Below, piece by piece: positions 1 to 64,000 of a stretch of DNA of 64,000 nucleotides. This DNA is from Flavobacteriales bacterium. Its GTDB lineage: Bacteria > Bacteroidota > Bacteroidia > Flavobacteriales_D > Crocinitomicaceae. The notes beneath the pieces were generated by a model. It saw nothing but the letters and a program-made list of their open reading frames with translations, did no database searches and had not been told where the DNA came from. The number at the start of each line of letters is the position of its first letter. The first letter of the stretch is position 1. A program made the translations under genes and the position numbers. The stretch is taken from assembly GCA_947449575.1 (NCBI GenBank), contig CANFRV010000003.1, forward strand, positions 62,001 to 126,000. Reading direction: 5' to 3'.

Positions 1-400
1 TTATACATTTGATTTCCAAAAACTTATCATCTCCATCTTCTTTCAGGAAACGGCTAATAATTATATTTTCGATTTGTTTATCATCTTTTATTTTATCAGA
101 AACTCTTGGTAGAAAAGGATAGAGGATGGTTAATCGTTCATCTTCTGTTTGGATAAGTGTTAATCCTGTTTCAAACAAAATTTCTTCGAATTTTTCCGCG
201 ATCATTTCATCATTGAATTCATCTTTTGCATCCTCATGTATATTCGCTAGCCATTCTTCAAATTTCTCAATTGCTGCAGGTTTTAATGCTGAGTGTGTAT
301 AGGTAGGAAAAGGAGATCGGATGTGTTTTTGATCAGTAAACCAGAAGGAGAAAGCTTGTTCTATAAACTCACTATCGATAATTGTTAATTTTTCAGACAT
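1..400 (-). CDS. Unrecognised protein, 3' end cut by window edge
   Basis: An open frame reads leftward from an ATG at 400 through 133 codons without a stop and leaves the window at position 1, so the C-terminus is missing. The N-terminus reads MSEKLTIIDSEFIEQAFSFW. The visible part is acidic and soluble-looking, rich in Glu, Asp, Lys and Ile, with no signal peptide or membrane segment. I do not recognise the family. A CAAAATTA at 421-428 reads as the -7 box TAATTTTG on this strand, 20 nt before the ATG, which supports expression from here. Coding is supported by frame length and amino-acid composition only. Confidence 0.6.
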   Translation of the reverse strand, partial: MSEKLTIIDSEFIEQAFSFWFTDQKHIRSPFPTYTHSALKPAAIEKFEEWLANIHEDAKDEFNDEMIAEKFEEILFETGLTLIQTEDERLTILYPFLPRVSDKIKDDKQIENIIISRFLKEDGDDKFLEIKCI

Positions 401-420
401 TGTTTTGTATTTATATGTAG

Positions 421-428
421 CAAAATTA
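421..428 (-). promoter_or_regulatory. Putative -7 promoter box
   Basis: Read on the minus strand this is TAATTTTG, a match to the Bacteroidota -7 consensus TAnnTTTG. It lies 20 nt upstream of the ATG at 400. No clear -33 TTG is visible at the usual spacing. Confidence 0.4.
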
Positions 429-586
429 AATGTATTATGTCAGTATTAATATGATGTATATCACTTATATATTTATTTAGTCATCTTTAAATCGTACAAT
501 TTAACCCTTTTTTATTTTTTTTATCTTCGACAAATAGCAACTCGTTTATTGTGAATGTATGTGTTATTTATAGTTGTGAATGTGTA

Positions 587-619
587 TTTGTTTATTAAGA
601 TTCATTCTTGATAAACAAA
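587..619. repeat. 14-bp hairpin without U-tract
   Basis: Inverted repeat with arms TTTGTTTATTAAGA (587-600) and TCTTGATAAACAAA (606-619) around a 5-nt loop TTCAT. There is only one non-Watson-Crick position, a T-G pair. Neither strand has a T-run after the stem, so it is not a standard terminator. It sits upstream of the partial gene at 1-400, where it could be an operator or a structured leader element. Confidence 0.55.
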
Positions 620-879
620 CCTTTAGGTGTCATTTTAATTCTATGATTTAAATCATTTTTATATGTAGTAACAAATAGGAATTTTACCACATAAATAAAC
701 GAGGTGTGTAGGTCATTTCTAGTTGAAATGAAAATATACATGGTTGGTTTAAAAAAATATACACAATGAAAAGAAAAGGAGTAAGAAAAGAAGTTGGCGA
801 TTTCGGACTCGAAAACTGTCTGCCACTGCCGCACTTGCAATGCAGCACAACGCTTCTTTTTCTTTGTTGGTTTTAATTC

Positions 880-1416
880 TTAGTTCCAATTGTTTCTTTT
901 TATTGTTTCACTTATATGAGCAAGATGGTGGTTACAATGCCACGCATAAACTCCTATATTTTCGTCAACTCTAAAATTTTTTCTATGTTCAGGATGAATA
1001 AAAATTCTTCCATATTGTTCGTCTGTCAAATTGTTTAATAACACTGTCCATCTTTCGTGTATCCCTTCTATCATTTTCATCGAAGGCTCAATAGGCATAC
1101 TTTTAGTGTCAAGAAGTTCTGCCCAACGTTCTTCAAAATAGGGTTTTATAGTTGGCTGGTCTTCTGTCAATGCAAGTTTTAAACGAGTTAAACTGTTCAT
1201 ATGACTGTCAGCACAATGATGAACTACTTGCCTAATTGTCCAGCCATCAGTTCTATATTGAGTATCAAGTTGCTCGTCAGTCAACTTATATACTTCAGCC
1301 ATTAACCTTGTTGGAAATGTTGAAATATCTGAAACCCATTTTAATAAAATGTCTTTTGTAATTATCTCAGGTTTCTCAAACTTCCCAATCGGATATTTCA
1401 ATTGTTCTAAAGTCAT
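880..1416 (-). CDS. YfiT/DinB-type putative metal-dependent transferase
   Basis: 178 aa. The order of conserved blocks matches the YfiT (BstA-like, DinB superfamily) proteins: YPIGKFE near the N-terminus, WTIRQVVHHCADSHMN in the middle and YAWHCNHHLAHI near the C-terminus. The His residues of HHCADSH and the paired His of HCNHHLAHI are the expected metal ligands of this four-helix fold. Members are annotated as bacillithiol or other thiol transferases acting on electrophiles; the substrate here is inference. The ATG at 1416 is preferred over an upstream TTG at 1425 because it directly precedes the conserved start of the domain. It stands alone between two minus-strand genes. Confidence 0.85.
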   Translation of the reverse strand: MTLEQLKYPIGKFEKPEIITKDILLKWVSDISTFPTRLMAEVYKLTDEQLDTQYRTDGWTIRQVVHHCADSHMNSLTRLKLALTEDQPTIKPYFEERWAELLDTKSMPIEPSMKMIEGIHERWTVLLNNLTDEQYGRIFIHPEHRKNFRVDENIGVYAWHCNHHLAHISETIKRNNWN

Positions 1417-1509
1417 AAAGTTCAAATTTGTTTATGATGTAAGTGTCGTCTTTTAGCCTGACTGCTAACAATTCGAGTTGATCACTTCTATTCAATAACG
1501 AACAATTAA

Positions 1510-1959
1510 TTAGCATCCTTCTATTTCAGTTTTTAGAAATGTCATTCCACCTTCTAATCCCAACGTTAATTGATGAAGATTGGTCGTGTCTAACATTTCT
1601 TTTAAACCATTTTTGATGATCTTGAATTGATTATGGATCGGACACGGTTTTACCTCAGAGCATTCTTTCATGCCTAAACCACAATTCTTATAAATATCTG
1701 GACCATCGATGGAGAAAACAATATCTCGCAAAATAATTTTACTTATATTTTCTGTATTAATAAAAAATCCTCCCGAAGGACCTTTTGCAGATTCTATGAT
1801 GTTGTTTTTTACTAATTTTTGTAATATTTTAGCTGTAAAAGGTTCTGGCGATCCAACTTCCTTGGCAATTTCCTTAATGCTCGGTCGCTTTGAGTTTAAC
1901 GACTGTGTCGCGATATATATGCAAGATCGTATTCCGTATTCACATGCTTTTGAAAACAT
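1510..1959 (-). CDS. Rrf2 family iron-sulfur type transcriptional regulator
   Basis: 149 aa from the ATG at 1959; an in-frame extension to 2019 adds 20 hydrophobic residues unlike the family, so the shorter start (MFSKACEYGIR) is chosen. The N-terminal winged helix (FSKACEYGIRSCIYIA, then IKEIAKEVGSPEPFTAKILQ) and the KGPSGGFF wing are typical of Rrf2. Three cysteines at about 93, 100 and 106 in the motif CGLGMKECSEVKPC fit the Fe-S ligand set of IscR/NsrR/RsrR-like members. It is divergently placed 123 bp from nadA, whose product is a 4Fe-4S enzyme, so control of nadAB in response to Fe-S or redox status is a reasonable inference. Confidence 0.88.
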   Translation of the reverse strand: MFSKACEYGIRSCIYIATQSLNSKRPSIKEIAKEVGSPEPFTAKILQKLVKNNIIESAKGPSGGFFINTENISKIILRDIVFSIDGPDIYKNCGLGMKECSEVKPCPIHNQFKIIKNGLKEMLDTTNLHQLTLGLEGGMTFLKTEIEGC

Positions 1960-1972
1960 TCTCTTTTTTGTG

Positions 1973-1980
1973 CAAATATA
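1973..1980 (-). promoter_or_regulatory. Putative -7 box of the Rrf2 gene
   Basis: CAAATATA on the plus strand reads TATATTTG on the minus strand, a full match to TAnnTTTG. It lies 13 nt upstream of the chosen ATG at 1959 and inside the alternative longer frame, which supports the shorter start. A -33 element is not obvious. Confidence 0.45.
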
Positions 1981-2082
1981 CACTTTATAAAATAATGGGG
2001 ATATTATGACCAGTATCATGGATAATTTAGTCTTTTATTATTGCTGATTTCGTACCTTTATACTCAAATAATTAGTACTAAA

Positions 2083-3015
2083 ATGAATGAAAAGACTTTA
2101 GTAGAAAAGATAAATATTTTAAAGAAGGAGAAAAATGCAGTGATCTTAGCGCATTATTATCAAAATGGTGATATTCAAGATATCGCTGATTATGTTGGTG
2201 ATAGCTTAGGTTTGTCCATCGAAGCAAAAAATACATTTGCTGATATCATTGTTTTCGCAGGTGTTCATTTTATGGCAGAAACAGCCAAAATTATTAACCC
2301 TTCAAAAAAAGTTCTCGTTCCTGATATGAACGCAGGTTGTTCATTGGCTGACTCTTGTACTCCGGCAAAATTCAAAATTTTCAAGGAAAAATATCCTAAT
2401 CATACGACAATTACGTATGTAAACTGCTCAGCTGAGATTAAAGCAATGAGTGACATTGTTTGCACTTCTTCTAATGCATTGAAAATTGTAGAATCCATTC
2501 CTCTAAATACGCCTATAATTTTTGCTCCCGATAAAAACTTAGGGGATTATATTGTCAGAAAAACGGGGAGAGAAATGGTCTTATGGAATGGCGCGTGTGT
2601 AGTGCACGAATCTTTTTCATTAGAGAAATTAATTCAATTAAAGATAAAATATCCAGGTGCAAAAATTGTTTCTCATCCTGAATCTGAAACGCAAGTTCTA
2701 AAATATTCTGATTTTATTGGTTCCACTTCTGAAATGAAAGAATTTATTATTCATTCCAATGCGGATGTTTTTATAGTGGCAACGGAAGAAGGGATTTTAC
2801 ATGGTTTAAAAAAAATAGTTCCTACTAAACTTCTTATTCCTGCGCCTATTTATGACGATAATCTATGCGCTTGCGGAGAATGTGGCTTTATGAAAGTAAA
2901 TACTTTGCAAAAAATATACGACTGTCTACTAAATGAATCACCTGAAATTATTATTTCTAAAGAATTAATTGAAAAAGCGAAAATACCGATTGATAGAATG
3001 TTACAAATAAAATAA
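2083..3015 (+). CDS. nadA: Quinolinate synthase NadA
   Basis: 310 aa, the usual NadA length. It condenses iminoaspartate with dihydroxyacetone phosphate to quinolinate in de novo NAD synthesis, in the cytosol. The motif AHYYQNGDIQDIADYVGDS near residue 24 and the three 4Fe-4S ligands are present: Cys86 (NAGCSLADSC), Cys172 (NGACVVHE) and a C-terminal CACGECG with Cys267. The ATG at 2083 (MNEKTLVEKI) is preferred to the in-frame TTG at 2041. It is followed after 3 nt by nadB, forming an obvious operon, so the iminoaspartate made by NadB can be used directly. Confidence 0.97.
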   Translation: MNEKTLVEKINILKKEKNAVILAHYYQNGDIQDIADYVGDSLGLSIEAKNTFADIIVFAGVHFMAETAKIINPSKKVLVPDMNAGCSLADSCTPAKFKIFKEKYPNHTTITYVNCSAEIKAMSDIVCTSSNALKIVESIPLNTPIIFAPDKNLGDYIVRKTGREMVLWNGACVVHESFSLEKLIQLKIKYPGAKIVSHPESETQVLKYSDFIGSTSEMKEFIIHSNADVFIVATEEGILHGLKKIVPTKLLIPAPIYDDNLCACGECGFMKVNTLQKIYDCLLNESPEIIISKELIEKAKIPIDRMLQIK

Positions 3016-3018
3016 ACG

Positions 3019-4551
3019 ATGGAGGATATAGATGTAATTATTGTTGGGTCAGGCATTGCTGGACTATCACTGTCAATCAAGCTCGCTGAATTGAGACATT
3101 ATGTATCAATTGCTATTTTTACTAAATCAGATGATTTTGAATCTAATACCAGGTATGCACAAGGAGGAATTGCGGGTGTTTTCGATTTACAGAAAGATTC
3201 TTTTGAAAATCATGTGAACGATACTTTGAAAGCTGGTGGTGGTTTGTGTAATGAAGAAATCGTAAAAAAAATAATATACTCAGCTCCAGAGCGTATTCTT
3301 GAATTAGAAAAATGGGGTGTCGATTTTACAAAAAATAAAACAGGCAAAAAAGAAGGTGTTTTAGAAGGAGGACACTCATTTGCAAGAGTTATTCACGCAA
3401 AAGATCATACTGGAAGTGAAGTTGAGAATTCTTTATTGAAAAAAATAAAGGAATTTCCATCGATAAAAATGTATAACCATTTTCGTGTTATAGAATTAAT
3501 GAGTCGTAAAGAAGATGAAAATGGAATGGTAGAAGGTATCAAGGTGTTAGATTCTCTCTCAAATGTTTTAAAAGTAATCTATTCAAAGGTGGTTGTTCTT
3601 TCGACGGGTGGTTGTGGTCAGCTTTTTCAATTTACGACGAATCCCAAAATTGCAACTGGTGATGGAATTGCTTTAGCTAAAAAAGTGGGTGCTGCGATAA
3701 AAGGAATGAATTTTATTCAGTTTCACCCGACTGCATTTTATGAAAAAGGGATGTCTCCCATGTTTCTAATTTCTGAAGCGGTGAGGGGAGCAGGTGCTTT
3801 TGTTGTCAATAAACAAGAAAAAAGATTTGTTTTTGACTACGATACGAGAGGTGAATTAGCGACACGAGATATTGTTACGAAATCCATTTTATGTGAATTA
3901 AAAAAGTCAAATCAAGAGCACGTTTTCTTAGATTGCAGACATATTGATATGAAACAGTTTCAAAACTCTTTCCCAACAATTTTAGCTTATTGTGAAAGTA
4001 AGGGGTTTTCTCTAGCCAATGACTTAATCCCGATAGTTCCAGCGGCTCATTATCAGTGCGGAGGAATTGTGGTGGATGAATTTGGTGAAACGAATGTTGA
4101 AAATTTATTTGCGATTGGTGAATGTTCGAACACGGGCATGCATGGAAAAAATAGATTAGCTTCTAACTCTTTACTGGAAGCGTTGGCATTTGCTCATTTT
4201 TCAGCAAAAAAAATCGTCAATATTCTACAAAATATAACTTTAAATAGAAATACATCTTTACGTGAAAACTATGTGCCTGTTGGTAATGATGAAAATCTCC
4301 CAATCCAAATTAAATTGCAGGAAATAATGTCAAGATATGCGATGATTGGTTCGTCAATTGATGATTTGGAGACTGGTTTTAAGAAAGTGGATGATTTAGA
4401 AACGGAACATCAAAGCATATTTTTAAATAAAAAATTCTCTATTGAAAAGTGGTCATTGATGAATTCTTTTATCATTTCAAAAATCATCATTAATCAGTCA
4501 ATCGATCAGAAAAAAATAGAAAATAAAGTAGGGCAAGAGTTGAGTTATTAG
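3019..4551 (+). CDS. nadB: L-aspartate oxidase NadB
   Basis: 510 aa flavoprotein that oxidises L-aspartate to iminoaspartate, the first step of de novo NAD synthesis. The N-terminal FAD-binding VIIVGSGIAGLS motif, RYAQGGIAGV near residue 45, and the flavoprotein blocks GGCGQLF, QFHPTAF, EAVRGAGA and HYQCGGI (active-site His/Arg region of the succinate dehydrogenase/fumarate reductase family) are all present. Length and domain order (FAD domain, capping domain, helical C-terminus) are normal. It starts 3 nt after nadA stops and is almost certainly co-transcribed. NadC, the next enzyme, is not in the window. Confidence 0.97.
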   Translation: MEDIDVIIVGSGIAGLSLSIKLAELRHYVSIAIFTKSDDFESNTRYAQGGIAGVFDLQKDSFENHVNDTLKAGGGLCNEEIVKKIIYSAPERILELEKWGVDFTKNKTGKKEGVLEGGHSFARVIHAKDHTGSEVENSLLKKIKEFPSIKMYNHFRVIELMSRKEDENGMVEGIKVLDSLSNVLKVIYSKVVVLSTGGCGQLFQFTTNPKIATGDGIALAKKVGAAIKGMNFIQFHPTAFYEKGMSPMFLISEAVRGAGAFVVNKQEKRFVFDYDTRGELATRDIVTKSILCELKKSNQEHVFLDCRHIDMKQFQNSFPTILAYCESKGFSLANDLIPIVPAAHYQCGGIVVDEFGETNVENLFAIGECSNTGMHGKNRLASNSLLEALAFAHFSAKKIVNILQNITLNRNTSLRENYVPVGNDENLPIQIKLQEIMSRYAMIGSSIDDLETGFKKVDDLETEHQSIFLNKKFSIEKWSLMNSFIISKIIINQSIDQKKIENKVGQELSY

Positions 4552-4600
4552 ATTCCTACTTTATAGTGAAAATAACACTTATACTAAAAAAAAACTAAAG

Positions 4601-5272
4601 TTAAGATTCTTTTTTCGGCCTTGCTACAAGGGCATATTGTATGTATTTGCAATCTTTGATATAGCCCAATGTTAGCGTGTTAAGAATGTGAAATCCGACA
4701 GAAGGCGTAGGTTTTAATCCTTTTATGGAGATAACTTCATAGTTCAGATCCTCAAACATGTTAATCATACTTTTTTTGGTAAAAAATCGCAGGTGAGTCC
4801 TATCCATCACACCATTGTCTTCATATTTCCAATCTTTTCCAAAAACATATTTTTTAAATACGCGCCAATATCTAGCATTTGGAATTGAGCATACTACGAC
4901 TCCATTCGGAGATAAATTTCCTTTGATAGTCGTCAATATTTCATACGGATTTACAAGATGTTCAAGTACATCATTAAACGTAATACAATCAAAATAGGCC
5001 GAAGGAACCTCAGAAATAGTAGTAGCTATGTCACCTTGAATTACAGTGTGTAAATGACCTTTTGCTGTCTCAGCTGAAGTAACATCCATTTCGAGTCCCC
5101 AAACTTCCGCATTGAATCGATTCTTAGCTTCATTTCCAAAATGCCCTTCACTACAACCACAATCAAGAATTTTTTTCGCATCTTGTGGAATAAAATCTAA
5201 CATCTCTGATCGAATATTTGCATAATATCCTTCAGGTTTTACAATCATATCTGCTATTTCGGTTGTATTCAT
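4601..5272 (-). CDS. Class I SAM-dependent methyltransferase
   Basis: 223 aa. The SAM-binding glycine-rich motif ILDCGCSEGHFG lies near residue 35, followed by an acidic loop (GLEMD), and then DCITFNDVLEHLVNPYEIL, which is typical of the Methyltransf_23/UbiG-like group often found in polysaccharide and O-antigen clusters. The substrate cannot be read from the sequence. The gene is convergent with nadB, 49 bp apart. A TATGTTTG -7 box ends only 4 nt before its ATG, suggesting a leaderless transcript. Confidence 0.85.
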   Translation of the reverse strand: MNTTEIADMIVKPEGYYANIRSEMLDFIPQDAKKILDCGCSEGHFGNEAKNRFNAEVWGLEMDVTSAETAKGHLHTVIQGDIATTISEVPSAYFDCITFNDVLEHLVNPYEILTTIKGNLSPNGVVVCSIPNARYWRVFKKYVFGKDWKYEDNGVMDRTHLRFFTKKSMINMFEDLNYEVISIKGLKPTPSVGFHILNTLTLGYIKDCKYIQYALVARPKKES

Positions 5273-5276
5273 TGCA

Positions 5277-5284
5277 CAAACATA
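5277..5284 (-). promoter_or_regulatory. Putative -7 box 4 nt before ATG of the methyltransferase
   Basis: CAAACATA reads TATGTTTG on the minus strand (consensus TAnnTTTG). Only 4 nt separate it from the ATG at 5272, so transcription would begin at or next to the start codon. Confidence 0.4.
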
Positions 5285-5416
5285 CTAAATGATAAATAAA
5301 TCACGCTATGTTTGATTAAAATTAGCTTAGAAATGTTGTGGTGTTTTGATAAAGAAAAGAAAAAATACAATTTTCTGCTCGTTGATGTTTAAGCCGAAAG
5401 TAGCGCGTCACGTAAC

Positions 5417-5454
5417 AAAAAAAGGTCCAAAATAACAATGTATTTTGGACCTTT
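5417..5454 (-). terminator. Rho-independent terminator of the VWD-protein gene
   Basis: A perfect 14-bp stem, AAAGGTCCAAAATA (5421-5434) with TATTTTGGACCTTT (5441-5454) around ACAATG. On the minus strand it is followed by a T-run from the A-tract at 5417-5423. It lies 20 nt beyond the stop of the gene at 5475-7163. Confidence 0.85.
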
Positions 5455-5474
5455 TTCAGTTTTAAAAGTATTTA

Positions 5475-7163
5475 TTAATGACCCTTTTTTAGAATCGTTG
5501 TTGGTGTTTTTATCGGCGCACTTGCAGGTGGCTTCGATACTGGTGATGAACTTGGCGACTGTTGCGGTTTACTCGCAGGAGAAGAAAAAACAGGACTCGG
5601 AGATGAAGTTGGTGACGGGGAAGTGTTAGTTGATTTTGAAGGAGCAAAAATAATTTTCTTTGGTTTAGGTTCCACAATTGGCGGATAATAAACGGGTTCA
5701 CCACTTGTCGTTTTTGGTGTCGTTGTTTTTTCGCTTTTTGTTTCAGGTTTGCTAATTGGTTGGTTTTGAACAGGAGTGATTACTTTGTATTCGTCCACAT
5801 TTTCAATTTTATTTGGAATCCCATTTGAGTTGTTTAATTCAGTCGCAGGCTCTTTTGGTAGGATTGGCTTATTAATGTTTGGCGTACCATTTTCTTTAGG
5901 TATTCTTGGTAAAATAACTCCATTGGTAGCATCTGTGATAATTGGTTGTGGTGCTGGAGGAATATTTAGATAGGCATTATCAAAAATACAACCTCGTAAA
6001 TCAGATCCAGTGATACCTTGGTTTTCACAATTTCTTCTCGAAGTAGCAATTTGACTTTGATTTAAGTCTCCAACAGTCCTGTGATTGCTTGGAAAAGATA
6101 AGTCTGTAAAAGAGTTGGAGTTTTGCCCAATACCATAATCAAACAATGTATTCATATCCGTCACTCTCCAATATGAGCCAAAATCTTTTGATAAACGCTC
6201 AAGATAGTCCTTTTCAGCATTATTTGCTGCTTCATTTAAAGGAGTGTTTCCAAAAGGACCATTAAATCTTGTAAGTGAAGAAAATAATTGTGAATCATTC
6301 GGTCTATTAGGAGTTTTTAAATCGTCATCTGGTGTTCCATTGGCATTACCAAGTAATCCTTGATAACCTCCTAAGACACATGGGTAAACAAGTGTTGTTA
6401 CATTCATAAAACCAGAACCTGTTTTTTGTATTGAAACTTTTTCGCCTGTTGGCCAAGTAATAATGTAATTATTTTTAGTGTTTCTAACAGTTCCACCATG
6501 AGGTAAAAAGTAGGTTGAATTTTCGATATGCACAGGTCTTCCATTCAAACGAAGATCTGTTGAATGATCTGAATCAGGCTTTTCTCCTCCATAAATACAA
6601 AATCTATCACCACCTACATTCATCGCCACTGCTATGTTTAAAGCGAAATCAGGTCCGTTTGCTTTTTGACGCGTTTGTACTTCAAAATATCCATTGTTCG
6701 ATTTAGCAAGGATAAATTCCCCAACGGATTGCAAAGAGTATGAATTTCCATCGAAAGAACTAAAGTGAGGGTCGCCAAATGTTCTTCCAGAAACGGTTTG
6801 GCATGTTGGTCTAACAAATAATTCTACTATATTTTCCCATGCTTGTGCGTTTGAACCATCGTTTCTTGCGGTATTTCTTTGCGAACTTGCAATTCCTCTA
6901 ATTGTTTCTTTAACGGGCATTGGAATCATCGAATATAACTCATAGGGAGTAAAATCTTCGGGAAAATTTCTATCAGGTATAGGTTGATTTTGAGAAATAG
7001 CGACAATACTTTTTGAAAGCCATTCTCCCCGAAGTTGATCCCACTTCTGTAATTCGGAATCAATAGATGCAAATTCTCTTCCTAAATTTTCATTTTGAGC
7101 AAAGCTGTAGTGTAAGTTTAAGATAATCAGTAATGTGCAAAAAAGTAATTGTCTCGTTTTCAT
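5475..7163 (-). CDS. Secreted von Willebrand factor type D (VWD) domain protein
   Basis: 562 aa. A Sec signal peptide (MKTRQLLFCTLLIILNLHYS, cleaved near FAQ) is followed by a short helical region and then a VWD domain at about 119-290. The latter shows the hallmark GRTFGDPHFSSFDGNSYSL and the later GLLGNANGTPDDDL. The last roughly 150 residues are Pro/Ser/Thr-rich low complexity with many PKP, SPSP and SKP units, ending in LKKGH. No T9SS, TonB or lipobox signal is seen, so it is probably periplasmic or released by another route. VWD domains are common in animal mucins and sporadic in bacteria; an adhesive or matrix role is inference only. Confidence 0.82.
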   Translation of the reverse strand: MKTRQLLFCTLLIILNLHYSFAQNENLGREFASIDSELQKWDQLRGEWLSKSIVAISQNQPIPDRNFPEDFTPYELYSMIPMPVKETIRGIASSQRNTARNDGSNAQAWENIVELFVRPTCQTVSGRTFGDPHFSSFDGNSYSLQSVGEFILAKSNNGYFEVQTRQKANGPDFALNIAVAMNVGGDRFCIYGGEKPDSDHSTDLRLNGRPVHIENSTYFLPHGGTVRNTKNNYIITWPTGEKVSIQKTGSGFMNVTTLVYPCVLGGYQGLLGNANGTPDDDLKTPNRPNDSQLFSSLTRFNGPFGNTPLNEAANNAEKDYLERLSKDFGSYWRVTDMNTLFDYGIGQNSNSFTDLSFPSNHRTVGDLNQSQIATSRRNCENQGITGSDLRGCIFDNAYLNIPPAPQPIITDATNGVILPRIPKENGTPNINKPILPKEPATELNNSNGIPNKIENVDEYKVITPVQNQPISKPETKSEKTTTPKTTSGEPVYYPPIVEPKPKKIIFAPSKSTNTSPSPTSSPSPVFSSPASKPQQSPSSSPVSKPPASAPIKTPTTILKKGH

Positions 7164-7347
7164 AAGTTGTAAAAATTAAATTTAACTTTTTTATTCTTTG
7201 CTAAATTACTTGAAATACAAACTGTAGAATTTTTATTATCAAAAATTTAACAAAATATTTTTTAAAATTCTAGTTCGATTTATATGACAAGATTTCATAA
7301 ATGAGCTGTAGTTTACTGCCATCCTGTCTGTATTCATAGAATGGCAA

Positions 7348-7355
7348 TATCTTTG
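7348..7355 (+). promoter_or_regulatory. Putative -7 box of grpE-dnaJ
   Basis: TATCTTTG, a full match to TAnnTTTG. It predicts a transcript start close to 7360, so the in-frame ATG at 7360 would be at the very 5' end and the ATG at 7387 is the better start for GrpE. No CIRCE-type inverted repeat is evident. Confidence 0.5.
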
Positions 7356-7386
7356 AGAAGTGCAATGTATCAAAAATCAAAATAAG

Positions 7387-7950
7387 ATGTCTGAGGAAAA
7401 AGAAATGAACGAGGAGCAAGCAATACCGGTAACAGAAACTGAAAATGTAACGGGAGAAAACACTGAAAGTAGCGCTGAGGAAACGCAAGTTACTCCAGAG
7501 CCAGTTGAACTTACGTGGGAGGATAAATATGAAGAAATGAATGATAAATTCGTTCGTTTGTATGCGGAGTTTGATAATTATCGTCGTCGCACAAATAAAG
7601 AAAGAATAGATTTAATCGGTTCAGCAAGTGCTGGTGTTATTAAAGATATGATTCCAGTGTTAGATGATTTTGACCGTGCGATTTTAAACAATGAGAAGTC
7701 AGATGATATTAAAGCTGTAAAAGAAGGTTTTTTATTGGTTGCAACTAAATTTCGTGGAATTTTAGAAGGAAAAGGTTTGAAGCAAATGAAATCTAAAGGG
7801 GAACCTTTCGATAGTGAGTTCCATGAGGCGATTGCTAATATTCCAGCTCCAGAGAAAAAGTTGAAAGGGAAAGTGGTGGATGATGTTGAAAAAGGATATT
7901 TATTAAACGATAAAGTTGTTCGCTTCGCTAAAGTTGTAGTTGGACAATAA
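7387..7950 (+). CDS. grpE: GrpE, nucleotide exchange factor for DnaK
   Basis: 187 aa from the ATG at 7387. An acidic, disordered N-terminus (about residues 1-45) is followed by the long coiled-coil helix (DKYEEMNDKFVRLYAEFDNY RRRT region) and the C-terminal beta domain with DSEFHEAIANIPAP and GYLLNDKVVRFAKVVVG, the GrpE signature. It releases ADP from DnaK in the cytosolic chaperone cycle. It is followed by dnaJ 110 bp downstream in the same orientation; dnaK itself is not in the window. The in-frame upstream ATG at 7360 adds nine residues and is less likely. Confidence 0.95.
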   Translation: MSEEKEMNEEQAIPVTETENVTGENTESSAEETQVTPEPVELTWEDKYEEMNDKFVRLYAEFDNYRRRTNKERIDLIGSASAGVIKDMIPVLDDFDRAILNNEKSDDIKAVKEGFLLVATKFRGILEGKGLKQMKSKGEPFDSEFHEAIANIPAPEKKLKGKVVDDVEKGYLLNDKVVRFAKVVVGQ

Positions 7951-8060
7951 CCTTACTTTTCAATGGTGCAATTGTCGTATTGAAGTTGATAATAAAAAAT
8001 TTGATGGATTTGTTTTTATTCAAAATAAAGGAATAAAAACAATTCAATAAAAATAAAGTC

Positions 8061-9185
8061 ATGAGTAAAAAAAGAGATTTTTACGAGATACTTGGTGTTT
8101 CTAAGAGTGCAAATGAATCAGAAATTAAAAAGGCGTATCGTAAAATGGCGCTGAAATATCATCCTGATAAAAACCCTGATGATAAAGCTTCTGAGGATAA
8201 ATTTAAAGAGGCAGCAGAAGCATATGAAGTATTAAGTGATGCTGATAAACGTTCCAAATATGATCGCTTTGGTCACGCCGGTATGAATGGTGGTGGTGGA
8301 TTCGGCGGTGGCGGAATGAATATGGATGATATTTTTTCTCAATTTGGAGATGTTTTTGGCGGTGGTTTTGGCGGTGGAGGAAGTTTTGGAGGAAGTCGCG
8401 GTGGTGGCGGATCTCAAAGAGCGAGAGGCACCAATTTACGAGTTAAAATGAAAATGACCTTAGAAGAGATTGCTGATGGGGTTACCAAAAAAATCAAAGT
8501 AAACAAATTAGTAAATGCGGATGGGGTAACCTATAAAACGTGTTCTACTTGCAATGGTTCTGGAAGAATCATGAGAGTGGCTCAAACTTTTTTGGGTGCA
8601 ATGCAAACACAGTCAACTTGTCATGCTTGTCAAGGGGCTGGAAAAATGATTGATAAACGTCCTTCAGATGCAGACGCGCAAGGATTAAAACGAATGGAAG
8701 AGGTTATTGAAGTGAAAATACCGCCAGGAGTTGAAAATGATATGCAGTTAAGTGTTTCAGGAAAAGGAAATGCTGGTCCATTTGATGGAATTCCAGGAGA
8801 TTTGATTGTTGTGATAGAGGAAATTAAACATGAAGAACTTCGACGTGAGGGAGAAAATCTTCATTACGAGGCCTTTGTTAATTTTGTTGACGCAGTTTTA
8901 GGGGAAACAATTGAAGTTCCTACTGTGAATGGGAAAGCAAAAATAAAAATTGAACCAGGTACTCAAAGTGGTAAAATGCTTCGCTTAAAAGGAAAAGGAT
9001 TACCGATTTTACAAAGACATGGTGTTGGTGATCTTTTTATTCATATAAATGTGTGGACACCAAAAAAGTTTTCAAAGGAAGAAAAAGAAATCCTTGAAAA
9101 ATTAAAAGGCAGTGAAAATTTCAAACCCAACCCAGATGGAAATGAAAAGGGCTTCTTTCAAAGGGTAAAAGATATGTTTCAATAA
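8061..9185 (+). CDS. dnaJ: DnaJ co-chaperone with a reduced zinc-finger
   Basis: 374 aa. J domain at 1-70 with HPD at 34-36, Gly/Phe-rich linker at about 75-120, then the substrate-binding C-terminal domains ([20 protein letters not shown]) and dimerisation region. It stimulates DnaK ATPase and delivers unfolded clients. The zinc region contains only two CxxCxGxG motifs, Cys161/164 and Cys187/190, where canonical DnaJ has four. By position they correspond to motifs 2 and 3 (zinc site II); motifs 1 and 4 are replaced by non-Cys sequence ([12 protein letters not shown] and PSDADAQGL). From memory, other flavobacterial DnaJ proteins look similar, so this is probably a lineage trait. It ends before a clear terminator. 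Confidence 0.96.
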
Positions 9186-9192
9186 ATACTTT

Positions 9193-9222
9193 AAAGCTTT
9201 GTGATTTCACAAAGCTTTTTTT
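9193..9222 (+). terminator. Rho-independent terminator after dnaJ
   Basis: An 11-bp perfect stem AAAGCTTTGTG / CACAAAGCTTT (9193-9203 and 9208-9218) with loop ATTT, followed by a T-run. It lies 8 nt beyond the dnaJ stop. Confidence 0.9.
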
Positions 9223-9238
9223 TATAGTAGTTAAATAA

Positions 9239-10147
9239 ATGTTTGTAAAAGCAGGTATAAAAGGAAGGAATGATGCATCACAGTATTTATTGACAATAAG
9301 TATTGTCGTTGCGGCATATATTATCTTGGGTTATATTCCAATGTATGTTAGTTTGTATTTTTCCTCATTCGACTTAACGAAAAGTATTGATACGTCGACG
9401 ATGATCACTGTTTTTGGAAATAATTTATTTTTGACAATCGTGCTTTTTCCATTTATCGTTGTCTTGCTGACACTGTTTGTCTGCATAAAGATCATTCATA
9501 AAAGAAATGTCTTAACCTTGTTTACTGTCCGTGAATCATTCGATTGGAAAAGATTTTTCTTTAGTTTTTCCGTTTGGGGTTCGGTCATGTCATTTTTTTT
9601 AGTCATTTCATTTTTAGCTGGTTATCCAATTGAATGGAATTTCGATGCTTCTACTTTTTTTATGCTTTTTTTTATTTCAATTTTTATTTTGCCCTTGCAA
9701 ACAACGTGTGAAGAGGTCCTTTTTAGAGGCTATCTATTGCAAGGTTTTGGATCTATCTTTAAAAGAGGTGTTTTCCCTGTGGTCATCACCGGTGTCCTGT
9801 TTGGGCTGATGCATGGGGCGAATCCAGAAGTGGAAAAAATAGGGGTAATTTTGTTAGTCTATTATATTGTGAACGGATTATTTTTAGGGGTAGTTGCTTT
9901 GATGGACGATGGCTTGGAATTGACAATGGGGTATCATGCGATTAATAATATTTTTGCAGCTTTGATTGTGACTAATAATTGGCAAGCATTTCATACAGAT
10001 GCTTTATTTATAGATAAAAGTCCACCCTCTTTTGGTGTCGAAAATATAATCACATTGATTGTAATTCAACCACTTTTATTGGTTTTATTTGCAAAGAAAT
10101 ATAAATGGACGAATTGGAAACAAAGACTTTTTCATTCGTTAAAGTAG
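9239..10147 (+). CDS. CPBP family intramembrane metalloprotease
   Basis: 302 aa with about eight hydrophobic segments, so an inner-membrane protein. The three CPBP (Abi/Rce1-like) motifs are visible: CEEVLFRGYL with Glu158/Glu159 and Arg163, LFGLMHG with His192, and GYHAINN with His233 and Asn236. Family members cleave within membranes or process CAAX/bacteriocin-type substrates; the substrate here is unknown. It begins 16 nt after the dnaJ terminator. cinA begins 14 nt after it ends, so the two may form an operon. Confidence 0.9.
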   Translation: MFVKAGIKGRNDASQYLLTISIVVAAYIILGYIPMYVSLYFSSFDLTKSIDTSTMITVFGNNLFLTIVLFPFIVVLLTLFVCIKIIHKRNVLTLFTVRESFDWKRFFFSFSVWGSVMSFFLVISFLAGYPIEWNFDASTFFMLFFISIFILPLQTTCEEVLFRGYLLQGFGSIFKRGVFPVVITGVLFGLMHGANPEVEKIGVILLVYYIVNGLFLGVVALMDDGLELTMGYHAINNIFAALIVTNNWQAFHTDALFIDKSPPSFGVENIITLIVIQPLLLVLFAKKYKWTNWKQRLFHSLK

Positions 10148-10161
10148 GATCGGAAAACAGT

Positions 10162-11412
10162 ATGAAAGCAGAAATAATATCAATTGGGGATGAGTTACTT
10201 ATTGGGCAAACGATCAATACGAATGCATCATGGCTCGGACAAGAATTGTCTCTTGTTGGGATACCTGTCAAAAAATGTTTGACCATATCGGATGATGAAG
10301 ATTCGATTCTGCAGGCGATTGAAGAAGGAGTTGCGACAGCTGATTTAGTTATAATTACAGGTGGTTTAGGTCCAACAAAAGATGATATCACGAAGCATAC
10401 ACTCTGTAAGTTTTTTAATACAAGTTTAGAAATAAATGATAAAGTACTAAAAAACGTTCAAGATTTTTTTACCGCTCGAGGAAGAAAAATGTTAGATGTA
10501 AATATTCAGCAAGCCGCTTTACCAATTAATTGTACCATCCTAGAAAATACTCGTGGAACAGCTTCAGGTATGTGGTTTGAGCATAATGGAGTGATTGTGA
10601 TAAGTTTACCAGGTGTTCCTTTTGAAATGAAAGGTATTATGAAGGATGAAGTTTTTCCTAGGCTAAAAAGTATTTTTACGGGAGATTCGATTTACCACAA
10701 AACAATATTATTGCAAGGAATTGGTGAATCTTATCTTGCTGACAGAATGAAAGATTGGGAACAAAGTATCCATGACCAAGGTTTTGGGCTGGCTTATTTA
10801 CCATCTGTAGGCGCACTGAAACTGAGAATTACTTCACCGAATGGAGAAAGTGATGATGAAAAGATTGAAACGTATTTCACGCAGTTAACCAGCGAATTAC
10901 CACAACATGTTTTTGGAAGAGGGGAAGAAACATTGAGCAGTGTTGTTGGGAATCTACTAATAAATCAGAATAAAACAATTGGTACTGTTGAAAGTTGTAC
11001 AGGCGGAGCCATCGCTGAAGCTTTAACTTCTGTTGCAGGATCATCAGCGTATTATCATGGAAGTTTACTTACTTATTCTAATAGTTTAAAAGAGAAGTTG
11101 GCAGAGGTCAGAATGGGTGATATACAAAATTTCGGAGCTGTTAGTGAAGAAGTAGTTATTCAAATGGCGGCAAATGGAAGAAAGAAATTAGGGGTAGATA
11201 TATGTATCTCTACTTCCGGAGTTGCAGGTCCAGATGGTGGAACAAACGATAAGCCCGTAGGAACAGTTTGGGTAGGTATATCAACTGAAAAACAGACGAT
11301 TGGAGTGAAGTTTCTTTTTGGTGATAATCGGGAAAGGAATATTTTAATGACGGTTTTAAGTTCCCTAAATTTAGTAAGATGCAGCCTCTTAGGAATTGCA
11401 AATGAAAATTAA
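10162..11412 (+). CDS. cinA: CinA family protein (NMN/ADP-ribose-pathway type)
   Basis: 416 aa with two domains. The N-terminal MoaB/MogA-like domain begins MKAEIISIGDELLIGQT and carries ITGGLGPTKDDITK. The C-terminal PncC-like NMN deamidase domain has TVESCTGGAIAEALTSVAG and STSGVAGPDGGTNDKPVGT. CinA proteins hydrolyse ADP-ribose and deamidate NMN in pyridine nucleotide salvage, although the gene was named for competence. The ATG at 10162 is chosen because the extra 19 residues from an upstream in-frame start at 10105 overlap the CPBP gene and are not family-like. The presence of nadAB in the window links to the same cofactor. Confidence 0.94.
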   Translation: MKAEIISIGDELLIGQTINTNASWLGQELSLVGIPVKKCLTISDDEDSILQAIEEGVATADLVIITGGLGPTKDDITKHTLCKFFNTSLEINDKVLKNVQDFFTARGRKMLDVNIQQAALPINCTILENTRGTASGMWFEHNGVIVISLPGVPFEMKGIMKDEVFPRLKSIFTGDSIYHKTILLQGIGESYLADRMKDWEQSIHDQGFGLAYLPSVGALKLRITSPNGESDDEKIETYFTQLTSELPQHVFGRGEETLSSVVGNLLINQNKTIGTVESCTGGAIAEALTSVAGSSAYYHGSLLTYSNSLKEKLAEVRMGDIQNFGAVSEEVVIQMAANGRKKLGVDICISTSGVAGPDGGTNDKPVGTVWVGISTEKQTIGVKFLFGDNRERNILMTVLSSLNLVRCSLLGIANEN

Positions 11413-11423
11413 GTAGAAAAATA

Positions 11424-11455
11424 CTTGCAATTTAGATTTAAAATTACTTACTTTG
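11424..11455 (+). promoter_or_regulatory. Putative promoter of the rpmB-rpmG cluster
   Basis: CTTG at 11424-11427 (-33) and TTACTTTG at 11448-11455, one mismatch from TAnnTTTG, separated by 20 nt. It lies 37 nt upstream of the rpmB ATG. Confidence 0.5.
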
Positions 11456-11492
11456 CACTCGCTTTTTAGAATTAAGCTAAAACATATAAGAA

Positions 11493-11729
11493 ATGTCACG
11501 AGTTTGTCAATTAACAGGTAAGTCGGTAATGGTTGGAAACAATGTTTCTCACTCAAATCGCAAAACGAAACGTAAATTCTTACCGAATTTAATTTCAAAA
11601 AGATTCTTCCTTGTTGAAGAAGGTCAATACATTACGTTGAAAATTTCAACTTCTGCATTGAGAACAATTAATAAAAAAGGTATTTCCGCTTGTCTTAAAG
11701 AGGCACGTGAGAAAGGATACTTAAAGTAA
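11493..11729 (+). CDS. rpmB: 50S ribosomal protein L28
   Basis: 78 aa. MSRVCQLTGKSVMVGNNVSH at the N-terminus and the basic KTKRKFLPNL segment are typical of L28. The first Cys of the zinc-type L28 proteins is partly retained (VCQLTGK). It heads a cluster of small ribosomal-type genes followed by L33, a DUF4295 protein and ftsY, an order seen in many Bacteroidota. Confidence 0.97.
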   Translation: MSRVCQLTGKSVMVGNNVSHSNRKTKRKFLPNLISKRFFLVEEGQYITLKISTSALRTINKKGISACLKEAREKGYLK

Positions 11730-11775
11730 ATACTAGTTCTCCCATTGTGAAATGGCAGAATAAAATAGTTTAGAA

Positions 11776-11964
11776 ATGGCTAAGAAAAGTAAAGGAAATA
11801 GAATTCAAGTAATTCTAGAGTGTACAGAACACAAAGAATCAGGAAAACCTGGAACTTCTCGTTATATTACAACGAAAAACAGAAAGAACACGCCGGAAAG
11901 AATGGAAATCAGAAAGTTTAATCCGATCTTGAGAAGATATACTGTTCACAAAGAAATAAAATAA
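11776..11964 (+). CDS. rpmG: 50S ribosomal protein L33
   Basis: 62 aa, basic. The motif [20 protein letters not shown] and the later [20 protein letters not shown] match bacterial L33. The CxxC zinc pairs of the other L33 type are absent, so this is the zinc-independent form. It is placed between rpmB and the DUF4295 gene with short spacers. Confidence 0.97.
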
Positions 11965-12021
11965 GAACTAGCGAGAGCTGATGATAATAATAAGCGTTAG
12001 CGCGGTTAATTTAGAAAAGAC

Positions 12022-12177
12022 ATGGCAAAGAAAGTAGTAGCTTCGTTACAAAAAGGTGGCGGTAAAGAGCATTCAAAAGTTATTAGAATGGTAAAATCTG
12101 AAAAAACTGGATCTTACTCATTTAAAGAAGAAATCGTTCATAACGATAAAGTAAAAGAGTGGTTCGATAAAAACTAA
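12022..12177 (+). CDS. DUF4295 family small basic protein
   Basis: 51 aa, beginning MAKKVVASLQKGGGKEHSKV and ending KVKEWFDKN. This short Lys-rich family is restricted to Bacteroidota and is found right after rpmG, as here, so an association with the ribosome is likely; Bacteroidota ribosome structures would be the place to test it. The gene begins 57 nt after rpmG and ends before a terminator. Confidence 0.85.
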   Translation: MAKKVVASLQKGGGKEHSKVIRMVKSEKTGSYSFKEEIVHNDKVKEWFDKN

Positions 12178-12203
12178 TTTTTTATTAAATTCATTATATT
12201 ATT

Positions 12204-12238
12204 AAGCTTCCTTTAATTTAGAGGAAGCTTTTATTTTT
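12204..12238 (+). terminator. Terminator between the DUF4295 gene and ftsY
   Basis: Perfect 9-bp stem AAGCTTCCT (12204-12212) with AGGAAGCTT (12222-12230), loop of 9 nt, followed by TTATTTTTTT. The T-run ends only 7 nt before the ftsY ATG at 12246, so it lies in the ftsY leader. Confidence 0.8.
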
Positions 12239-12245
12239 TTATACT

Positions 12246-13199
12246 ATGGCATTTTTCGGTTTATTTTCAAAAGATAAAAAAGAAAATCTTGACAAAGGTT
12301 TAGAAAAAACGAAACAGAGTTTTTTTTCTAAAATTGCACGATCTTTAATTGGTAAATCTAAAGTTGATTCTGAAGTTTTAGATAATTTAGAAGAAATATT
12401 AATTTCATCTGACGTAGGTGTAGAAACCACTCTTAAGATAATAGAACGTATTGAGTCAAGAGTTGCCCGTGATAAAGTAATTGGAACAGAAGAATTAAAT
12501 TCTGTATTGAGAGAAGAAATCGGGGTTTTACTTGCAGAAAATAATAATTTAGATTTAGTTGAATTTGATGTTCCGAAAGTAGAAAATACGCCTTATGTTA
12601 TCATGGTAGTTGGTGTAAATGGGGTAGGAAAAACAACTACAATTGGTAAGTTGGCAAATCAATTTAAGAAAATCAATAAGAAAGTTGTTTTAGGTGCTGC
12701 TGATACGTTCAGAGCAGCAGCCGTTGATCAATTAATTATTTGGTCGCAAAGGGTAGGAGTAGAGATCGTTCATCAAGGAATGGGTGCAGACCCAGCCGCT
12801 GTTGCATTTGATACTTTACAGTCTGCAAAAGCTCAAAATGCAGACGTGGTCATTATTGATACAGCTGGCCGTCTTCATAATAAAATCAATTTAATGAATG
12901 AATTAACAAAGATCAAGCGTGTGATGGAAAAAGTTATTCCAGGTGCACCGCATGAAATCTTGTTAGTACTAGATGGTTCAACAGGCCAAAATGCTTTCGA
13001 GCAGGCAAAACAATTTTCATTAGCCACAAATATTAATGCTCTAGCAATCACAAAGCTTGATGGAACAGCAAAAGGAGGTGTTGTAATTGGTATTTCTGAT
13101 CAAATGAAAATACCAGTTAAATATATCGGAGTAGGAGAAGGAATCGATGATTTACAAGTTTTTAATAAAACGGAATTCGTAGACTCTTTGTTTTCTTAG
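12246..13199 (+). CDS. ftsY: Signal recognition particle receptor FtsY
   Basis: 317 aa. A short N-terminal A region, then the four-helix N domain (about 30-105) and the GTPase G domain. G1 is GVNGVGKT at 123-130; AADTFRAAAVDQL, DTAGRLH, and TKLDGTAKGG follow. It receives SRP-bound ribosomes at the inner membrane for co-translational targeting. The long acidic A domain of Escherichia coli FtsY is lacking, which is normal outside Enterobacteria. It follows the ribosomal protein genes, but a terminator lies directly before the ATG, so it depends on readthrough or a promoter hidden in the upstream gene. Confidence 0.97.
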   Translation: MAFFGLFSKDKKENLDKGLEKTKQSFFSKIARSLIGKSKVDSEVLDNLEEILISSDVGVETTLKIIERIESRVARDKVIGTEELNSVLREEIGVLLAENNNLDLVEFDVPKVENTPYVIMVVGVNGVGKTTTIGKLANQFKKINKKVVLGAADTFRAAAVDQLIIWSQRVGVEIVHQGMGADPAAVAFDTLQSAKAQNADVVIIDTAGRLHNKINLMNELTKIKRVMEKVIPGAPHEILLVLDGSTGQNAFEQAKQFSLATNINALAITKLDGTAKGGVVIGISDQMKIPVKYIGVGEGIDDLQVFNKTEFVDSLFS

Positions 13200-13331
13200 T
13201 TTTTTCTATACTTACTTAGTGTGTTTAAAATTGTTTTATCTGAAATAATTTTATTTGTTAAAAAAAACACGTAAAAGATGTTATTAGTTTTTATTTTGTC
13301 GTAAATTTATCTCGAAACATAAAATTACACT

Positions 13332-16300
13332 ATGAAAACAAATTACAAAAAAATACACCAATTTATACTTATTTTTTCTGCACTTCTATTTTCTTTAAAG
13401 TCTTACTCACAAACTTTACTTTCAGTCGAAAAACAGTTCCCTGTTTCTGCTCAAGAGGAATGCATCTCTTCTCAACGTCATAAGTTTTTGATGGAAAATG
13501 ATTTAGAGTACAGAGCTAAAAGAGAAGCAGATGAAGCGTATCTATTAGAATACGCGAAAAATCCTTCAACAGAAAAAGCTGTAAAAATAATTCCAATTGT
13601 TGTTCATGTTATGCATACTGGACAAGCGATTAGCACAATAGCCGCGCCTACAGTTAATATTTCTGACGCACAAATTCAAAGTGCTATTGATTATATGACA
13701 AAAGCATATAGAGCTCAAACTCCCTATTCCGGTGGTGTTGATACTCAAATTGAATTTTGTCTCGCAAAAAGAGATCCAAGTGGAAATCCATCAACTGGAA
13801 TCGTTCGTTATAATGCTAGTGGTATTTCTGGATATTCATCATTAGGTTGTAATACTGATTCAGGTTTAGGTACTGTAAATGAATTAGCTATTAAAGCAGC
13901 AAGCCAATGGGATAACACTAAATATTATAACGTATGGATTGTAACCGAAATTGATAATAATGGAGGAGGAGCTGGAACTCAAGGTTTTGCTTATTTTGCA
14001 GGAGCTTCGGCTGCTTATGATGGCGCTATAATGTTGTACAATGCTTTTGGTTATGATTTGAATGGCACGATTGGTTATAACTTGAAATCCTACACGAATT
14101 TAAATATAACTCCGACACACGAAATTGGTCATGCTTTAAATTTGTATCATACTTTTGAAGGGGATGGAACAGGGAGTACTTGTCCAACTGATGCTGTTTG
14201 TGGAACGAGTGGTGATTGTTGTCCTGATACGCCAAGACACAAACGATCTAATTCTGATTGTGTTGTTGGTACAAATTCTTGTACAGGTGGTTCTTCTACT
14301 TTACATATTCATAATTTCATGGATTATTCAAGTGATGACTGCCAAACTCAATTTTCTTCAGATCAATATACTATAAGAATGTCACCATCATTGGCATCTG
14401 GTGGTAGTCGTTATAGTTTAACGCAATCAAATGGATGTAATTCTGTTTTTGCGAATGACGCGTCTATTTCAGCTGTTATTGCGCCAAATGGGTCCTATTG
14501 TAAAACTACTTTTAGTCCTATTGTTACTTTGTCAAATTCTGGTTCTTCCACTTTAACATCGGTTACTATTACCTACAATATTGATGGCACAGGATCTCAA
14601 GTTTATAATTGGACAGGTTCTTTAGCAAGCAATACAACTGTTAATGTTACATTGGCTTCAATGACAACAACTTCAGGAGCTCATACTTTTAACGCTGCCA
14701 CTTCATTGCCAAATGGTGTTGCAGATGAATATACTGCAAATGATGCTATTGCTGCAGTTGCTTTTAACATTTCAGTTAGTGCAATTCCTTACACAGAAAA
14801 TTTCGAAGGAACTTTTGTGCCAACTGGCTGGATAAAGACTTCTGCAGATACACCTGATGCTTCAGTATGGGGAGTAGATGGATTTAAACAATGGGAAAAG
14901 AGAAGTACTTCTGGAAATGGCACAAGTACTTCTTCTGCCGCTTTAAATTGTTTCAATTACAACAATGGAGCTCCTGGAGTTGATGAATTAATTTCTCCTG
15001 CTGTAGATTTAAATGGAACTACTGTACCAGAACTGAAATTTAATGTTGCTCATGCATATTATGGAACTTCTAATCAAGAAAGACTAAGGGTTCTTGTGTC
15101 GACAGATTGCGGCGTAACTTTCACTGAAATATATAATAAAACATATACAGCTTTAGCTACTGTTGGACAATCATCGGTCGCTTTTTCTCCTACTACAGCT
15201 GCGCATTGGAGATTAGAAACGGTGTCATTAACTCCCTATATTGGAAATAGTGTTGTTTTAAAATTTGAAGGTACAAGTGGATATGGAAATAATTTATATT
15301 TGGATGATATCAATGTAAGTGAACCTTGTGTTGCTCCGACAATTTCACTTCAACCAAGTAATGTATCTTCATGTTCAGGAGCTAACATTTCAATAATTAC
15401 CACTGCAACTGGTGCTGCAACTTTAACGTATCAATGGCAAGTTAGTACAAATGGTGGAGGAATATTCACGAATATTACTGACGGTGGAGTTTATTCGACA
15501 GCTACCACTTCATCTCTAATGATCACTGGATTAACATCTGGAATGTCCACATACCTGTATAAATGTATTGTTACGAATGGATGTGGAACAGTGACTACTA
15601 ATACTTCAACTTTAACAGTTAATTCTGCCAGTGCACCAACTATTTCTGTTGCCTTAACAACCGGTACTAACCCAACTTGTGCTGGAGATGCTTTAACCTT
15701 TTCAGCAACTCCAACAAATGGAGGAACAACTCCTTCGTATCAATGGCAAGTAGATGGTGTCAATGTTGGAACAAATTCAGCAATTTTTAGTTCATCTAGT
15801 ATAACGAATGGTCAAATAGTGACTTGTATTTTAACTTCCAATGATCCATGCGCAAGTCCATTGGTTGCTACTAGTACTGGAACAACAATTACGACAAGTT
15901 CAAGTGTGGCCCCAACCGTAAGTATTTCTATTACATCAGGTTCAAACCCATCGACATCAGGATCTTCAATAACGTTTACAGCAACCCCAACAACAGGAGG
16001 AACAACTCCAAGTTACCAATGGCAAGTGAATGGAGTCAACGCGGGTACGAATGCATCTAGTTTTGTAACTACATCATTAACGAATGGTCAATTGGTTACT
16101 TGTATTCTTACATCGAATTCTCCATGTGCGAGTCCTTTAACAGCTAATAGTAATACGATTACGATGGTTGTCAATGCTTCAAATCCTCCACCAACAGGTT
16201 CTTCCCCTCAAACTTTATGCGCCCCAGCAACGATTGCAAATTTTGTAGTAACGGGCACCTTAATTCAATGGTATGCTAACTCAACGGGAGGAACAGCACT

Positions 16301-17573
16301 TTCAAGTTCAACCGCTTTAACGAATGGAACAACTTACTATGCTTCTCAAACTATTGGGGGTGTTGAAAGTACAAGCAGATTAGCAGTTACAGCAGTAATT
16401 ACGACCGTATCAGCTCCTGCAGGTTCTACTACACAATCTTTTTGTTCAGCTTCGACTGTGTCAAATTTGTCCGCAACAGGAACAACAGTTCAATGGTATG
16501 CGACATTAACTGGAGGAACAGCTCTTTCTAATTCAACTGTGTTAGCGACAGGTGCCACATATTATGCTTCACAAACAGTTTCTGGATGTACTTCAGATAG
16601 ATTAGCTGTTATTGTAACCATTGTCAATACATTGGCACCGACTGGTTCTGCAAATCAAATTGTATGTCCTTCATCAACAGTAGCAAATTTAGTAGCAGTT
16701 GGAACAGGAATTCAATGGTATACAACACCTTCTGGAGGGACAGCATTGCCAACTTCAACTTCTCTTGTTTCAGGGACAACTTATTATGCTGCACAGACGG
16801 TGTCTGGCTGTGTAAGTTCTTCACGACTTTTAGTAAGCGTTGTAATTGGTTCAGCTCCAGCAGCTCCTTCTGGAGCATCTGCTCAACATTTTTGTGGTTC
16901 TGCAACAGTTGCTGATTTAGTGGCATCAGGAACCTCAATTCAATGGTATGCATCACCTACAATGGGATCAGTATTATCCCCGACTTTTCCCTTATCGAAT
17001 GGTTCAAACTATTATGCCACGCAATCAAATGGATCATGTGAAAGTTTGACACGATTTCTTGTTGCGGTTTCCATTGATTTCGCTCCATCTGTTTCAATGG
17101 CGGCTTTACCGATAGTTTGTTCAAATGCTTCACCTTTAACATTAACGCAAGGATCACCTATAGGAGGAACCTACAGTGGAGTAGGAGTGAGTGGAGGAGC
17201 TTTTAATCCATCTGCGCTTGCTTTAGGAAGTTACACAATTACATATTCCTATACAAATGTGAGTTTATGCAGTGGAACTGCAACAGGAATAATTCTTGTT
17301 GATGATTGTACTGGACTAGTTGATATACTTGACACTAAGTATTTAATTTTCCCTAATCCTGCCAATCAATTCGTTTTAATTTCTTCCAATAATGAACCAA
17401 TTAAATCGGTAAAATTATTTGATAATATAGGACGTTTGATACTTTCTCAAGAAATAACGTTATTTGAAAAAGAGGTTCAGATAAACTTGAGTAATTATTC
17501 GGAAGGTATTTATATCATTCAAATATCCTCTGAATCAAAAAGTGTCAATTCGAAAATTAGTATAAAGAGATAA
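13332..17573 (+). CDS. T9SS-exported M43-type metalloprotease with Ig-like repeats
   Basis: 1413 aa. Signal peptide at about 1-26 (ends near SYSQ). The catalytic motif HEIGHALNLYH at about residues 263-273 fits the HExxHxxGxxH pattern of the M43 pappalysin/cytophagalysin family, with downstream NFMDYSSDDC as the Met-turn region. A CARDB/MAM-like stretch follows, then several Ig-like repeats. Two similar units occur at roughly 770-955, and four units of about 75 aa at roughly 955-1255 share Q-x-C, IQWY, GG, TTYYA and a Cys near the end. The last ~75 residues are a T9SS type A sorting domain (IFPNPANQFV, GRLILSQEI, GIYIIQI). It is probably a cell-surface or released protease. Confidence 0.92.
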   Translation: MKTNYKKIHQFILIFSALLFSLKSYSQTLLSVEKQFPVSAQEECISSQRHKFLMENDLEYRAKREADEAYLLEYAKNPSTEKAVKIIPIVVHVMHTGQAISTIAAPTVNISDAQIQSAIDYMTKAYRAQTPYSGGVDTQIEFCLAKRDPSGNPSTGIVRYNASGISGYSSLGCNTDSGLGTVNELAIKAASQWDNTKYYNVWIVTEIDNNGGGAGTQGFAYFAGASAAYDGAIMLYNAFGYDLNGTIGYNLKSYTNLNITPTHEIGHALNLYHTFEGDGTGSTCPTDAVCGTSGDCCPDTPRHKRSNSDCVVGTNSCTGGSSTLHIHNFMDYSSDDCQTQFSSDQYTIRMSPSLASGGSRYSLTQSNGCNSVFANDASISAVIAPNGSYCKTTFSPIVTLSNSGSSTLTSVTITYNIDGTGSQVYNWTGSLASNTTVNVTLASMTTTSGAHTFNAATSLPNGVADEYTANDAIAAVAFNISVSAIPYTENFEGTFVPTGWIKTSADTPDASVWGVDGFKQWEKRSTSGNGTSTSSAALNCFNYNNGAPGVDELISPAVDLNGTTVPELKFNVAHAYYGTSNQERLRVLVSTDCGVTFTEIYNKTYTALATVGQSSVAFSPTTAAHWRLETVSLTPYIGNSVVLKFEGTSGYGNNLYLDDINVSEPCVAPTISLQPSNVSSCSGANISIITTATGAATLTYQWQVSTNGGGIFTNITDGGVYSTATTSSLMITGLTSGMSTYLYKCIVTNGCGTVTTNTSTLTVNSASAPTISVALTTGTNPTCAGDALTFSATPTNGGTTPSYQWQVDGVNVGTNSAIFSSSSITNGQIVTCILTSNDPCASPLVATSTGTTITTSSSVAPTVSISITSGSNPSTSGSSITFTATPTTGGTTPSYQWQVNGVNAGTNASSFVTTSLTNGQLVTCILTSNSPCASPLTANSNTITMVVNASNPPPTGSSPQTLCAPATIANFVVTGTLIQWYANSTGGTALSSSTALTNGTTYYASQTIGGVESTSRLAVTAVITTVSAPAGSTTQSFCSASTVSNLSATGTTVQWYATLTGGTALSNSTVLATGATYYASQTVSGCTSDRLAVIVTIVNTLAPTGSANQIVCPSSTVANLVAVGTGIQWYTTPSGGTALPTSTSLVSGTTYYAAQTVSGCVSSSRLLVSVVIGSAPAAPSGASAQHFCGSATVADLVASGTSIQWYASPTMGSVLSPTFPLSNGSNYYATQSNGSCESLTRFLVAVSIDFAPSVSMAALPIVCSNASPLTLTQGSPIGGTYSGVGVSGGAFNPSALALGSYTITYSYTNVSLCSGTATGIILVDDCTGLVDILDTKYLIFPNPANQFVLISSNNEPIKSVKLFDNIGRLILSQEITLFEKEVQINLSNYSEGIYIIQISSESKSVNSKISIKR

Positions 17574-17792
17574 AAGTAATTAGTTTATTTTTGTATAGAT
17601 GATGAAATAAAAATCGATGTAAAATAGAAGGTTTTTATAATAGGTGAAAGGATAATAAATTCTATCTTTAGTGCGATTTTACCTTTTCATAGTGACCAAA
17701 TTAACTTTTTTGATGATTAGTAGTGCTAAGAATCACTCAAAAAAATAGTAGCTTTCAAATAAAGAGAAAATAAAATTTTTATATTTAAAGAA

Positions 17793-18368
17793 ATGAGATT
17801 TATATGTATTAATTGTAGTTTAATTATATTGTTGACAAGTTTTAGCAATTGTGGTAGCAAGCATAAAAAAAACAGTAATGTCAAAAATAGCATTCAACCA
17901 AAAGAATTTGTGATTTCAGATAGCTTATGCAAAGGAACATATAAAGGCGTAGAGTTTGATTCAATAAATGGCGATATCGCTCATCAATATTCGAATGTGA
18001 TGAGTAAAATTGTAGGTGATCAATTAAAGAAATTATATAAGGAAAAAAAATATTCTAAAGTAGATTTTCGAAATATTCGAATGAGTACAAAGGGGATGAA
18101 TGATGGCGATAATTATGTTGTTTATGAGCTGGTAATTCCCTTTATACGTGTAAAAGAAAAGTGCGATGCTATGACTTCTTTCGATCACTCCGGCGGGTGG
18201 GGGCATGTTCCTGATATAGAGAAAAGAAAAGAAGGATTTTATTCAAGTGAGAAAAAAGTATTGGTGGGGAATATTTTAGAGATTAGTGATTTAAAAACAA
18301 CAAAGGAAGGACTTCAAGAATATTGGTTGCAGTGGAAACATGTTGATTATCAAAGTGAATGCGAATGA
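17793..18368 (+). CDS. Putative lipoprotein of unknown function
   Basis: 191 aa. The N-terminus MRFICINCSLIILLTSFSNC has a short basic start, a hydrophobic core and a Cys at residue 20 followed by GSKHKKN, so it looks like a lipoprotein signal with a non-ideal lipobox (Asn at -1). The mature part is hydrophilic and mixed alpha/beta with no domain that I recognise. It lies alone between two large T9SS genes with more than 200 bp on each side. Confidence 0.65.
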   Translation: MRFICINCSLIILLTSFSNCGSKHKKNSNVKNSIQPKEFVISDSLCKGTYKGVEFDSINGDIAHQYSNVMSKIVGDQLKKLYKEKKYSKVDFRNIRMSTKGMNDGDNYVVYELVIPFIRVKEKCDAMTSFDHSGGWGHVPDIEKRKEGFYSSEKKVLVGNILEISDLKTTKEGLQEYWLQWKHVDYQSECE

Positions 18369-18656
18369 TTTTTTCATGTTTTTAGTTTGCAATTTTAACT
18401 ATTTTTTCACGAAAGATTTATAGGTTAAAATGGGAAGGATTCTATAATTTTACAATCAAGTAAATCAGTAGTTAGAAAATATAGTGATTTTGAATGTAAA
18501 ATATTAATCGAACTGAGGTTCATAGTTCATCTATTGATTATTACATGTACTTTTTCCCCAATTTAGCATCGTGAATATGAATTATTTGAACTTTGAAAAA
18601 TAGTGAAGATCAGAAGGTATCCGAATGAATCTTGTCAATAATAAATTTTACACTAA

Positions 18657-21600
18657 ATGAAAAAAATCTATTTTATATTTTTTCTACTCTTTTTTAGTTC
18701 TTCTCTAAAAGCTCAAAAATGGCTTGAAAATTTACCTCAAAATAAAAGTGAGTCAGAATTGACTTTTTTTGATTACCAAAATGCATTTTATTCCTATTGG
18801 GAGCCTTTCAATGTTATTCACGGGTCCTATTTTGTTGATGGTGTGAAAAAAAAGGCGGTTGGTTGGAAACAATTTAAGCGTTGGGAGTATGAAATGAGAG
18901 GGAAAATAAATCCTTTAACAGGTGAGTTTCCAAAAAAAACAGCTGAACAAGTATACAAAGAATTCTATGAGACGCAATCTCAGATTAAATCAACGAGTGT
19001 AGCCAGTTGGAAACAGGTTGTGGGAGATAGCACTGTAGGCGGTTATGCTGGAATAGGAAGAGTAAACTCTGTTGCTTTTCATCCCACAAATTTAAATAGA
19101 TACTGGGTTGGTTCGGCAGGTGGCGGACTATGGGAAACAGATAATAATGGACTAACTTGGACCTGTTTAACAGATAATATTGGCTCATTATTAATTAGTG
19201 ATATTATTATTCCATCTGATTTTTCAACTTCCAATACTATTTATATCGCAACGGGTGATCGCGATGTATATTGGGAAAGCTATAGCACTGGAGTTCTCAA
19301 ATCTACGAATGGAGGAGTTACTTGGGATATAACTGGTTTGAGTTTTCTCCCGTCCGACAACAAAGTAATCAATAAATTGCTTTTGGATCCCTTTAACAAT
19401 GATATACTGCTTGCCAGCACATCTATGGGGCTTTTTAAGACAATGGATGGAGGGACAAACTGGTCAACACAATTAAGCTCCTTGAATTTTATTGATGTGG
19501 AAGCGAATCCAAGTGATTTTACAAATCTGTCTGCTTCAACAACCGATGGGAAAATATTTAATTCAGTAGATGGAGGATTAAGTTGGACAAATGTTTTTTC
19601 AAATGCTGATTGTCGAAGAATTGAATTGGCTGTTTCTCCCGATAATCCATCTTGGGTATATGCTGTTGCTGGTTCAACTGATTCAGGACTGCAAGGTGTT
19701 TATAAATCGGAAGATAGTGGATTGACTTTTTTACAGGTTTTTGATGGCTTAGTGACTAACATGTTAGGATGGGAAGCTGCGGGAAGTGATGTGGGTGGCC
19801 AAGCTTGGTACACCTTAACAATGGCAGTTTCTCCTTTAAATGCCAATACGGTTATAATTGGTGGAGTAAATTCTTGGAGATCTCTTGATGGCGGACTTAC
19901 TTGGTCGATCATTAATCATTGGTGGGGAGACGGAGTGGTTGCTGTTCATGCGGATAAGCATTTTCAAGTATTTCGACAAAATGGTGATTTATTTGAATGC
20001 AACGATGGTGGAATTTATCTTTCAACCAATAAAGGGACCACCTGGAAAGATAAGTCGAATGGATTAGTGATTGGTCAAATGTATAAATTGGGAGTCTCAG
20101 CAACTGAAAGAAATGAAACAATCACAGGGCTCCAAGATAATGGTACGAAACTTTTATCGGGTGGAAAATGGTCTGATGTCAAAGGAGGAGATGGAATGGA
20201 GTGTGTCATTGATTATACAAATATTGATATACAATATGGAACATACGTTGAAGGGCAAATTTCTAGAACGCTAGATCATTGGGTCAGCGAAGTGGAAATT
20301 CAACCTGGAGATGCGGGCAGTGGTTCTTGGGTGACACCTTATATTATGCATCCAACAGATCCTGAAATTTTATATGCAGGTTATTCAGATGTGTGGAAAA
20401 CAACTGATAGTGGTAATTCATGGGAGAAAATTTCCTCTTTTGGAATTTCTACTAAGATTACGTCTATGGCAATCGCTCCTTCAAATCCTAATTTCTTATA
20501 CGTGGCAATAGATAATAGAATTTGGAAAACAACAAATGGAGGTAGTTCTTGGACAATAGTAACAGGAACTTTACCAATTTCTTCCACTAATATTACTGCT
20601 ATTGCGGTAAAAAATGATGATGAAAATACACTTTGGGTCACATTAAGTGGTTTTAACTCTTATAAAGTTTTTCAATCTACTGTTGGTGGAACTGCTTGGG
20701 TTAATATTTCTGCAGGTTTACCTCCGCTTCCAGTGAATACGATTGTGCAAAACAAACAGTCGCTCGACGAAGTTCATTTATTTGTGGGAACTGATTTTGG
20801 CGTTTTCTTTAAAAAAGGAACAAATGATTGGGTCCCTTTTAATACTAATTTACCTAATGTAAAAGTAAGTGAACTTGAAATATATTATGCGGCATTTGTA
20901 GATAGTAGTTTATTAAGAGCAGCAACGTATGGAAGAGGTTTGTGGGAAACGCCCATCTTAATTTCTGATTCCCCAATGGCAGGAATTGCCGATTCATATT
21001 CGCATTGCATTGGAAATTCAAACGATTTAACATTGGTAAATTATGCCGGTACAATTCAATGGCAACAATCATCTACTGGAATCTCAGATTGGAATAATGT
21101 GACAACTGGGCTTGGAGAGAATACGTGTGTTTATACTGTAAATGGTTTAATAACAACAACTTATTTCAGAGCTGAAGTATCAATGATTGGTTTGCCCCCG
21201 ATCTATTCTAATGTTGTCGGATTGTACTTGTTGCCTGTAGTTACGATGTCATCAATTCCGAAATTATGCTCAACAGATTCTGCTTTTATTTTGACTGAAG
21301 GTTTGCCAATAGGCGGCGTGTATTCAGGAGAGGGAGTGGCTGGCGATAAATTCGACCCTTCGATAGTTCAATTGGGTTCATCAATTGTCACGTATACTTT
21401 TTCTAGTTCAAGCGAATGTTCGTCTTCTGTTTATCGCAGTGTTTTAGTAGAAGATTGCAATTCAACCAAGGTTTTTGAAGGATTAAATTATCTTATTTAC
21501 CCCAATCCAGCAAAAGGATTCGTTAAGATTTTCTATAATAACAAAGAATTTGTCTCTTTTCGATTAATTGACGCTGCAGGAAAGTTGGTTTTGACCCAAG

Positions 21601-21722
21601 ATCTCTCATCTTCTGAAACAGAAAAAAATATTGATGTCAGTAAATACGCAAATGGAATTTATACGATTCAATTAATTTCACTTGTTAAGAATATTGATCT
21701 TCAATTAGTGATTTCAAATTAA
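18657..21722 (+). CDS. T9SS-exported Asp-box beta-propeller protein
   Basis: 1021 aa. Signal peptide at 1-19 (ends SSLKAQ). The main body, about 110-770, consists of sortilin/VPS10-like or glycosyl hydrolase-like propeller blades with repeated Asp-box motifs such as STNGGVTWD, TMDGGTNWS, SVDGGLSWT, SLDGGLTWS, TTNGGSSWT. A C-terminal Ig-like segment resembles the end of the M43 protein (both contain a GGxYSGxGV unit). The last ~75 residues are a T9SS type A sorting domain (LIYPNPAKGFV, AAGKLVLTQDL, GIYTIQL). Catalytic residues of sialidases are not obvious, so binding of polymer or surface structure is more likely than hydrolysis; this is inference. Confidence 0.9.
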   Translation: MKKIYFIFFLLFFSSSLKAQKWLENLPQNKSESELTFFDYQNAFYSYWEPFNVIHGSYFVDGVKKKAVGWKQFKRWEYEMRGKINPLTGEFPKKTAEQVYKEFYETQSQIKSTSVASWKQVVGDSTVGGYAGIGRVNSVAFHPTNLNRYWVGSAGGGLWETDNNGLTWTCLTDNIGSLLISDIIIPSDFSTSNTIYIATGDRDVYWESYSTGVLKSTNGGVTWDITGLSFLPSDNKVINKLLLDPFNNDILLASTSMGLFKTMDGGTNWSTQLSSLNFIDVEANPSDFTNLSASTTDGKIFNSVDGGLSWTNVFSNADCRRIELAVSPDNPSWVYAVAGSTDSGLQGVYKSEDSGLTFLQVFDGLVTNMLGWEAAGSDVGGQAWYTLTMAVSPLNANTVIIGGVNSWRSLDGGLTWSIINHWWGDGVVAVHADKHFQVFRQNGDLFECNDGGIYLSTNKGTTWKDKSNGLVIGQMYKLGVSATERNETITGLQDNGTKLLSGGKWSDVKGGDGMECVIDYTNIDIQYGTYVEGQISRTLDHWVSEVEIQPGDAGSGSWVTPYIMHPTDPEILYAGYSDVWKTTDSGNSWEKISSFGISTKITSMAIAPSNPNFLYVAIDNRIWKTTNGGSSWTIVTGTLPISSTNITAIAVKNDDENTLWVTLSGFNSYKVFQSTVGGTAWVNISAGLPPLPVNTIVQNKQSLDEVHLFVGTDFGVFFKKGTNDWVPFNTNLPNVKVSELEIYYAAFVDSSLLRAATYGRGLWETPILISDSPMAGIADSYSHCIGNSNDLTLVNYAGTIQWQQSSTGISDWNNVTTGLGENTCVYTVNGLITTTYFRAEVSMIGLPPIYSNVVGLYLLPVVTMSSIPKLCSTDSAFILTEGLPIGGVYSGEGVAGDKFDPSIVQLGSSIVTYTFSSSSECSSSVYRSVLVEDCNSTKVFEGLNYLIYPNPAKGFVKIFYNNKEFVSFRLIDAAGKLVLTQDLSSSETEKNIDVSKYANGIYTIQLISLVKNIDLQLVISN

Positions 21723-21763
21723 GGTTCTTTTCGTAAATGCGGTAGTTTGTTCGGCTTTAAAAA

Positions 21764-22675
21764 TCACTTCGTTTCCAAAAATAGATTTTTTAATGCGTCC
21801 GATAAATTTTCATAATCAAAAGTAAAACCATAATCTATTATTTTAGCAGGGGAAACTTGACTTCCTTCTAGAAGAATTAATGACATTTCTCCAAACAATA
21901 ATTTTAGAATAAACGTTGGGATCTTTGGTAAGAATAAGGTTTTATGAAGTGTTTTAGCAATTTCTTTTGTTAACTCTAAGTTAGTAATTTGATGAGGGGA
22001 AACAGCATTGATTGGCCCAGTGCACTTTTCTTCTTCAAGTATGAATTTATACATTTTAACCAAATCATGAATATGAATCCATGGTGCATATTGATTACCA
22101 GTCCCCAACGCTGCTCCTACACCATATTTTATTGGGTTACTTATCTTCTTTAAGGCGCCTTCATTTTTTGAAAAAATAATCCCAGTTCTTACAATGACGA
22201 CTCTTTTTGCTATGTCATTTAATAAAAAAGAATTTGCCGAATTCTCCCATTTAAGACAAACTTCACTCAGAAAATCGCTTCCATTAGGACTTTCTTCCGT
22301 GAAAATTTCAGATGTCGTTTTTGTACCATAAAACCCTGTAGCGGAAGCTGAAATAAAGGTTTCAATCTTAATTTGATGTTTTTGAAGCTCTTTTAAAAGT
22401 AGCTCAGAACTTTCAACGCGACTTGATAAAATGAGCCTTTTAGTTTCTTTACTCCACCTGTTACTTGCAATTGAAGTACCCGCAAGATGAATAATTGTAT
22501 GAACTCCAACTAGTGCTTCTGGATCAATAAAACCTTTATCTATGTCCCATAAATATTCGTTTTCCTTTGTTTTTTTTCGAGTTAAAAAACGAACGGAGTA
22601 TTCATTCTTAAGAAATGATCCTAATTGTTTGGCCAGCATTCCATTTGCGCCCGTTACTAAAATAACTTTTTTCAT
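21764..22675 (-). CDS. TIGR01777 family NAD-dependent epimerase-like protein
   Basis: 303 aa. A Rossmann fold begins at once: VILVTGANGMLAKQLGSFL (GxxGxxA type). It is followed by LAGTSIASNRWSKETKRLIL and SSRVESSELLL, and a C-terminal DUF1731-like tail. This is the YfcH/SulA-like branch of extended short-chain dehydrogenases; the substrate is unknown. Its ATG overlaps the stop codon of the upstream 64-aa gene by 4 nt (ATGA), suggesting translational coupling. Confidence 0.9.
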   Translation of the reverse strand: MKKVILVTGANGMLAKQLGSFLKNEYSVRFLTRKKTKENEYLWDIDKGFIDPEALVGVHTIIHLAGTSIASNRWSKETKRLILSSRVESSELLLKELQKHQIKIETFISASATGFYGTKTTSEIFTEESPNGSDFLSEVCLKWENSANSFLLNDIAKRVVIVRTGIIFSKNEGALKKISNPIKYGVGAALGTGNQYAPWIHIHDLVKMYKFILEEEKCTGPINAVSPHQITNLELTKEIAKTLHKTLFLPKIPTFILKLLFGEMSLILLEGSQVSPAKIIDYGFTFDYENLSDALKNLFLETK

Positions 22676-22866
22676 TTCTTAACAATATTATTTAAAAGCT
22701 CTTCATATTCTTGAAAACGATGTTCTCTAATTGGCTTGATGTTTGGCTCAGTGGAGAAATACAATAATAAGCAGGGACTGATTGAATTGTATTTATGTAC
22801 AAATTCATAACGAGTCAGTTCATTATTTTTGATCCGCTGTTTTATCTTATTGTGATAAGGGTACAT
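22672..22866 (-). CDS. Small conserved-looking protein coupled to the epimerase gene
   Basis: 64 aa starting MYPYHNKIKQRIKNNEL and containing CLLLYFSTEPNIKPIREHRF. The sequence is charged, lacks a membrane segment and looks structured, and I have the impression of a widespread small family with the same PIREHR motif, but I cannot name a function. The 4-nt ATGA overlap with the next gene and sensible composition support it as real despite its size. Confidence 0.7.
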   Translation of the reverse strand: MYPYHNKIKQRIKNNELTRYEFVHKYNSISPCLLLYFSTEPNIKPIREHRFQEYEELLNNIVKK

Positions 22867-22924
22867 GAATTGTTTTAGATAAAAACGTGTGTGAAAAATC
22901 TTGAAAGTTAATTATTATAGTATC

Positions 22925-23347
22925 TCAAGCATTTTCAAGTTTTGCAATATCAAATTTAGTCATTTGCATAAAAGCATACATTACTTTTGGCGCTTTTTCA
23001 GGATCATTCATTAATTTCCCTAAAATGGAAGGAACGATTTGCCATGAAATCCCGAATTTATCTTCCAGCCAACCGCATTTATTATAGGACCCATCCTGTC
23101 CAAGTTTTTCCCAATAATGGTCTATTTCTTCTTGTGTGTCGCAAGTGACTACATACGAGTTTCCGCGAGAAAATGTAAAGTGAGGATCCCCATTCAATGC
23201 CATAAATTTAGTTTCATTGATCTCGAAAATAACGGAATAGGGATTTTCTGAAATTATTTTTGAATTTTTGAAAATTGAACAATAATACACCGCTGCAGAT
23301 TTGGCTTGATTATCAAACCATAAACAAGGAAAAATTTTATGTGTCAT
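22925..23347 (-). CDS. VOC superfamily (PhnB-like) protein
   Basis: 140 aa. The pattern KIFPCLWFDNQAKSAAVYYC, then FMALNGDPHFTFS, VTCDTQEEIDHYWEKL, and the terminal WQIVPSILGKLMND matches the PhnB/3-demethylubiquinone methyltransferase-like group of vicinal oxygen chelate proteins. The metal-ligand set of true glyoxalases is not complete, as usual in this group, and the substrate is not known. It is a stand-alone gene between the small coupled pair and tspO. Confidence 0.88.
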   Translation of the reverse strand: MTHKIFPCLWFDNQAKSAAVYYCSIFKNSKIISENPYSVIFEINETKFMALNGDPHFTFSRGNSYVVTCDTQEEIDHYWEKLGQDGSYNKCGWLEDKFGISWQIVPSILGKLMNDPEKAPKVMYAFMQMTKFDIAKLENA

Positions 23348-23387
23348 TTAATTATTTTTTTCTAGGTAAACTTTTTTCTATTTCACA

Positions 23388-23846
23388 TCAATTTTTTAAT
23401 AAGATATACCAGTTGAGAGAAGTGGCAATGATCAACCAAACAAAATAGGGAAGAATGAATAAGGAAATAAATTTAACTTCCTTCCAGTAAAACATCAGAA
23501 TGAACCCAATTAGGAACGTCAATAAAAGAATAACTGCTAGGCCTAATAACATGTTTTGGTAATAAAAGAAGATTGGATTCCATCCCACATTCAGCATCCA
23601 TTGTAAAGTAAATAAACCAATCAGAATTTTTTTATTCTCAATTTTTGGCCAAGCAGTTGCTAAATAGATGCTAAAAAAAATCATAATGGATGTCCATGCT
23701 GCTCCAAACACCCAACCTGGCGGCGTCCAAGGGGCCTTCTGAATGTTGTCGTACCAACTCGAAGAAACACCTGCACTTGTGAATATACCTCCAACTGCAA
23801 GTGCACCGAAATTGATAACTAAGAATAGTATGAGTCTATAAACCAT
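23388..23846 (-). CDS. TspO/MBR family membrane protein
   Basis: 152 aa with five hydrophobic helices. WTPPGWVFGAAWTSIMIFFS (the W-x-PPGWVF-x-WT signature) and WNPIFF in helix 3 are hallmarks of tryptophan-rich sensory protein/peripheral benzodiazepine receptor homologues. These inner-membrane proteins bind porphyrins and other tetrapyrroles and have been linked to oxidative stress and pigment regulation. No tetrapyrrole genes are adjacent, so the role here stays open. Confidence 0.93.
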   Translation of the reverse strand: MVYRLILFLVINFGALAVGGIFTSAGVSSSWYDNIQKAPWTPPGWVFGAAWTSIMIFFSIYLATAWPKIENKKILIGLFTLQWMLNVGWNPIFFYYQNMLLGLAVILLLTFLIGFILMFYWKEVKFISLFILPYFVWLIIATSLNWYILLKN

Positions 23847-23998
23847 TGTATTTTATTTTTAATTGTACTTGTATGACTCTGTTATTTCTGTGTTCCACTT
23901 TTTTTAATGACGTAAATGACTTCATTTCAAATTAAAATAGTAGACCTAAAAATACTCTTTTTGGATGGATTTAATCCTCTTTCCTAAAATTTATTATG

Positions 23999-24020
23999 AA
24001 CCTCAGATTCTGTGTTAATA
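23999..24020 (+). repeat. Copy 1 of an intergenic 22-bp element
   Basis: AACCTCAGATTCTG then TGTTAATA; matches 38953-38974 at 21 of 22 positions. A similar GTTGTTGATCAAT follows at 24025, compared with GTTATTGATCTAT after copy 2, suggesting that the conserved stretch is longer than the core but has indels. Confidence 0.5.
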
Positions 24021-24223
24021 AGTCGTTGTTGATCAATATCCTATATTTATACTTCATATGATAAACGTTGAAATAAGATGTATAAATGGTCTCTTTTTTT
24101 TCGGAACATGCTTTTAAACCTAAATTTCGAGGAATATTTTGGAATCAGATTGTCATTCTATGTGGATAAAATAACCGTCTATCTTGCCCAGGAAATACAA
24201 GTTTCACTTCAATCGGTTCTAGT

Positions 24224-24255
24224 CTTGTGTCTATAGAAAGAATAACGTATCTTTG
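24224..24255 (+). promoter_or_regulatory. Putative promoter of the ABC-F gene
   Basis: CTTG at 24224-24227 and TATCTTTG at 24248-24255, separated by 20 nt, fit the Bacteroidota -33/-7 pattern. The -7 box ends 22 nt before the ATG. Confidence 0.6.
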
Positions 24256-24271
24256 CGCTAAATTTCAGTAA

Positions 24272-25900
<1,629 letters not shown>

Positions 25901-25926
25901 TCTAGTTTATAAATAAATACTTCATA

Positions 25927-25967
25927 AAAGCTCAAATTTTTTAATTAAGATTTGAGCTTTTTTTATG
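25927..25967 (+). terminator. Terminator after the ABC-F gene
   Basis: Perfect 11-bp stem AAAGCTCAAAT (25927-25937) with ATTTGAGCTTT (25950-25960), 12-nt loop, then a T-run. It lies 27 nt after the stop. Confidence 0.88.
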
Positions 25968-26052
25968 CCAAGCTTTTAAATCAATTTTACAAGGTTAATC
26001 AATTTGAATGTCATGTAAAAACTGTAAATTCGCATTCAAATAATAGGTAGAA

Positions 26053-27762
26053 ATGGTAAAATATTCTTTTTCTTGTGATAATCCTTCACAGCAATATGTT
26101 TCAATTAAAGCTACTTTTCCAGTCGCAAAGAATAAGACAATCATTCGTATTCCAAGTTGGAGACCTGGACGGTATGAATTAGGGAATTTTGCTAAAAACG
26201 TGAAGGGTTTCAAGATTTTTGATCAGGATAATAAAAAAGTAATTTTTAGAAAGCTAAGCAAGGATTCTTGGGAAATTGATACAGAAGGAAAAACGAATAT
26301 ACAGATTAGTTATCAGTATTTTGCCTTTGATTTAAATGCTGGATCCACGTATTTAAATTCAGAACAATTATATGTAAACCCCGTAAATTGCTGTGTCTTC
26401 TCAGAGGATACTTTTCAGGACGCAATAGAAGTGCAGTTGGACATTCCATCGGATTGGAAAATTGCGTGTGCATTGAAGAAAAATGGAAATAGCTTGACAG
26501 CTGCTAATTTTGATGAATTGGCAGATTCACCATTTATCTGTTCTGCTGCTTTGCAATATAATCAATACGAAGTAGGAGGGACAATTTTTCATGTATGGCT
26601 TAATGGGGAAGTAAAACCAGATTGGAAACGATTGGTGAAGGATTTTAAGGCGTTTACAAAAAAACAAATCGAAAAATTTATGGAATTTCCCGTTCCTGAA
26701 TACCATTTCTTAATTCACGTTTTACCGTATAAAGCATATCATGGTGTTGAACATCAACGCTCTACAGTTATTACGATTGGTCCAAGTTATGATGTTTTCG
26801 ATACTTTATACAAAGAGCTTTTAGGTGTTTCCTCACACGAATTATATCATACGTGGAATGTGAAAGCTATCCGTCCTATTGAGATGTTTCCATACGATTT
26901 CACCAAAGAAAATTATTCTGAATTAGGATATATTTGTGAGGGAGTGACGACCTATATGGGAGATTTGTTTTTATATAAAAGTGGTGTTTTCAATTTGAAT
27001 CAGTATCTTTTAGAAATGAATAAGCAGCTGCAAAAACATTTTGATAATCATGGGCGCTTTAATTATTCTGTCGCAGAATCGTCTTTTGATACATGGTTGG
27101 ACGGATACGTTCCCGGTGCTCCAGCAAGAAAAGTTTCTATTTATACGGAAGGTTGTTTATTGGCTTTTGTGACGGATGTAATGGTACTCAAAGCTACAGA
27201 AAATCAATTTGGCCTAGACACAGTGATGAAACGCTTATATTTTGATTTTTATTTAAAAGGGAAAGGAGTTTCTGAGCAGGACTATAAGGATGTGTTAGAA
27301 AATGTAGCTGGTATTTCTTTTGATGCATTTTTTGAAGATTTCATTCACGGAAACAGTCCTTATGAATCCATTCTAACCGATGCTTTTGACTATATTGGTC
27401 TACAGTTAAATCATGAACCATCTTCTATTTATTCTCACGGTCGTCTCGGATTTAAAGCTCTGCCAAATGGAACCAATTTTGTGGTGAAACTAATTTATCC
27501 AGGAAGCCCAGCTAATTTGGGTGGATTGATGTTGGAAGATGAAATTATAGCAGTAAATGGTTATTCATGTCTAGGTGAGTTAGATAAATGGTTGAAATAT
27601 TTTGACAATGACTTAAAGCATTTAACTATTTTGAGATCAGGGAAAATTATTGAAAAAACACTTCCTGAAGTTGATCGTAATTTTTATATGGAATATTCGG
27701 TTGCTCCTGTTGATAAATTGAACACACCGCAGATAAATGCATTTGATTCCTGGAGAAAATGA
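26053..27762 (+). CDS. M61 family metallopeptidase (glycyl aminopeptidase-like)
   Basis: 569 aa. The zinc motif is HELYH at 262-266 (SSHELYHTWNVKAIRP), followed about 20-30 residues on by the Glu-rich YICEGVTTYMGDL helix that supplies the third ligand. The N-terminal domain is beta-rich (M61_N), and a C-terminal PDZ domain at about 455-540 contains GSPANLGGLMLEDEIIAVNG. No signal peptide is visible, so it would be cytosolic, unlike many homologues. M61 enzymes release N-terminal Gly and Ala. The gene is convergent with a TonB-dependent receptor. Confidence 0.93.
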   Translation: MVKYSFSCDNPSQQYVSIKATFPVAKNKTIIRIPSWRPGRYELGNFAKNVKGFKIFDQDNKKVIFRKLSKDSWEIDTEGKTNIQISYQYFAFDLNAGSTYLNSEQLYVNPVNCCVFSEDTFQDAIEVQLDIPSDWKIACALKKNGNSLTAANFDELADSPFICSAALQYNQYEVGGTIFHVWLNGEVKPDWKRLVKDFKAFTKKQIEKFMEFPVPEYHFLIHVLPYKAYHGVEHQRSTVITIGPSYDVFDTLYKELLGVSSHELYHTWNVKAIRPIEMFPYDFTKENYSELGYICEGVTTYMGDLFLYKSGVFNLNQYLLEMNKQLQKHFDNHGRFNYSVAESSFDTWLDGYVPGAPARKVSIYTEGCLLAFVTDVMVLKATENQFGLDTVMKRLYFDFYLKGKGVSEQDYKDVLENVAGISFDAFFEDFIHGNSPYESILTDAFDYIGLQLNHEPSSIYSHGRLGFKALPNGTNFVVKLIYPGSPANLGGLMLEDEIIAVNGYSCLGELDKWLKYFDNDLKHLTILRSGKIIEKTLPEVDRNFYMEYSVAPVDKLNTPQINAFDSWRK

Positions 27763-27794
27763 CACTGATTTTTTAAGTGTTTCGAACTCCTATT

Positions 27795-27827
27795 TTCTCT
27801 TGCTTATTTTTTAAATAAACAAGAGAA
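27795..27827. terminator. Hairpin between convergent M61 and TonB-receptor genes
   Basis: TTCTCTTG (27795-27802) pairs with CAAGAGAA (27820-27827), and the inner TTATTT/AAATAA extends the stem after one mismatch. It lies between two convergent stops and could end transcription in both directions, although neither strand has a long T-run. Confidence 0.5.
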
Positions 27828-27838
27828 TTTAGTACAAC

Positions 27839-30184
27839 TTAAAATTTATAGCTAACTCCTAAACTTGGAAGAATAGGGAATTGGTATATTTTTTCAGAAG
27901 TAATTCTATTTACATAGAAAATATTTTTTCTGTCATAAGCATTTGTGACACTTGCAATAACTTCTAGTGAAGTATTATTTTTGAATTTAAATAACTTTTT
28001 AGCAGTGATATCTAGTCTGTGATAATACGGTAATCTTTGGCTATTGTAATCTCCTAATAAACTTGTCACTGATGAAGCATTGGAGGTCGTGTAATTGGAG
28101 GTAACACCTTGAGAAAAATTCTCAGCTTGATAAAAACCTGCGGTAGGCGTGTAGGGCAGTCCAGAACCTAAATTCCAACGAATACTTAATTCAAGGTCTT
28201 TCTTTTCCCCAAACATGTAAGTAGAAACTAAATTGACATTATGTCTTCTATCAAAAACAGGGAAATAGCTTTGGAATCCATCCCATCGAGTAGATTTACC
28301 GTATGAATAAACAGCCCAAACAAATAAACGGTTTTTTGAGTATTTCATCAAAAAGTCAAGACCGTATGATCTACCTGATTCTATTATGAAGTCTTTTTTA
28401 AATATGTCCGCCACATCAACAGTAGCTGCGCCATCTTCATCATAAAGTTTATTTTGATTAATATTACTCAATTGAGAGAAGTATTTGAAATATCCTTCAA
28501 TATTTAAACTGAGGTGTTTGGTAATATCGTATTCAAAACCGAGAATAGCGTGCCATGCATATTGTAGACCATTTTTAACTTGATTTTCTTTCAAGTTTTG
28601 ACTTACAAACTTATCTTGGACATTTATAGGTGCGGAAAGCAGACCATTAAATAAATTCACTACGTCTTTGTCAGACGAAGCAGAGGTGAAGTTTTGAGAA
28701 AATCTACCGCCTGACCCTTTTAATCTAAATTTTTCATTCACATTATATTTTAAAGCAATTCTAGGTTCTGGGGACACTGTAGCAAGGGTTGCATATACTT
28801 GAACTCGAATGCTTGGTTGAATTACCCATCGATTTTTGATGATTCGATAATTGTAGTAAAAACCAAGTTCTGTCGTTTCGGTCGTTAATGAAATTTTTCT
28901 ATCTAAAATATTATAGGTTTGAAAGTCGGTTTTAAAATATCCTAAATTGAAACCGTAGTTCATTTCTCCACTATTTTTCATGAAGTAGGTGAAATCAAAC
29001 CCTAAATCAATTCCTCCAACAAAGCTAGAACGCTCTTTTGATGCGGTTTCATTAAATGTTGTTTTGTAAGAACTCCCATTCACATGTCCTTTAATGATTT
29101 TGGATGAACTATTAGGTACAATCAAAAAATTCATTCCTCCACCAGAAGCTTTAAAATCAAGATCTGCGATATTGTAAAAATTTACACTATCTCGATTATG
29201 AAATGCAAAAGCACTAAATTTTGAACCGTCTTCACTATTAAAACTTATTTTACCATATAAATCCGTGAAATTAAATGGTAAACCGTTGCCATTATTTACA
29301 TTTGGATATAATTTCTTAGCTGTGTAATCTAATAAGCTGTGTTTTGCAGAAAGGATGTATGATCCTGAACTTGCAGTACCATCTTTTCTTTTCTTAATTG
29401 GCCCTTCTAAAACAGCTTTTGCTAAAAATGGTGAAACCGAAATCTTACCTCCAAATTCTTTTTTGTTTCCATCTCTGTAGGTAACATCCATAATTGATGA
29501 AATTCTTCCTCCATATTTCGCATCGAATCCACCGGTGTGAATATCCACATTTTTTATAAGTTCAGTTTCGAAAATAGAGAAAAAACCGATGGAATGAAAA
29601 GGGTTGTAGATGGTCATTCCGTCTAAAAGTACTTTGTTTTGAATTGGAGTTCCTCCACGAACGTACATTTGACCTCCTTGATCTCCAGTAGTTATAACTC
29701 CTGGTGTTACACTAAAAGCACTAATAATATCATTTTCAGCTCCCATCCCAGGAATACGTTCTATTTCTTTTTTATTCAATTTGTTGACCGAAACAGTAGG
29801 GTCTTTTTTCTTTTGCAAGGCTTCTGCACTAAGCACAAATTCTTCTAAATTGGTCACATTTTCCAATTTATCGAGTTCAAATTTCAACTGGGTATATCCT
29901 CTTTCTTGCGTTACGCTAATATTCTGAAAACTCCTTTGATAATTGCCATTTTCAATTTTTACAATATAGTTTCCTTTATTTATTTTAGGAATATTGAAAA
30001 ATCCATTCACGTCTGATGTTGCCCCGCTAACTATTGAACTATCGGTATTAAGTAGGAATACTTTTTCAAACAAGACAGGTTCTCCATTTTTTTTCTCATA
30101 GATAAAACCGCGAACGGCATGCTCTTGGGAAAAAGAAAAAACAATAAATAATAAAGAAAAAGAGAGAGAGAGAAATATTTTCAT
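27839..30184 (-). CDS. TonB-dependent outer-membrane receptor
   Basis: 781 aa. Signal peptide at 1-19 (ends FSFSQ), then a carboxypeptidase-regulatory-like/CNA-B domain at about 24-110 (GFFNIPKINKGNYIV), a plug domain (AEALQKKKDPTVS, then GDQGGQMYVRGGTPIQNKVL and LDGMTIYNPFHSIGFFSIF) and a 22-strand type barrel ending LGVSYKF with the terminal aromatic. No SusD partner follows, so it is not a SusCD polysaccharide pair. The ligand is unknown: ferric siderophore, cobalamin or peptide are all possible. Confidence 0.92.
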   Translation of the reverse strand: MKIFLSLSFSLLFIVFSFSQEHAVRGFIYEKKNGEPVLFEKVFLLNTDSSIVSGATSDVNGFFNIPKINKGNYIVKIENGNYQRSFQNISVTQERGYTQLKFELDKLENVTNLEEFVLSAEALQKKKDPTVSVNKLNKKEIERIPGMGAENDIISAFSVTPGVITTGDQGGQMYVRGGTPIQNKVLLDGMTIYNPFHSIGFFSIFETELIKNVDIHTGGFDAKYGGRISSIMDVTYRDGNKKEFGGKISVSPFLAKAVLEGPIKKRKDGTASSGSYILSAKHSLLDYTAKKLYPNVNNGNGLPFNFTDLYGKISFNSEDGSKFSAFAFHNRDSVNFYNIADLDFKASGGGMNFLIVPNSSSKIIKGHVNGSSYKTTFNETASKERSSFVGGIDLGFDFTYFMKNSGEMNYGFNLGYFKTDFQTYNILDRKISLTTETTELGFYYNYRIIKNRWVIQPSIRVQVYATLATVSPEPRIALKYNVNEKFRLKGSGGRFSQNFTSASSDKDVVNLFNGLLSAPINVQDKFVSQNLKENQVKNGLQYAWHAILGFEYDITKHLSLNIEGYFKYFSQLSNINQNKLYDEDGAATVDVADIFKKDFIIESGRSYGLDFLMKYSKNRLFVWAVYSYGKSTRWDGFQSYFPVFDRRHNVNLVSTYMFGEKKDLELSIRWNLGSGLPYTPTAGFYQAENFSQGVTSNYTTSNASSVTSLLGDYNSQRLPYYHRLDITAKKLFKFKNNTSLEVIASVTNAYDRKNIFYVNRITSEKIYQFPILPSLGVSYKF

Positions 30185-30291
30185 AGCGCAATAAGTATGC
30201 AGTTAAAGTAAAATTTTTAGCGAATATAGGTATTTGTATTTATTTGGGAGTAGAAAGAACGGATAAAATATATTTAATAGTTATAAACGCA

Positions 30292-31074
30292 TTAATCCTT
30301 CGTTTTATCTTTTACTATTTTTTTTGCTTTCTCCCAATAGATATCCATTTCAGCCAAATTTAACGATTCAATATTTACTGAATTTTCTAGCATTAATTTT
30401 TCCATTAGTTGAAACCTAGAAATGAATTTATCATTTGTTTTTGACAAAGCATCATCTGGATTAATATTAATAAATCGGGCGTAATTAATGAGAGAAAATA
30501 AGACGTCTCCAAACTCTTCTTCAATAGAATTACTTCCTAGTTCTACTTCATGCTCAAGTTCCTCAATTTCTTCTTTTACTTTATCCCACACTTCACTTCG
30601 GTTATTCCAATCAAAACCAATTCCCTTTACTTTATCTTGAATTCTAGATGCTTTTACGAGCGATGGAAGTGATTTTGGAACACCTTCTAAAACGGATGTT
30701 CTCCCGTCCTTTAATTTTAAACTTTCCCAATTTCGCTTTACATCTTCTTCGTTTTCAACGATTACATCTGAGTAAATATGTGGGTGACGGTAAATTAATT
30801 TTTCGCAAAGTGTATTGATTACATCCGTAATTGTGAAGTGTTTTTGTTCATCTGCAATTTTACTATAAAAAATCAGGTGAAGGAATAAATCGCCTATTTC
30901 TCCCTTTAAAGATTCCATGTCATTCTGCAAAATAGCATCTGAAAGTTCATAGGTTTCTTCGATGGTAAGATGTCTGAGAGATTCTAACGTTTGTTTTTGA
31001 TCCCAAGGACATTTCTCTCGCAATTCATCCATTATCTTCAAAATTCTTTCAAATGCTACTAGTCTCTGATCCAT
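30292..31074 (-). CDS. mazG: Nucleoside triphosphate pyrophosphohydrolase MazG
   Basis: 260 aa with two MazG domains, as in E. coli MazG. Domain 1 starts CPWDQKQTLESLRHLTIEETYEL with the EExxE metal-binding motif. Domain 2 contains KEEIEELEHEVELGSNSIEEE FGD, the second acidic set. It hydrolyses noncanonical or excess NTPs to NMP and PPi. A TACCTTTG -7 box is 14 nt upstream. The divergent neighbour is the PagL-like gene. Confidence 0.95.
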   Translation of the reverse strand: MDQRLVAFERILKIMDELREKCPWDQKQTLESLRHLTIEETYELSDAILQNDMESLKGEIGDLFLHLIFYSKIADEQKHFTITDVINTLCEKLIYRHPHIYSDVIVENEEDVKRNWESLKLKDGRTSVLEGVPKSLPSLVKASRIQDKVKGIGFDWNNRSEVWDKVKEEIEELEHEVELGSNSIEEEFGDVLFSLINYARFININPDDALSKTNDKFISRFQLMEKLMLENSVNIESLNLAEMDIYWEKAKKIVKDKTKD

Positions 31075-31088
31075 TTTTATTTTTTTTT

Positions 31089-31096
31089 CAAAGGTA
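31089..31096 (-). promoter_or_regulatory. Putative -7 box of mazG
   Basis: CAAAGGTA reads TACCTTTG on the minus strand, a full TAnnTTTG match, 14 nt before the mazG ATG, giving a very short leader. Confidence 0.45.
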
Positions 31097-31113
31097 TTAT
31101 TATTTGCGATGTG

Positions 31114-31142
31114 TTGTTGATTTTGCTTTATTTATATCTTTG
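31114..31142 (+). promoter_or_regulatory. Putative promoter of the PagL-like/DUF2807 pair
   Basis: TTG at 31114-31116 and TATCTTTG at 31135-31142, with an 18-nt spacer. The -7 box ends 53 nt before the ATG at 31196. Confidence 0.55.
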
Positions 31143-31195
31143 TCTTCAGAATCTTTTTCAATGTGTTAACACCGTTATAATTCTTCATTTTTAAA

Positions 31196-32275
31196 ATGAA
31201 ATATTACTTTTTCCTTCTTTCTTTATTTTTTTATTCGGAAGCTCATCTTCAGACTGGACTTAATTGGGGAATTGAGGTAAAACCAAAAATCGGATTTCTA
31301 GTGGCGAAAAGGGGAGAAGTTGCTCATCTTCCAATTGCACACACGTTTGCAGGTGAGATTTCATTCGTACTCCATACAAATGGAAAAAAAGATTGGCATA
31401 AAGCATTTAATTATCCTACAATTGGCGCTACTCTAATAGGTGCATCGGTTGGGAATGAAAAAATTTTAGGGACTTTTTGGGGTTCCTATGCATTTATTGA
31501 ATTCCCTTTTCTAAAGACAAAGCATTATGAACTTTCAGGTAAGTTAGGGAATGGACTTGCCCTAGGAACAAAAGTGTATGACCCTCAGACTGATCCTAAG
31601 AATTCGGTTGTAAGCACGCATCTCAATGCGCTTGTTTGTTTTGGCTTGCAAAATCGTTTTACATTTAATAGAAGTCAATTAGTTATTGGTCTTGATTTGA
31701 CGCATTGCTCCAATGGCGCATTTAAAGTGCCAAATATTGGTATAAATATGCCTTTTTTAAGTGTTGGTTATGGATATCGTTTCAAGTCGACAGTAAAAGA
31801 TACCACCAATAAAATAACCCTTCCTTTTCGAAAAATTCTTTACGGATTATCAGCTATTTATTCTCATAAAGAAATTTTCCCTACTGGATTAGGGAAATTG
31901 CCGGTGTATGAAATTAGTTCATTTGCGCGCTATTTTTTTAATCATAAGGTTGGTTGTGAGTTTTCTCTCGATGTCGTTTCTAAACAAGTTATTCTTCGCT
32001 ACAAGCCAGAAATACAAAAGAATCAATTAGATGTTATTCAGGTGGGTGTTTTTGCTGGATATTTATTACCATTGGATAAATTTCATTTGGTACTTGGGAT
32101 GGGTATGAATATTAGAGATAAATATCAACCAGAATCATTTTTATATCACCGCATCGGAATGCGCTATTATTTTGAAAATGGCATACATCTAAACGCTGTG
32201 TTAAGATCGAATTGGGCGAAAGCTGATTTTGTAGAATGGGGTATAGGTTACACGTTTAATTACAGAAAACAATGA
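31196..32275 (+). CDS. Acyloxyacyl hydrolase, PagL-like lipid A 3-O-deacylase
   Basis: 359 aa. A signal peptide (MKYYFFLLSLFFYSEAHLQT) precedes a beta-rich outer-membrane barrel. The motif LTHCSNGAFKVPNIGIN near residue 180 carries the His-x-Ser-Asn of the PagL catalytic site. PagL removes the 3-linked acyl chain from lipid A in the outer membrane. The protein is about twice as long as Pseudomonas PagL and has a second barrel-like half (roughly 205-359), a form I believe is common in Bacteroidota. The gene overlaps the next one by 4 nt (ATGA). Confidence 0.8.
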   Translation: MKYYFFLLSLFFYSEAHLQTGLNWGIEVKPKIGFLVAKRGEVAHLPIAHTFAGEISFVLHTNGKKDWHKAFNYPTIGATLIGASVGNEKILGTFWGSYAFIEFPFLKTKHYELSGKLGNGLALGTKVYDPQTDPKNSVVSTHLNALVCFGLQNRFTFNRSQLVIGLDLTHCSNGAFKVPNIGINMPFLSVGYGYRFKSTVKDTTNKITLPFRKILYGLSAIYSHKEIFPTGLGKLPVYEISSFARYFFNHKVGCEFSLDVVSKQVILRYKPEIQKNQLDVIQVGVFAGYLLPLDKFHLVLGMGMNIRDKYQPESFLYHRIGMRYYFENGIHLNAVLRSNWAKADFVEWGIGYTFNYRKQ

Positions 32276-33024
32276 AGAATCCATTCGTGCGCTTGCTTAT
32301 TTACTTTCTTTTATTTATTTGTATTTTCTCTTGTAAAAAAGCGAAGGATAGAAGTTGTTTGAAGTCAACTGGGAAAATGGGGATGAAGGAAATCTCTATT
32401 CCCTCTTGCACGAAGCTTGAGCTGTATGAAAATATTGAATACGTTTTGATTCAAGATTCTTTAAACAAAGTTGTTCTAATAGGAGGGGAGAATTTACTCA
32501 ATGAGATTAGTGTGACCAATTCCGATGAAACCTTAACGATTAAAGATATGAATAACTGTAATTTTTTGCGTTCATACAGTAAAAAAATAATCGCAGAAAT
32601 TCATTTTAAAAGTATCTCAGTTGTCAACTACTTTGGTACAAAACCTTTGACAAACATTGGTACACTGAAATTAACAGATTTCAGCCTTAATTTTAGTGAA
32701 GGATCCGGTTCTGCCACCTTGGATATTAATTCAGATTTTTTATATGCCAATATTTCAAATGGATATGGCGATTTTACGTTAACTGGATCATCGAATTACG
32801 CGAATATACTGGTAAACGGAAATGGCTATTGCAACACCTATGGATTGGTAGTAACTGATTCTATTTCCATTGTTTCAAATACAGTAGGTAGTTTAAAAAT
32901 TAATGCAGATAAATTAGATTTGCGTGCAGAAACAAAAAATGGAGGAAATATTTATTACTTGGGAGCTCCTTCCATGAAGATTTTTAATAAATATGGTACG
33001 GGTGATTTAATAAAATCAAATTAG
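32272..33024 (+). CDS. DUF2807 (head GIN domain) lipoprotein
   Basis: 250 aa. The N-terminus MKNPFVRLLIYFLLFICIFS followed by CKKAKDRS is a clear lipoprotein signal. The mature part is a repetitive beta-helix-like fold with alternating short strands (NFSEGSGSATLDI, YANISNGYGDFTL, NANILVNGNGY-type segments) typical of DUF2807 putative auto-transporter adhesin head domains. Translation is probably coupled to the PagL-like gene through the ATGA overlap. It is convergent with the ACT-domain gene 36 bp away. Function is unknown. Confidence 0.82.
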   Translation: MKNPFVRLLIYFLLFICIFSCKKAKDRSCLKSTGKMGMKEISIPSCTKLELYENIEYVLIQDSLNKVVLIGGENLLNEISVTNSDETLTIKDMNNCNFLRSYSKKIIAEIHFKSISVVNYFGTKPLTNIGTLKLTDFSLNFSEGSGSATLDINSDFLYANISNGYGDFTLTGSSNYANILVNGNGYCNTYGLVVTDSISIVSNTVGSLKINADKLDLRAETKNGGNIYYLGAPSMKIFNKYGTGDLIKSN

Positions 33025-33060
33025 TAATTTCTACCAACCTGACTCATAGTACGTTTTGAA

Positions 33061-33735
33061 TTATGCAGGATCTGAATTATCTCTTTTTAATTTCATCAAT
33101 ATGGAGAAAGCTCTATCAATATCAAGCTGAGAAACTACGGTAGTGAACTCATTTGAGGTTGAAATTACTTCAGCGATATTAATGCCTTCCCACGCTAAAT
33201 GCTTTAATATATAATAGTAAACTCCATGCAGCTCTGTATTTACAGGAGGAAGTTTTACGGTTACAGAAGCTAAATTTTTAGCACTTGTGGTCAGTTTTTC
33301 TTTTTTGAAAAGTTGATCAATCACTGCGGTGTGACTAGCACTGACAATTATAGTTGTTTCAGTTATCCCTCGAGTGATAGCAAAAAAACTGTCGTTTTCC
33401 TTATTCAAAACGTTCATCAATTCTAATTGTTTTTCTTTTAGAGTATCTGAATTTTCAAATGTGAAGTTTGTAAGATTACTTCTAACAAGTACATCTCCAA
33501 TTTCACCCATGACATTTTTTATTTTTAAGTCTAATTGGTGATAATATCCAGGAGGCATTCTTTTGATAGCCATAACAATAGCTCCTTCATTCACTTCTTT
33601 TTTATAGATTTCTTCAATCTCAGGACGTAATTTTCTAGCTAAAGATGAAATATTAATTAAATTTTCCGACATAGCCTCTCTTAAAAAAGGACTGCGGTTT
33701 ATTAAATCTTCAGTTATTTTGCCTAATGATTGCAT
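33061..33735 (-). CDS. ACT-domain protein of the small aspartate kinase-like type
   Basis: 224 aa with no kinase domain. The C-terminal third contains an ACT-like module (LPPVNTELHGVYYYILKHLA WEG, INIAEVISTSNEFTTVV, then DIDRAFSILMKL), like the regulatory part of aspartate kinases. The N-terminal part is helical with INISSLARKLRPEIEEIY, which resembles a winged-helix-like segment. In databases such proteins are often called aspartate kinase; the absence of the catalytic domain makes an enzymatic role unlikely. A ligand-sensing regulatory role is inference. Confidence 0.75.
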   Translation of the reverse strand: MQSLGKITEDLINRSPFLREAMSENLINISSLARKLRPEIEEIYKKEVNEGAIVMAIKRMPPGYYHQLDLKIKNVMGEIGDVLVRSNLTNFTFENSDTLKEKQLELMNVLNKENDSFFAITRGITETTIIVSASHTAVIDQLFKKEKLTTSAKNLASVTVKLPPVNTELHGVYYYILKHLAWEGINIAEVISTSNEFTTVVSQLDIDRAFSILMKLKRDNSDPA

Positions 33736-33866
33736 ATATCTATTATTTCAGGTTTAATCAAGTTGTTATTATGTTGAGTTAAAAGTAGATATTTATTTTA
33801 ACACTTTAGATCTTTTTTTGTGTGATTTTTTTAACAAAGCGTATTGAAATACAATCAATGGTTTTT

Positions 33867-34586
33867 TTATGGGTTGGTTTGTAAAACTATTTCGTTCACT
33901 TTATTTAAATATAAATTGTAAACGATATCCAATTGTTCATCGGGTGTAAAAGTAGAATTATCAAGTAAAATCGCATCTTTTGTTTGCCGCAAAGGACTTT
34001 CTTTCCGTGTACTATCTATTCTATCTCTTTCTTCTAGATTAACGCTTATTTCTTCCAAGGTAACATGATCTCCTTTTTCTTTTAACTCCTTGTATCGCCT
34101 TTGCGCGCGGGTTTCTGGGTCTGCGGTAATAAATAATTTCAGTTCTGCAGTCGGGAAAACCACAGATCCAATATCGCGTCCATCCATTACAATTCCACCG
34201 AATTCACCCATTTTCTGTTGTTCTAAAACAAGTTTTTGTCTCACTTCTTTTATGCTTGCTACTTTAGAAACAATGGAAGCGACTTCAATTCTTCGAATCT
34301 TATTCTCTACATTTTCTCCATTTAATATAAGTTCAGGAGACATGGTGTTTTCATTAATTTTGTACGATAATTCTATTAGAGGAAGGTGTTCAATTAATAA
34401 CGATTCATTTATTTCATTGTCAATGGTAAGATTATTGTCAATGCAATACAAAGAAACACCTCGATACATTGCTCCGCTATCAATAAAAATATAATTAATT
34501 TTTTTTGCCAAAGCTTTTGCTAAAGTGCTTTTGCCGCAAGAAGAAAACCCATCAATTGCAATCGTTATTTTTTTGGTTTTCGTCAT
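33867..34586 (-). CDS. cmk: Cytidylate kinase
   Basis: 239 aa. P-loop GFSSCGKSTLAKAL at about 13-26, then FIDSGAMYRGVSLY, the GRDIGSVVFPTAELKLFITA block and RDRIDSTRKESPL, all matching Cmk. It phosphorylates CMP and dCMP. It sits at the start of a long run of minus-strand genes but has more than 60 bp of non-coding sequence on each side. Confidence 0.96.
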   Translation of the reverse strand: MTKTKKITIAIDGFSSCGKSTLAKALAKKINYIFIDSGAMYRGVSLYCIDNNLTIDNEINESLLIEHLPLIELSYKINENTMSPELILNGENVENKIRRIEVASIVSKVASIKEVRQKLVLEQQKMGEFGGIVMDGRDIGSVVFPTAELKLFITADPETRAQRRYKELKEKGDHVTLEEISVNLEERDRIDSTRKESPLRQTKDAILLDNSTFTPDEQLDIVYNLYLNKVNEIVLQTNP

Positions 34587-34652
34587 GATCTATTAATAAT
34601 TGATTGAAAAATTAAAACTGCACTAAATTATAAATAAATATATGGAAAAAAA

Positions 34653-35099
34653 TTACTTTATACAATTTATTTCCATCTGAAAAACTAAAATGGAATTCGG
34701 GGGTATTTTTTCTAAGTCATGGGTTCCATAGCCTAATAGTGGAGGCATTACTAATAAAACTTTACTTTTTGTTTTTAGTTTCAACATGATTTCTTTCCAT
34801 CCTGCAATTAAATCTTTTACTTTAAAAGTGACCGGTTTTTTTTGATTATCAAACACAGTTCCATTTAAGAGTGTTCCTTTATACGTAAAGGCAACGCTAT
34901 CTGTTAATTGTATGTTTTCGCCTTCTCCTTTATCATAAATGTGATAATACAAGCCAGAATCTGATCTATCACACCTGATGTTTTTGGCTTTTAAATACTG
35001 AACTATTTGGGTGTCAAAATTATTTTTCTCTGCGTCAGAATATGTATTGCAAGACTGTAGGATTGTTAAAAGTATAAATAGTGAGATGATTTTTTTCAT
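34653..35099 (-). CDS. FKBP-type peptidyl-prolyl isomerase lipoprotein
   Basis: 148 aa from the ATG at 35099; the open frame continues to 35231 but that part is a shadow of the upstream TraB gene. The N-terminus MKKIISLFILLTILQSC is a lipoprotein signal. The FKBP core is visible: DSVAFTYKGTLLNGTVFDNQ, then DLIAGWKEIMLKLKTKSKVLL and PPNSILVFQMEI. It probably catalyses prolyl isomerisation or acts as a chaperone in the envelope. The spacing of 32 nt to the TraB/GumN gene suggests an operon. Confidence 0.87.
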   Translation of the reverse strand: MKKIISLFILLTILQSCNTYSDAEKNNFDTQIVQYLKAKNIRCDRSDSGLYYHIYDKGEGENIQLTDSVAFTYKGTLLNGTVFDNQKKPVTFKVKDLIAGWKEIMLKLKTKSKVLLVMPPLLGYGTHDLEKIPPNSILVFQMEINCIK

Positions 35100-35131
35100 G
35101 ACTAAACTTATTTTTTGACTTCGTTTGATAA

Positions 35132-36022
35132 TTAAAATTCTACAGGAGTGAGAGTGTATCCTTCTTTTTGAAGAAGTCGAATAATTCCATCTTTTCCTCC
35201 TAAATGTCCTGCTCCAACGGCAATAAAACATTTGTTTTCATGTAACATTTCTATTATTTTAGGTATCCAAGTATGGTTGCGTTTTTCTAGGAAATCCGCT
35301 TGTTTGAATGCTAACATTTCTTCTCCTTCTTGAATTAACATATACAATGAATCAATATTCTGCCGTTTATAAAGTTGTTGTATTTGTTTCAATTGAGCAT
35401 CTGATTTCTTAGAATCTCTAATTTCCTGCATCACCATTTCTGCTTGTTCGGATTTCTTTAAATTGTCGAACAATGACATTTGAAACTCGATTGTCTCAAG
35501 TCCTTTCTGCGCCATTTTTTTGTTTTCAGCAATGGATTGAAATTTCATCTCATAGGATTCCGTTTTTCCTAGATATTGCAATTGTGTTGCTAATTGCACA
35601 AGAACAAATGGCTTCATTTTTGACAAACTAGTTCTGAACAATTGTTCACTCATCCCCATTTTTGATCTTGCCCAAACGAATATACTGTCGGTTTGTTCTG
35701 CAGTGAAAAAATCGAATAAGGAACCTTCTTTTAGTGTGATGTATTTCAATACTTCTGCTTCATTTGGTATTCCTGCAATTTCCATTACTAATAAATCTGT
35801 TTTGGAAACAATTTTCTCTAAGTTTTTCGGAAAGTAAAAATAGTCCTTTTCTACAAGGTGCATGGTACCAAAAAGATAGCTTCCTTTAGGAATCGAGGGG
35901 CCTTCAATCTCCCACAGCAATGAACTTTTAGTAAAAGGGTAGGGGGAAATATCTGAATAGCAAAAACTTATGCCGACAATACTTAGAATAAAAATAGTAA
36001 ACTGAAGTATTCTTTTTTTCAT
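35132..36022 (-). CDS. TraB/GumN family protein
   Basis: 296 aa with an N-terminal signal sequence or signal anchor. The two TraB/GumN signatures are present: KGSYLFGTMHLVEKDY near residue 47 and FIAVGAGHLGGKDGIIRLLQ near the C-terminus, each with a conserved Gly-x-x-His. Members are related to the Tiki/TraB metalloprotease-like fold, so a metal-dependent peptidase activity in the periplasm is possible. It is 32 nt upstream of the FKBP lipoprotein gene. Confidence 0.9.
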   Translation of the reverse strand: MKKRILQFTIFILSIVGISFCYSDISPYPFTKSSLLWEIEGPSIPKGSYLFGTMHLVEKDYFYFPKNLEKIVSKTDLLVMEIAGIPNEAEVLKYITLKEGSLFDFFTAEQTDSIFVWARSKMGMSEQLFRTSLSKMKPFVLVQLATQLQYLGKTESYEMKFQSIAENKKMAQKGLETIEFQMSLFDNLKKSEQAEMVMQEIRDSKKSDAQLKQIQQLYKRQNIDSLYMLIQEGEEMLAFKQADFLEKRNHTWIPKIIEMLHENKCFIAVGAGHLGGKDGIIRLLQKEGYTLTPVEF

Positions 36023-36065
36023 AAGGAATGTACTTTCTAACGAAGATAAATGAGATTTGAAATTT

Positions 36066-36773
36066 TTATAGCGTAATTTCTGCTAAATAATTATCGTCTT
36101 TTTCATAAATACGAGTTGCTTTCATCCCAACATTTTGAGCTGCTTTATACAAAGAATCAAAATCAACATATAACCAATCAAACCAAGGACCCGTCTCTTT
36201 TTTGTATTTCATTTGAAAACGAAAATTCCCGTAATATTCCGTATTTAAATTAACCCACAAAGCACCATCTTCATCTTCATATAAATAACGTATATCGGAA
36301 GAATCACAAAGTAATTTACCGCCATCATTTAACAATGATTTTGCATGCGCTAATGTATTTTCTAAGTTGGACAGTGAACCAGCAATTCCAATTCCATTCA
36401 TTAACATGGTAATCGTATCAAATTTTTGATTTTCTAGTTTGAAAAAGTCTATTTCTTGCACATTAACTCCGGTACTTTTAAGATGTTCAACTGCACCTTT
36501 CGAAATATCAATAGCCAACACATCGCAGCCTTTTTTCTTCATTTCAATTGCATGAACTCCCGCACCTGCACCAACATCTAATACTTTTCCACTCGCTCTG
36601 CTGATAGCACAAACTTCTAAATCTGGCATTTCTTCAAGGGTCCGAAATAAGACTTCGATAGGAATTATATCGTCTTCACAAATTTCAGAACAAACAATGA
36701 TGTCGTCCGGTTTATTTGTTTTTACATATTCTAAAATCGCTTGTCCGATTGGGTCTCCTACTGTCTTTTCCAT
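36066..36773 (-). CDS. Class I SAM-dependent methyltransferase
   Basis: 235 aa. SAM-binding motif VLDVGAGAGVHAIEM at about 68-82, acidic residue in LAIDIS, and NGIGIAGSLSNLE in place of the usual motif IV. An N-terminal extension of about 60 residues includes CSEICEDD. The substrate is not predictable. It is 5 nt downstream of the PRiA4-type gene and therefore likely co-transcribed with it. Confidence 0.85.
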   Translation of the reverse strand: MEKTVGDPIGQAILEYVKTNKPDDIIVCSEICEDDIIPIEVLFRTLEEMPDLEVCAISRASGKVLDVGAGAGVHAIEMKKKGCDVLAIDISKGAVEHLKSTGVNVQEIDFFKLENQKFDTITMLMNGIGIAGSLSNLENTLAHAKSLLNDGGKLLCDSSDIRYLYEDEDGALWVNLNTEYYGNFRFQMKYKKETGPWFDWLYVDFDSLYKAAQNVGMKATRIYEKDDNYLAEITL

Positions 36774-36778
36774 TTTTT

Positions 36779-37351
36779 TTAATAATCATAATTGTCAAAG
36801 CTTGACATATCATCATCTGAAAGCCCATCTTCATAATCGTTAAATCCTAAATCATCATCGTCGTCTTCATCGTCATCATCACCAGAAATTTCAGCTAACA
36901 AATCTTCATCGTCACTAATGTCCGTTATTTTAGAATCCTCTGGCGGAGCCATTCCCATCGCCATAAGCACTTGTGGTTCAACAGGTGCTTCTTTTTCATA
37001 CCCAACTAATTCTGCTAAGAAAATCCACATTCGAAGAAAATCATAGACCAAAATAATTTTTTGATCAGGCTCTTCAATGAAATCTTTTATGATAGCGTTT
37101 TTCATTACTGAAGGGATTGCATCAATAGAATCATCATCATACGACATGTCCATTAGGCTTATTTCGTGCCCTTTATCCCATTCATCATTGGACATATAAA
37201 ATGAAGCCATTTGATCACCTTCAAATCTAAAGGAAGAAATAATCGCTTTATAGAATGTTTCGAAATTGTCTGAATCGCTAATTAGAATATCTCTAAATAC
37301 TTTTTCCTGGTCTTTAGAATCGAGAAGGACTCTAAATTTTAATCCCGCCAT
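36779..37351 (-). CDS. PRiA4 ORF3-like (IS1096 passenger) protein with acidic tail
   Basis: 190 aa. The first ~125 residues (FRVLLDSKDQEKVFRDILIS, TFYKAIISSFRF, HEISLMDMSYDDD, KIILVYDFLRMWIFLAEL) match the plasmid pRiA4b ORF-3-like domain, known in mobile elements but also a stand-alone chromosomal gene in many Bacteroidota. No transposase or terminal inverted repeat is nearby. The C-terminal 50 residues are strongly acidic (GDDDDEDDDDDLGFNDYEDG). The gene is followed at 5 nt by a methyltransferase and preceded by cca. Function unknown. Confidence 0.82.
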   Translation of the reverse strand: MAGLKFRVLLDSKDQEKVFRDILISDSDNFETFYKAIISSFRFEGDQMASFYMSNDEWDKGHEISLMDMSYDDDSIDAIPSVMKNAIIKDFIEEPDQKIILVYDFLRMWIFLAELVGYEKEAPVEPQVLMAMGMAPPEDSKITDISDDEDLLAEISGDDDDEDDDDDLGFNDYEDGLSDDDMSSFDNYDY

Positions 37352-37413
37352 AATTATTTTTTTTTACTGAAATGTAAAGTTATCATTTTTTTACGAATTA
37401 AAGATTCAATTAA

Positions 37414-38829
37414 TTAGTTAATCAATCCTAATTCTTTTCCGATTTCCAACATATATTGCAGCGCATCTTCTGGATTATTATCAATTGTGCCATCTAATAT
37501 CGCATCCTTGATTCTCGTTTTTATTAAACCGACTTCATTGCATGGTTTCATGGAAAATGTTTCCATAATTTGTTGCCCAGAAATAGGTGGTTGAAAATTT
37601 CGAACTCGATCTTTTTCTTCGACAGCTCTTAGTTTTGAAGTTACTAAATCAAAATTTTTCTTGAATTTTTGAACTTTAAATTCATTTTTTGAGGTAATAT
37701 CTGCGTTACATAATTGCATTAAATCATCAATGTCATCGCCTGCTTCAAACAGTAATCTTCTTATTGCAGAATCAGTTACTGTCCCTTTTACCAGTGCAAT
37801 TGGTCGTAAGTGAAGTCGCACTAATTTCTCAACGTACTTCATTTTTGTATCCAAAGGAAGTTTTAATCGACGAAATATTTTTGAAGTCATTCGTGCTCCC
37901 ATTTCTTCATGACCGTGAAATGTCCAACCAATTTCTTTGTCGAATCGTTTTGTGGGTGGTTTTGCAATATCATGCATAATTGCCGCCCATCTCAACCATA
38001 AATTCTCGCTATACTCAGAAACATTATCCAATACTTCAAGTGTGTGATAGAAATTGTCTTTATGTGACTTACCATCGATGGTTTCAATTCCTTGAAGAGC
38101 AATCATTTCTGGGAAAAATTGATGCAGTAATTTGGTCGAATTTAATAATTTGAATCCTCTGGAAGGAAGTTTTGAAAGAATTATTTTGTTCAATTCATCC
38201 ATTATTCGCTCCATAGAAATTATTTCTAATCTGTGCGAATTATTTAAAATTGAGTTTAAACTTTTATGCTCTATTTTAAATCCAAGTTGAGAGGCAAAAC
38301 GAATCGCTCGCATCATTCGCAAAGGATCATCACTATAGGTAATGTCAGGATCTAAAGGAGTCCGAATAATTCCTTTTTCTAAATCTGCTAAACCTTCAAA
38401 AGGGTCAATGAGTTCTCCAAATGTGTCAGCATGTAAACTAATTGCAAGAGCATTTATTGTAAAATCTCTTCGGTTTTGATCATCTTCTAAAGTACCATTT
38501 TCCACGAGTGGCTTTCTAGAATCTTGTCGGTAAGATTCCTTCCTTGCACCAACAAATTCGACATCTAAATCTTTGTACTTAAATTGTGCAGTTCCAAAAT
38601 TTTCAAAAACGGAAACTTTCTTCACGCGCAAGATTCTAGCACATTCTTTTGCTAAATCTAAGCCATTTCCTATTACCACTATATCGATGTCTTTCGAAGG
38701 TCTTTCTAGAAGAAGGTCACGAACAAAACCACCAATAACGTAAGCTTGTAGGTTGTTTTCTGTAACTATTTGCGAGGCTACTTTAAAAACAGGGTGTTTT
38801 AAATATGATGCGAAATTCTTTTGATCCAT
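37414..38829 (-). CDS. cca: CCA tRNA nucleotidyltransferase with HD domain
   Basis: 471 aa from the ATG at 38829; a TTG at 38841 would add 4 residues and is less likely. Class II nucleotidyltransferase domain with VIGGFVRDLL and the catalytic KDIDIVV (Asp47 and Asp49), RRDFTINALA, the RNA-binding middle part with DDPLRMMRAIRFASQLGF, and an HD phosphohydrolase domain (MHDIAKPPTKRF, FHGHEEMGA). It adds or repairs the 3' CCA of tRNAs; the HD domain may remove cyclic phosphates. Confidence 0.95.
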   Translation of the reverse strand: MDQKNFASYLKHPVFKVASQIVTENNLQAYVIGGFVRDLLLERPSKDIDIVVIGNGLDLAKECARILRVKKVSVFENFGTAQFKYKDLDVEFVGARKESYRQDSRKPLVENGTLEDDQNRRDFTINALAISLHADTFGELIDPFEGLADLEKGIIRTPLDPDITYSDDPLRMMRAIRFASQLGFKIEHKSLNSILNNSHRLEIISMERIMDELNKIILSKLPSRGFKLLNSTKLLHQFFPEMIALQGIETIDGKSHKDNFYHTLEVLDNVSEYSENLWLRWAAIMHDIAKPPTKRFDKEIGWTFHGHEEMGARMTSKIFRRLKLPLDTKMKYVEKLVRLHLRPIALVKGTVTDSAIRRLLFEAGDDIDDLMQLCNADITSKNEFKVQKFKKNFDLVTSKLRAVEEKDRVRNFQPPISGQQIMETFSMKPCNEVGLIKTRIKDAILDGTIDNNPEDALQYMLEIGKELGLIN

Positions 38830-38838
38830 AACTTCCCG

Positions 38839-38846
38839 CAAATATA
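38839..38846 (-). promoter_or_regulatory. Putative -7 box of cca
   Basis: CAAATATA reads TATATTTG on the minus strand, 9 nt before the cca ATG at 38829, again implying a very short leader and overlapping the alternative TTG start. Confidence 0.4.
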
Positions 38847-38947
38847 ATCAAAAGTCTTACCTTAGCAGTAATGATTTTTTTCATTTTTTAGAAATAAAAG
38901 GAGTAAAGAGCCATCTATTCGAAATATATTCGAATCAATTATAGATG

Positions 38948-38986
38948 TTAATAACCTCAGATTCTTTGTTAATAGTAGGTTATTAA
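38948..38986. repeat. Inverted repeat spanning copy 2 of the 22-bp element
   Basis: TTAATAACCT (38948-38957) and AGGTTATTAA (38977-38986) are perfect reverse complements around a 19-nt loop. The shared element AACCTCAGATTCT/TTGTTAATA lies at 38953-38974. Copy 1 at 23999 lacks the right arm. Confidence 0.5.
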
Positions 38987-39126
38987 TAAATTAACGTTAT
39001 TGATCTATTTTGATAATTATTTAAAATAAATCATTAAATCGCTTAATTTTATTGAGTTAATTTATTGTATCGCAGTAGATATAAACTTATAAAAGCCTCC
39101 ATAAACAAAGTAAGCAAGATTATTTT

Positions 39127-39156
39127 TTTGTAAAAGCAACTATTTACCTATCTTTG
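39127..39156 (+). promoter_or_regulatory. Putative promoter of the small secreted protein/T9SS-B operon
   Basis: TTTG at 39127-39130 and TATCTTTG at 39149-39156 with an 18-nt spacer, one of the best -33/-7 matches in the window. The -7 box ends 50 nt before the ATG at 39207. Confidence 0.65.
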
Positions 39157-39206
39157 CGTATTAATTACATTACTAATAAATTACCAAACTTCTAGAACAG
39201 CTAAAA

Positions 39207-39569
39207 ATGATAAAAAACATACTATTTCCAGTCCTTTTTATTTTATTTTCTAGTAATTTACTTTCACAAAATTTTGCTGATCATTCAAAATATGGAAATG
39301 CGACGATTACGGATAATTTTTGTGTTTCTATTGATGATACAAAAGAATTGAATAATTTTTATGTGCTTGATATTGCTCCATTTAAATTTTCAGACCTTGA
39401 ATCTGCGAGAAAGAAATTTAATAGTATTTCAAATAATTTATTGACTTATTCTGTGGATTTCCCTAATAATTTGGTATATCTTGAAATTCATACCAATAGA
39501 ACAAAAGAAGTTAAATCTGCAACATGGTGGAAAAATTATATTCTATCACTATGCTTGCCTAAAAATTAA
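39207..39569 (+). CDS. Small secreted protein of unknown function
   Basis: 120 aa. Signal peptide MIKNILFPVLFILFSSNLLS, cleaved near SQ, leaving about 98 residues with mixed alpha/beta composition and two cysteines (CVSIDD and a C-terminal SLCLPKN). I do not recognise the family. It lies 20 nt upstream of the large T9SS type B gene and shares its strong promoter match, so the two are likely co-transcribed. Confidence 0.75.
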   Translation: MIKNILFPVLFILFSSNLLSQNFADHSKYGNATITDNFCVSIDDTKELNNFYVLDIAPFKFSDLESARKKFNSISNNLLTYSVDFPNNLVYLEIHTNRTKEVKSATWWKNYILSLCLPKN

Positions 39570-39589
39570 ATTAATTTATCTGTACATAA

Positions 39590-42118
39590 ATGAATAGTTT
39601 AACACTTAGAATCTGCGTTTTTATCATATTGTTTTTTGTGTCACCCACACAAGCTCAGTTAAATTCGTCAGGAGCCTATCTCATTGGTAATAATATAGAA
39701 GTAGGTATCAATAATTATGGATTTGAAGGTGCGCCAACTTTAGCAGGTTCGCACGCGAGGTCTGGGCAATTTGATCCTAATTTATATTTTGGTTTTGTGG
39801 CTAATCCACAAGTAAATAGCTGGGCTACTTATAATGGAGATTTTTTTACTCCTGGAAGTCCTGAAAATGGATTTGGTTTAGAAATTGGCGGGGTTAATTA
39901 TAGTAACAATGCCTATGATGCAACTTGGACTAGCACATCTCAATTTGAAATTAATGGATCCTTATCTAATTATTCTGTTACTGGTAACTGTATCTCAGTT
40001 GAATGGAATGGTACTATAAATAATTTTGCCGTAAAGATTGTTTATCACATGATGACAAATCAGTTGTTCTATACTACTGAAGTTACTATCACAAATAATA
40101 CTGGAGCTGTAGCTAATAATATCTATTATTATAGAAATTTGGACCCAGACAATAATCAATATTTAAATTCCGATTACAGCACGAATAACACAATTACTTC
40201 GCAACCTACAGCTAGTTGCCCAAAAGCATTGGTTTCTGCTTCACAAGATGCGGATGCTTTTTCAAGTGCTTCATACTTAGGTTTAGCTGCAATTGGTCTG
40301 AAATTTAGAGTCTCACATGGTGGTTTTTCTAATAGGGATGGTTCTGATATTTGGAATGGAATTTCTCCTTTAAGTGGAACAGTAGCGCCTCCTTATAATG
40401 CAGATGAAGCAATTTCTTTAGCATATAAAATAGCAACTCTTGCCCCAGGTGCTTCTGAAAAATTTGAATATAGTATAATTCTTGATGCATCGCAAATAGA
40501 TGCTGCATTCGCTAACTTATATGAGTTTACTGCAGGGTCTGATCCAGCATCAACTGCTTGTGCACCAATTATTAATTCTGTGACGATTTGTGCAGGTTTA
40601 CCAACTACGCTTGAAATTTCAGGACCAAGTATAAGTGATTACGCATGGACTTGGAGTCCAAGTACGGGATTGAGCTCTCCAACAGGTGCTGTGGTTACTG
40701 CTTCTCCAACATCTAGTATTGTTTATACTGTAACTGGAGTTCCTACAAATCCTTGTTTGGCTTTAACAATTTCTAAAACGATCAATGTCACTGTGGGGCC
40801 TGCACCAGATTTAGTAATAACAGATCCTGGACCACAATGCGGAAGTTTTCCTTTGTCTTCTTTAGTTGTAACTGATTTAAACGCCACGCCAAATACTACA
40901 ACTACTTTTCATTCTGTTATTCCTACAAGTGCTACTGATATGACAAATTTGTGGGGATCTGGTGTTATAGATGTTGGAGACGTCGTCTATGTAATGATTG
41001 CAGACCCTATTGGTGGATGTTATAATTATGCGCAGGTAGTAATTACTTTCGGAGGAACTGGGGAAGCTGGACCGGACAATTCACAGATTTATTGCAATGC
41101 AGAAACTATGGTAAATTTATTCGATTTACTCGGCGCTGGAGTTCAGAATACTGGTACTTGGAATGAAACTACGTTGCCTCCAAGTGGAAGTTTCAATCCT
41201 ACCACTGCAGATTTTACCATTTCTACTTTGCCTTTAGGAGTTTATACGTTTTCATACTCAATGGCAGCAGCTGCTCCATGTCCTAATGATACTGCTTTCA
41301 TTACCATAAATGTTGCTTCAGTATTCAATGCTGGCTTAGATGCTGATACTGCTTTCTGCTATGGTTCAATAAGTTCTTTAAATCTTAATCAATTTATTGT
41401 TGGTGGTGATGTGGGAGGTAATTGGTCAGCACAAGGTTCTTTTTCTGGCCAATTGACACAAACTGGAATGTTGAATACAAGCACTTTATTGGGCGGAAAT
41501 TATGTTTTTAATTATGTGGTTGCAGGTGGTTCAGGATCTTGTCCTTCAGATACGGCTAAAATGTCAGTAACGGTTTATAGTTCTCCTCTTGCGGCGTTTA
41601 CTATTAGTCCAATTGCGCCAGATGTTAGTAATTCACAAGTTGATTTAACAAATATGTCGGTGAACGCAGTATCCTATTTTTGGGATTTTGGAGACAATGC
41701 AACGTCTATTGAAGTGAATCCTTCACACTTATATAGTGCAGCCCCAAATGTTTTATACCCAATAAAATTAATTGCTACGTCAGTAAATGGATGCGTTGAT
41801 TCATTAGTTAAAACTGTGTTGATTAAAGATGTTTTAGTATTTTATATACCAAATACTTTTACACCAGATCATGATGAATATAATGAAGTATTTAAACCTA
41901 TTTTTACTTCAGGATATGACCCAACAGATTATCGATTAATTATTTACAATAGATGGGGACAAGTGGTTTTTGAATCGAAGGATGCCACAATTGGCTGGGA
42001 TGGAACTTATGGAGGTGTTCTTGTACAAGATGGGGCATATATTTGGCGAATTGAATTCAAAGAAACAATGTCAGATAAGAGGTATCTTTTGAATGGACAT
42101 CTTAATTTATTTAGATAA
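39590..42118 (+). CDS. T9SS type B (gliding-motility-associated C-terminal domain) surface protein
   Basis: 842 aa. Signal peptide ends near PTQAQ (about residue 22). The N-terminal ~300 residues are a beta-rich domain that I do not recognise (GAYLIGNNIEVGINNYGFEG). Then come Ig-like/PKD-like segments, including a PKD domain at about 660-735 with SYFWDFGDN. The last ~90 residues are the CHU_C/type B sorting domain: YIPNTFTPDHDEYNEVFKP, YRLIIYNRWGQVVFES, GWDGTYGG and DGAYIWRIEF. It is exported by T9SS and linked to the cell surface, perhaps acting as an adhesin. Confidence 0.92.
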   Translation: MNSLTLRICVFIILFFVSPTQAQLNSSGAYLIGNNIEVGINNYGFEGAPTLAGSHARSGQFDPNLYFGFVANPQVNSWATYNGDFFTPGSPENGFGLEIGGVNYSNNAYDATWTSTSQFEINGSLSNYSVTGNCISVEWNGTINNFAVKIVYHMMTNQLFYTTEVTITNNTGAVANNIYYYRNLDPDNNQYLNSDYSTNNTITSQPTASCPKALVSASQDADAFSSASYLGLAAIGLKFRVSHGGFSNRDGSDIWNGISPLSGTVAPPYNADEAISLAYKIATLAPGASEKFEYSIILDASQIDAAFANLYEFTAGSDPASTACAPIINSVTICAGLPTTLEISGPSISDYAWTWSPSTGLSSPTGAVVTASPTSSIVYTVTGVPTNPCLALTISKTINVTVGPAPDLVITDPGPQCGSFPLSSLVVTDLNATPNTTTTFHSVIPTSATDMTNLWGSGVIDVGDVVYVMIADPIGGCYNYAQVVITFGGTGEAGPDNSQIYCNAETMVNLFDLLGAGVQNTGTWNETTLPPSGSFNPTTADFTISTLPLGVYTFSYSMAAAAPCPNDTAFITINVASVFNAGLDADTAFCYGSISSLNLNQFIVGGDVGGNWSAQGSFSGQLTQTGMLNTSTLLGGNYVFNYVVAGGSGSCPSDTAKMSVTVYSSPLAAFTISPIAPDVSNSQVDLTNMSVNAVSYFWDFGDNATSIEVNPSHLYSAAPNVLYPIKLIATSVNGCVDSLVKTVLIKDVLVFYIPNTFTPDHDEYNEVFKPIFTSGYDPTDYRLIIYNRWGQVVFESKDATIGWDGTYGGVLVQDGAYIWRIEFKETMSDKRYLLNGHLNLFR

Positions 42119-42583
42119 ATTATATAAAAAAGAGTTTTAAAAAACGAAGATTTCTAGATGAGATCTTCGTTTTTTTTTGAAGTAAAAAATGATAATTAAG
42201 TGATAAACACCAATAATTGAAAGATACTATAAAACATTAAAAAAAATCAGACACTAAGTAGATTTATATCGAAGTGAAGTTGAAATGGTCTTTCCACAGA
42301 ATTAGTTGTAAATTTTCCGTAATCGCGTTTCGTTTTTTCGCGAAATATAGCGTGAAGGAAAGAATTTACAAGGGTTTTACGAAATGGAATGGAGTAAAAA
42401 ATTCCTTGGAAAGATCCTTGATTTTTGCTTACCTCCAGCACTACCGCTTGTCTTCGAAAATTACATTTTCTCTTCATCAAGGAAAAGTGAGAAAACACTA
42501 GTAGAAGGATAATTGAGGGTTACATGAGAATATTGGTTCTGAAGGCGCACTTATTTCCACATATGAATAAGACTTGGTCTTAA
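42119..42583. other. Intergenic region without identifiable gene
   Basis: Apart from the terminator (42141-42178), I see no gene. Overlapping frames on both strands at about 42247-42501 (83 and 75 aa) show biased composition and no domain. The region has slightly higher GC and short dyads (TTCGCGAA near 42340), so a small RNA or a decayed gene is possible but not supported. Confidence 0.4.
42141..42178 (+). terminator. Terminator after the T9SS type B gene
   Basis: Perfect 11-bp stem AAAACGAAGAT (42141-42151) with ATCTTCGTTTT (42163-42173), 11-nt loop, then continuing T-run. It begins 22 nt after the stop. Confidence 0.88.
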
Positions 42584-43141
42584 TTAAGCTCTTATAATTT
42601 TAAAAGTTCCATCAATATCAACTTTAATAATTTGAGAAGGGGTGGTCATTTGTTCTTTTAACCGTTCTTCAATTATTACATCAACATTTGCTTTAATTTT
42701 ATCTGAAATTTCAGCATAACTTTGTGGTGATGGTTTTCCTGAAAAATTTGCAGAGGTACTAATCAAAGGTTTACGCATTCCTTTTATTAGTTTGACGCAT
42801 GTGGGATCGTTTGTTATTCTAATTCCGATTGACCCATCAGCTGCTAATGCGGATGGAGCAATATTTCTAGCATTTGGATAAACAATTGTCAAAGGTTTTT
42901 CAGCCAAATCTCCTAATTCATAACACACTTCATGAAATTCGGGTATATATCGTTCGACCATGTGCCAGCCATCTACTAAAATAATAAAACTGTTTCCCTC
43001 AGTTCTGTTTTTTAACTGCATTATTTTTTGACATGCTTCCTCATTCGTTGCGTCACATCCTAAAGCCCAAATTGTGTCTGATGGATAAAGAATTGTTTTA
43101 CCACTTTTTAATAAATCGATGTAAACTTGAATATCTTCCAT
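42584..43141 (-). CDS. YrdC/Sua5 family threonylcarbamoyl-AMP synthase
   Basis: 185 aa, the short TsaC-type without the Sua5 extension. KSGKTILYPSDTIWALGCDA near residue 12 and KNRTEGNSFIILV, then STSANFSGKPSPQ match the YrdC fold. It makes L-threonylcarbamoyladenylate for the t6A modification of ANN-decoding tRNAs. It lies close to trmD, another tRNA modification gene, with about 100 bp of AT-rich sequence between. Confidence 0.92.
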   Translation of the reverse strand: MEDIQVYIDLLKSGKTILYPSDTIWALGCDATNEEACQKIMQLKNRTEGNSFIILVDGWHMVERYIPEFHEVCYELGDLAEKPLTIVYPNARNIAPSALAADGSIGIRITNDPTCVKLIKGMRKPLISTSANFSGKPSPQSYAEISDKIKANVDVIIEERLKEQMTTPSQIIKVDIDGTFKIIRA

Positions 43142-43244
43142 GTTTTTTTAATGTTGAATTTTTAATGCTTGATGTTTAATGTTTTTTTTATGTTGGAAGA
43201 AAGCCGAATTAAGTGATTTTTTTTTAATCGCACCGAAGTAGGTT

Positions 43245-43922
43245 TTAATCTTTCAATAAATCAGGTCTTCTTTCTAAGGTTCTTTCCATCGCTTTTTCTT
43301 CTCTCCATTTATCAATTTTCGCAAAGTCACCTGATAACAATACTTCTGGCACATCCCAACCATTAAAAGAGGGTGGCCTTGTATAAACGGGAGGGGAAAG
43401 CAAATCATCTTGAAAACAATCGGTTAATGCTGACGTTTCGTCATTTAATACTCCTGGTATTAATCGAACAACACTATCAACTAAAACTGCCGCCCCAAGT
43501 TCACCACCCGAAAGAACGTATGATCCGATTGATATTTCTCGTGTAATATAGTGTTCTCGAATTCTTTCGTCAACTCCTTTATAGTGTCCGCAGAGAATTA
43601 ACAGATTTTCTGATAAACTCATGGTGTTACATATAGACTGATTTAAAACTTCACCGTCGGGCGACATATAGATGATTTCATCATACGTGCGCTCGGATTT
43701 TAATTTTTCAATGACAGCAGAAATAGGCTCAATCGTCAGTACCATTCCAGCGCCACCGCCATATTGGTAATCATCTACTTTATGATGCTTATTGGTAGAA
43801 TAGTCGCGAATGTTATGAATGTGAATTTCAACATGACCTTTGTCTTGAGCTCTTTGCATAATAGAAGCCGAAAATGGACTATCAAGCAATTCTGGAAGCA
43901 CAGTAAGAATATCTATACGCAT
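43245..43922 (-). CDS. trmD: tRNA (guanine37-N1)-methyltransferase TrmD
   Basis: 225 aa from the ATG at 43922 ([13 protein letters not shown]). The open frame extends to 43970 but that part lies across a -7 box and is not family-like. The trefoil-knot SAM site blocks are present: [26 protein letters not shown] and [16 protein letters not shown]. TrmD methylates G37 of tRNAs and prevents +1 frameshifts. Confidence 0.96.
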
Positions 43923-43926
43923 AAGA

Positions 43927-43934
43927 CAAAGATA
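43927..43934 (-). promoter_or_regulatory. Putative -7 box 4 nt before trmD ATG
   Basis: CAAAGATA reads TATCTTTG on the minus strand. Four nucleotides separate it from the ATG at 43922, predicting a leaderless trmD mRNA. Confidence 0.45.
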
Positions 43935-43995
43935 AAAACAAAAAGGAGAAATTGAAAGTTCATGAAACAATCTGATTTCAAAAGATTAGTCAACC

Positions 43996-46194
43996 TCAGG
44001 TTATTATTAGACCATGATCTCTGAGTTGTGCTATCGTGTAACTATTCCAGAAAAGTGAGAATTCACCGAATGAATGTGCGTTAAATTCCTTTTGCAGCAT
44101 TTCAAAAGTATAGGTCTTTTTTGATTGAACAGCAAGTTCATGAAGAATTTTTAAAAGCCAATTTCCAATATCTTCTTTTACAATTACTTCAACATCTTCT
44201 TTTTTTGTGCTAAAATAGATAGAAGCCATATTAAGCGTTTTTCCTTTTTTTACCTTTGTATAAAACCGAATAGAAGGTGAAGGTCCAATCCAAATGATTT
44301 TTGAGCTCGATTTAATCTCTTTTTCATCATTCAAATCGATACAGCGTTCAATATAGTTTTTAGGGATACTTGTTTTAGGTATTTTAAAATCAAACCATTG
44401 GTTTAAAGGAAGCTCGAATCCAATTCCATGCATATAGTTGAACAATGATTTTTTTAATCCGTCACTAAATAACGCGTGATTACATCCTGTTTTGTCTGAG
44501 TGATACAGATCGTTATTAGCAAATGTTCCCATCTCAGGAATTAAATTAGTAACATTAAAATCTTCTGGATTTAAACCAATTGGACTATGAGCAGTCATCG
44601 CAAATTGATGCCAAAACCCTGATTGAATGGCTCCAATTTCTAGTAATTGCCGCACAACTTCTAGTGAATCAATTGTTTCTTGTTCTGTTTGTGTTGGAAA
44701 TCCATACATTAAATAGGCGTGAACCATCATTCCCGCTTGGGTGAAATTGTCTGCTACTTTTGCTACTTGAGCTACTGAAACTCCTTTATTTATTAGACGA
44801 AGTAATCGGTCAGAGGCGACTTCTAATCCACCGGAAATAGCAATACAGCCAGAAAGCGATAATAATTTGCAAAGATCATAGGTGAAACTTTTTTCAAATC
44901 GAATATTGGTCCACCATACAACCGTTAAATTTCTTCTAATTATTTCCAATGCTACTTCTCGCATGAGCGCTGGAGGTGCTGCTTCATCGACAAAATGGAA
45001 ACCATTATTTCCCGTTTGAGCAATTAATTCTTCGATTCTATCGACTAAAATATTCGCCGTCGCTGCTTCGTATGTTTTTATATAATCAAGAGAAATATCA
45101 CAAAAAGTACATTTTCCCCAGTAGCAACCATGCGCCAATGTCAGCTTATTCCATCTGCCATCACTCCATAATCGATGCATTGGATTAGCGATTTCTATGA
45201 CCGATAAATATTTTCGCAAGTGTAGATCGGAATAATCTGGAGTGCCCACATCTTTTTGCTTAAAATCGGGGAGGGTAGAACCATTGTAGTAAATTACTTT
45301 TTGATTATTTACAGAAAATGTCCTCTTTAAATTTTCGATTTCTCTCTTTCCTTCCAAATATTCAATTAAATGTAATATTGGTGCTTCTCCATCATCTAAG
45401 GTAATAAAATCAAAGAAATTAAATACTTGTATTTCAGTTAAAGATCTTAATTCTGTGTTTGCGTACCCTCCGCCGAGTGTAACCTTTATTTGAGGATGAT
45501 TTTTCTTAATCCATTGCCCGCATTTGAAGGCACTGTATAAATTACCAGGAAATGGCGCTGTAATTGCCACTAATGTTGGTTTTTCTTCCTCTATTTTTAC
45601 CTGCAGTAATTTTATTAAAAGTGAATCAATATATGTATTTTCACCTAGCAATGCAGTATTTAATTCATTAAACGTGGAAGCTGATCTACCAAGTCTTTCG
45701 GCGTATCTGCTAAACCCAAAGTGTGGGTCAATTGCTTCAATAATTAAGTCAGAAATATCTTCTAAATACAAGGTCGCAAAATGTCTTGCTTTATCTCGTA
45801 TTCCGATGGTTCCAAACGCCCATTCTAAGTCTTCTAATTGCTGAAATCTAGAAGCTTCAGGTAAATAATTGCGTTCACAAATCAGGTGAGAGATGGTCGA
45901 ATTTGTGTCGTGTAAAAAGGAAATAACTGGATCAATTGACTTGATGTATTCTTGTTTTAAATTGACAATTCGGGCACTGTTATCACTTAAATTTATTTCT
46001 TTTTGTTCAATTGTTGCGAAAAGCTGAGTTAGTCCTTCTTTTGAAAATAATTTTAAAATTACCTCAATACCTAAATCAACTTGATAAGAAGGGATATTCT
46101 GCGTGTTTAAAAATCCTTTCAAATAGGCCGTTGCTGGATATGGCGTATTTAACTGTGTAAATGGAGGCGTGATAAATAATACTTTCTGTGTCAA
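43996..46194 (-). CDS. B12-binding domain radical SAM protein
   Basis: 732 aa. The N-terminus (KVLFITPPFTQLNTPYPATA) begins a cobalamin-binding-like domain that continues to VTLGGGYANTEL and DFITLDDGEAP. The radical SAM cluster motif is CYWGKCTFC with Cys357, Cys362 and Cys365, thus CX4CX2C rather than the common CX3CX2C. Later SAM-barrel blocks include GFHFVDEAAPP and AISGGLEVASDRLLRLINKG. The only start available is TTG at 46194; there is a stop upstream in frame and no nearby ATG. It is 11 nt after the S41 protease gene. The substrate is unknown. Confidence 0.88.
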   Translation of the reverse strand: MTQKVLFITPPFTQLNTPYPATAYLKGFLNTQNIPSYQVDLGIEVILKLFSKEGLTQLFATIEQKEINLSDNSARIVNLKQEYIKSIDPVISFLHDTNSTISHLICERNYLPEASRFQQLEDLEWAFGTIGIRDKARHFATLYLEDISDLIIEAIDPHFGFSRYAERLGRSASTFNELNTALLGENTYIDSLLIKLLQVKIEEEKPTLVAITAPFPGNLYSAFKCGQWIKKNHPQIKVTLGGGYANTELRSLTEIQVFNFFDFITLDDGEAPILHLIEYLEGKREIENLKRTFSVNNQKVIYYNGSTLPDFKQKDVGTPDYSDLHLRKYLSVIEIANPMHRLWSDGRWNKLTLAHGCYWGKCTFCDISLDYIKTYEAATANILVDRIEELIAQTGNNGFHFVDEAAPPALMREVALEIIRRNLTVVWWTNIRFEKSFTYDLCKLLSLSGCIAISGGLEVASDRLLRLINKGVSVAQVAKVADNFTQAGMMVHAYLMYGFPTQTEQETIDSLEVVRQLLEIGAIQSGFWHQFAMTAHSPIGLNPEDFNVTNLIPEMGTFANNDLYHSDKTGCNHALFSDGLKKSLFNYMHGIGFELPLNQWFDFKIPKTSIPKNYIERCIDLNDEKEIKSSSKIIWIGPSPSIRFYTKVKKGKTLNMASIYFSTKKEDVEVIVKEDIGNWLLKILHELAVQSKKTYTFEMLQKEFNAHSFGEFSLFWNSYTIAQLRDHGLIIT

Positions 46195-46205
46195 AATTAT
46201 ATTTT

Positions 46206-47582
46206 TTAATTTTTAATTAGATCATAGACAAATTGCAATTGTACATCCACATCTGAATCCCATTTGTCACTTGGTTTTACTTCATACGTTGGCAGTACAC
46301 CGCCTTTATATCCAGTTACTTTTACCGAATTTACATATTTCATTGGGTTGATTTTAATTAGCAAGTTCGATTTTGGTAATTTAAGAATGAGATTGCCTGT
46401 GCTGCATCTTAGATAGCTGCCTCCTGTTTCTTCTCCGATTGTAATTGCTCCTGAATGTTCTTTGAGTATTGAAGCTAGATTAGAAGCTGCAGAAAATGTC
46501 CAGCCATCGGTTAAGATATAAATTTCCCCTTTAAATTGAGGATAATTTGGAACGGATTCTTTGGTTGTTGTGGTTTTACCATTTCTTGTGACGATTCTCG
46601 TGCAAAAAATAGATAATCGTTGAGAATCGAAGGGTTTTTGGTAATGATAATTTGGTTGTTTTCTAGCTTGTAAAGTTCGGGATTCATACGTATAATTGCT
46701 ATCACAAAAAAATCCTGTCAGATAATATTGTGATAATCCTCCGGTGTTTCCGCGGAGATCTATAATTAAATTATCAATTGAATATTGTTGTAGAAAGACG
46801 AAAAAAGTATCTAATTGTAATTTATAGGTATTGTTACGTGGAAGTGGATTAGGTAAAACCAATTTAGCCCTATTATTGAGTGTGTCGATATGTCTTTCAA
46901 GGTGATTGAAATAATCTGATTCTTTTATTTTTTGCTTGACAGTTGGATAAACTGCTAAGAAAGTGGTGGTAATTGTATCTTTTTTTTCACTAATATACTG
47001 TACGTTAAATTCATCGCTCTCTTTTAAAAAACAATAATAGTAGAACATGAATTTTTCTTTCAATCGTTCATTTATGTGGGTTTGGTTATAGCCGTCAGAG
47101 CTAATGAATTTTGATAAATAATTCGCTATCTCTAGAATAGATTTTCCGTTTATTGAATATATCTCTGTTTGTTTTTGTAAGCATGTCAAGGATTTATTAT
47201 AATCATTTTTTATAAATAATTTCCCATTCACAAAGTAAACATCAAAGGGTAAAGTTGATTTGTTTTTTAAGTAATGGCTATAAATTTGTTTGACCTTGAT
47301 AACTGTATGACCGCAATGAATGGAGGCAACGCAACGTGCGTATAATTTATATATTTCTAATTCATTTCTTGGAATTTGTAATCCTAGTTGAAGTGAATCA
47401 AGTTGATTGTTAAATTCTTCTTCTGTATTATAAAAATAAAGTCCAGCAGAGTTGGCAAGAATTTCATTTTTAAAAATTGAAAAATCTCTCATCTGTTGCT
47501 TAACACTTGATGTTGATTTTTTTTGAGAAAAACCTGTGTTCAAGTGAAGTAATAAAAAAATAATAAGAATATTTTTCATCAT
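46206..47582 (-). CDS. S41 family C-terminal processing-type peptidase
   Basis: 458 aa. Signal peptide MMKNILIIFLLLHLNTGFSQ. The S41 core is visible near the C-terminus: LIIDLRGNTGGLSQYY, YILTDGWTFSAASNLASIL (catalytic Ser in FSAAS) and TIGEETGGSY. A PDZ domain is not obvious. It is likely periplasmic or outer-membrane associated and cleaves peptides. It is directly followed by the radical SAM gene, so co-expression is likely, but a functional link is only a guess. Confidence 0.87.
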   Translation of the reverse strand: MMKNILIIFLLLHLNTGFSQKKSTSSVKQQMRDFSIFKNEILANSAGLYFYNTEEEFNNQLDSLQLGLQIPRNELEIYKLYARCVASIHCGHTVIKVKQIYSHYLKNKSTLPFDVYFVNGKLFIKNDYNKSLTCLQKQTEIYSINGKSILEIANYLSKFISSDGYNQTHINERLKEKFMFYYYCFLKESDEFNVQYISEKKDTITTTFLAVYPTVKQKIKESDYFNHLERHIDTLNNRAKLVLPNPLPRNNTYKLQLDTFFVFLQQYSIDNLIIDLRGNTGGLSQYYLTGFFCDSNYTYESRTLQARKQPNYHYQKPFDSQRLSIFCTRIVTRNGKTTTTKESVPNYPQFKGEIYILTDGWTFSAASNLASILKEHSGAITIGEETGGSYLRCSTGNLILKLPKSNLLIKINPMKYVNSVKVTGYKGGVLPTYEVKPSDKWDSDVDVQLQFVYDLIKN

Positions 47583-47611
47583 CTTATAATCATTTCTACT
47601 GAGCAGACGTT

Positions 47612-47863
47612 CTATTTCGTGTCGTTTTCGGAAGTAGTAGATTTATCCATCGGCCCTCTTTTGTGAATGATTAGCCCATTGAGAAAATTTCGTAAAAATT
47701 GATCGCCACATTCTTTGTAATTTGGATGATCTTCCTTTCTAAATAATGCGCCTAATTCACTTGCAGTCACCTTAAACTCGACAAGTTTCATTATTTCAAT
47801 GATTTCATCATTTCTTAAGTGAAGAGCGACACGTAATTTTTTAAGAATATCGTTATTTGTCAT
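47612..47863 (-). CDS. DUF1456 family protein, single-repeat form
   Basis: 83 aa from the ATG at 47863 (MTNNDILKKLRVALHLRNDE); the open frame to 47989 overlaps the GNAT gene and adds unrelated sequence. DUF1456 (YehS in E. coli) normally has two such repeats and about 150 aa. Here only one repeat is present (KLRVALHLRNDEIIEIMKL, ASELGALFRKEDHPNYKECG, LRNFLNGLIIHKRG). Function unknown. Confidence 0.82.
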   Translation of the reverse strand: MTNNDILKKLRVALHLRNDEIIEIMKLVEFKVTASELGALFRKEDHPNYKECGDQFLRNFLNGLIIHKRGPMDKSTTSENDTK

Positions 47864-47943
47864 TTTCTTTTTTGAGTAAAGATACTGATTTTCCTCAAAG
47901 AACATGAAAATACATATTTTGAATAAAGGTTTTTGTATTTGTA

Positions 47944-48393
47944 TTACATCAAATATTCCATTTCGTATAAGTGGAATCCTTGTGCCCAATAATTTTCCAC
48001 AATTTTCATAAGCTTGAACCCATTTTTTTCATAAAACTTGAAAACCAGTTGGGAAGTTCGGACGTGTATTGTTTTACAATTTTTCAATTCTTGTAGTGCT
48101 GAAATTCGATGTTTTAACAGTAAAGTACCATACGAAAACCCTTGATAAGCCGGATGAATAATTCCCCAACTTATAATGCCTACCGTTTCATTTTTACTAT
48201 TAATACCACCGCAACCAATAATTTTATTTTCTACAAGCAATACGTAATACAAGTCAATTTCATTTTCTAAGTAGTGAAGAAAATCTATTTCTTCTGCAGA
48301 AGAGAAATATTTGGGAGTATTTAATCGTAAAATTTGAATTAAATCTTTTTTATCGGTGTGTTTGTATTCCCTTATTTTTAAATGGGTTTCCAT
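47944..48393 (-). CDS. GNAT family N-acetyltransferase
   Basis: 149 aa. The GNAT fold shows strand 4/motif A in IISWGIIHPAYQGFSYGTLLLKHRI with the Q-x-x-x-x-G-x-L acetyl-CoA loop, and the later FKFYEKNGFKLMKI is typical motif B. The acceptor is unknown. It lies 6 nt after the pentapeptide gene, so the two are probably in one transcript. Confidence 0.9.
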   Translation of the reverse strand: METHLKIREYKHTDKKDLIQILRLNTPKYFSSAEEIDFLHYLENEIDLYYVLLVENKIIGCGGINSKNETVGIISWGIIHPAYQGFSYGTLLLKHRISALQELKNCKTIHVRTSQLVFKFYEKNGFKLMKIVENYWAQGFHLYEMEYLM

Positions 48394-48399
48394 TGTCTA

Positions 48400-48972
48400 T
48401 TAGTCGATCAAAATTTGGTATTTATTCAATAATCCAGTAACTGCGGGCAAAGAAAAACGAGCTTTTTTGATTTTATTTTTTTCAGGATCTATGGAATAAT
48501 TAATCGCAGTTCTTAAATCTGCTTTTACTAAAAGTGTGTTTTCAAAAACTGCTCCTATCAGGTCGCAAGACACGAAAACCGCTTCTGTAAGTTCTACTTC
48601 TGAAAAATCTACTTCCTTTAAAGAACAATCGATAAATTGTGTCTTTTTCATTTTTTTCTGAAAGAAAGTTGAATAATCTAATTGACTATTTTTAAAATTA
48701 ACTGAAAATAAAAAGTCATTACAAACGCTAAAATCAACACCTACCATCTTACAATTCACAAAGTCGCAATTTTTTAAACCTGAATGAGCAAGTTTTGTCA
48801 TAGAGAAGTTACAATCATTGAATAAACAATCGATGAAGTCTGATTGTGTTATAAAACAGGAAGAGAAATCACAGTTCTCAAATGTACATCGGTCAAATTC
48901 TCTACTTGTTATTTTTTTTTCAGAGAAGTCCTTTGCTGTGAATGTTTTTTCAAATTGAAGTGAATCGCTCAT
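48400..48972 (-). CDS. Pentapeptide repeat protein, Qnr-like layout
   Basis: 190 aa. Repeats of A(D/N)LXX type run through almost the whole protein (FDRCTFENCDFSSCF, DFIDCLFNDCNFS, CDFVNCKMVGVDFS and so on), forming a right-handed quadrilateral beta-helix. The end, SIDPEKNKIKKARFSLPAVT followed by GLLNKYQI, resembles the C-terminal cap of Qnr/McbG-like proteins, which protect DNA gyrase. Resistance function cannot be inferred, as such chromosomal homologues are common. It is followed by a GNAT gene. Confidence 0.88.
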   Translation of the reverse strand: MSDSLQFEKTFTAKDFSEKKITSREFDRCTFENCDFSSCFITQSDFIDCLFNDCNFSMTKLAHSGLKNCDFVNCKMVGVDFSVCNDFLFSVNFKNSQLDYSTFFQKKMKKTQFIDCSLKEVDFSEVELTEAVFVSCDLIGAVFENTLLVKADLRTAINYSIDPEKNKIKKARFSLPAVTGLLNKYQILID

Positions 48973-49111
48973 TTTTTTTACATTGAAGAGTAAAGGTAGT
49001 TAAAATTCAAAGATCTATAAAGTGGAAAATCGTACCAAAATAAGTAAACTAGGGATTACAAGTTTAGAAAGATAGTGATTGAAAATCTAGCGAACATTTT
49101 AAAAGTTAGGA

Positions 49112-49141
49112 CAAAAAAAAACGGACTTTTACATCCGTTTT
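49112..49141 (-). terminator. Terminator after the VWA-protein gene
   Basis: Stem AAAACGGA (49118-49125) with TCCGTTTT (49134-49141), loop CTTTTACA. On the minus strand it is followed by a T-run from the A-tract at 49113-49121. It lies about 18 nt after the stop. Confidence 0.82.
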
Positions 49142-49159
49142 CAACTTAGGCGTGGTTAT

Positions 49160-50275
49160 TTAAAGTTGCACAAATTTCCCTCCAGACATCCTGAATTTCA
49201 TACCTCCTAATTTGAACGTCTTACCTTCACCTATTTTTGCTACATCAACTAAATCCTGTTCCATGGTATGGATGGAACCTCCAGTCGCATATGCAATATC
49301 CAAATACAACGTGTTCATTCTATCCGTCACACCGCAAACAATAATCTTTATAGGAATATTCTGACTTTTAAGAAAACTCAACAGTTTCATGTCACAAGGA
49401 TTTTCCCAGTTATCAGCAATAAGTATAACATTCTGTTTGTTTTCTGGATATTTTTTGATAGCATAACAAATTGCTTCTAGGTCATTTTCAATATGGGCAC
49501 CTTTTTCCATGGCGACAAAAGCAGTTTCAATCACTTTTTTTGAATTTGATGTTTCAATACTCCATATTCCATGGTCATCAGAGGCTGCGATTTGATTGTT
49601 GCTTTTTTCTTCATCATCGTTGAAAAAAACAATTTGTTTGAATGTATTTAACTTTTGATTGCTTTTAATCCACAACAAAATTTGTGCTGTATATGGAGAC
49701 ATACTGCCAGTAACGTCACAAACAACCAACATGTTTTTCCAATTACTATTTCGATTTACAACCTTTAAAACCGTTGAATCTTCTGGTGGTTTTTTACCTT
49801 CGATGATTGAAGTAATTATTTCATTTTCGGATTTAAAACTTGGCATAGGTCTGTAGTAAACGACGAAACCATGGAAGTAATTTTGTATATTTCCAGTACG
49901 TTCAACACCTGTTTGTTTCACGAGGTGCCATTTAATAATAGGGTTATTAAAAGCTTGAGGTAAATTCATGTGCAATTCTAAAATACGATTTAGGTTCAAT
50001 TCTGTAAAGTCCGCACCTACAGGATAATCTGAATAAACTAAATCAACTCCTACGATTGTTTGATTACTTAACTTTTGAATGATTTGAGGATTATTTATTT
50101 CAAACTCTCCAGGATCCATTTTAATTTTGATAGATGAGAATATTCCGCTATCGGGAACATATTTATCTACAACAATTGTGTCTCTAAATTGAATATTAAC
50201 TCTAATATTCACTTGCGCTGCGACATATCCTGTCTGTGAAAGGATGATTGCCATTATGGAGAGTAATGCTTTCAT
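49160..50275 (-). CDS. Secreted von Willebrand factor A-like protein
   Basis: 371 aa. Signal peptide MKALLSIMAIILSQTGYVAA (cleaved near AQ). The N-terminal half is beta-rich. The C-terminal half is a VWA fold with the metal-ion adhesion motif VCDVTGSMSPYT at about residue 185 (Asp-x-Thr-x-Ser-type) and the later ILIADNWENPC. No sorting domain or lipobox is seen. It probably binds a divalent metal and a partner protein in the periplasm. It stands alone with its own terminator. Confidence 0.75.
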   Translation of the reverse strand: MKALLSIMAIILSQTGYVAAQVNIRVNIQFRDTIVVDKYVPDSGIFSSIKIKMDPGEFEINNPQIIQKLSNQTIVGVDLVYSDYPVGADFTELNLNRILELHMNLPQAFNNPIIKWHLVKQTGVERTGNIQNYFHGFVVYYRPMPSFKSENEIITSIIEGKKPPEDSTVLKVVNRNSNWKNMLVVCDVTGSMSPYTAQILLWIKSNQKLNTFKQIVFFNDDEEKSNNQIAASDDHGIWSIETSNSKKVIETAFVAMEKGAHIENDLEAICYAIKKYPENKQNVILIADNWENPCDMKLLSFLKSQNIPIKIIVCGVTDRMNTLYLDIAYATGGSIHTMEQDLVDVAKIGEGKTFKLGGMKFRMSGGKFVQL

Positions 50276-50348
50276 AGTTGTATAAGCACGTTCGTTTAGA
50301 AAGTTACAACTATGATCACATCGCTATTATTTTGGTAATTATAGGAAC

Positions 50349-50380
50349 AAAAAAAAAGTCTAGCAAATTTTGCTAGACTT
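50349..50380 (-). terminator. Terminator after the cold-shock gene
   Basis: Perfect stem AAGTCTAGCA (50356-50365) with TGCTAGACTT (50371-50380), extended inward by A-T pairs. On the minus strand it runs into T residues from the A-tract at 50349-50357. It lies 34 nt beyond the stop. Confidence 0.88.
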
Positions 50381-50413
50381 AAACTTCATAAATATAAAGT
50401 ATCGTTTTAAAGC

Positions 50414-50605
50414 TTATGCTTGTTTAACGTTAACTGCATTTAATCCTTTTTTTCCTTCTTGAAGTTCGTAAGTAACTTCATCATTCTCTCTGATTTCATC
50501 AATTAAACCTGAAATGTGTACGAAGTACTCTTGGTTTGATTCTGCGTCTTTAATAAATCCAAATCCTTTTGAGTCATTGAAAAATTTTACAATTCCTTTA
50601 TTCAT
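50414..50605 (-). CDS. Cold-shock domain protein
   Basis: 63 aa. MNKGIVKFFNDSKGFGFIKD contains RNP1 (KGFGFI), and EYFVHIS is RNP2; the ending LQEGKKGLNAVNV is typical of CspA-like proteins. It binds single-stranded nucleic acid as an RNA chaperone. The predicted leader is short (about a dozen nucleotides), unlike the long regulatory leader of enterobacterial cspA, so cold control through a 5' UTR is unlikely. Confidence 0.95.
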   Translation of the reverse strand: MNKGIVKFFNDSKGFGFIKDAESNQEYFVHISGLIDEIRENDEVTYELQEGKKGLNAVNVKQA

Positions 50606-50624
50606 AATAATAATTTTATTTGTG

Positions 50625-50632
50625 CAAAGATA
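50625..50632 (-). promoter_or_regulatory. Putative -7 box of the cold-shock gene
   Basis: CAAAGATA reads TATCTTTG on the minus strand, 19 nt upstream of the ATG at 50605. A -33 TTG is not clear. Confidence 0.5.
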
Positions 50633-50774
50633 TGTATTAAATTAATACCTGAGTAATTTTTTGTGATTTATTTTTTTTATTTTCTAAATAAAGTTGTTTT
50701 TATCAGCGAGTTACTATTTTTTTATCCAAAATAGAAGTTTTTAAAAAATAAAAAATTGGCAAGAAATAAATGAT

Positions 50775-51557
50775 TTAGAACTCATAATTTGATATTTCAC
50801 CTTTTTTCCAATGTTTTAAGATCGCTGTTTCACCGTCAAAATCTAAATAAGTGTAATACTGAAGCCAATCACCGAGGTTGATATAAGTCGATTTTTCAGA
50901 AAGTTCGATTTGAAGTGGTAAATGTCTATGACCATATATAAAATAATCAAAATGTTGCTGCGCCAAAATTTCTTTGCTGTAAATAGCTAACCATTCATTC
51001 TCAACACCTAAAAATTTCTCATCGCTTGTTCCTGATTTTGCTCTACTTGATTTCGAAGATAAGTTGGCTAACCAAATACCGAAATTGGGATGCAGCCTAG
51101 CGAAAATCCACTGACAAAACTTATTATTAAATATTTTTTTTAAAATTTTATAGGAGTGATCACCAGGTCCTAAACCATCTCCATGACCTATATAAAATTT
51201 CTTATCACCAAAAGTTCTTTCGATAGGTTTTCTGTGAATCTGAATTCCTAGTTCTTTTGGTAGGTAATCAAAAATCCACATATCATGATTTCCAGTAAAA
51301 ATATGAATGGGAATCCCAGCATCTGTTAACTCAGCTATTTTTCCTTGTAATCGCACAAAACCCTTTGGGATCGCATGTTTGTATTCAAACCAAAAATCAA
51401 AAATATCACCTACTAAAAAAATTTCTTCAGCCGTTGGTTTTATCTGATTTAACCAAGCTACTAATTCTTTTTCACGTTCTAAACTTTTTTCATAGGTAGG
51501 AGCACCTAAATGAAAATCGGAAGCGAAATAAATATGTTTTTTAATTGTATCTGGCAT
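50775..51557 (-). CDS. lpxH: UDP-2,3-diacylglucosamine diphosphatase, LpxH type
   Basis: 260 aa, calcineurin-like phosphoesterase. Metal-binding motifs run in order: SDFHLG, VGDIFDFWFEY, FTGNHD and YGHRHLPL near the C-terminus, and the active-site-proximal GDGLGPGD. It hydrolyses UDP-2,3-diacylglucosamine to lipid X, the fourth step of lipid A synthesis, at the inner membrane. lpxK lies 5 kb upstream on the same strand. The gene is preceded by a short direct-repeat tract. Confidence 0.9.
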   Translation of the reverse strand: MPDTIKKHIYFASDFHLGAPTYEKSLEREKELVAWLNQIKPTAEEIFLVGDIFDFWFEYKHAIPKGFVRLQGKIAELTDAGIPIHIFTGNHDMWIFDYLPKELGIQIHRKPIERTFGDKKFYIGHGDGLGPGDHSYKILKKIFNNKFCQWIFARLHPNFGIWLANLSSKSSRAKSGTSDEKFLGVENEWLAIYSKEILAQQHFDYFIYGHRHLPLQIELSEKSTYINLGDWLQYYTYLDFDGETAILKHWKKGEISNYEF

Positions 51558-51571
51558 TATAATCTTCGTTG

Positions 51572-51633
51572 CTCAACCTTACTAAATTCTCAATCTTACT
51601 TAACCTCAACCTCAACCTCAATCTCTCACCTCC
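51572..51633. repeat. Short CTCAACCT-type direct-repeat tract
   Basis: Between lpxH and the TlpA-like gene: CTCAACCTTACTAAATTCTC, then three head-to-tail AACCTC hexamers (51602-51619) and AATCTC. The minus strand is purine-rich, (GGTTGA)n-like, and could form a two-layer G-quadruplex in the lpxH leader. Confidence 0.5.
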
Positions 51634-52737
51634 CTAATGTCCGAAAATACGTAAAAGTTCTTGTTCCAACGCTTCACCTCTCAAATTTGTTTTTATAATT
51701 TTCCCTTCTTGATCTATTAGCACAGTGAAAGGAATGGATGTAATCTGATAAATTTTACCTGTTGCGCTTGACCAACCTTTTAGATCACTCACATGATTTG
51801 GCCAAATTAAATGATCAGATTCAATGGCGTTTTTCCATTTTCCTTTATCTTGATCAAACGAAACACTCATGACGGTAAATCCGTCTTTGTTATATTTTTC
51901 ATACATTTTAACAACGTTCGGATTTTCTTTTCGACAAGGTCCGCACCAAGATGCCCAGAAATCTAAAAGAACCACTTTACCTCTTAAGTCAGAAAGTTTT
52001 AATGTATTTCCATCTAATTTTGTGTCCGAAAAATCAGGAGCCATTTTTCCTTCCGCTAAAAAATTAGCAGCTTCTTTTTTCTCTTTTAGAGCAATAAAAT
52101 TTTTGTTAACTTCTTTTATAGTAGGTGATTCGGTAAATGATTTGACTAATTGATTAACAAGTGATTCGTAGACCGTAAATTCATTTTCTGGATTGGTGGT
52201 TGATAATGCAACAAGCAAAGCAGGCGAATTTTGATTTTGAGCTATAAATGTTTGACGAGCACTTTGAAAATTAGAATATTCTCGTTGCATCGATGTATTA
52301 ATTTCTTGAGATTTTTCGGGAGATTGTTTAAGTTCTTGACTAGCTGAAGCTTGCTTTTGATTCCATGCCGTCAACACCTTGATAAATTCATTCATGTTGA
52401 CACTTTCATCAGATCCAATAATATTAGCGTAAGATTGGATATTTGAACCATCACCATATACCTTAATATCGCATAAGTCTTTCACAATTATATTTATATG
52501 TGTATTTCCAAGTCGAAGAACATAATAATCGGGATTTGGTAATTTACCTTTAATCGTAAAATCACCTTTTTTAGAAAGGGGAACGCTCAGGAAATCAATG
52601 TAGTGTGAGCCGTAAAATTGAGATATTTTGACAGAATCTTCAGAGGTATTGAAAATGTTGCCAGAAACTGATACAGAAATTTGACTACTTCCCCAAAATG
52701 AAAGTAGTAGAGTCGTGAAAAAAAGTATTTTGTTCAT
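51634..52737 (-). CDS. TlpA-like thiol-disulfide oxidoreductase 1 (WCGPC)
   Basis: 367 aa from the ATG at 52737 (MNKILFFTTLLLSFWGSSQ, a signal peptide); the frame to 52800 adds a non-signal leader. An N-terminal DUF4369-like beta domain (about 20-110), a helical middle, and a C-terminal AhpC/TSA-thioredoxin domain with WASWCGPCRKENPN at about 260-266 and the cis-Pro loop TSIPFTVLID. It probably reduces disulfides in the periplasm, like ResA/TlpA. The next gene is a clear paralogue in tandem. Confidence 0.9.
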   Translation of the reverse strand: MNKILFFTTLLLSFWGSSQISVSVSGNIFNTSEDSVKISQFYGSHYIDFLSVPLSKKGDFTIKGKLPNPDYYVLRLGNTHINIIVKDLCDIKVYGDGSNIQSYANIIGSDESVNMNEFIKVLTAWNQKQASASQELKQSPEKSQEINTSMQREYSNFQSARQTFIAQNQNSPALLVALSTTNPENEFTVYESLVNQLVKSFTESPTIKEVNKNFIALKEKKEAANFLAEGKMAPDFSDTKLDGNTLKLSDLRGKVVLLDFWASWCGPCRKENPNVVKMYEKYNKDGFTVMSVSFDQDKGKWKNAIESDHLIWPNHVSDLKGWSSATGKIYQITSIPFTVLIDQEGKIIKTNLRGEALEQELLRIFGH

Positions 52738-52823
52738 ATGATTTTTATTGTTTTTAGTAGAAATACACACTTCATTTTTAGTAATTTCAGTTCTTTTCAT
52801 GACTGTATTTCTTTGACTTACTA

Positions 52824-53999
52824 TTAATTTTTGATCAGTTCCTTCAATTTTTGTTCCAAAGATTCTCCACGTAATCCAGTTTCAATTATTTTCCCTTCCT
52901 TGTCAACCAAAACAGTGTGGGGAATACTTTGGAAACCATATAGATTTGGCATGCTCGATTCCCATCCAGAAAGCTCACTTACATGATTAGGCCAAACTAA
53001 TCCATCTTCTTTGATAGCATTTTTCCACACTGCAACATCGCTATCGAGAGATACTGACATTATTGTAAATCCTTTGTCTTTATACTGATTATATAATCTC
53101 ACAACATTTGGATTTTCATGCCGACATGGAGAGCACCAAGAAGCCCAAAAATCAATTAGAACATATTTTCCTCTCAAGGAAGATAGTTTCATTTCAACAC
53201 CATCTGGATTTTTTAATGCGATTTCAGGAGCTTCTGTTTTTCCAGCATTAAGTGTTTTGTATTGATTATAGTTGTTTTCTATTACTTGTACTTGTTGTAC
53301 CAGATTTGTTGCAATAGGAGAGTTTTTATATCTATTTGCATACGCAGCACTCATTTTCTGCAAGGCAAAAAGGTTTTGAACGTTCCAATCTTTAAAGCCC
53401 ATATTAGGCGCTAGAAAGGACGTTAAAATGAAATTCAAGGGATTACTTGGTTCATTATTCACTGTTTCAACACAAAAAAGCTCAATTGGTTTCCTAAAGG
53501 ATAAATATTGTTTCAATAAAACATCATCTGTAACCTTGTCTTTTAAGGTGGCTAAACTTTCTTGTTTTGAAGCAAAATCGGAAAAAAGTGAAATGTATTT
53601 TGTTAGGCTTTCAGACCATTCTGTATTTGTAAACACAGGTGAAAATTGATAATTTTCGAAGGTTGTTGTTAGTATAACATTATCTTTTGGTACCAATGGT
53701 AAGGTGATAATTTTTGTTTGACTTTCACCTAAGCGAAGTTGAAATATTCCCATGTCTGGAATGTTACTAAGCATTTCAAAATGCCCTTTGTCATCCGTTA
53801 CACATTTTGCCACTTCAATTGTACCTTGTTGACTCATTGCTTCAAGATATAAATGAACATTTACAGCTCCTTCTATTACCCCACTTATTTTAAAGTTTTC
53901 AATGATATTTGTGTCAGGATTATCTTGAATCGGTCCATTATCATCTCCACATGAAAATAGTACGAATAAAAGTGTACTTAAAATGAAAATAATTTTCAT
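52824..53999 (-). CDS. TlpA-like thiol-disulfide oxidoreductase 2 (WCSPC), lipoprotein
   Basis: 391 aa. The N-terminus MKIIFILSTLLFVLFSC is a lipoprotein signal, so this paralogue is membrane-anchored, in contrast to its neighbour. It has the same plan: DUF4369-like N-terminal domain, helical middle, and thioredoxin-like domain with WASWCSPCRHENPN at about 283-296 and QSIPHTVLVD. The active-site dipeptide Ser-Pro instead of Gly-Pro will alter redox potential. It is 11 nt downstream of gatB and probably shares its transcript. Confidence 0.9.
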   Translation of the reverse strand: MKIIFILSTLLFVLFSCGDDNGPIQDNPDTNIIENFKISGVIEGAVNVHLYLEAMSQQGTIEVAKCVTDDKGHFEMLSNIPDMGIFQLRLGESQTKIITLPLVPKDNVILTTTFENYQFSPVFTNTEWSESLTKYISLFSDFASKQESLATLKDKVTDDVLLKQYLSFRKPIELFCVETVNNEPSNPLNFILTSFLAPNMGFKDWNVQNLFALQKMSAAYANRYKNSPIATNLVQQVQVIENNYNQYKTLNAGKTEAPEIALKNPDGVEMKLSSLRGKYVLIDFWASWCSPCRHENPNVVRLYNQYKDKGFTIMSVSLDSDVAVWKNAIKEDGLVWPNHVSELSGWESSMPNLYGFQSIPHTVLVDKEGKIIETGLRGESLEQKLKELIKN

Positions 54000-54010
54000 A
54001 AAATGATGTA

Positions 54011-55471
54011 TTATAGTTTTTCTAATTGATCTCTCATTAATTGATTGGACGCTTTAGGGTCTGCTTTTCCTTTTGATAATTTCATCAATTGCCCCATTAA
54101 AAAGCCAGTTAATTGCTTTTCACCGTTTTTATACCGTTCCACCTCATTTGGATTTTGTTTAATCACTTCAAGAATGTAATTCATAATGGAATCTTCATTT
54201 GAATCTTGAATTAAATTTAATTCCTCCGCAATTGATAACGGATTTTTTAGCGGGTTCATTAATAATTCAGGAAATATTTTCTGTGAAGCAACTGTTGAAG
54301 AAATTTTCCCACCGTCAATTAAAGCAATTAAAGCAGCAATTTGCGACGTAGAAATTGGGAATTCACCTATTTCTAGCCCATTTTGATTTAGGTACGATTT
54401 TATATCACCCATCACCCAATTGGCTGCTGCTTTGTAGTTACTTGTTTGAAGTATTAAATCTTCAAAATATAACGCAATTGCCTTTGTGTCAGTTAAGATA
54501 AAAGCATCATAATCTGACAAGCCCAGCTCTTTTGTGTATTTAATAAATAAATCTCTTGGAAGAGCAGGCATTTCAGCATGAATAGCATCGATTTGATTTT
54601 GATCTACGAATAAAGGTTGTAAATCAGGCTCAGGGAAATATCTATAATCATTGGCTTCTTCTTTGGTTCGCATGGAAATAGTTGTCCCTTTTAAAGCATC
54701 GTAAGAACGGGTTTCAGACGTAAGAATAACTCCTTTTTCGACCTCTTCAATTTGACGTGTTATTTCATATTCAATTGCTCTTTGAACGTTTCGAATTGAA
54801 TTCATGTTTTTGACCTCAATTTTGGTCCCGAATTCACTTGCGCCAATTAAATTCACTGATACATTGGCATCACAACGCAAAGAACCTTCCTCCATATTTC
54901 CATCGCAAATATCCAAGTAACGCACTAGCTTTCGAATTTCTGTCAAATAGCTATATGCTTCTTGCGAACTTCTCATGTCTGGTTCTGAAACGATTTCCAC
55001 TAAAGGTACGCCAGCTCTATTTAGATCAACAAGTGTGTCATAAATATCTACATCATGGATACTTTTTCCAGCATCTTCCTCCATATGAATTCGAGTAAGA
55101 CCAATGGATTTTTCGTTTCCATCTTCCGTTTTAATAATTATAGCACCTCCCGTACAAATGGGTGTTTTATCTTGTGTGATTTGATATCCTTTTGGAAGAT
55201 CGGGATAGAAATATTGTTTTCGAGCAAAATATTGTTCGCGCGCAATGTCACAACCGCATGCAATACCTAATTTGATGGCATATTCAACTGTTTTTTTGTT
55301 CATCATTGGTAAAGTACCTGGATGCCCAAGTGAAATTACACTAATATTAGTATTTGGTATTGCTCCAAATTCATTGACATCATTGGAGTATGCTTTGGTT
55401 TGAGTGAGCATTTGTGCATGCACTTCTAAACCAATAACAACTTCGTATTTTGCTCTTACTTCTGGGTTCAT
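54011..55471 (-). CDS. gatB: Aspartyl/glutamyl-tRNA amidotransferase subunit B
   Basis: 486 aa. GatB signature blocks: YEVVIGLEVHAQMLTQTKAY, SLGHPGTLPMMNK, HMEEDAGKS, LNRAGVPLVEIVSEPD, GSLRCDANVSVN, and the C-terminal YqeY-like tail (SKGKADPKASNQLMRDQL). With GatA and GatC it amidates misacylated Glu-tRNA(Gln) or Asp-tRNA(Asn). gatA and gatC are elsewhere. The gene follows purine nucleoside phosphorylase with a 2-nt gap. Confidence 0.97.
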   Translation of the reverse strand: MNPEVRAKYEVVIGLEVHAQMLTQTKAYSNDVNEFGAIPNTNISVISLGHPGTLPMMNKKTVEYAIKLGIACGCDIAREQYFARKQYFYPDLPKGYQITQDKTPICTGGAIIIKTEDGNEKSIGLTRIHMEEDAGKSIHDVDIYDTLVDLNRAGVPLVEIVSEPDMRSSQEAYSYLTEIRKLVRYLDICDGNMEEGSLRCDANVSVNLIGASEFGTKIEVKNMNSIRNVQRAIEYEITRQIEEVEKGVILTSETRSYDALKGTTISMRTKEEANDYRYFPEPDLQPLFVDQNQIDAIHAEMPALPRDLFIKYTKELGLSDYDAFILTDTKAIALYFEDLILQTSNYKAAANWVMGDIKSYLNQNGLEIGEFPISTSQIAALIALIDGGKISSTVASQKIFPELLMNPLKNPLSIAEELNLIQDSNEDSIMNYILEVIKQNPNEVERYKNGEKQLTGFLMGQLMKLSKGKADPKASNQLMRDQLEKL

Positions 55472-55473
55472 TT

Positions 55474-56286
55474 CTATAAACGTGAAATCAGTTGACTCAT
55501 TATTAATGTCATTTTTGGCTCTTGGCGAGATGCTACATCAATCACATCTTGTAAACTTACTTTATGTATTTTTCCAGGTACGCCCAAATCTGTTATGATT
55601 GAGATAGCAAAACAAGGAATGGACATGTGACGGGCAACGATGATTTCCGGAACAGTAGACATTCCTACCGCATCCGCTCCAATTGCTCTCACGTATCCGT
55701 ATTCAGCAGGAGTTTCTAATGTTGGTCCTGTTAAACCAGCGTATGTTCCAACGGATACTTTAATATTATTTTCTTTTGCAATTGTTTGTGCCAATTCAAT
55801 CATTTCTGTATCATACGCATCACTCATGTCAGGGAAACGAGGACCTAATTCATCAAAGTTTTTACCGATTAATGGATGAGCTGGAAATAGATTGATGTGA
55901 TCATCTTGAATCATTATTTCTCCCACTTCAAAATCAGGATTAACACCACCAGAAGCATTTGAAACAAACAAACGTTCAATTCCTAATAATTTCATTACTC
56001 GCACTGGATACGTAACTTGTTGCATATTGTATCCTTCATAAAAATGAAAACGACCTTGCATAGCAACCACTTTTTTACCGCCTAATTCTCCAAAAATTAA
56101 TTTTCCAGAGTGACTTTCAACGGTAGAAACAGGAAAATGAGGGATATCCTTGTAATCGATTTCATCAATAACTTTAATTTCTTTTACTAAACCTCCTAAT
56201 CCGGTACCTAATATTATTCCTATCGTAGGTTGCACAGAAGTTTTTGATTGTATAAAACTTGCAGATTCTTTAAATTGAGTTAACAT
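55474..56286 (-). CDS. Purine-nucleoside phosphorylase
   Basis: 270 aa, trimeric class PNP. GIILGTGLGGLVKEI at about 24, PHFPVSTVESHSGKLIFGEL, VSNASGGVNPDFEVGEIMI, and AVGMSTVPEIIVARH (phosphate/purine site) match the inosine-guanosine family. It cleaves purine nucleosides with phosphate for salvage. It overlaps the end of lpxK by 17 nt and is followed at 2 nt by gatB, so the three genes look like one operon. Confidence 0.94.
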   Translation of the reverse strand: MLTQFKESASFIQSKTSVQPTIGIILGTGLGGLVKEIKVIDEIDYKDIPHFPVSTVESHSGKLIFGELGGKKVVAMQGRFHFYEGYNMQQVTYPVRVMKLLGIERLFVSNASGGVNPDFEVGEIMIQDDHINLFPAHPLIGKNFDELGPRFPDMSDAYDTEMIELAQTIAKENNIKVSVGTYAGLTGPTLETPAEYGYVRAIGADAVGMSTVPEIIVARHMSIPCFAISIITDLGVPGKIHKVSLQDVIDVASRQEPKMTLIMSQLISRL

Positions 56287-57301
56287 ATTGCATTATTAAT
56301 TTGTTAAAAATATATTTATTATCTATTTCGACTTCTATTGTTTGATAGAGCCATGGGTATTCTTTAATGTTTGTATTGTCTGACATTTCAGATAATCGCA
56401 TATAATCTTTTTCCGTCGTGACAATTGCACTTGAATCCGCTGCAAAAGTATCAAATTTTTGGTGAATTCTTTCTATATCTTGAATGCTAAAAATATGATG
56501 ATCAGGAAATGAAATCGTTTCTACAGTATATCGCTTCTGTAATTCGAGTAACAATGGTGTATAATTGGCAATACCAGTGACTAATAGAATATTATTTAAG
56601 TCTGGATTTATTGGTTTTCCAAAGGGAATTAAATCACCGTAAATAATGGAAGAAAAGAATATTTTTTCTTTATTAAATCGTAGACTTTTTATTACACGTA
56701 ATTTATCAGTTTCAGAGATGTTTTGTGGGCATTTTGTGACGATCACATAATCCGCCCTTTTTTTACTTGATTTCCATTCTCTTAAATTTCCTGCAGGAAG
56801 AACAAAGTCGTTTGAAAATAGGGCCGAATAATCCGTTAAAAGAATGTTCAATCCAGCTTTTACAGCTCTGTGTTGAAATGCATCATCTAAAATTATGAGG
56901 TTATTTTCAGGAAATAACGCTTGAATTTTTTGAACGCCTTCAACTCTTTTTTCACATACAACCACATTAATTTGAGGAAAAAAACGGGAAATATATAACT
57001 TCGGTTCATCTCCTATTTCCGTATCAGATGAAGTTTTAGATCCAAGCAAAAAACCCTTCGTTTTTCTACCATAGCCTCTGCTAAGTATTGTTATCTTTTG
57101 AGTATCTTTCAATAAACTTGCTAAATAGGCTACATGAGGTGTTTTTCCCGTACCTCCAACAGAGAGATTTCCGATGCAAATCGATTTTTTTGGTATTAAG
57201 TAGGATTGACGTATTCCTAGATCAAAAAGTAAATTTCTACAGTAGGTAATTATCCCATAAATCCAAGCAAAAGGCAATAAGAGTAATCTCACATGTTGCA
57301 T
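56270..57301 (-). CDS. lpxK: Tetraacyldisaccharide 4'-kinase LpxK
   Basis: 343 aa. N-terminal membrane helix (LLLPFAWIYGIITYCRNLLF) followed by the P-loop IGNLSVGGTGKTPHVAYLA at about 44-62, SRGYGRKTKG, and DDAFQHRAVKAGLNILL. It adds the 4'-phosphate of lipid A at the inner membrane. A TATCTTTG -7 box lies 4 nt upstream of the ATG, suggesting a leaderless message. The 17-nt overlap with the next gene links lipid A synthesis to purine salvage in one transcript, probably by chance of gene order. Confidence 0.95.
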   Translation of the reverse strand: MQHVRLLLLPFAWIYGIITYCRNLLFDLGIRQSYLIPKKSICIGNLSVGGTGKTPHVAYLASLLKDTQKITILSRGYGRKTKGFLLGSKTSSDTEIGDEPKLYISRFFPQINVVVCEKRVEGVQKIQALFPENNLIILDDAFQHRAVKAGLNILLTDYSALFSNDFVLPAGNLREWKSSKKRADYVIVTKCPQNISETDKLRVIKSLRFNKEKIFFSSIIYGDLIPFGKPINPDLNNILLVTGIANYTPLLLELQKRYTVETISFPDHHIFSIQDIERIHQKFDTFAADSSAIVTTEKDYMRLSEMSDNTNIKEYPWLYQTIEVEIDNKYIFNKLIMQYVNSI

Positions 57302-57305
57302 GAAT

Positions 57306-57313
57306 CAAAGATA
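57306..57313 (-). promoter_or_regulatory. Putative -7 box 4 nt before lpxK ATG
   Basis: CAAAGATA reads TATCTTTG on the minus strand and ends 4 nt before the ATG at 57301. The predicted transcript start falls at the start codon. Confidence 0.45.
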
Positions 57314-57436
57314 AGTAAAAAGATTGTAAGACATGTAAATCAGTAGTTTTTTGAGGTAATTTTAATTTTCTAGACGAGTGATTCTATCAAGAAATGAACT
57401 TTCTGATAAACATCAAGCTTCCTTTTGTGTTTTATC

Positions 57437-57468
57437 ATTGGGCTGTCGCATGACCTCGCGTACATTTG
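57437..57468 (+). promoter_or_regulatory. Putative promoter of the kaiC-kaiB cassette
   Basis: ATTG at 57437-57440 and TACATTTG at 57461-57468, spacer 20 nt, match the Bacteroidota -33/-7 pattern. The -7 box ends 64 nt before the kaiC ATG. The spacer is notably GC-rich for this genome (GGCTGTCGCATGACCTCGCG). Confidence 0.6.
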
Positions 57469-57532
57469 GGTAAATCAGCATTTGCTCATTAATTTCTTAT
57501 GAATAGGAAAAAAAAACTAAAAAATAAAGGTG

Positions 57533-59107
57533 ATGGACGAAATACTTGAAAATAAGGAATTGGACGATTGTAAAACTATCAAAACAGTTTTACCTAAAAC
57601 ATTAACAGGAATAAATGGTTTAGATGATATTACACTTGGAGGAATTCCGAAAAACCGCACTACTTTGCTTGTTGGGGCAATTGGGGCGGGAAAAACAGTG
57701 TTATCAATGGCATTTATTGTTAATGGAATTCTTAAATATAATGAGCCAGGTGTTTTTATGACATTTGAGGAAAAAGCAGATGAACTACAAATAAATTTGT
57801 TAACTCTTGGATATGATTTAGCAACTCTTATTTCAGACAAGAAATTATATTTAGAAAATTTATACATAGGGAATGAAGGGATACAAGTAACTGGTAAATA
57901 TAACATTGAAGGTCTATTTGTAAGGATTGAGCAAGCAATTGAAAAGGTAAAAGCAAAACGAATTGTGCTTGACTCTTTGGATACGCTCTTTTCAGGATTG
58001 GATAGTAATATTTTAAGGGGAGAAATAAAAAGACTATTTACATGGTTGAAAGAAAAAGAAATAACTGCAATAATCACTGGAGAAATTGGTGAAACACATC
58101 TGACACGTATGGGAATCGAAGAGGCAATCGCAGATTGTGTAATCGAGCTAAATAATCGTGTTTGTAACCAAATTTCAACAAGAAGGATGCGGGTTGTAAA
58201 ATACAGAGGGTCAGATCATAGTACAAATGAGTATCCTTTTGTAATTAACAGCAAGGGAATCATTATTTATCCAATAATAGATGAAGAGCCTCAGCAAGAA
58301 GCGAGCAGAGAAAGAATTTCAACGGGTATTTTTCAGTTAGATCAAATGTTGGAAAATAAGGGGTACTATGTTGGAAGTAGTATTCTCATTGCTGGAGCAG
58401 CAGGGACTGGTAAAACAAGTCTTGCGGCATCTTTTGCTGCTAGTGTTTGTAAAAATAATAAACGCTGTTTATATTGTTCTTTTGAAGAGTCGCCAAATCA
58501 GTTAATAAGAGATATGGGCACCATTGGTTTTCCATTGGAATCATACGTTAATTCAGAAAATTTAAAGTTTTATTTTGCTAGACCCACTCTACAAAATTTC
58601 GAATTGCATATCATGTCAATAAAATCAAAAATAAAAGAATTTAAACCGGATGTTATTATCATGGATCCAATTACAAATATTATGGTGGAAAGCATTAATA
58701 GTGATACTACAGCCACGCTCAATCATTTTATTGATTTTGTGAAGATGGAGAAAAACATAACAATACTTTTTACGTCAGCGATGACCACAGAGGTATTATT
58801 GATAAATCCGAGTTATGAAGCTATTTTTTCCATGGTAGATACATGTATAATGCTACAGGAGAGAAGAATAGAAATGATTCACGTGCGGAGTTTGTTTATT
58901 ATGAAATCCCGAGGAATCAATAATTCGAAGGAGGAAAAGGAATTTTTGATTTCGGCGAAGGAAAATATTGTTCTTCCCAATTCCAGGATGGTGATAGCTG
59001 AAAATGGAATCGCTCAAAAGTCCCAAATGAATTCAACTGAAAATAGCGTCATCTTACAACCGAATTTGATTTCAATTATAGGCAATGGACATAGCGAAAG
59101 GAAATAA
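57533..59107 (+). CDS. kaiC: KaiC-like double RecA-domain ATPase
   Basis: 524 aa, close to cyanobacterial KaiC (519 aa). Two RecA-like domains in tandem: CI with Walker A GAIGAGKT (48-55), catalytic Glu pair FMTFEE (79-80) and LDSLDTLF; CII with Walker A GAAGTGKT (288-295), Glu pair CSFEES (318-319) and IMDPITNI. At the place of the cyanobacterial phosphosites Ser431/Thr432 I align Phe432-Ser433 (IFSMVDT), so only one hydroxyl residue is present. The ATG at 57533 is used; a GTG precedes it directly. kaiB follows 29 nt downstream. No kaiA, sasA-like kinase or response regulator is adjacent. Confidence 0.93.
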   Translation: MDEILENKELDDCKTIKTVLPKTLTGINGLDDITLGGIPKNRTTLLVGAIGAGKTVLSMAFIVNGILKYNEPGVFMTFEEKADELQINLLTLGYDLATLISDKKLYLENLYIGNEGIQVTGKYNIEGLFVRIEQAIEKVKAKRIVLDSLDTLFSGLDSNILRGEIKRLFTWLKEKEITAIITGEIGETHLTRMGIEEAIADCVIELNNRVCNQISTRRMRVVKYRGSDHSTNEYPFVINSKGIIIYPIIDEEPQQEASRERISTGIFQLDQMLENKGYYVGSSILIAGAAGTGKTSLAASFAASVCKNNKRCLYCSFEESPNQLIRDMGTIGFPLESYVNSENLKFYFARPTLQNFELHIMSIKSKIKEFKPDVIIMDPITNIMVESINSDTTATLNHFIDFVKMEKNITILFTSAMTTEVLLINPSYEAIFSMVDTCIMLQERRIEMIHVRSLFIMKSRGINNSKEEKEFLISAKENIVLPNSRMVIAENGIAQKSQMNSTENSVILQPNLISIIGNGHSERK

Positions 59108-59136
59108 TAATTTAAAATTAATAAAAACGCATACCT

Positions 59137-59451
59137 ATGGAAATCCAAGGAAAAGAAGCTACAAATTCTGATATAGACATTACTGAAAAATATGTTTTTA
59201 GATTATTTATTTCAAAAAAATCACCTGATTCTCTGTATGTGGTGAAAAATATTCAAAAATTTTGCAATCAATATTTACATGAGAACTATGAATTAGAAGT
59301 GGTTGATATATACGAAAAGCCTGATTTAGTAATTGAAGAGCAAATAATTCTAACTCCTTTATTAATAAAAAAATATCCATTACCAGAAGAGCGAATAAGT
59401 GGGGATTTAAAAAATTCGCAAGCAATTCTTTCCCAATTTCATATCGATTAA
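59137..59451 (+). CDS. kaiB: KaiB-like thioredoxin-fold clock protein
   Basis: 104 aa. KYVFRLFISKKSPDSLYVVK, NYELEVVDIYEKPDLVIEEQ and TPLLIKKYPLPEERISGDL are the KaiB signature; the last holds the cis-Pro and GDL ends typical of the fold-switching C-terminal half. KaiB binds the CI ring of KaiC in its switched state. It is 29 nt after kaiC and 13 nt before the next gene. The N-terminal ~17 residues are polar and extra. Confidence 0.92.
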   Translation: MEIQGKEATNSDIDITEKYVFRLFISKKSPDSLYVVKNIQKFCNQYLHENYELEVVDIYEKPDLVIEEQIILTPLLIKKYPLPEERISGDLKNSQAILSQFHID

Positions 59452-59464
59452 TTAAAATAAAGCC

Positions 59465-59911
59465 ATGGAAAAAAATTATAATAAAGAGTTAGATTTTGTC
59501 TTGGAAGAACTTATTTCCGAATATGAAAAGCAATTTAAGGGAATAAAATTCTATGCCGATGAAGCTCCTAAAATCGTTAATGAAGAGGTTAGAAAAAAAA
59601 CCGAAAGTACATTTAATTTAAAAGATTGGGAGGTAAATTTGTTGTACCATCAGTTATTGGTCGATCAGAATATTGTTAGTATCGAACCACTCGTTATTTC
59701 GCTGGGAGGACTTTTATTCAAACATAATGGTGGATATACGCAAAGAGATTTAGATGTGAATTCAGAAAAGTTACGTATCAAAAATCTCGAGGAAGAAATG
59801 CGCCGAAATTCCTTGTGGTTAATGCTATTTACGGCCTTGTTAGCTATAGGTACAGCAGTTGGAGCTTGGGATTTTGCTATTGAAATTTGGCAGTTTTACC
59901 ATGTTCCTTAA
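59465..59911 (+). CDS. Small membrane-anchored protein of the kaiBC cassette
   Basis: 148 aa. The N-terminal ~100 residues are soluble; the part around residues 60-98 (LKDWEVNLLYHQLLVDQNIV, then PLVISLGGLLFKHNGGYTQR) has the helix-turn-strand look of a small winged-helix, ending in the GGY often seen in Bacteroidota hypotheticals. A charged helix (KLRIKNLEEEMRRNS) leads to one transmembrane segment at about 118-140 (WLMLFTALLAIGTAVGAWDF). It is 13 nt after kaiB, so it is probably translated with it. I do not recognise the family. A role as membrane partner or output of KaiBC is inference from position. Confidence 0.75.
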   Translation: MEKNYNKELDFVLEELISEYEKQFKGIKFYADEAPKIVNEEVRKKTESTFNLKDWEVNLLYHQLLVDQNIVSIEPLVISLGGLLFKHNGGYTQRDLDVNSEKLRIKNLEEEMRRNSLWLMLFTALLAIGTAVGAWDFAIEIWQFYHVP

Positions 59912-59957
59912 GAGTTTTGAATTGAAAAGAGGTTGTTTAACTAAATGTATTAAACTT

Positions 59958-61286
59958 TTATACGACCTTCTTTTTCCAATCAAATAAGCGCAAGTATCCA
60001 ATAGAAAGAATACCCATACATCCAAAGTATATATATTCAACGGACCAAATCCAATAAATATCTAGTTTTAATATTTTGATAAAAATATAGGAGACCACTA
60101 AATATACAAGTACGCAAATTACTTCAATTATAAAAGTGACCATTGTATTTCCGCTCCCATTGATTGTTTGGAAGTATACACTGATAAAACCAAATAGGAG
60201 GGTAGAGACAGAAATTAATCGAAGGATTTCAGCACTTTTTTGAACGTATTCTTTGGATGGATTGATGACGGAAATTAAATATGTTGGATAAAATGTAGCA
60301 CCTAAAACGATAACAGACAGAAAAATCATGGTGAGTAGCTGAACTCTTCGTTGAATTATTTTTAATGATTTGAAATCTTTTTTTCCTATGTATTGAGAAA
60401 TATAGGTTTTCGTGGTGGCAGAAAACCCCCAGATGGGGATGAAGGCTAAAAAATAAATTGCTCTAATGTTTTGAGAAACAGTTAGTTCAAATTTTCCGAT
60501 TTGTTCAATCCACGTGAAGAAAATGGTCCATGTGGAAAGAGCAATCAATCCTTGAAACATAATTGGACTGCCCACGCGAATCAATTCTTTAAAGGAATCC
60601 AAATTGAAAGAAAAATGAGCAAATAGTGCATATTCTTTTCTTATTTTGCTGAAAATCAAAAAACTCACTAAAAACAGCATACCCAAACCGTCTGCTAAGG
60701 TCGATGCTAAAGCGGCTCCTTCTAATCCCATTTCAGGAAAAGAAAATTTCCCAAAAATCAATAAATAATCCAAGATTACGTTGGATGAGGCGGTGATTAT
60801 CGCACTTACTAAAACAATCCACGTTTTCCCTGTAGCAAAGAAGAATGCTTGAATGGAAAGTGAAATCATCGCAAAAAAGAGAGCATAACTTCTAATTGAT
60901 ATAAACTGATTTTGTGCAAAGGCTAAATCTGGGTGTTTCGAATAGCCCGTCAAAAGTGAAGGAAAAATAAGCTGGAGAAAGAGAAAGAGTACAATTGCAA
61001 GTGCGCAATGTGTTAAAATGGAAGTCCCGAAAATTCGTCCAATTGCGCCTAAATTTTTCTGACCTATTCTTCGTGCGATTAATATTTGAGCTCCATCACT
61101 CATTCCAGCAATGGCTAAAAACATGGTGACATAAATTAAACCTCCATTTCCTGCTGCATCAAATGAAAGGGTACTGTATCTGCTTAAAAATGCAGTATCT
61201 GTTAATAAAACAATCGATTGAATAAAGCTCGAAACCATTAGAGGTAGAGCAACACTTAAAATTGTTTTATAGCGCAGATCAAGCAT
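59958..61286 (-). CDS. MATE family efflux transporter
   Basis: 442 aa with about twelve membrane helices in two homologous halves. LPLMVSSFIQSIVLLTDTAF near the N-terminus, GLIYVTMFLAIAGMSDGAQI, and GSPIMFQGLIALSTWTIFFT at the start of the second half match MATE transporters. It exports cationic drugs or metabolites by H+ or Na+ antiport; specificity cannot be told. It overlaps the upstream RlmI-like gene by 1 nt and is convergent with the kai cassette. Confidence 0.9.
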   Translation of the reverse strand: MLDLRYKTILSVALPLMVSSFIQSIVLLTDTAFLSRYSTLSFDAAGNGGLIYVTMFLAIAGMSDGAQILIARRIGQKNLGAIGRIFGTSILTHCALAIVLFLFLQLIFPSLLTGYSKHPDLAFAQNQFISIRSYALFFAMISLSIQAFFFATGKTWIVLVSAIITASSNVILDYLLIFGKFSFPEMGLEGAALASTLADGLGMLFLVSFLIFSKIRKEYALFAHFSFNLDSFKELIRVGSPIMFQGLIALSTWTIFFTWIEQIGKFELTVSQNIRAIYFLAFIPIWGFSATTKTYISQYIGKKDFKSLKIIQRRVQLLTMIFLSVIVLGATFYPTYLISVINPSKEYVQKSAEILRLISVSTLLFGFISVYFQTINGSGNTMVTFIIEVICVLVYLVVSYIFIKILKLDIYWIWSVEYIYFGCMGILSIGYLRLFDWKKKVV

Positions 61287-62455
61287 TAGTCGACTTGTAA
61301 AACTAATCCTTTTAAGTATTCACCTTCTGGATGAAATGCATTGATTGGATGATCCGCTGGTTGGTGCAATTGTTCTAATATTCGAACACTTCTTCCTGCT
61401 TCAATCGCTGCTGCAATAATCGTATTAGTGAACAAAAATTTATCAACTACTTGAGAACATGAAAAGGTGAAAATGATACCACCTGGTTTTATTTGACGAA
61501 TCGCATGTGCATTCAATCGTTTGTAACCTTGTATCGCTTTGTGACGTTTTTCTCTGTGTTTAGCAAAAGCTGGTGGATCCAGGACAATAATGTCATATTC
61601 TTCCTCCAAATCCTTCATATATTCCATGGCATCAGCTACAATCGATTTATGTTTTTCTCCAAAATTATTAATCTCAATATTTGCTTCTGTTAAAACGATT
61701 GCTTTTTTTGAACTATCTAACGAATGAACCAAGGTTGCACCTTCTTGAAGTGCCAATAAACTAAAGCCACCAGAATAGCAGAATGTATTTAAAACTTTCT
61801 TTCCTTTAGAATATTTACCTAATAAGAAACGGTTTTCTCGTTGATCAATAAAAAATCCAGTTTTTTGGCCGTTAATCCAATCTATTTGAAGTTTTACGCC
61901 ATGTTCCAATGCTAAGTGCGGTGTTTCACAAGTGCCAAACAAATAGGTATCTTTTCCTTCTGCCCTTTGCGGCAATGTATCGGAAGATTTAGAATAAATA
62001 GCAAATACCATTTTCCCTAAAGCGTGTTTTAATCCTTCACAAATTAATTCAACTGAATTGTACATTCCGATACTATGACATTGAATTACTGCCACACCGT
62101 TATAAAAATCGACAATTAAACCAGGTAAAGAATCTCCTTCTCCATGAATCAATCGACAAATGTTTGTTTTTTTATCTATTAAATGTAGGTTTTTTCTCAA
62201 ATTGACAGCATTTCCAATACGTTTATTGAAAAAATCTTGGTTCAATTCTTCCTCTTCAAAGGTTAGAATACGAACAGAAATCGTAGCGTGTTGATAATGG
62301 CCTCTTGCCAAAAAATGATTTTTATGATCACACACTGTTACCACATCACCATCCTTAAAATCATTCGTATCACTTGTAATTGCGCCAGAAAAAACCCAAG
62401 GATGCTTTCTTTCGATCGAATTAATTTTATTTTTATTGATGTTAATATACTTCAT
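61286..62455 (-). CDS. RlmI-like class I rRNA methyltransferase
   Basis: 389 aa. N-terminal PUA domain (KYININKNKINSIERKHPWV, then GDVVTVCDHKNHFLARGHY), a central EEHEE-like part with LIHGEGDSLPGLIVDFYNGV, and a Rossmann domain with VLNTFCYSGGFSLLA (SAM site) and the catalytic-type LDPPAFAK. This is the RlmI/YccW architecture; RlmI makes m5C1962 in 23S rRNA. The SAM-binding motif is intact. It is translationally adjacent to the MATE gene (1-nt overlap). Confidence 0.93.
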   Translation of the reverse strand: MKYININKNKINSIERKHPWVFSGAITSDTNDFKDGDVVTVCDHKNHFLARGHYQHATISVRILTFEEEELNQDFFNKRIGNAVNLRKNLHLIDKKTNICRLIHGEGDSLPGLIVDFYNGVAVIQCHSIGMYNSVELICEGLKHALGKMVFAIYSKSSDTLPQRAEGKDTYLFGTCETPHLALEHGVKLQIDWINGQKTGFFIDQRENRFLLGKYSKGKKVLNTFCYSGGFSLLALQEGATLVHSLDSSKKAIVLTEANIEINNFGEKHKSIVADAMEYMKDLEEEYDIIVLDPPAFAKHREKRHKAIQGYKRLNAHAIRQIKPGGIIFTFSCSQVVDKFLFTNTIIAAAIEAGRSVRILEQLHQPADHPINAFHPEGEYLKGLVLQVD

Positions 62456-62732
62456 AAGTTACTTTTAATAAATGAAAATAATTTCAATTTTCAAGCACAA
62501 ACGTACGAAAATTAGTTCAGACTTCTCTCCGAAATAGATCATTCGATACTTTCTAAAAGAGAGAAAAATAGCTTAAAAATAACCGGTTGAATAGGTTTTT
62601 AATTAGACTCAGATCCCTTTTTCATCAAATTGCACGAGCAGTGACAGCGTCTAAAGATAGGATGCACCCAAAAATTAAAAAATCAAGCATAGTTAATCAG
62701 ATTGTTGTTATTTTTACACACAAAAAAATACC

Positions 62733-63161
62733 ATGCATTTGAACGTACATTTTTATTTAATGAATGAGCATTTTTCTCAAGAACATGCCGATGCTCAAAA
62801 TAACGGAGAAGAGTCCGAAAATAATTTGCGTTTTGAATGGGAAGATGAATTGGCTATAAATACAGATATAAAAGAAATTTTGACTCATCGAAATTCAATT
62901 TATACGCTAGAAGGGGAAAGAGGCGATGCTGATTTTTTCGCGTATGATATTCCTGCAACACTTGTTTTTGATATTGTTTCTATGGATGGAGAAATAACTC
63001 AGTTAGCTTGCTCAGAGAGTATTGTGGAAAGTTTTGAATTAATCGATGAAGCAGCCAATAAACGATTAAATGTGTATCTAAAAGAGGAGGAACCGCATAC
63101 AAATCCAATTCCAGGTATTTATATTTCTTTACTAGAATTCCCAAAAGAACTTTCAAATTAA
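62733..63161 (+). CDS. Unrecognised acidic protein coupled to an ABC ATPase gene
   Basis: 142 aa (133 if the second ATG at 62760 is used). Acidic, no signal peptide or membrane helix; an Asn/Glu-rich N-terminus (EHADAQNNGEESENNLRFEW) is followed by a mixed alpha/beta part ending PIPGIYISLLEFPKEL. I do not recognise it. Its stop overlaps the ATG of the ABC ATPase gene by one base (TAATG), which supports real translation and co-regulation. Confidence 0.6.
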   Translation: MHLNVHFYLMNEHFSQEHADAQNNGEESENNLRFEWEDELAINTDIKEILTHRNSIYTLEGERGDADFFAYDIPATLVFDIVSMDGEITQLACSESIVESFELIDEAANKRLNVYLKEEEPHTNPIPGIYISLLEFPKELSN

Positions 63162-64000
63162 TGCTCGAGTTACAAGACGTTTCATTTTCATATAGCGATA
63201 AAGCTCCCATTTTCAAAAATATTTGTTTTCAAGTAGGCGAAAGTGAGATTATTGGAATCGTTGGAAATAGTGGAGCTGGAAAGACTACTTTATTAAAAGT
63301 TATTGCTGGTCTTTTAGATGCTACAACAGGCGACGTAGTGTTTGAAGGTATTCATGTGACTGGGCCATCGCGAAATTTAGTTCCGGGTCACGATGAAATA
63401 AAGTTAGTCAACCAAGATTTTGGGTTGGATTTGTATCAAACGGTAAAAGAAAATATCAGAGGAAAGGCTTTGTATTTACCTGTAAAAGAAAGAGATGAAC
63501 TGGTTGAAGAGTTGCTCCAATTAGTGGAATTAGATAATCTTTCCAATCAGAAAGCTATTTTATTGTCAGGCGGAGAACAGCAGCGGTTAGCGCTAGCAAG
63601 AGCATTAGTCGGCGAACCTAAATTAATCCTTTTAGATGAGCCATTTGTCCACCTAGATGGACGATTAAGAATGAAAATTTCGTCTTATTTACTTCAAATT
63701 AAGGCGATTAGAGGTACGAGTTTTATTCTTGTTTCGCATGATGGCGGAGAAATGTTAAGTCTTGCCGATCGCATTGTTCATTTTTCAGAAGGAGAAGTGC
63801 AAAGAATTGCCTCGCCTGAAGAATTTTATTTTGAACCAAAAACGGAGCAAGAAGGTGAACTTTTTGGGGTTTTAAATTCGATTGAGATCAATGGAAAAAC
63901 CATTCTTTTTAGACCTGTAGAATTCGAAAGTAGTACGAAGGAAAAAGAAGCAGGACTGAACGTTACGTTTATAGGTTCACAATTTGCAGGATCACATTTT
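63161..64000 (+). CDS. ABC transporter ATP-binding protein, cut at window end
   Basis: 280 codons are visible and the frame is open at the right edge. ATPase domain: MLELQDVSFSYSDKAPIFKN, Walker A GNSGAGKTT (about residues 35-43), Q-loop VNQDFGLDLYQT, signature LSGGEQQRLALARAL, Walker B LILLDEPFVHLD and switch SHDGGEM. A C-terminal TOBE-like accessory domain appears to begin near residue 225 (GVLNSIEINGKTILFRPVEF), as in FbpC/PotA-type importers. Permease genes, if linked, would be beyond the window. The ATG at 63161 overlaps the previous stop. Confidence 0.88.
   Translation, partial: MLELQDVSFSYSDKAPIFKNICFQVGESEIIGIVGNSGAGKTTLLKVIAGLLDATTGDVVFEGIHVTGPSRNLVPGHDEIKLVNQDFGLDLYQTVKENIRGKALYLPVKERDELVEELLQLVELDNLSNQKAILLSGGEQQRLALARALVGEPKLILLDEPFVHLDGRLRMKISSYLLQIKAIRGTSFILVSHDGGEMLSLADRIVHFSEGEVQRIASPEEFYFEPKTEQEGELFGVLNSIEINGKTILFRPVEFESSTKEKEAGLNVTFIGSQFAGSHF

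Follow-up and report, generated by a model that had tools for sequence, protein, structure and literature searches.

The best solved relative of the KaiC described here belongs to the KaiBC pair of Rhodobacter sphaeroides (8DBA, 8FWJ; E 1.6e-116). In the available part of its description, the C-terminal extension of that KaiC is a coiled coil joining two hexamers, termed an ancient regulatory moiety, and phosphorylation continues largely as before in its absence (PMC10076222). The present locus lies in the window, i.e., the whole 64,000-nucleotide stretch of DNA analysed, and resembles the Rhodobacter system, as far as that available text goes, in combining KaiC with KaiB in the absence of KaiA and with the ATP-site motifs in place (PMC10076222). 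In contrast to the Rhodobacter KaiC, for which the same text gives the extension and the serines S413 and S414, the window's KaiC lacks the extension, carries F432-S433 at the equivalent position, and has a membrane protein gene alongside. Bacteroidetes with KaiB2 and KaiC2 only have also been reported, and KaiC2 proteins show two serines at the phosphosite, according to the accessible portion of PMC5520375. The KaiCs compared here agree with this group in their Ser-Ser phosphosite (24 of 26 aligned sequences); unlike the group as characterized in that portion, the clade containing the window's KaiC is marked by a third gene and a short KaiC and frequently lacks KaiB, and the window itself reads Phe-Ser. 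A further point of reference is the Bacteroidota operon kaiC-kaiB-kaiB-PAS/histidine kinase (L030, L031, L034), which shares a homologous KaiC with KaiB behind it, whereas the clade has one KaiB or none and a membrane protein gene in the place of the second kaiB and the kinase.

The three genes are arranged head to tail on the plus strand, and the third begins 13 nt past the kaiB stop (Table 1). Their order, coordinates and spacing in a Bacteroidota genome, as given in a preliminary description of this DNA, are all confirmed from the open reading frames. The kaiC start is the ATG at 57533, with a GTG in frame one codon upstream. The cassette is flanked by two minus-strand genes, which we take from their protein sequences to be an lpxK-like gene (56270-57301) and a MATE-type transporter gene (59958-61286). 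Further upstream, at 51634-53999, two neighbouring minus-strand genes encode thioredoxin-like proteins in which the motifs WCGPC and WCSPC can be seen by eye. No foreign base composition is apparent, the GC content being 0.325 for the cassette versus 0.335 for the window. The promoter that the preliminary description assigned to the cassette stands only in part: TTGG-19-TACATTTG is present and TACATTTG also occurs, by eye, upstream of kaiC in locus L011, but an equally good match arises in 44 of 300 shuffles. The reported absence of kaiA and of a SasA-type kinase beside kaiBC is borne out on a wider scale, since KaiA gives no match anywhere in the window's genome, with a positive control detected in Synechococcus elongatus, so that the kaiA of a KaiABC oscillator was not found. 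The genome search returns a single KaiB-domain gene, which leaves no gene for a SasA-type kinase in which a KaiB domain can be recognised.

Table 1. Features of the kaiC-kaiB-third gene cassette, in window coordinates.
Feature	Position	Strand	Basis
Putative promoter, TTGG-19-TACATTTG	57438..57468	+	One mismatch to Bacteroidota consensus
kaiC, double-domain KaiC2-type ATPase, 524 aa, without long C-terminal extension	57533..59107	+	ORF, Pfam, NCBIfam, alignment, length comparison
CI Walker A, residues 48-55 (GAIGAGKT)	57674..57697	+	KaiC alignment
CII Walker A, residues 288-295 (GAAGTGKT)	58394..58417	+	KaiC alignment
Phosphosite pair F432-S433, replacing Ser-Ser	58826..58831	+	KaiC alignment
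kaiB, 104 aa, apart from first-type KaiB of other Bacteroidota in tree	59137..59451	+	ORF, Pfam, model, tree
Third gene, KaiC-linked membrane protein, 148 aa	59465..59911	+	ORF, locus comparison, tree
Cytosolic part of third protein, residues 1-93, winged-helix-like in model (weak)	59465..59743	+	Predicted structure, structural search, charge
TM-like span of third protein, residues 116-134	59810..59866	+	Hydrophobic-span scan

The KaiC protein shows two Pfam KaiC ATPase domains (PF06745, E 2.8e-94), passes the NF006799 model "circadian clock protein KaiC" (534 bits, cut-off 408), and possesses a Walker A motif and a Glu pair in both domains, as expected of a double-domain KaiC; its score against the cyanobacterial-type model TIGR02655 is 287.6, below the cut-off of 546.25. 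A PADLOC search for anti-phage systems yields ATPase-type matches for this protein, the best being mad8 (E 1.5e-14). The Walker A lysines K54 and K294 and the Glu pairs E79/E80 and E318/E319 are invariant across the 26 aligned KaiCs (the truncated genes of L012 and L029 being left out, and the L011 row beginning 6 codons late), in agreement with the earlier reading of both ATP sites and both Glu pairs as intact. The designation KaiC2-type follows the description in the accessible portion of PMC5520375, the KaiC tree having been built without cyanobacterial KaiC1, KaiC2 or KaiC3 references, and the window's KaiC departs from the two serines of that type. Phenylalanine occupies the first phosphosite position in only two aligned sequences, those of the window and L011; a two-site phosphorylation cycle at the usual residues is therefore not available, and the window's KaiC would keep no more than one of these two phosphosites.

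The lack of a Rhodobacter-type coiled-coil extension is common to the whole clade: KaiC does not exceed 532 aa in all 23 clade rows and reaches at least 557 aa in 30 of 32 others, L031 and L032 being the exceptions (L051 and L075, of a far KaiC type, are excluded here and from the CII comparison, which also omits L032). Within CII, the mean pairwise identity of residues 361-440 is 0.71-0.77 in the clade and 0.77-0.83 among its Chitinophagaceae rows, compared with 0.54 outside the clade, whereas for residues 441-478 it is 0.52 in the clade vs 0.73 outside. This higher conservation does not extend to the window's KaiC, whose residues 361-440 are 0.50-0.52 identical to the Chitinophagaceae rows.

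A KaiC search of genome contigs provides 27 loci for comparison, and the third gene is found behind kaiC(-kaiB) in 22 of these. In the remaining five, the contig stops inside kaiC (L012) or the third gene is absent (L030, L031, L032 and L034), so that it is present in all 22 clade loci in which its place is readable. The preliminary description had regarded the link as chance should the third gene not be conserved beside kaiBC in relatives; the opposite is observed, and kaiC, kaiB and the third gene form a linked set of long standing. Flanking genes differ among the loci, except within groups of near-identical ones. In the KaiC tree (58 sequences), all third-gene KaiCs form one clade of 24 rows, including the truncated L012, with support of 100/100 and a branch of 1.01, and the third gene requires a single label change. 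A chance neighbourhood is thereby ruled out, and the pairing of KaiC with the third gene has a single origin on this tree. In one locus (L036, 6899-7339, identical to L080), an in-frame stop interrupts the third gene, with kaiC and kaiB intact, which reflects decay or an assembly error; this sequence was left out of the third-protein alignment.

In a phylum sample, KaiC exceeds the cut-off in 42 of 395 genomes, and 30 loci were taken for comparison. None of them contains the third gene; two KaiBs adjoin KaiC in 17, one in 4, and none is found within the fetched flank in 9 (L057, L059-L062, L065, L067, L072 and L074, all non-clade Bacteroidota KaiCs). In L057, kaiC is followed by an ORF for a 5TM/PAS protein, and in L065 and L074 by one for an MlaE permease. 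Hence, KaiCs outside the clade can also lack a neighbouring KaiB, but the third gene is confined to the clade in the loci sampled. Outside the clade, where ten ORFs behind KaiC were scanned among 34 loci, the sampled Bacteroidota most often show the order kaiC-kaiB-kaiB, and a PAS/histidine kinase comes next where the reading extends that far: in all four fully read cases (L030, L031, L032 and L034) the kinase is present, and three partial ORFs behind kaiC-kaiB-kaiB carry PAS, one of them HisKA as well. The clade loci have neither the first-type KaiB nor the adjacent kinase. L031 and L032 combine a KaiC without the long extension with kaiB-kaiB-kinase and no third gene; L032 derives from a Candidatus Omnitrophota record, and its KaiC falls among Bacteroidota rows on a long branch.

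KaiB behaves differently from the third gene across the clade. In 6 of the 22 loci (L015, L019, L020, L023, L028 and L029), the third gene comes next after kaiC, with no kaiB in between and no KaiB remnant detectable (best tblastn E 0.24), and an assembly search covering 12 of the 27 assemblies gives no KaiB match elsewhere in the six kaiB-less assemblies, nor any in that of L012. All six lie on draft contigs, most of them from MAGs. The AU test rejects a grouping of the kaiB-less loci into one clade (p-AU 2.5e-9), and KaiB presence changes at least four times within the clade. The change counts give no direction; loss is considered likelier than gain because the clade KaiBs form one group (support 98/98 in a KaiB tree of 109 columns). 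In the same tree, the first-type KaiBs form another group (99/92), and the clade KaiBs join some second-type KaiBs weakly (80/70). In the sampled relatives, the third gene is the constant partner of kaiC and KaiB the dispensable one. Both points escaped the preliminary description, as did the separation of this KaiB from the first type, the absent KaiC extension and the phenylalanine at the first phosphosite.

The window's KaiB itself passes Pfam KaiB (71.1 bits, cut-off 27, E 6.4e-20) and falls below both NCBIfam circadian KaiB cut-offs (48.9 of 110 and 46.8 of 145.3). Its model (pLDDT 85.9) is thioredoxin-like, and the nearest structures are Legionella KaiB and fold-switched, KaiC-bound KaiB; the nearest solved structure is Lpp1115 of Legionella pneumophila (4KUN, E 1.8e-8, 36%). 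Judging from this model, the window's KaiB may still be able to bind CI. The retention of KaiB in 16 of the 22 third-gene loci, the window among them, its resemblance in the model to KaiC-bound KaiB, and the intact ATP-site motifs of KaiC are what would be expected of an hourglass-type KaiBC timer as in Rhodobacter, with KaiB as the functional partner and the third protein as an accessory anchor. We regard this alternative as rather unlikely, taking into account that six assemblies in separate lineages lack KaiB and still contain the third gene, that kaiB shows the weakest constraint among the three genes in the pairs analysed, and that the first phosphosite of the window is Phe.

The difference in constraint is evident from dN/dS values. 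By the NG86 method, three close pairs give 0.035, 0.059 and 0.083 for the third gene and 0.27, 0.16 and 0.21 for kaiB, and the one pair tested for kaiC gives 0.087. The third gene is thus under purifying selection, and it is more constrained than kaiB by NG86 and YN00 wherever both methods gave values. That it is as constrained as kaiC is not firm, as YN00 gives 0.196 for the third gene vs 0.104 for kaiC in the last pair. For the pair of window and L011, kaiC and the third gene both give saturated dN/dS values; the identities are 82% for the third protein, 75% for KaiC and 60% for KaiB.

All 22 members of the third-protein group carry a single TM-like span, consistent with the small membrane-anchored protein named in the preliminary description. 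No Pfam or NCBIfam family accommodates the window's protein. Among the 22 members, Pfam gives scattered weak matches, the best being YrhC (E 0.0027); for the third protein, PADLOC gives a weak PDC-M50A match (E 0.007), and the sequences of solved structures give no match, the best being a potassium channel at E 0.19. The titles and abstract openings covered, in which subscription journals are poorly represented, name no KaiC-linked membrane protein in Bacteroidota. The predicted model (pLDDT 76.6, pTM 0.51) comprises helices 6-24, 38-50 and 54-66, a short strand, a helix at 80-87 and a long helix 90-146 that includes the TM-like span. It has no Foldseek match at E <= 0.001, and for residues ~4-93 the top structural rows are mostly MarR- and DtxR-type winged helices, with Z not exceeding 7.9, a common level (rmsd 2.2 over 68 for 3HRS). 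The model therefore hints at a winged helix joined to a long TM helix.

This resemblance raises the alternative of a DNA-binding regulator held at the membrane, in which KaiC would free or activate the winged helix of the third protein to change transcription. The structural rows, being mostly regulators of these types, favour such a role; the fold match is weak, and the third protein, unlike MarR and DtxR winged helices, has no sequence match to them, is acidic and carries one TM span. The net charge of residues 1-93 is -3 to -10 in 22 of 22 members, and that of residues 51-69 is 0 to -3. The acidity of residues 1-93 makes protein contact likelier than DNA binding, and a DNA-binding regulator is accordingly considered improbable.

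A third-gene search gives matches in 2 of 299 genomes of the order, the window's own and G141, whose match (E 1.5e-5) is taken as chance, since the ORF reads by eye as a dihydrofolate-reductase-type enzyme. The phylum sample gives 3 of 395 genomes (the window's own strong, two weak), and the family of L014 gives 10 of 294, with four strong matches (E 1e-66 to 1e-73) and six weak ones. The four strong genomes are already among the 27 loci (L014, L018, L028 and L036), and their matches adjoin kaiC; the weak homologues (E 1e-4 to 1e-12) show no kaiC within a flank of ~1.5 kb. Ten ORFs near weak homologues were scanned; in L082 (1291-1743) and L087 (1252-1725) the homologues are small, with a C-terminal hydrophobic span, and lie beside IS1595/ISXO2-type transposases rather than kaiC. 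Within the window's genus, the third gene occurs in 2 of 12 genomes. The L011 genome is probably a congener, and its cassette has flanks other than the window's, so that two congeners carry the cassette at different places. Among the compared loci, kaiC upstream of lpxK is found only in the window (none of 28 others with a readable flank, including G1008, whose lpxK is 95% identical), and MATE adjoins lpxK in none (flanks of ~1.5 kb), which leaves no clean empty site. Horizontal arrival, relocation and loss fit this history alike and cannot be told apart.

Such patchiness within the genus and the transposase neighbours of the weak homologues could be read as signs of a linked passenger without any function in the KaiC system. 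We consider this highly improbable in view of the presence of the third gene in every readable clade locus, its low dN/dS, its close spacing and the differing flanks. A functional partnership between KaiC and the third protein is, conversely, very probable.

Of 24 genomes with clade KaiCs, 14 encode a bacterial rhodopsin (PF01036), against 27 of 294 in the family sample; the window's genome has none. Rhodopsin as a light input was set aside, the counts being confounded by kinship and habitat.

Across the clade, KaiC is short, no kinase lies directly behind the genes, and the pair of KaiC and third gene is retained while KaiB presence changes repeatedly. A reading in which a KaiC2-type ATPase acts at the membrane through the third protein, with KaiB as an optional modulator, is considered, as a stated mechanism, modestly probable. 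The fixed core of the module would be KaiC, presumably an ATP-driven hexamer, and the one-TM membrane protein; its docking, location and output are what we infer as follows. The third protein would dock on KaiC through its cytosolic, winged-helix-like part, with CII, at the former start of the extension, as the likeliest site, and would thereby tether KaiC to the inner membrane. Taking over from the kinase, it would relay the state of KaiC to the membrane or take up a membrane cue, and KaiB, where present, may modulate the system by binding CI. Having lost one phosphosite serine, the KaiC of the window's lineage would be left with at most a one-site phospho-switch, and for this reason an ATPase or energy-state switch is expected there rather than a two-site oscillator.

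Several observations count against this membrane module. The window's KaiC stands outside the clade's conservation at residues 361-440, and L031 and L032 have a short KaiC in the absence of the third gene. Furthermore, KaiB is kept in most third-gene loci and, in its model, looks competent for KaiC binding; the kaiB-less loci are drafts, for the most part MAGs; the winged-helix match is weak; and the YN00 value of one pair is higher for the third gene than for kaiC.

Collectively, these findings suggest clock hardware rebuilt as a membrane-bound switch. Tentatively, and with some doubt, a former KaiBC timer may have become a two-protein membrane device, in which the third protein replaced the KaiC extension and the output kinase in trans and KaiB was then repeatedly lost. 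If the membrane module is real, KaiC would here depend on a membrane protein as its obligate partner instead of KaiB or KaiA. The constant partner is a previously undescribed protein, and relatives with and without KaiB constitute natural experiments. The role of KaiBC in heterotrophs thus becomes testable, through the binding of KaiC to the membrane protein, the presence of KaiC at the membrane, and whether KaiB is still needed.
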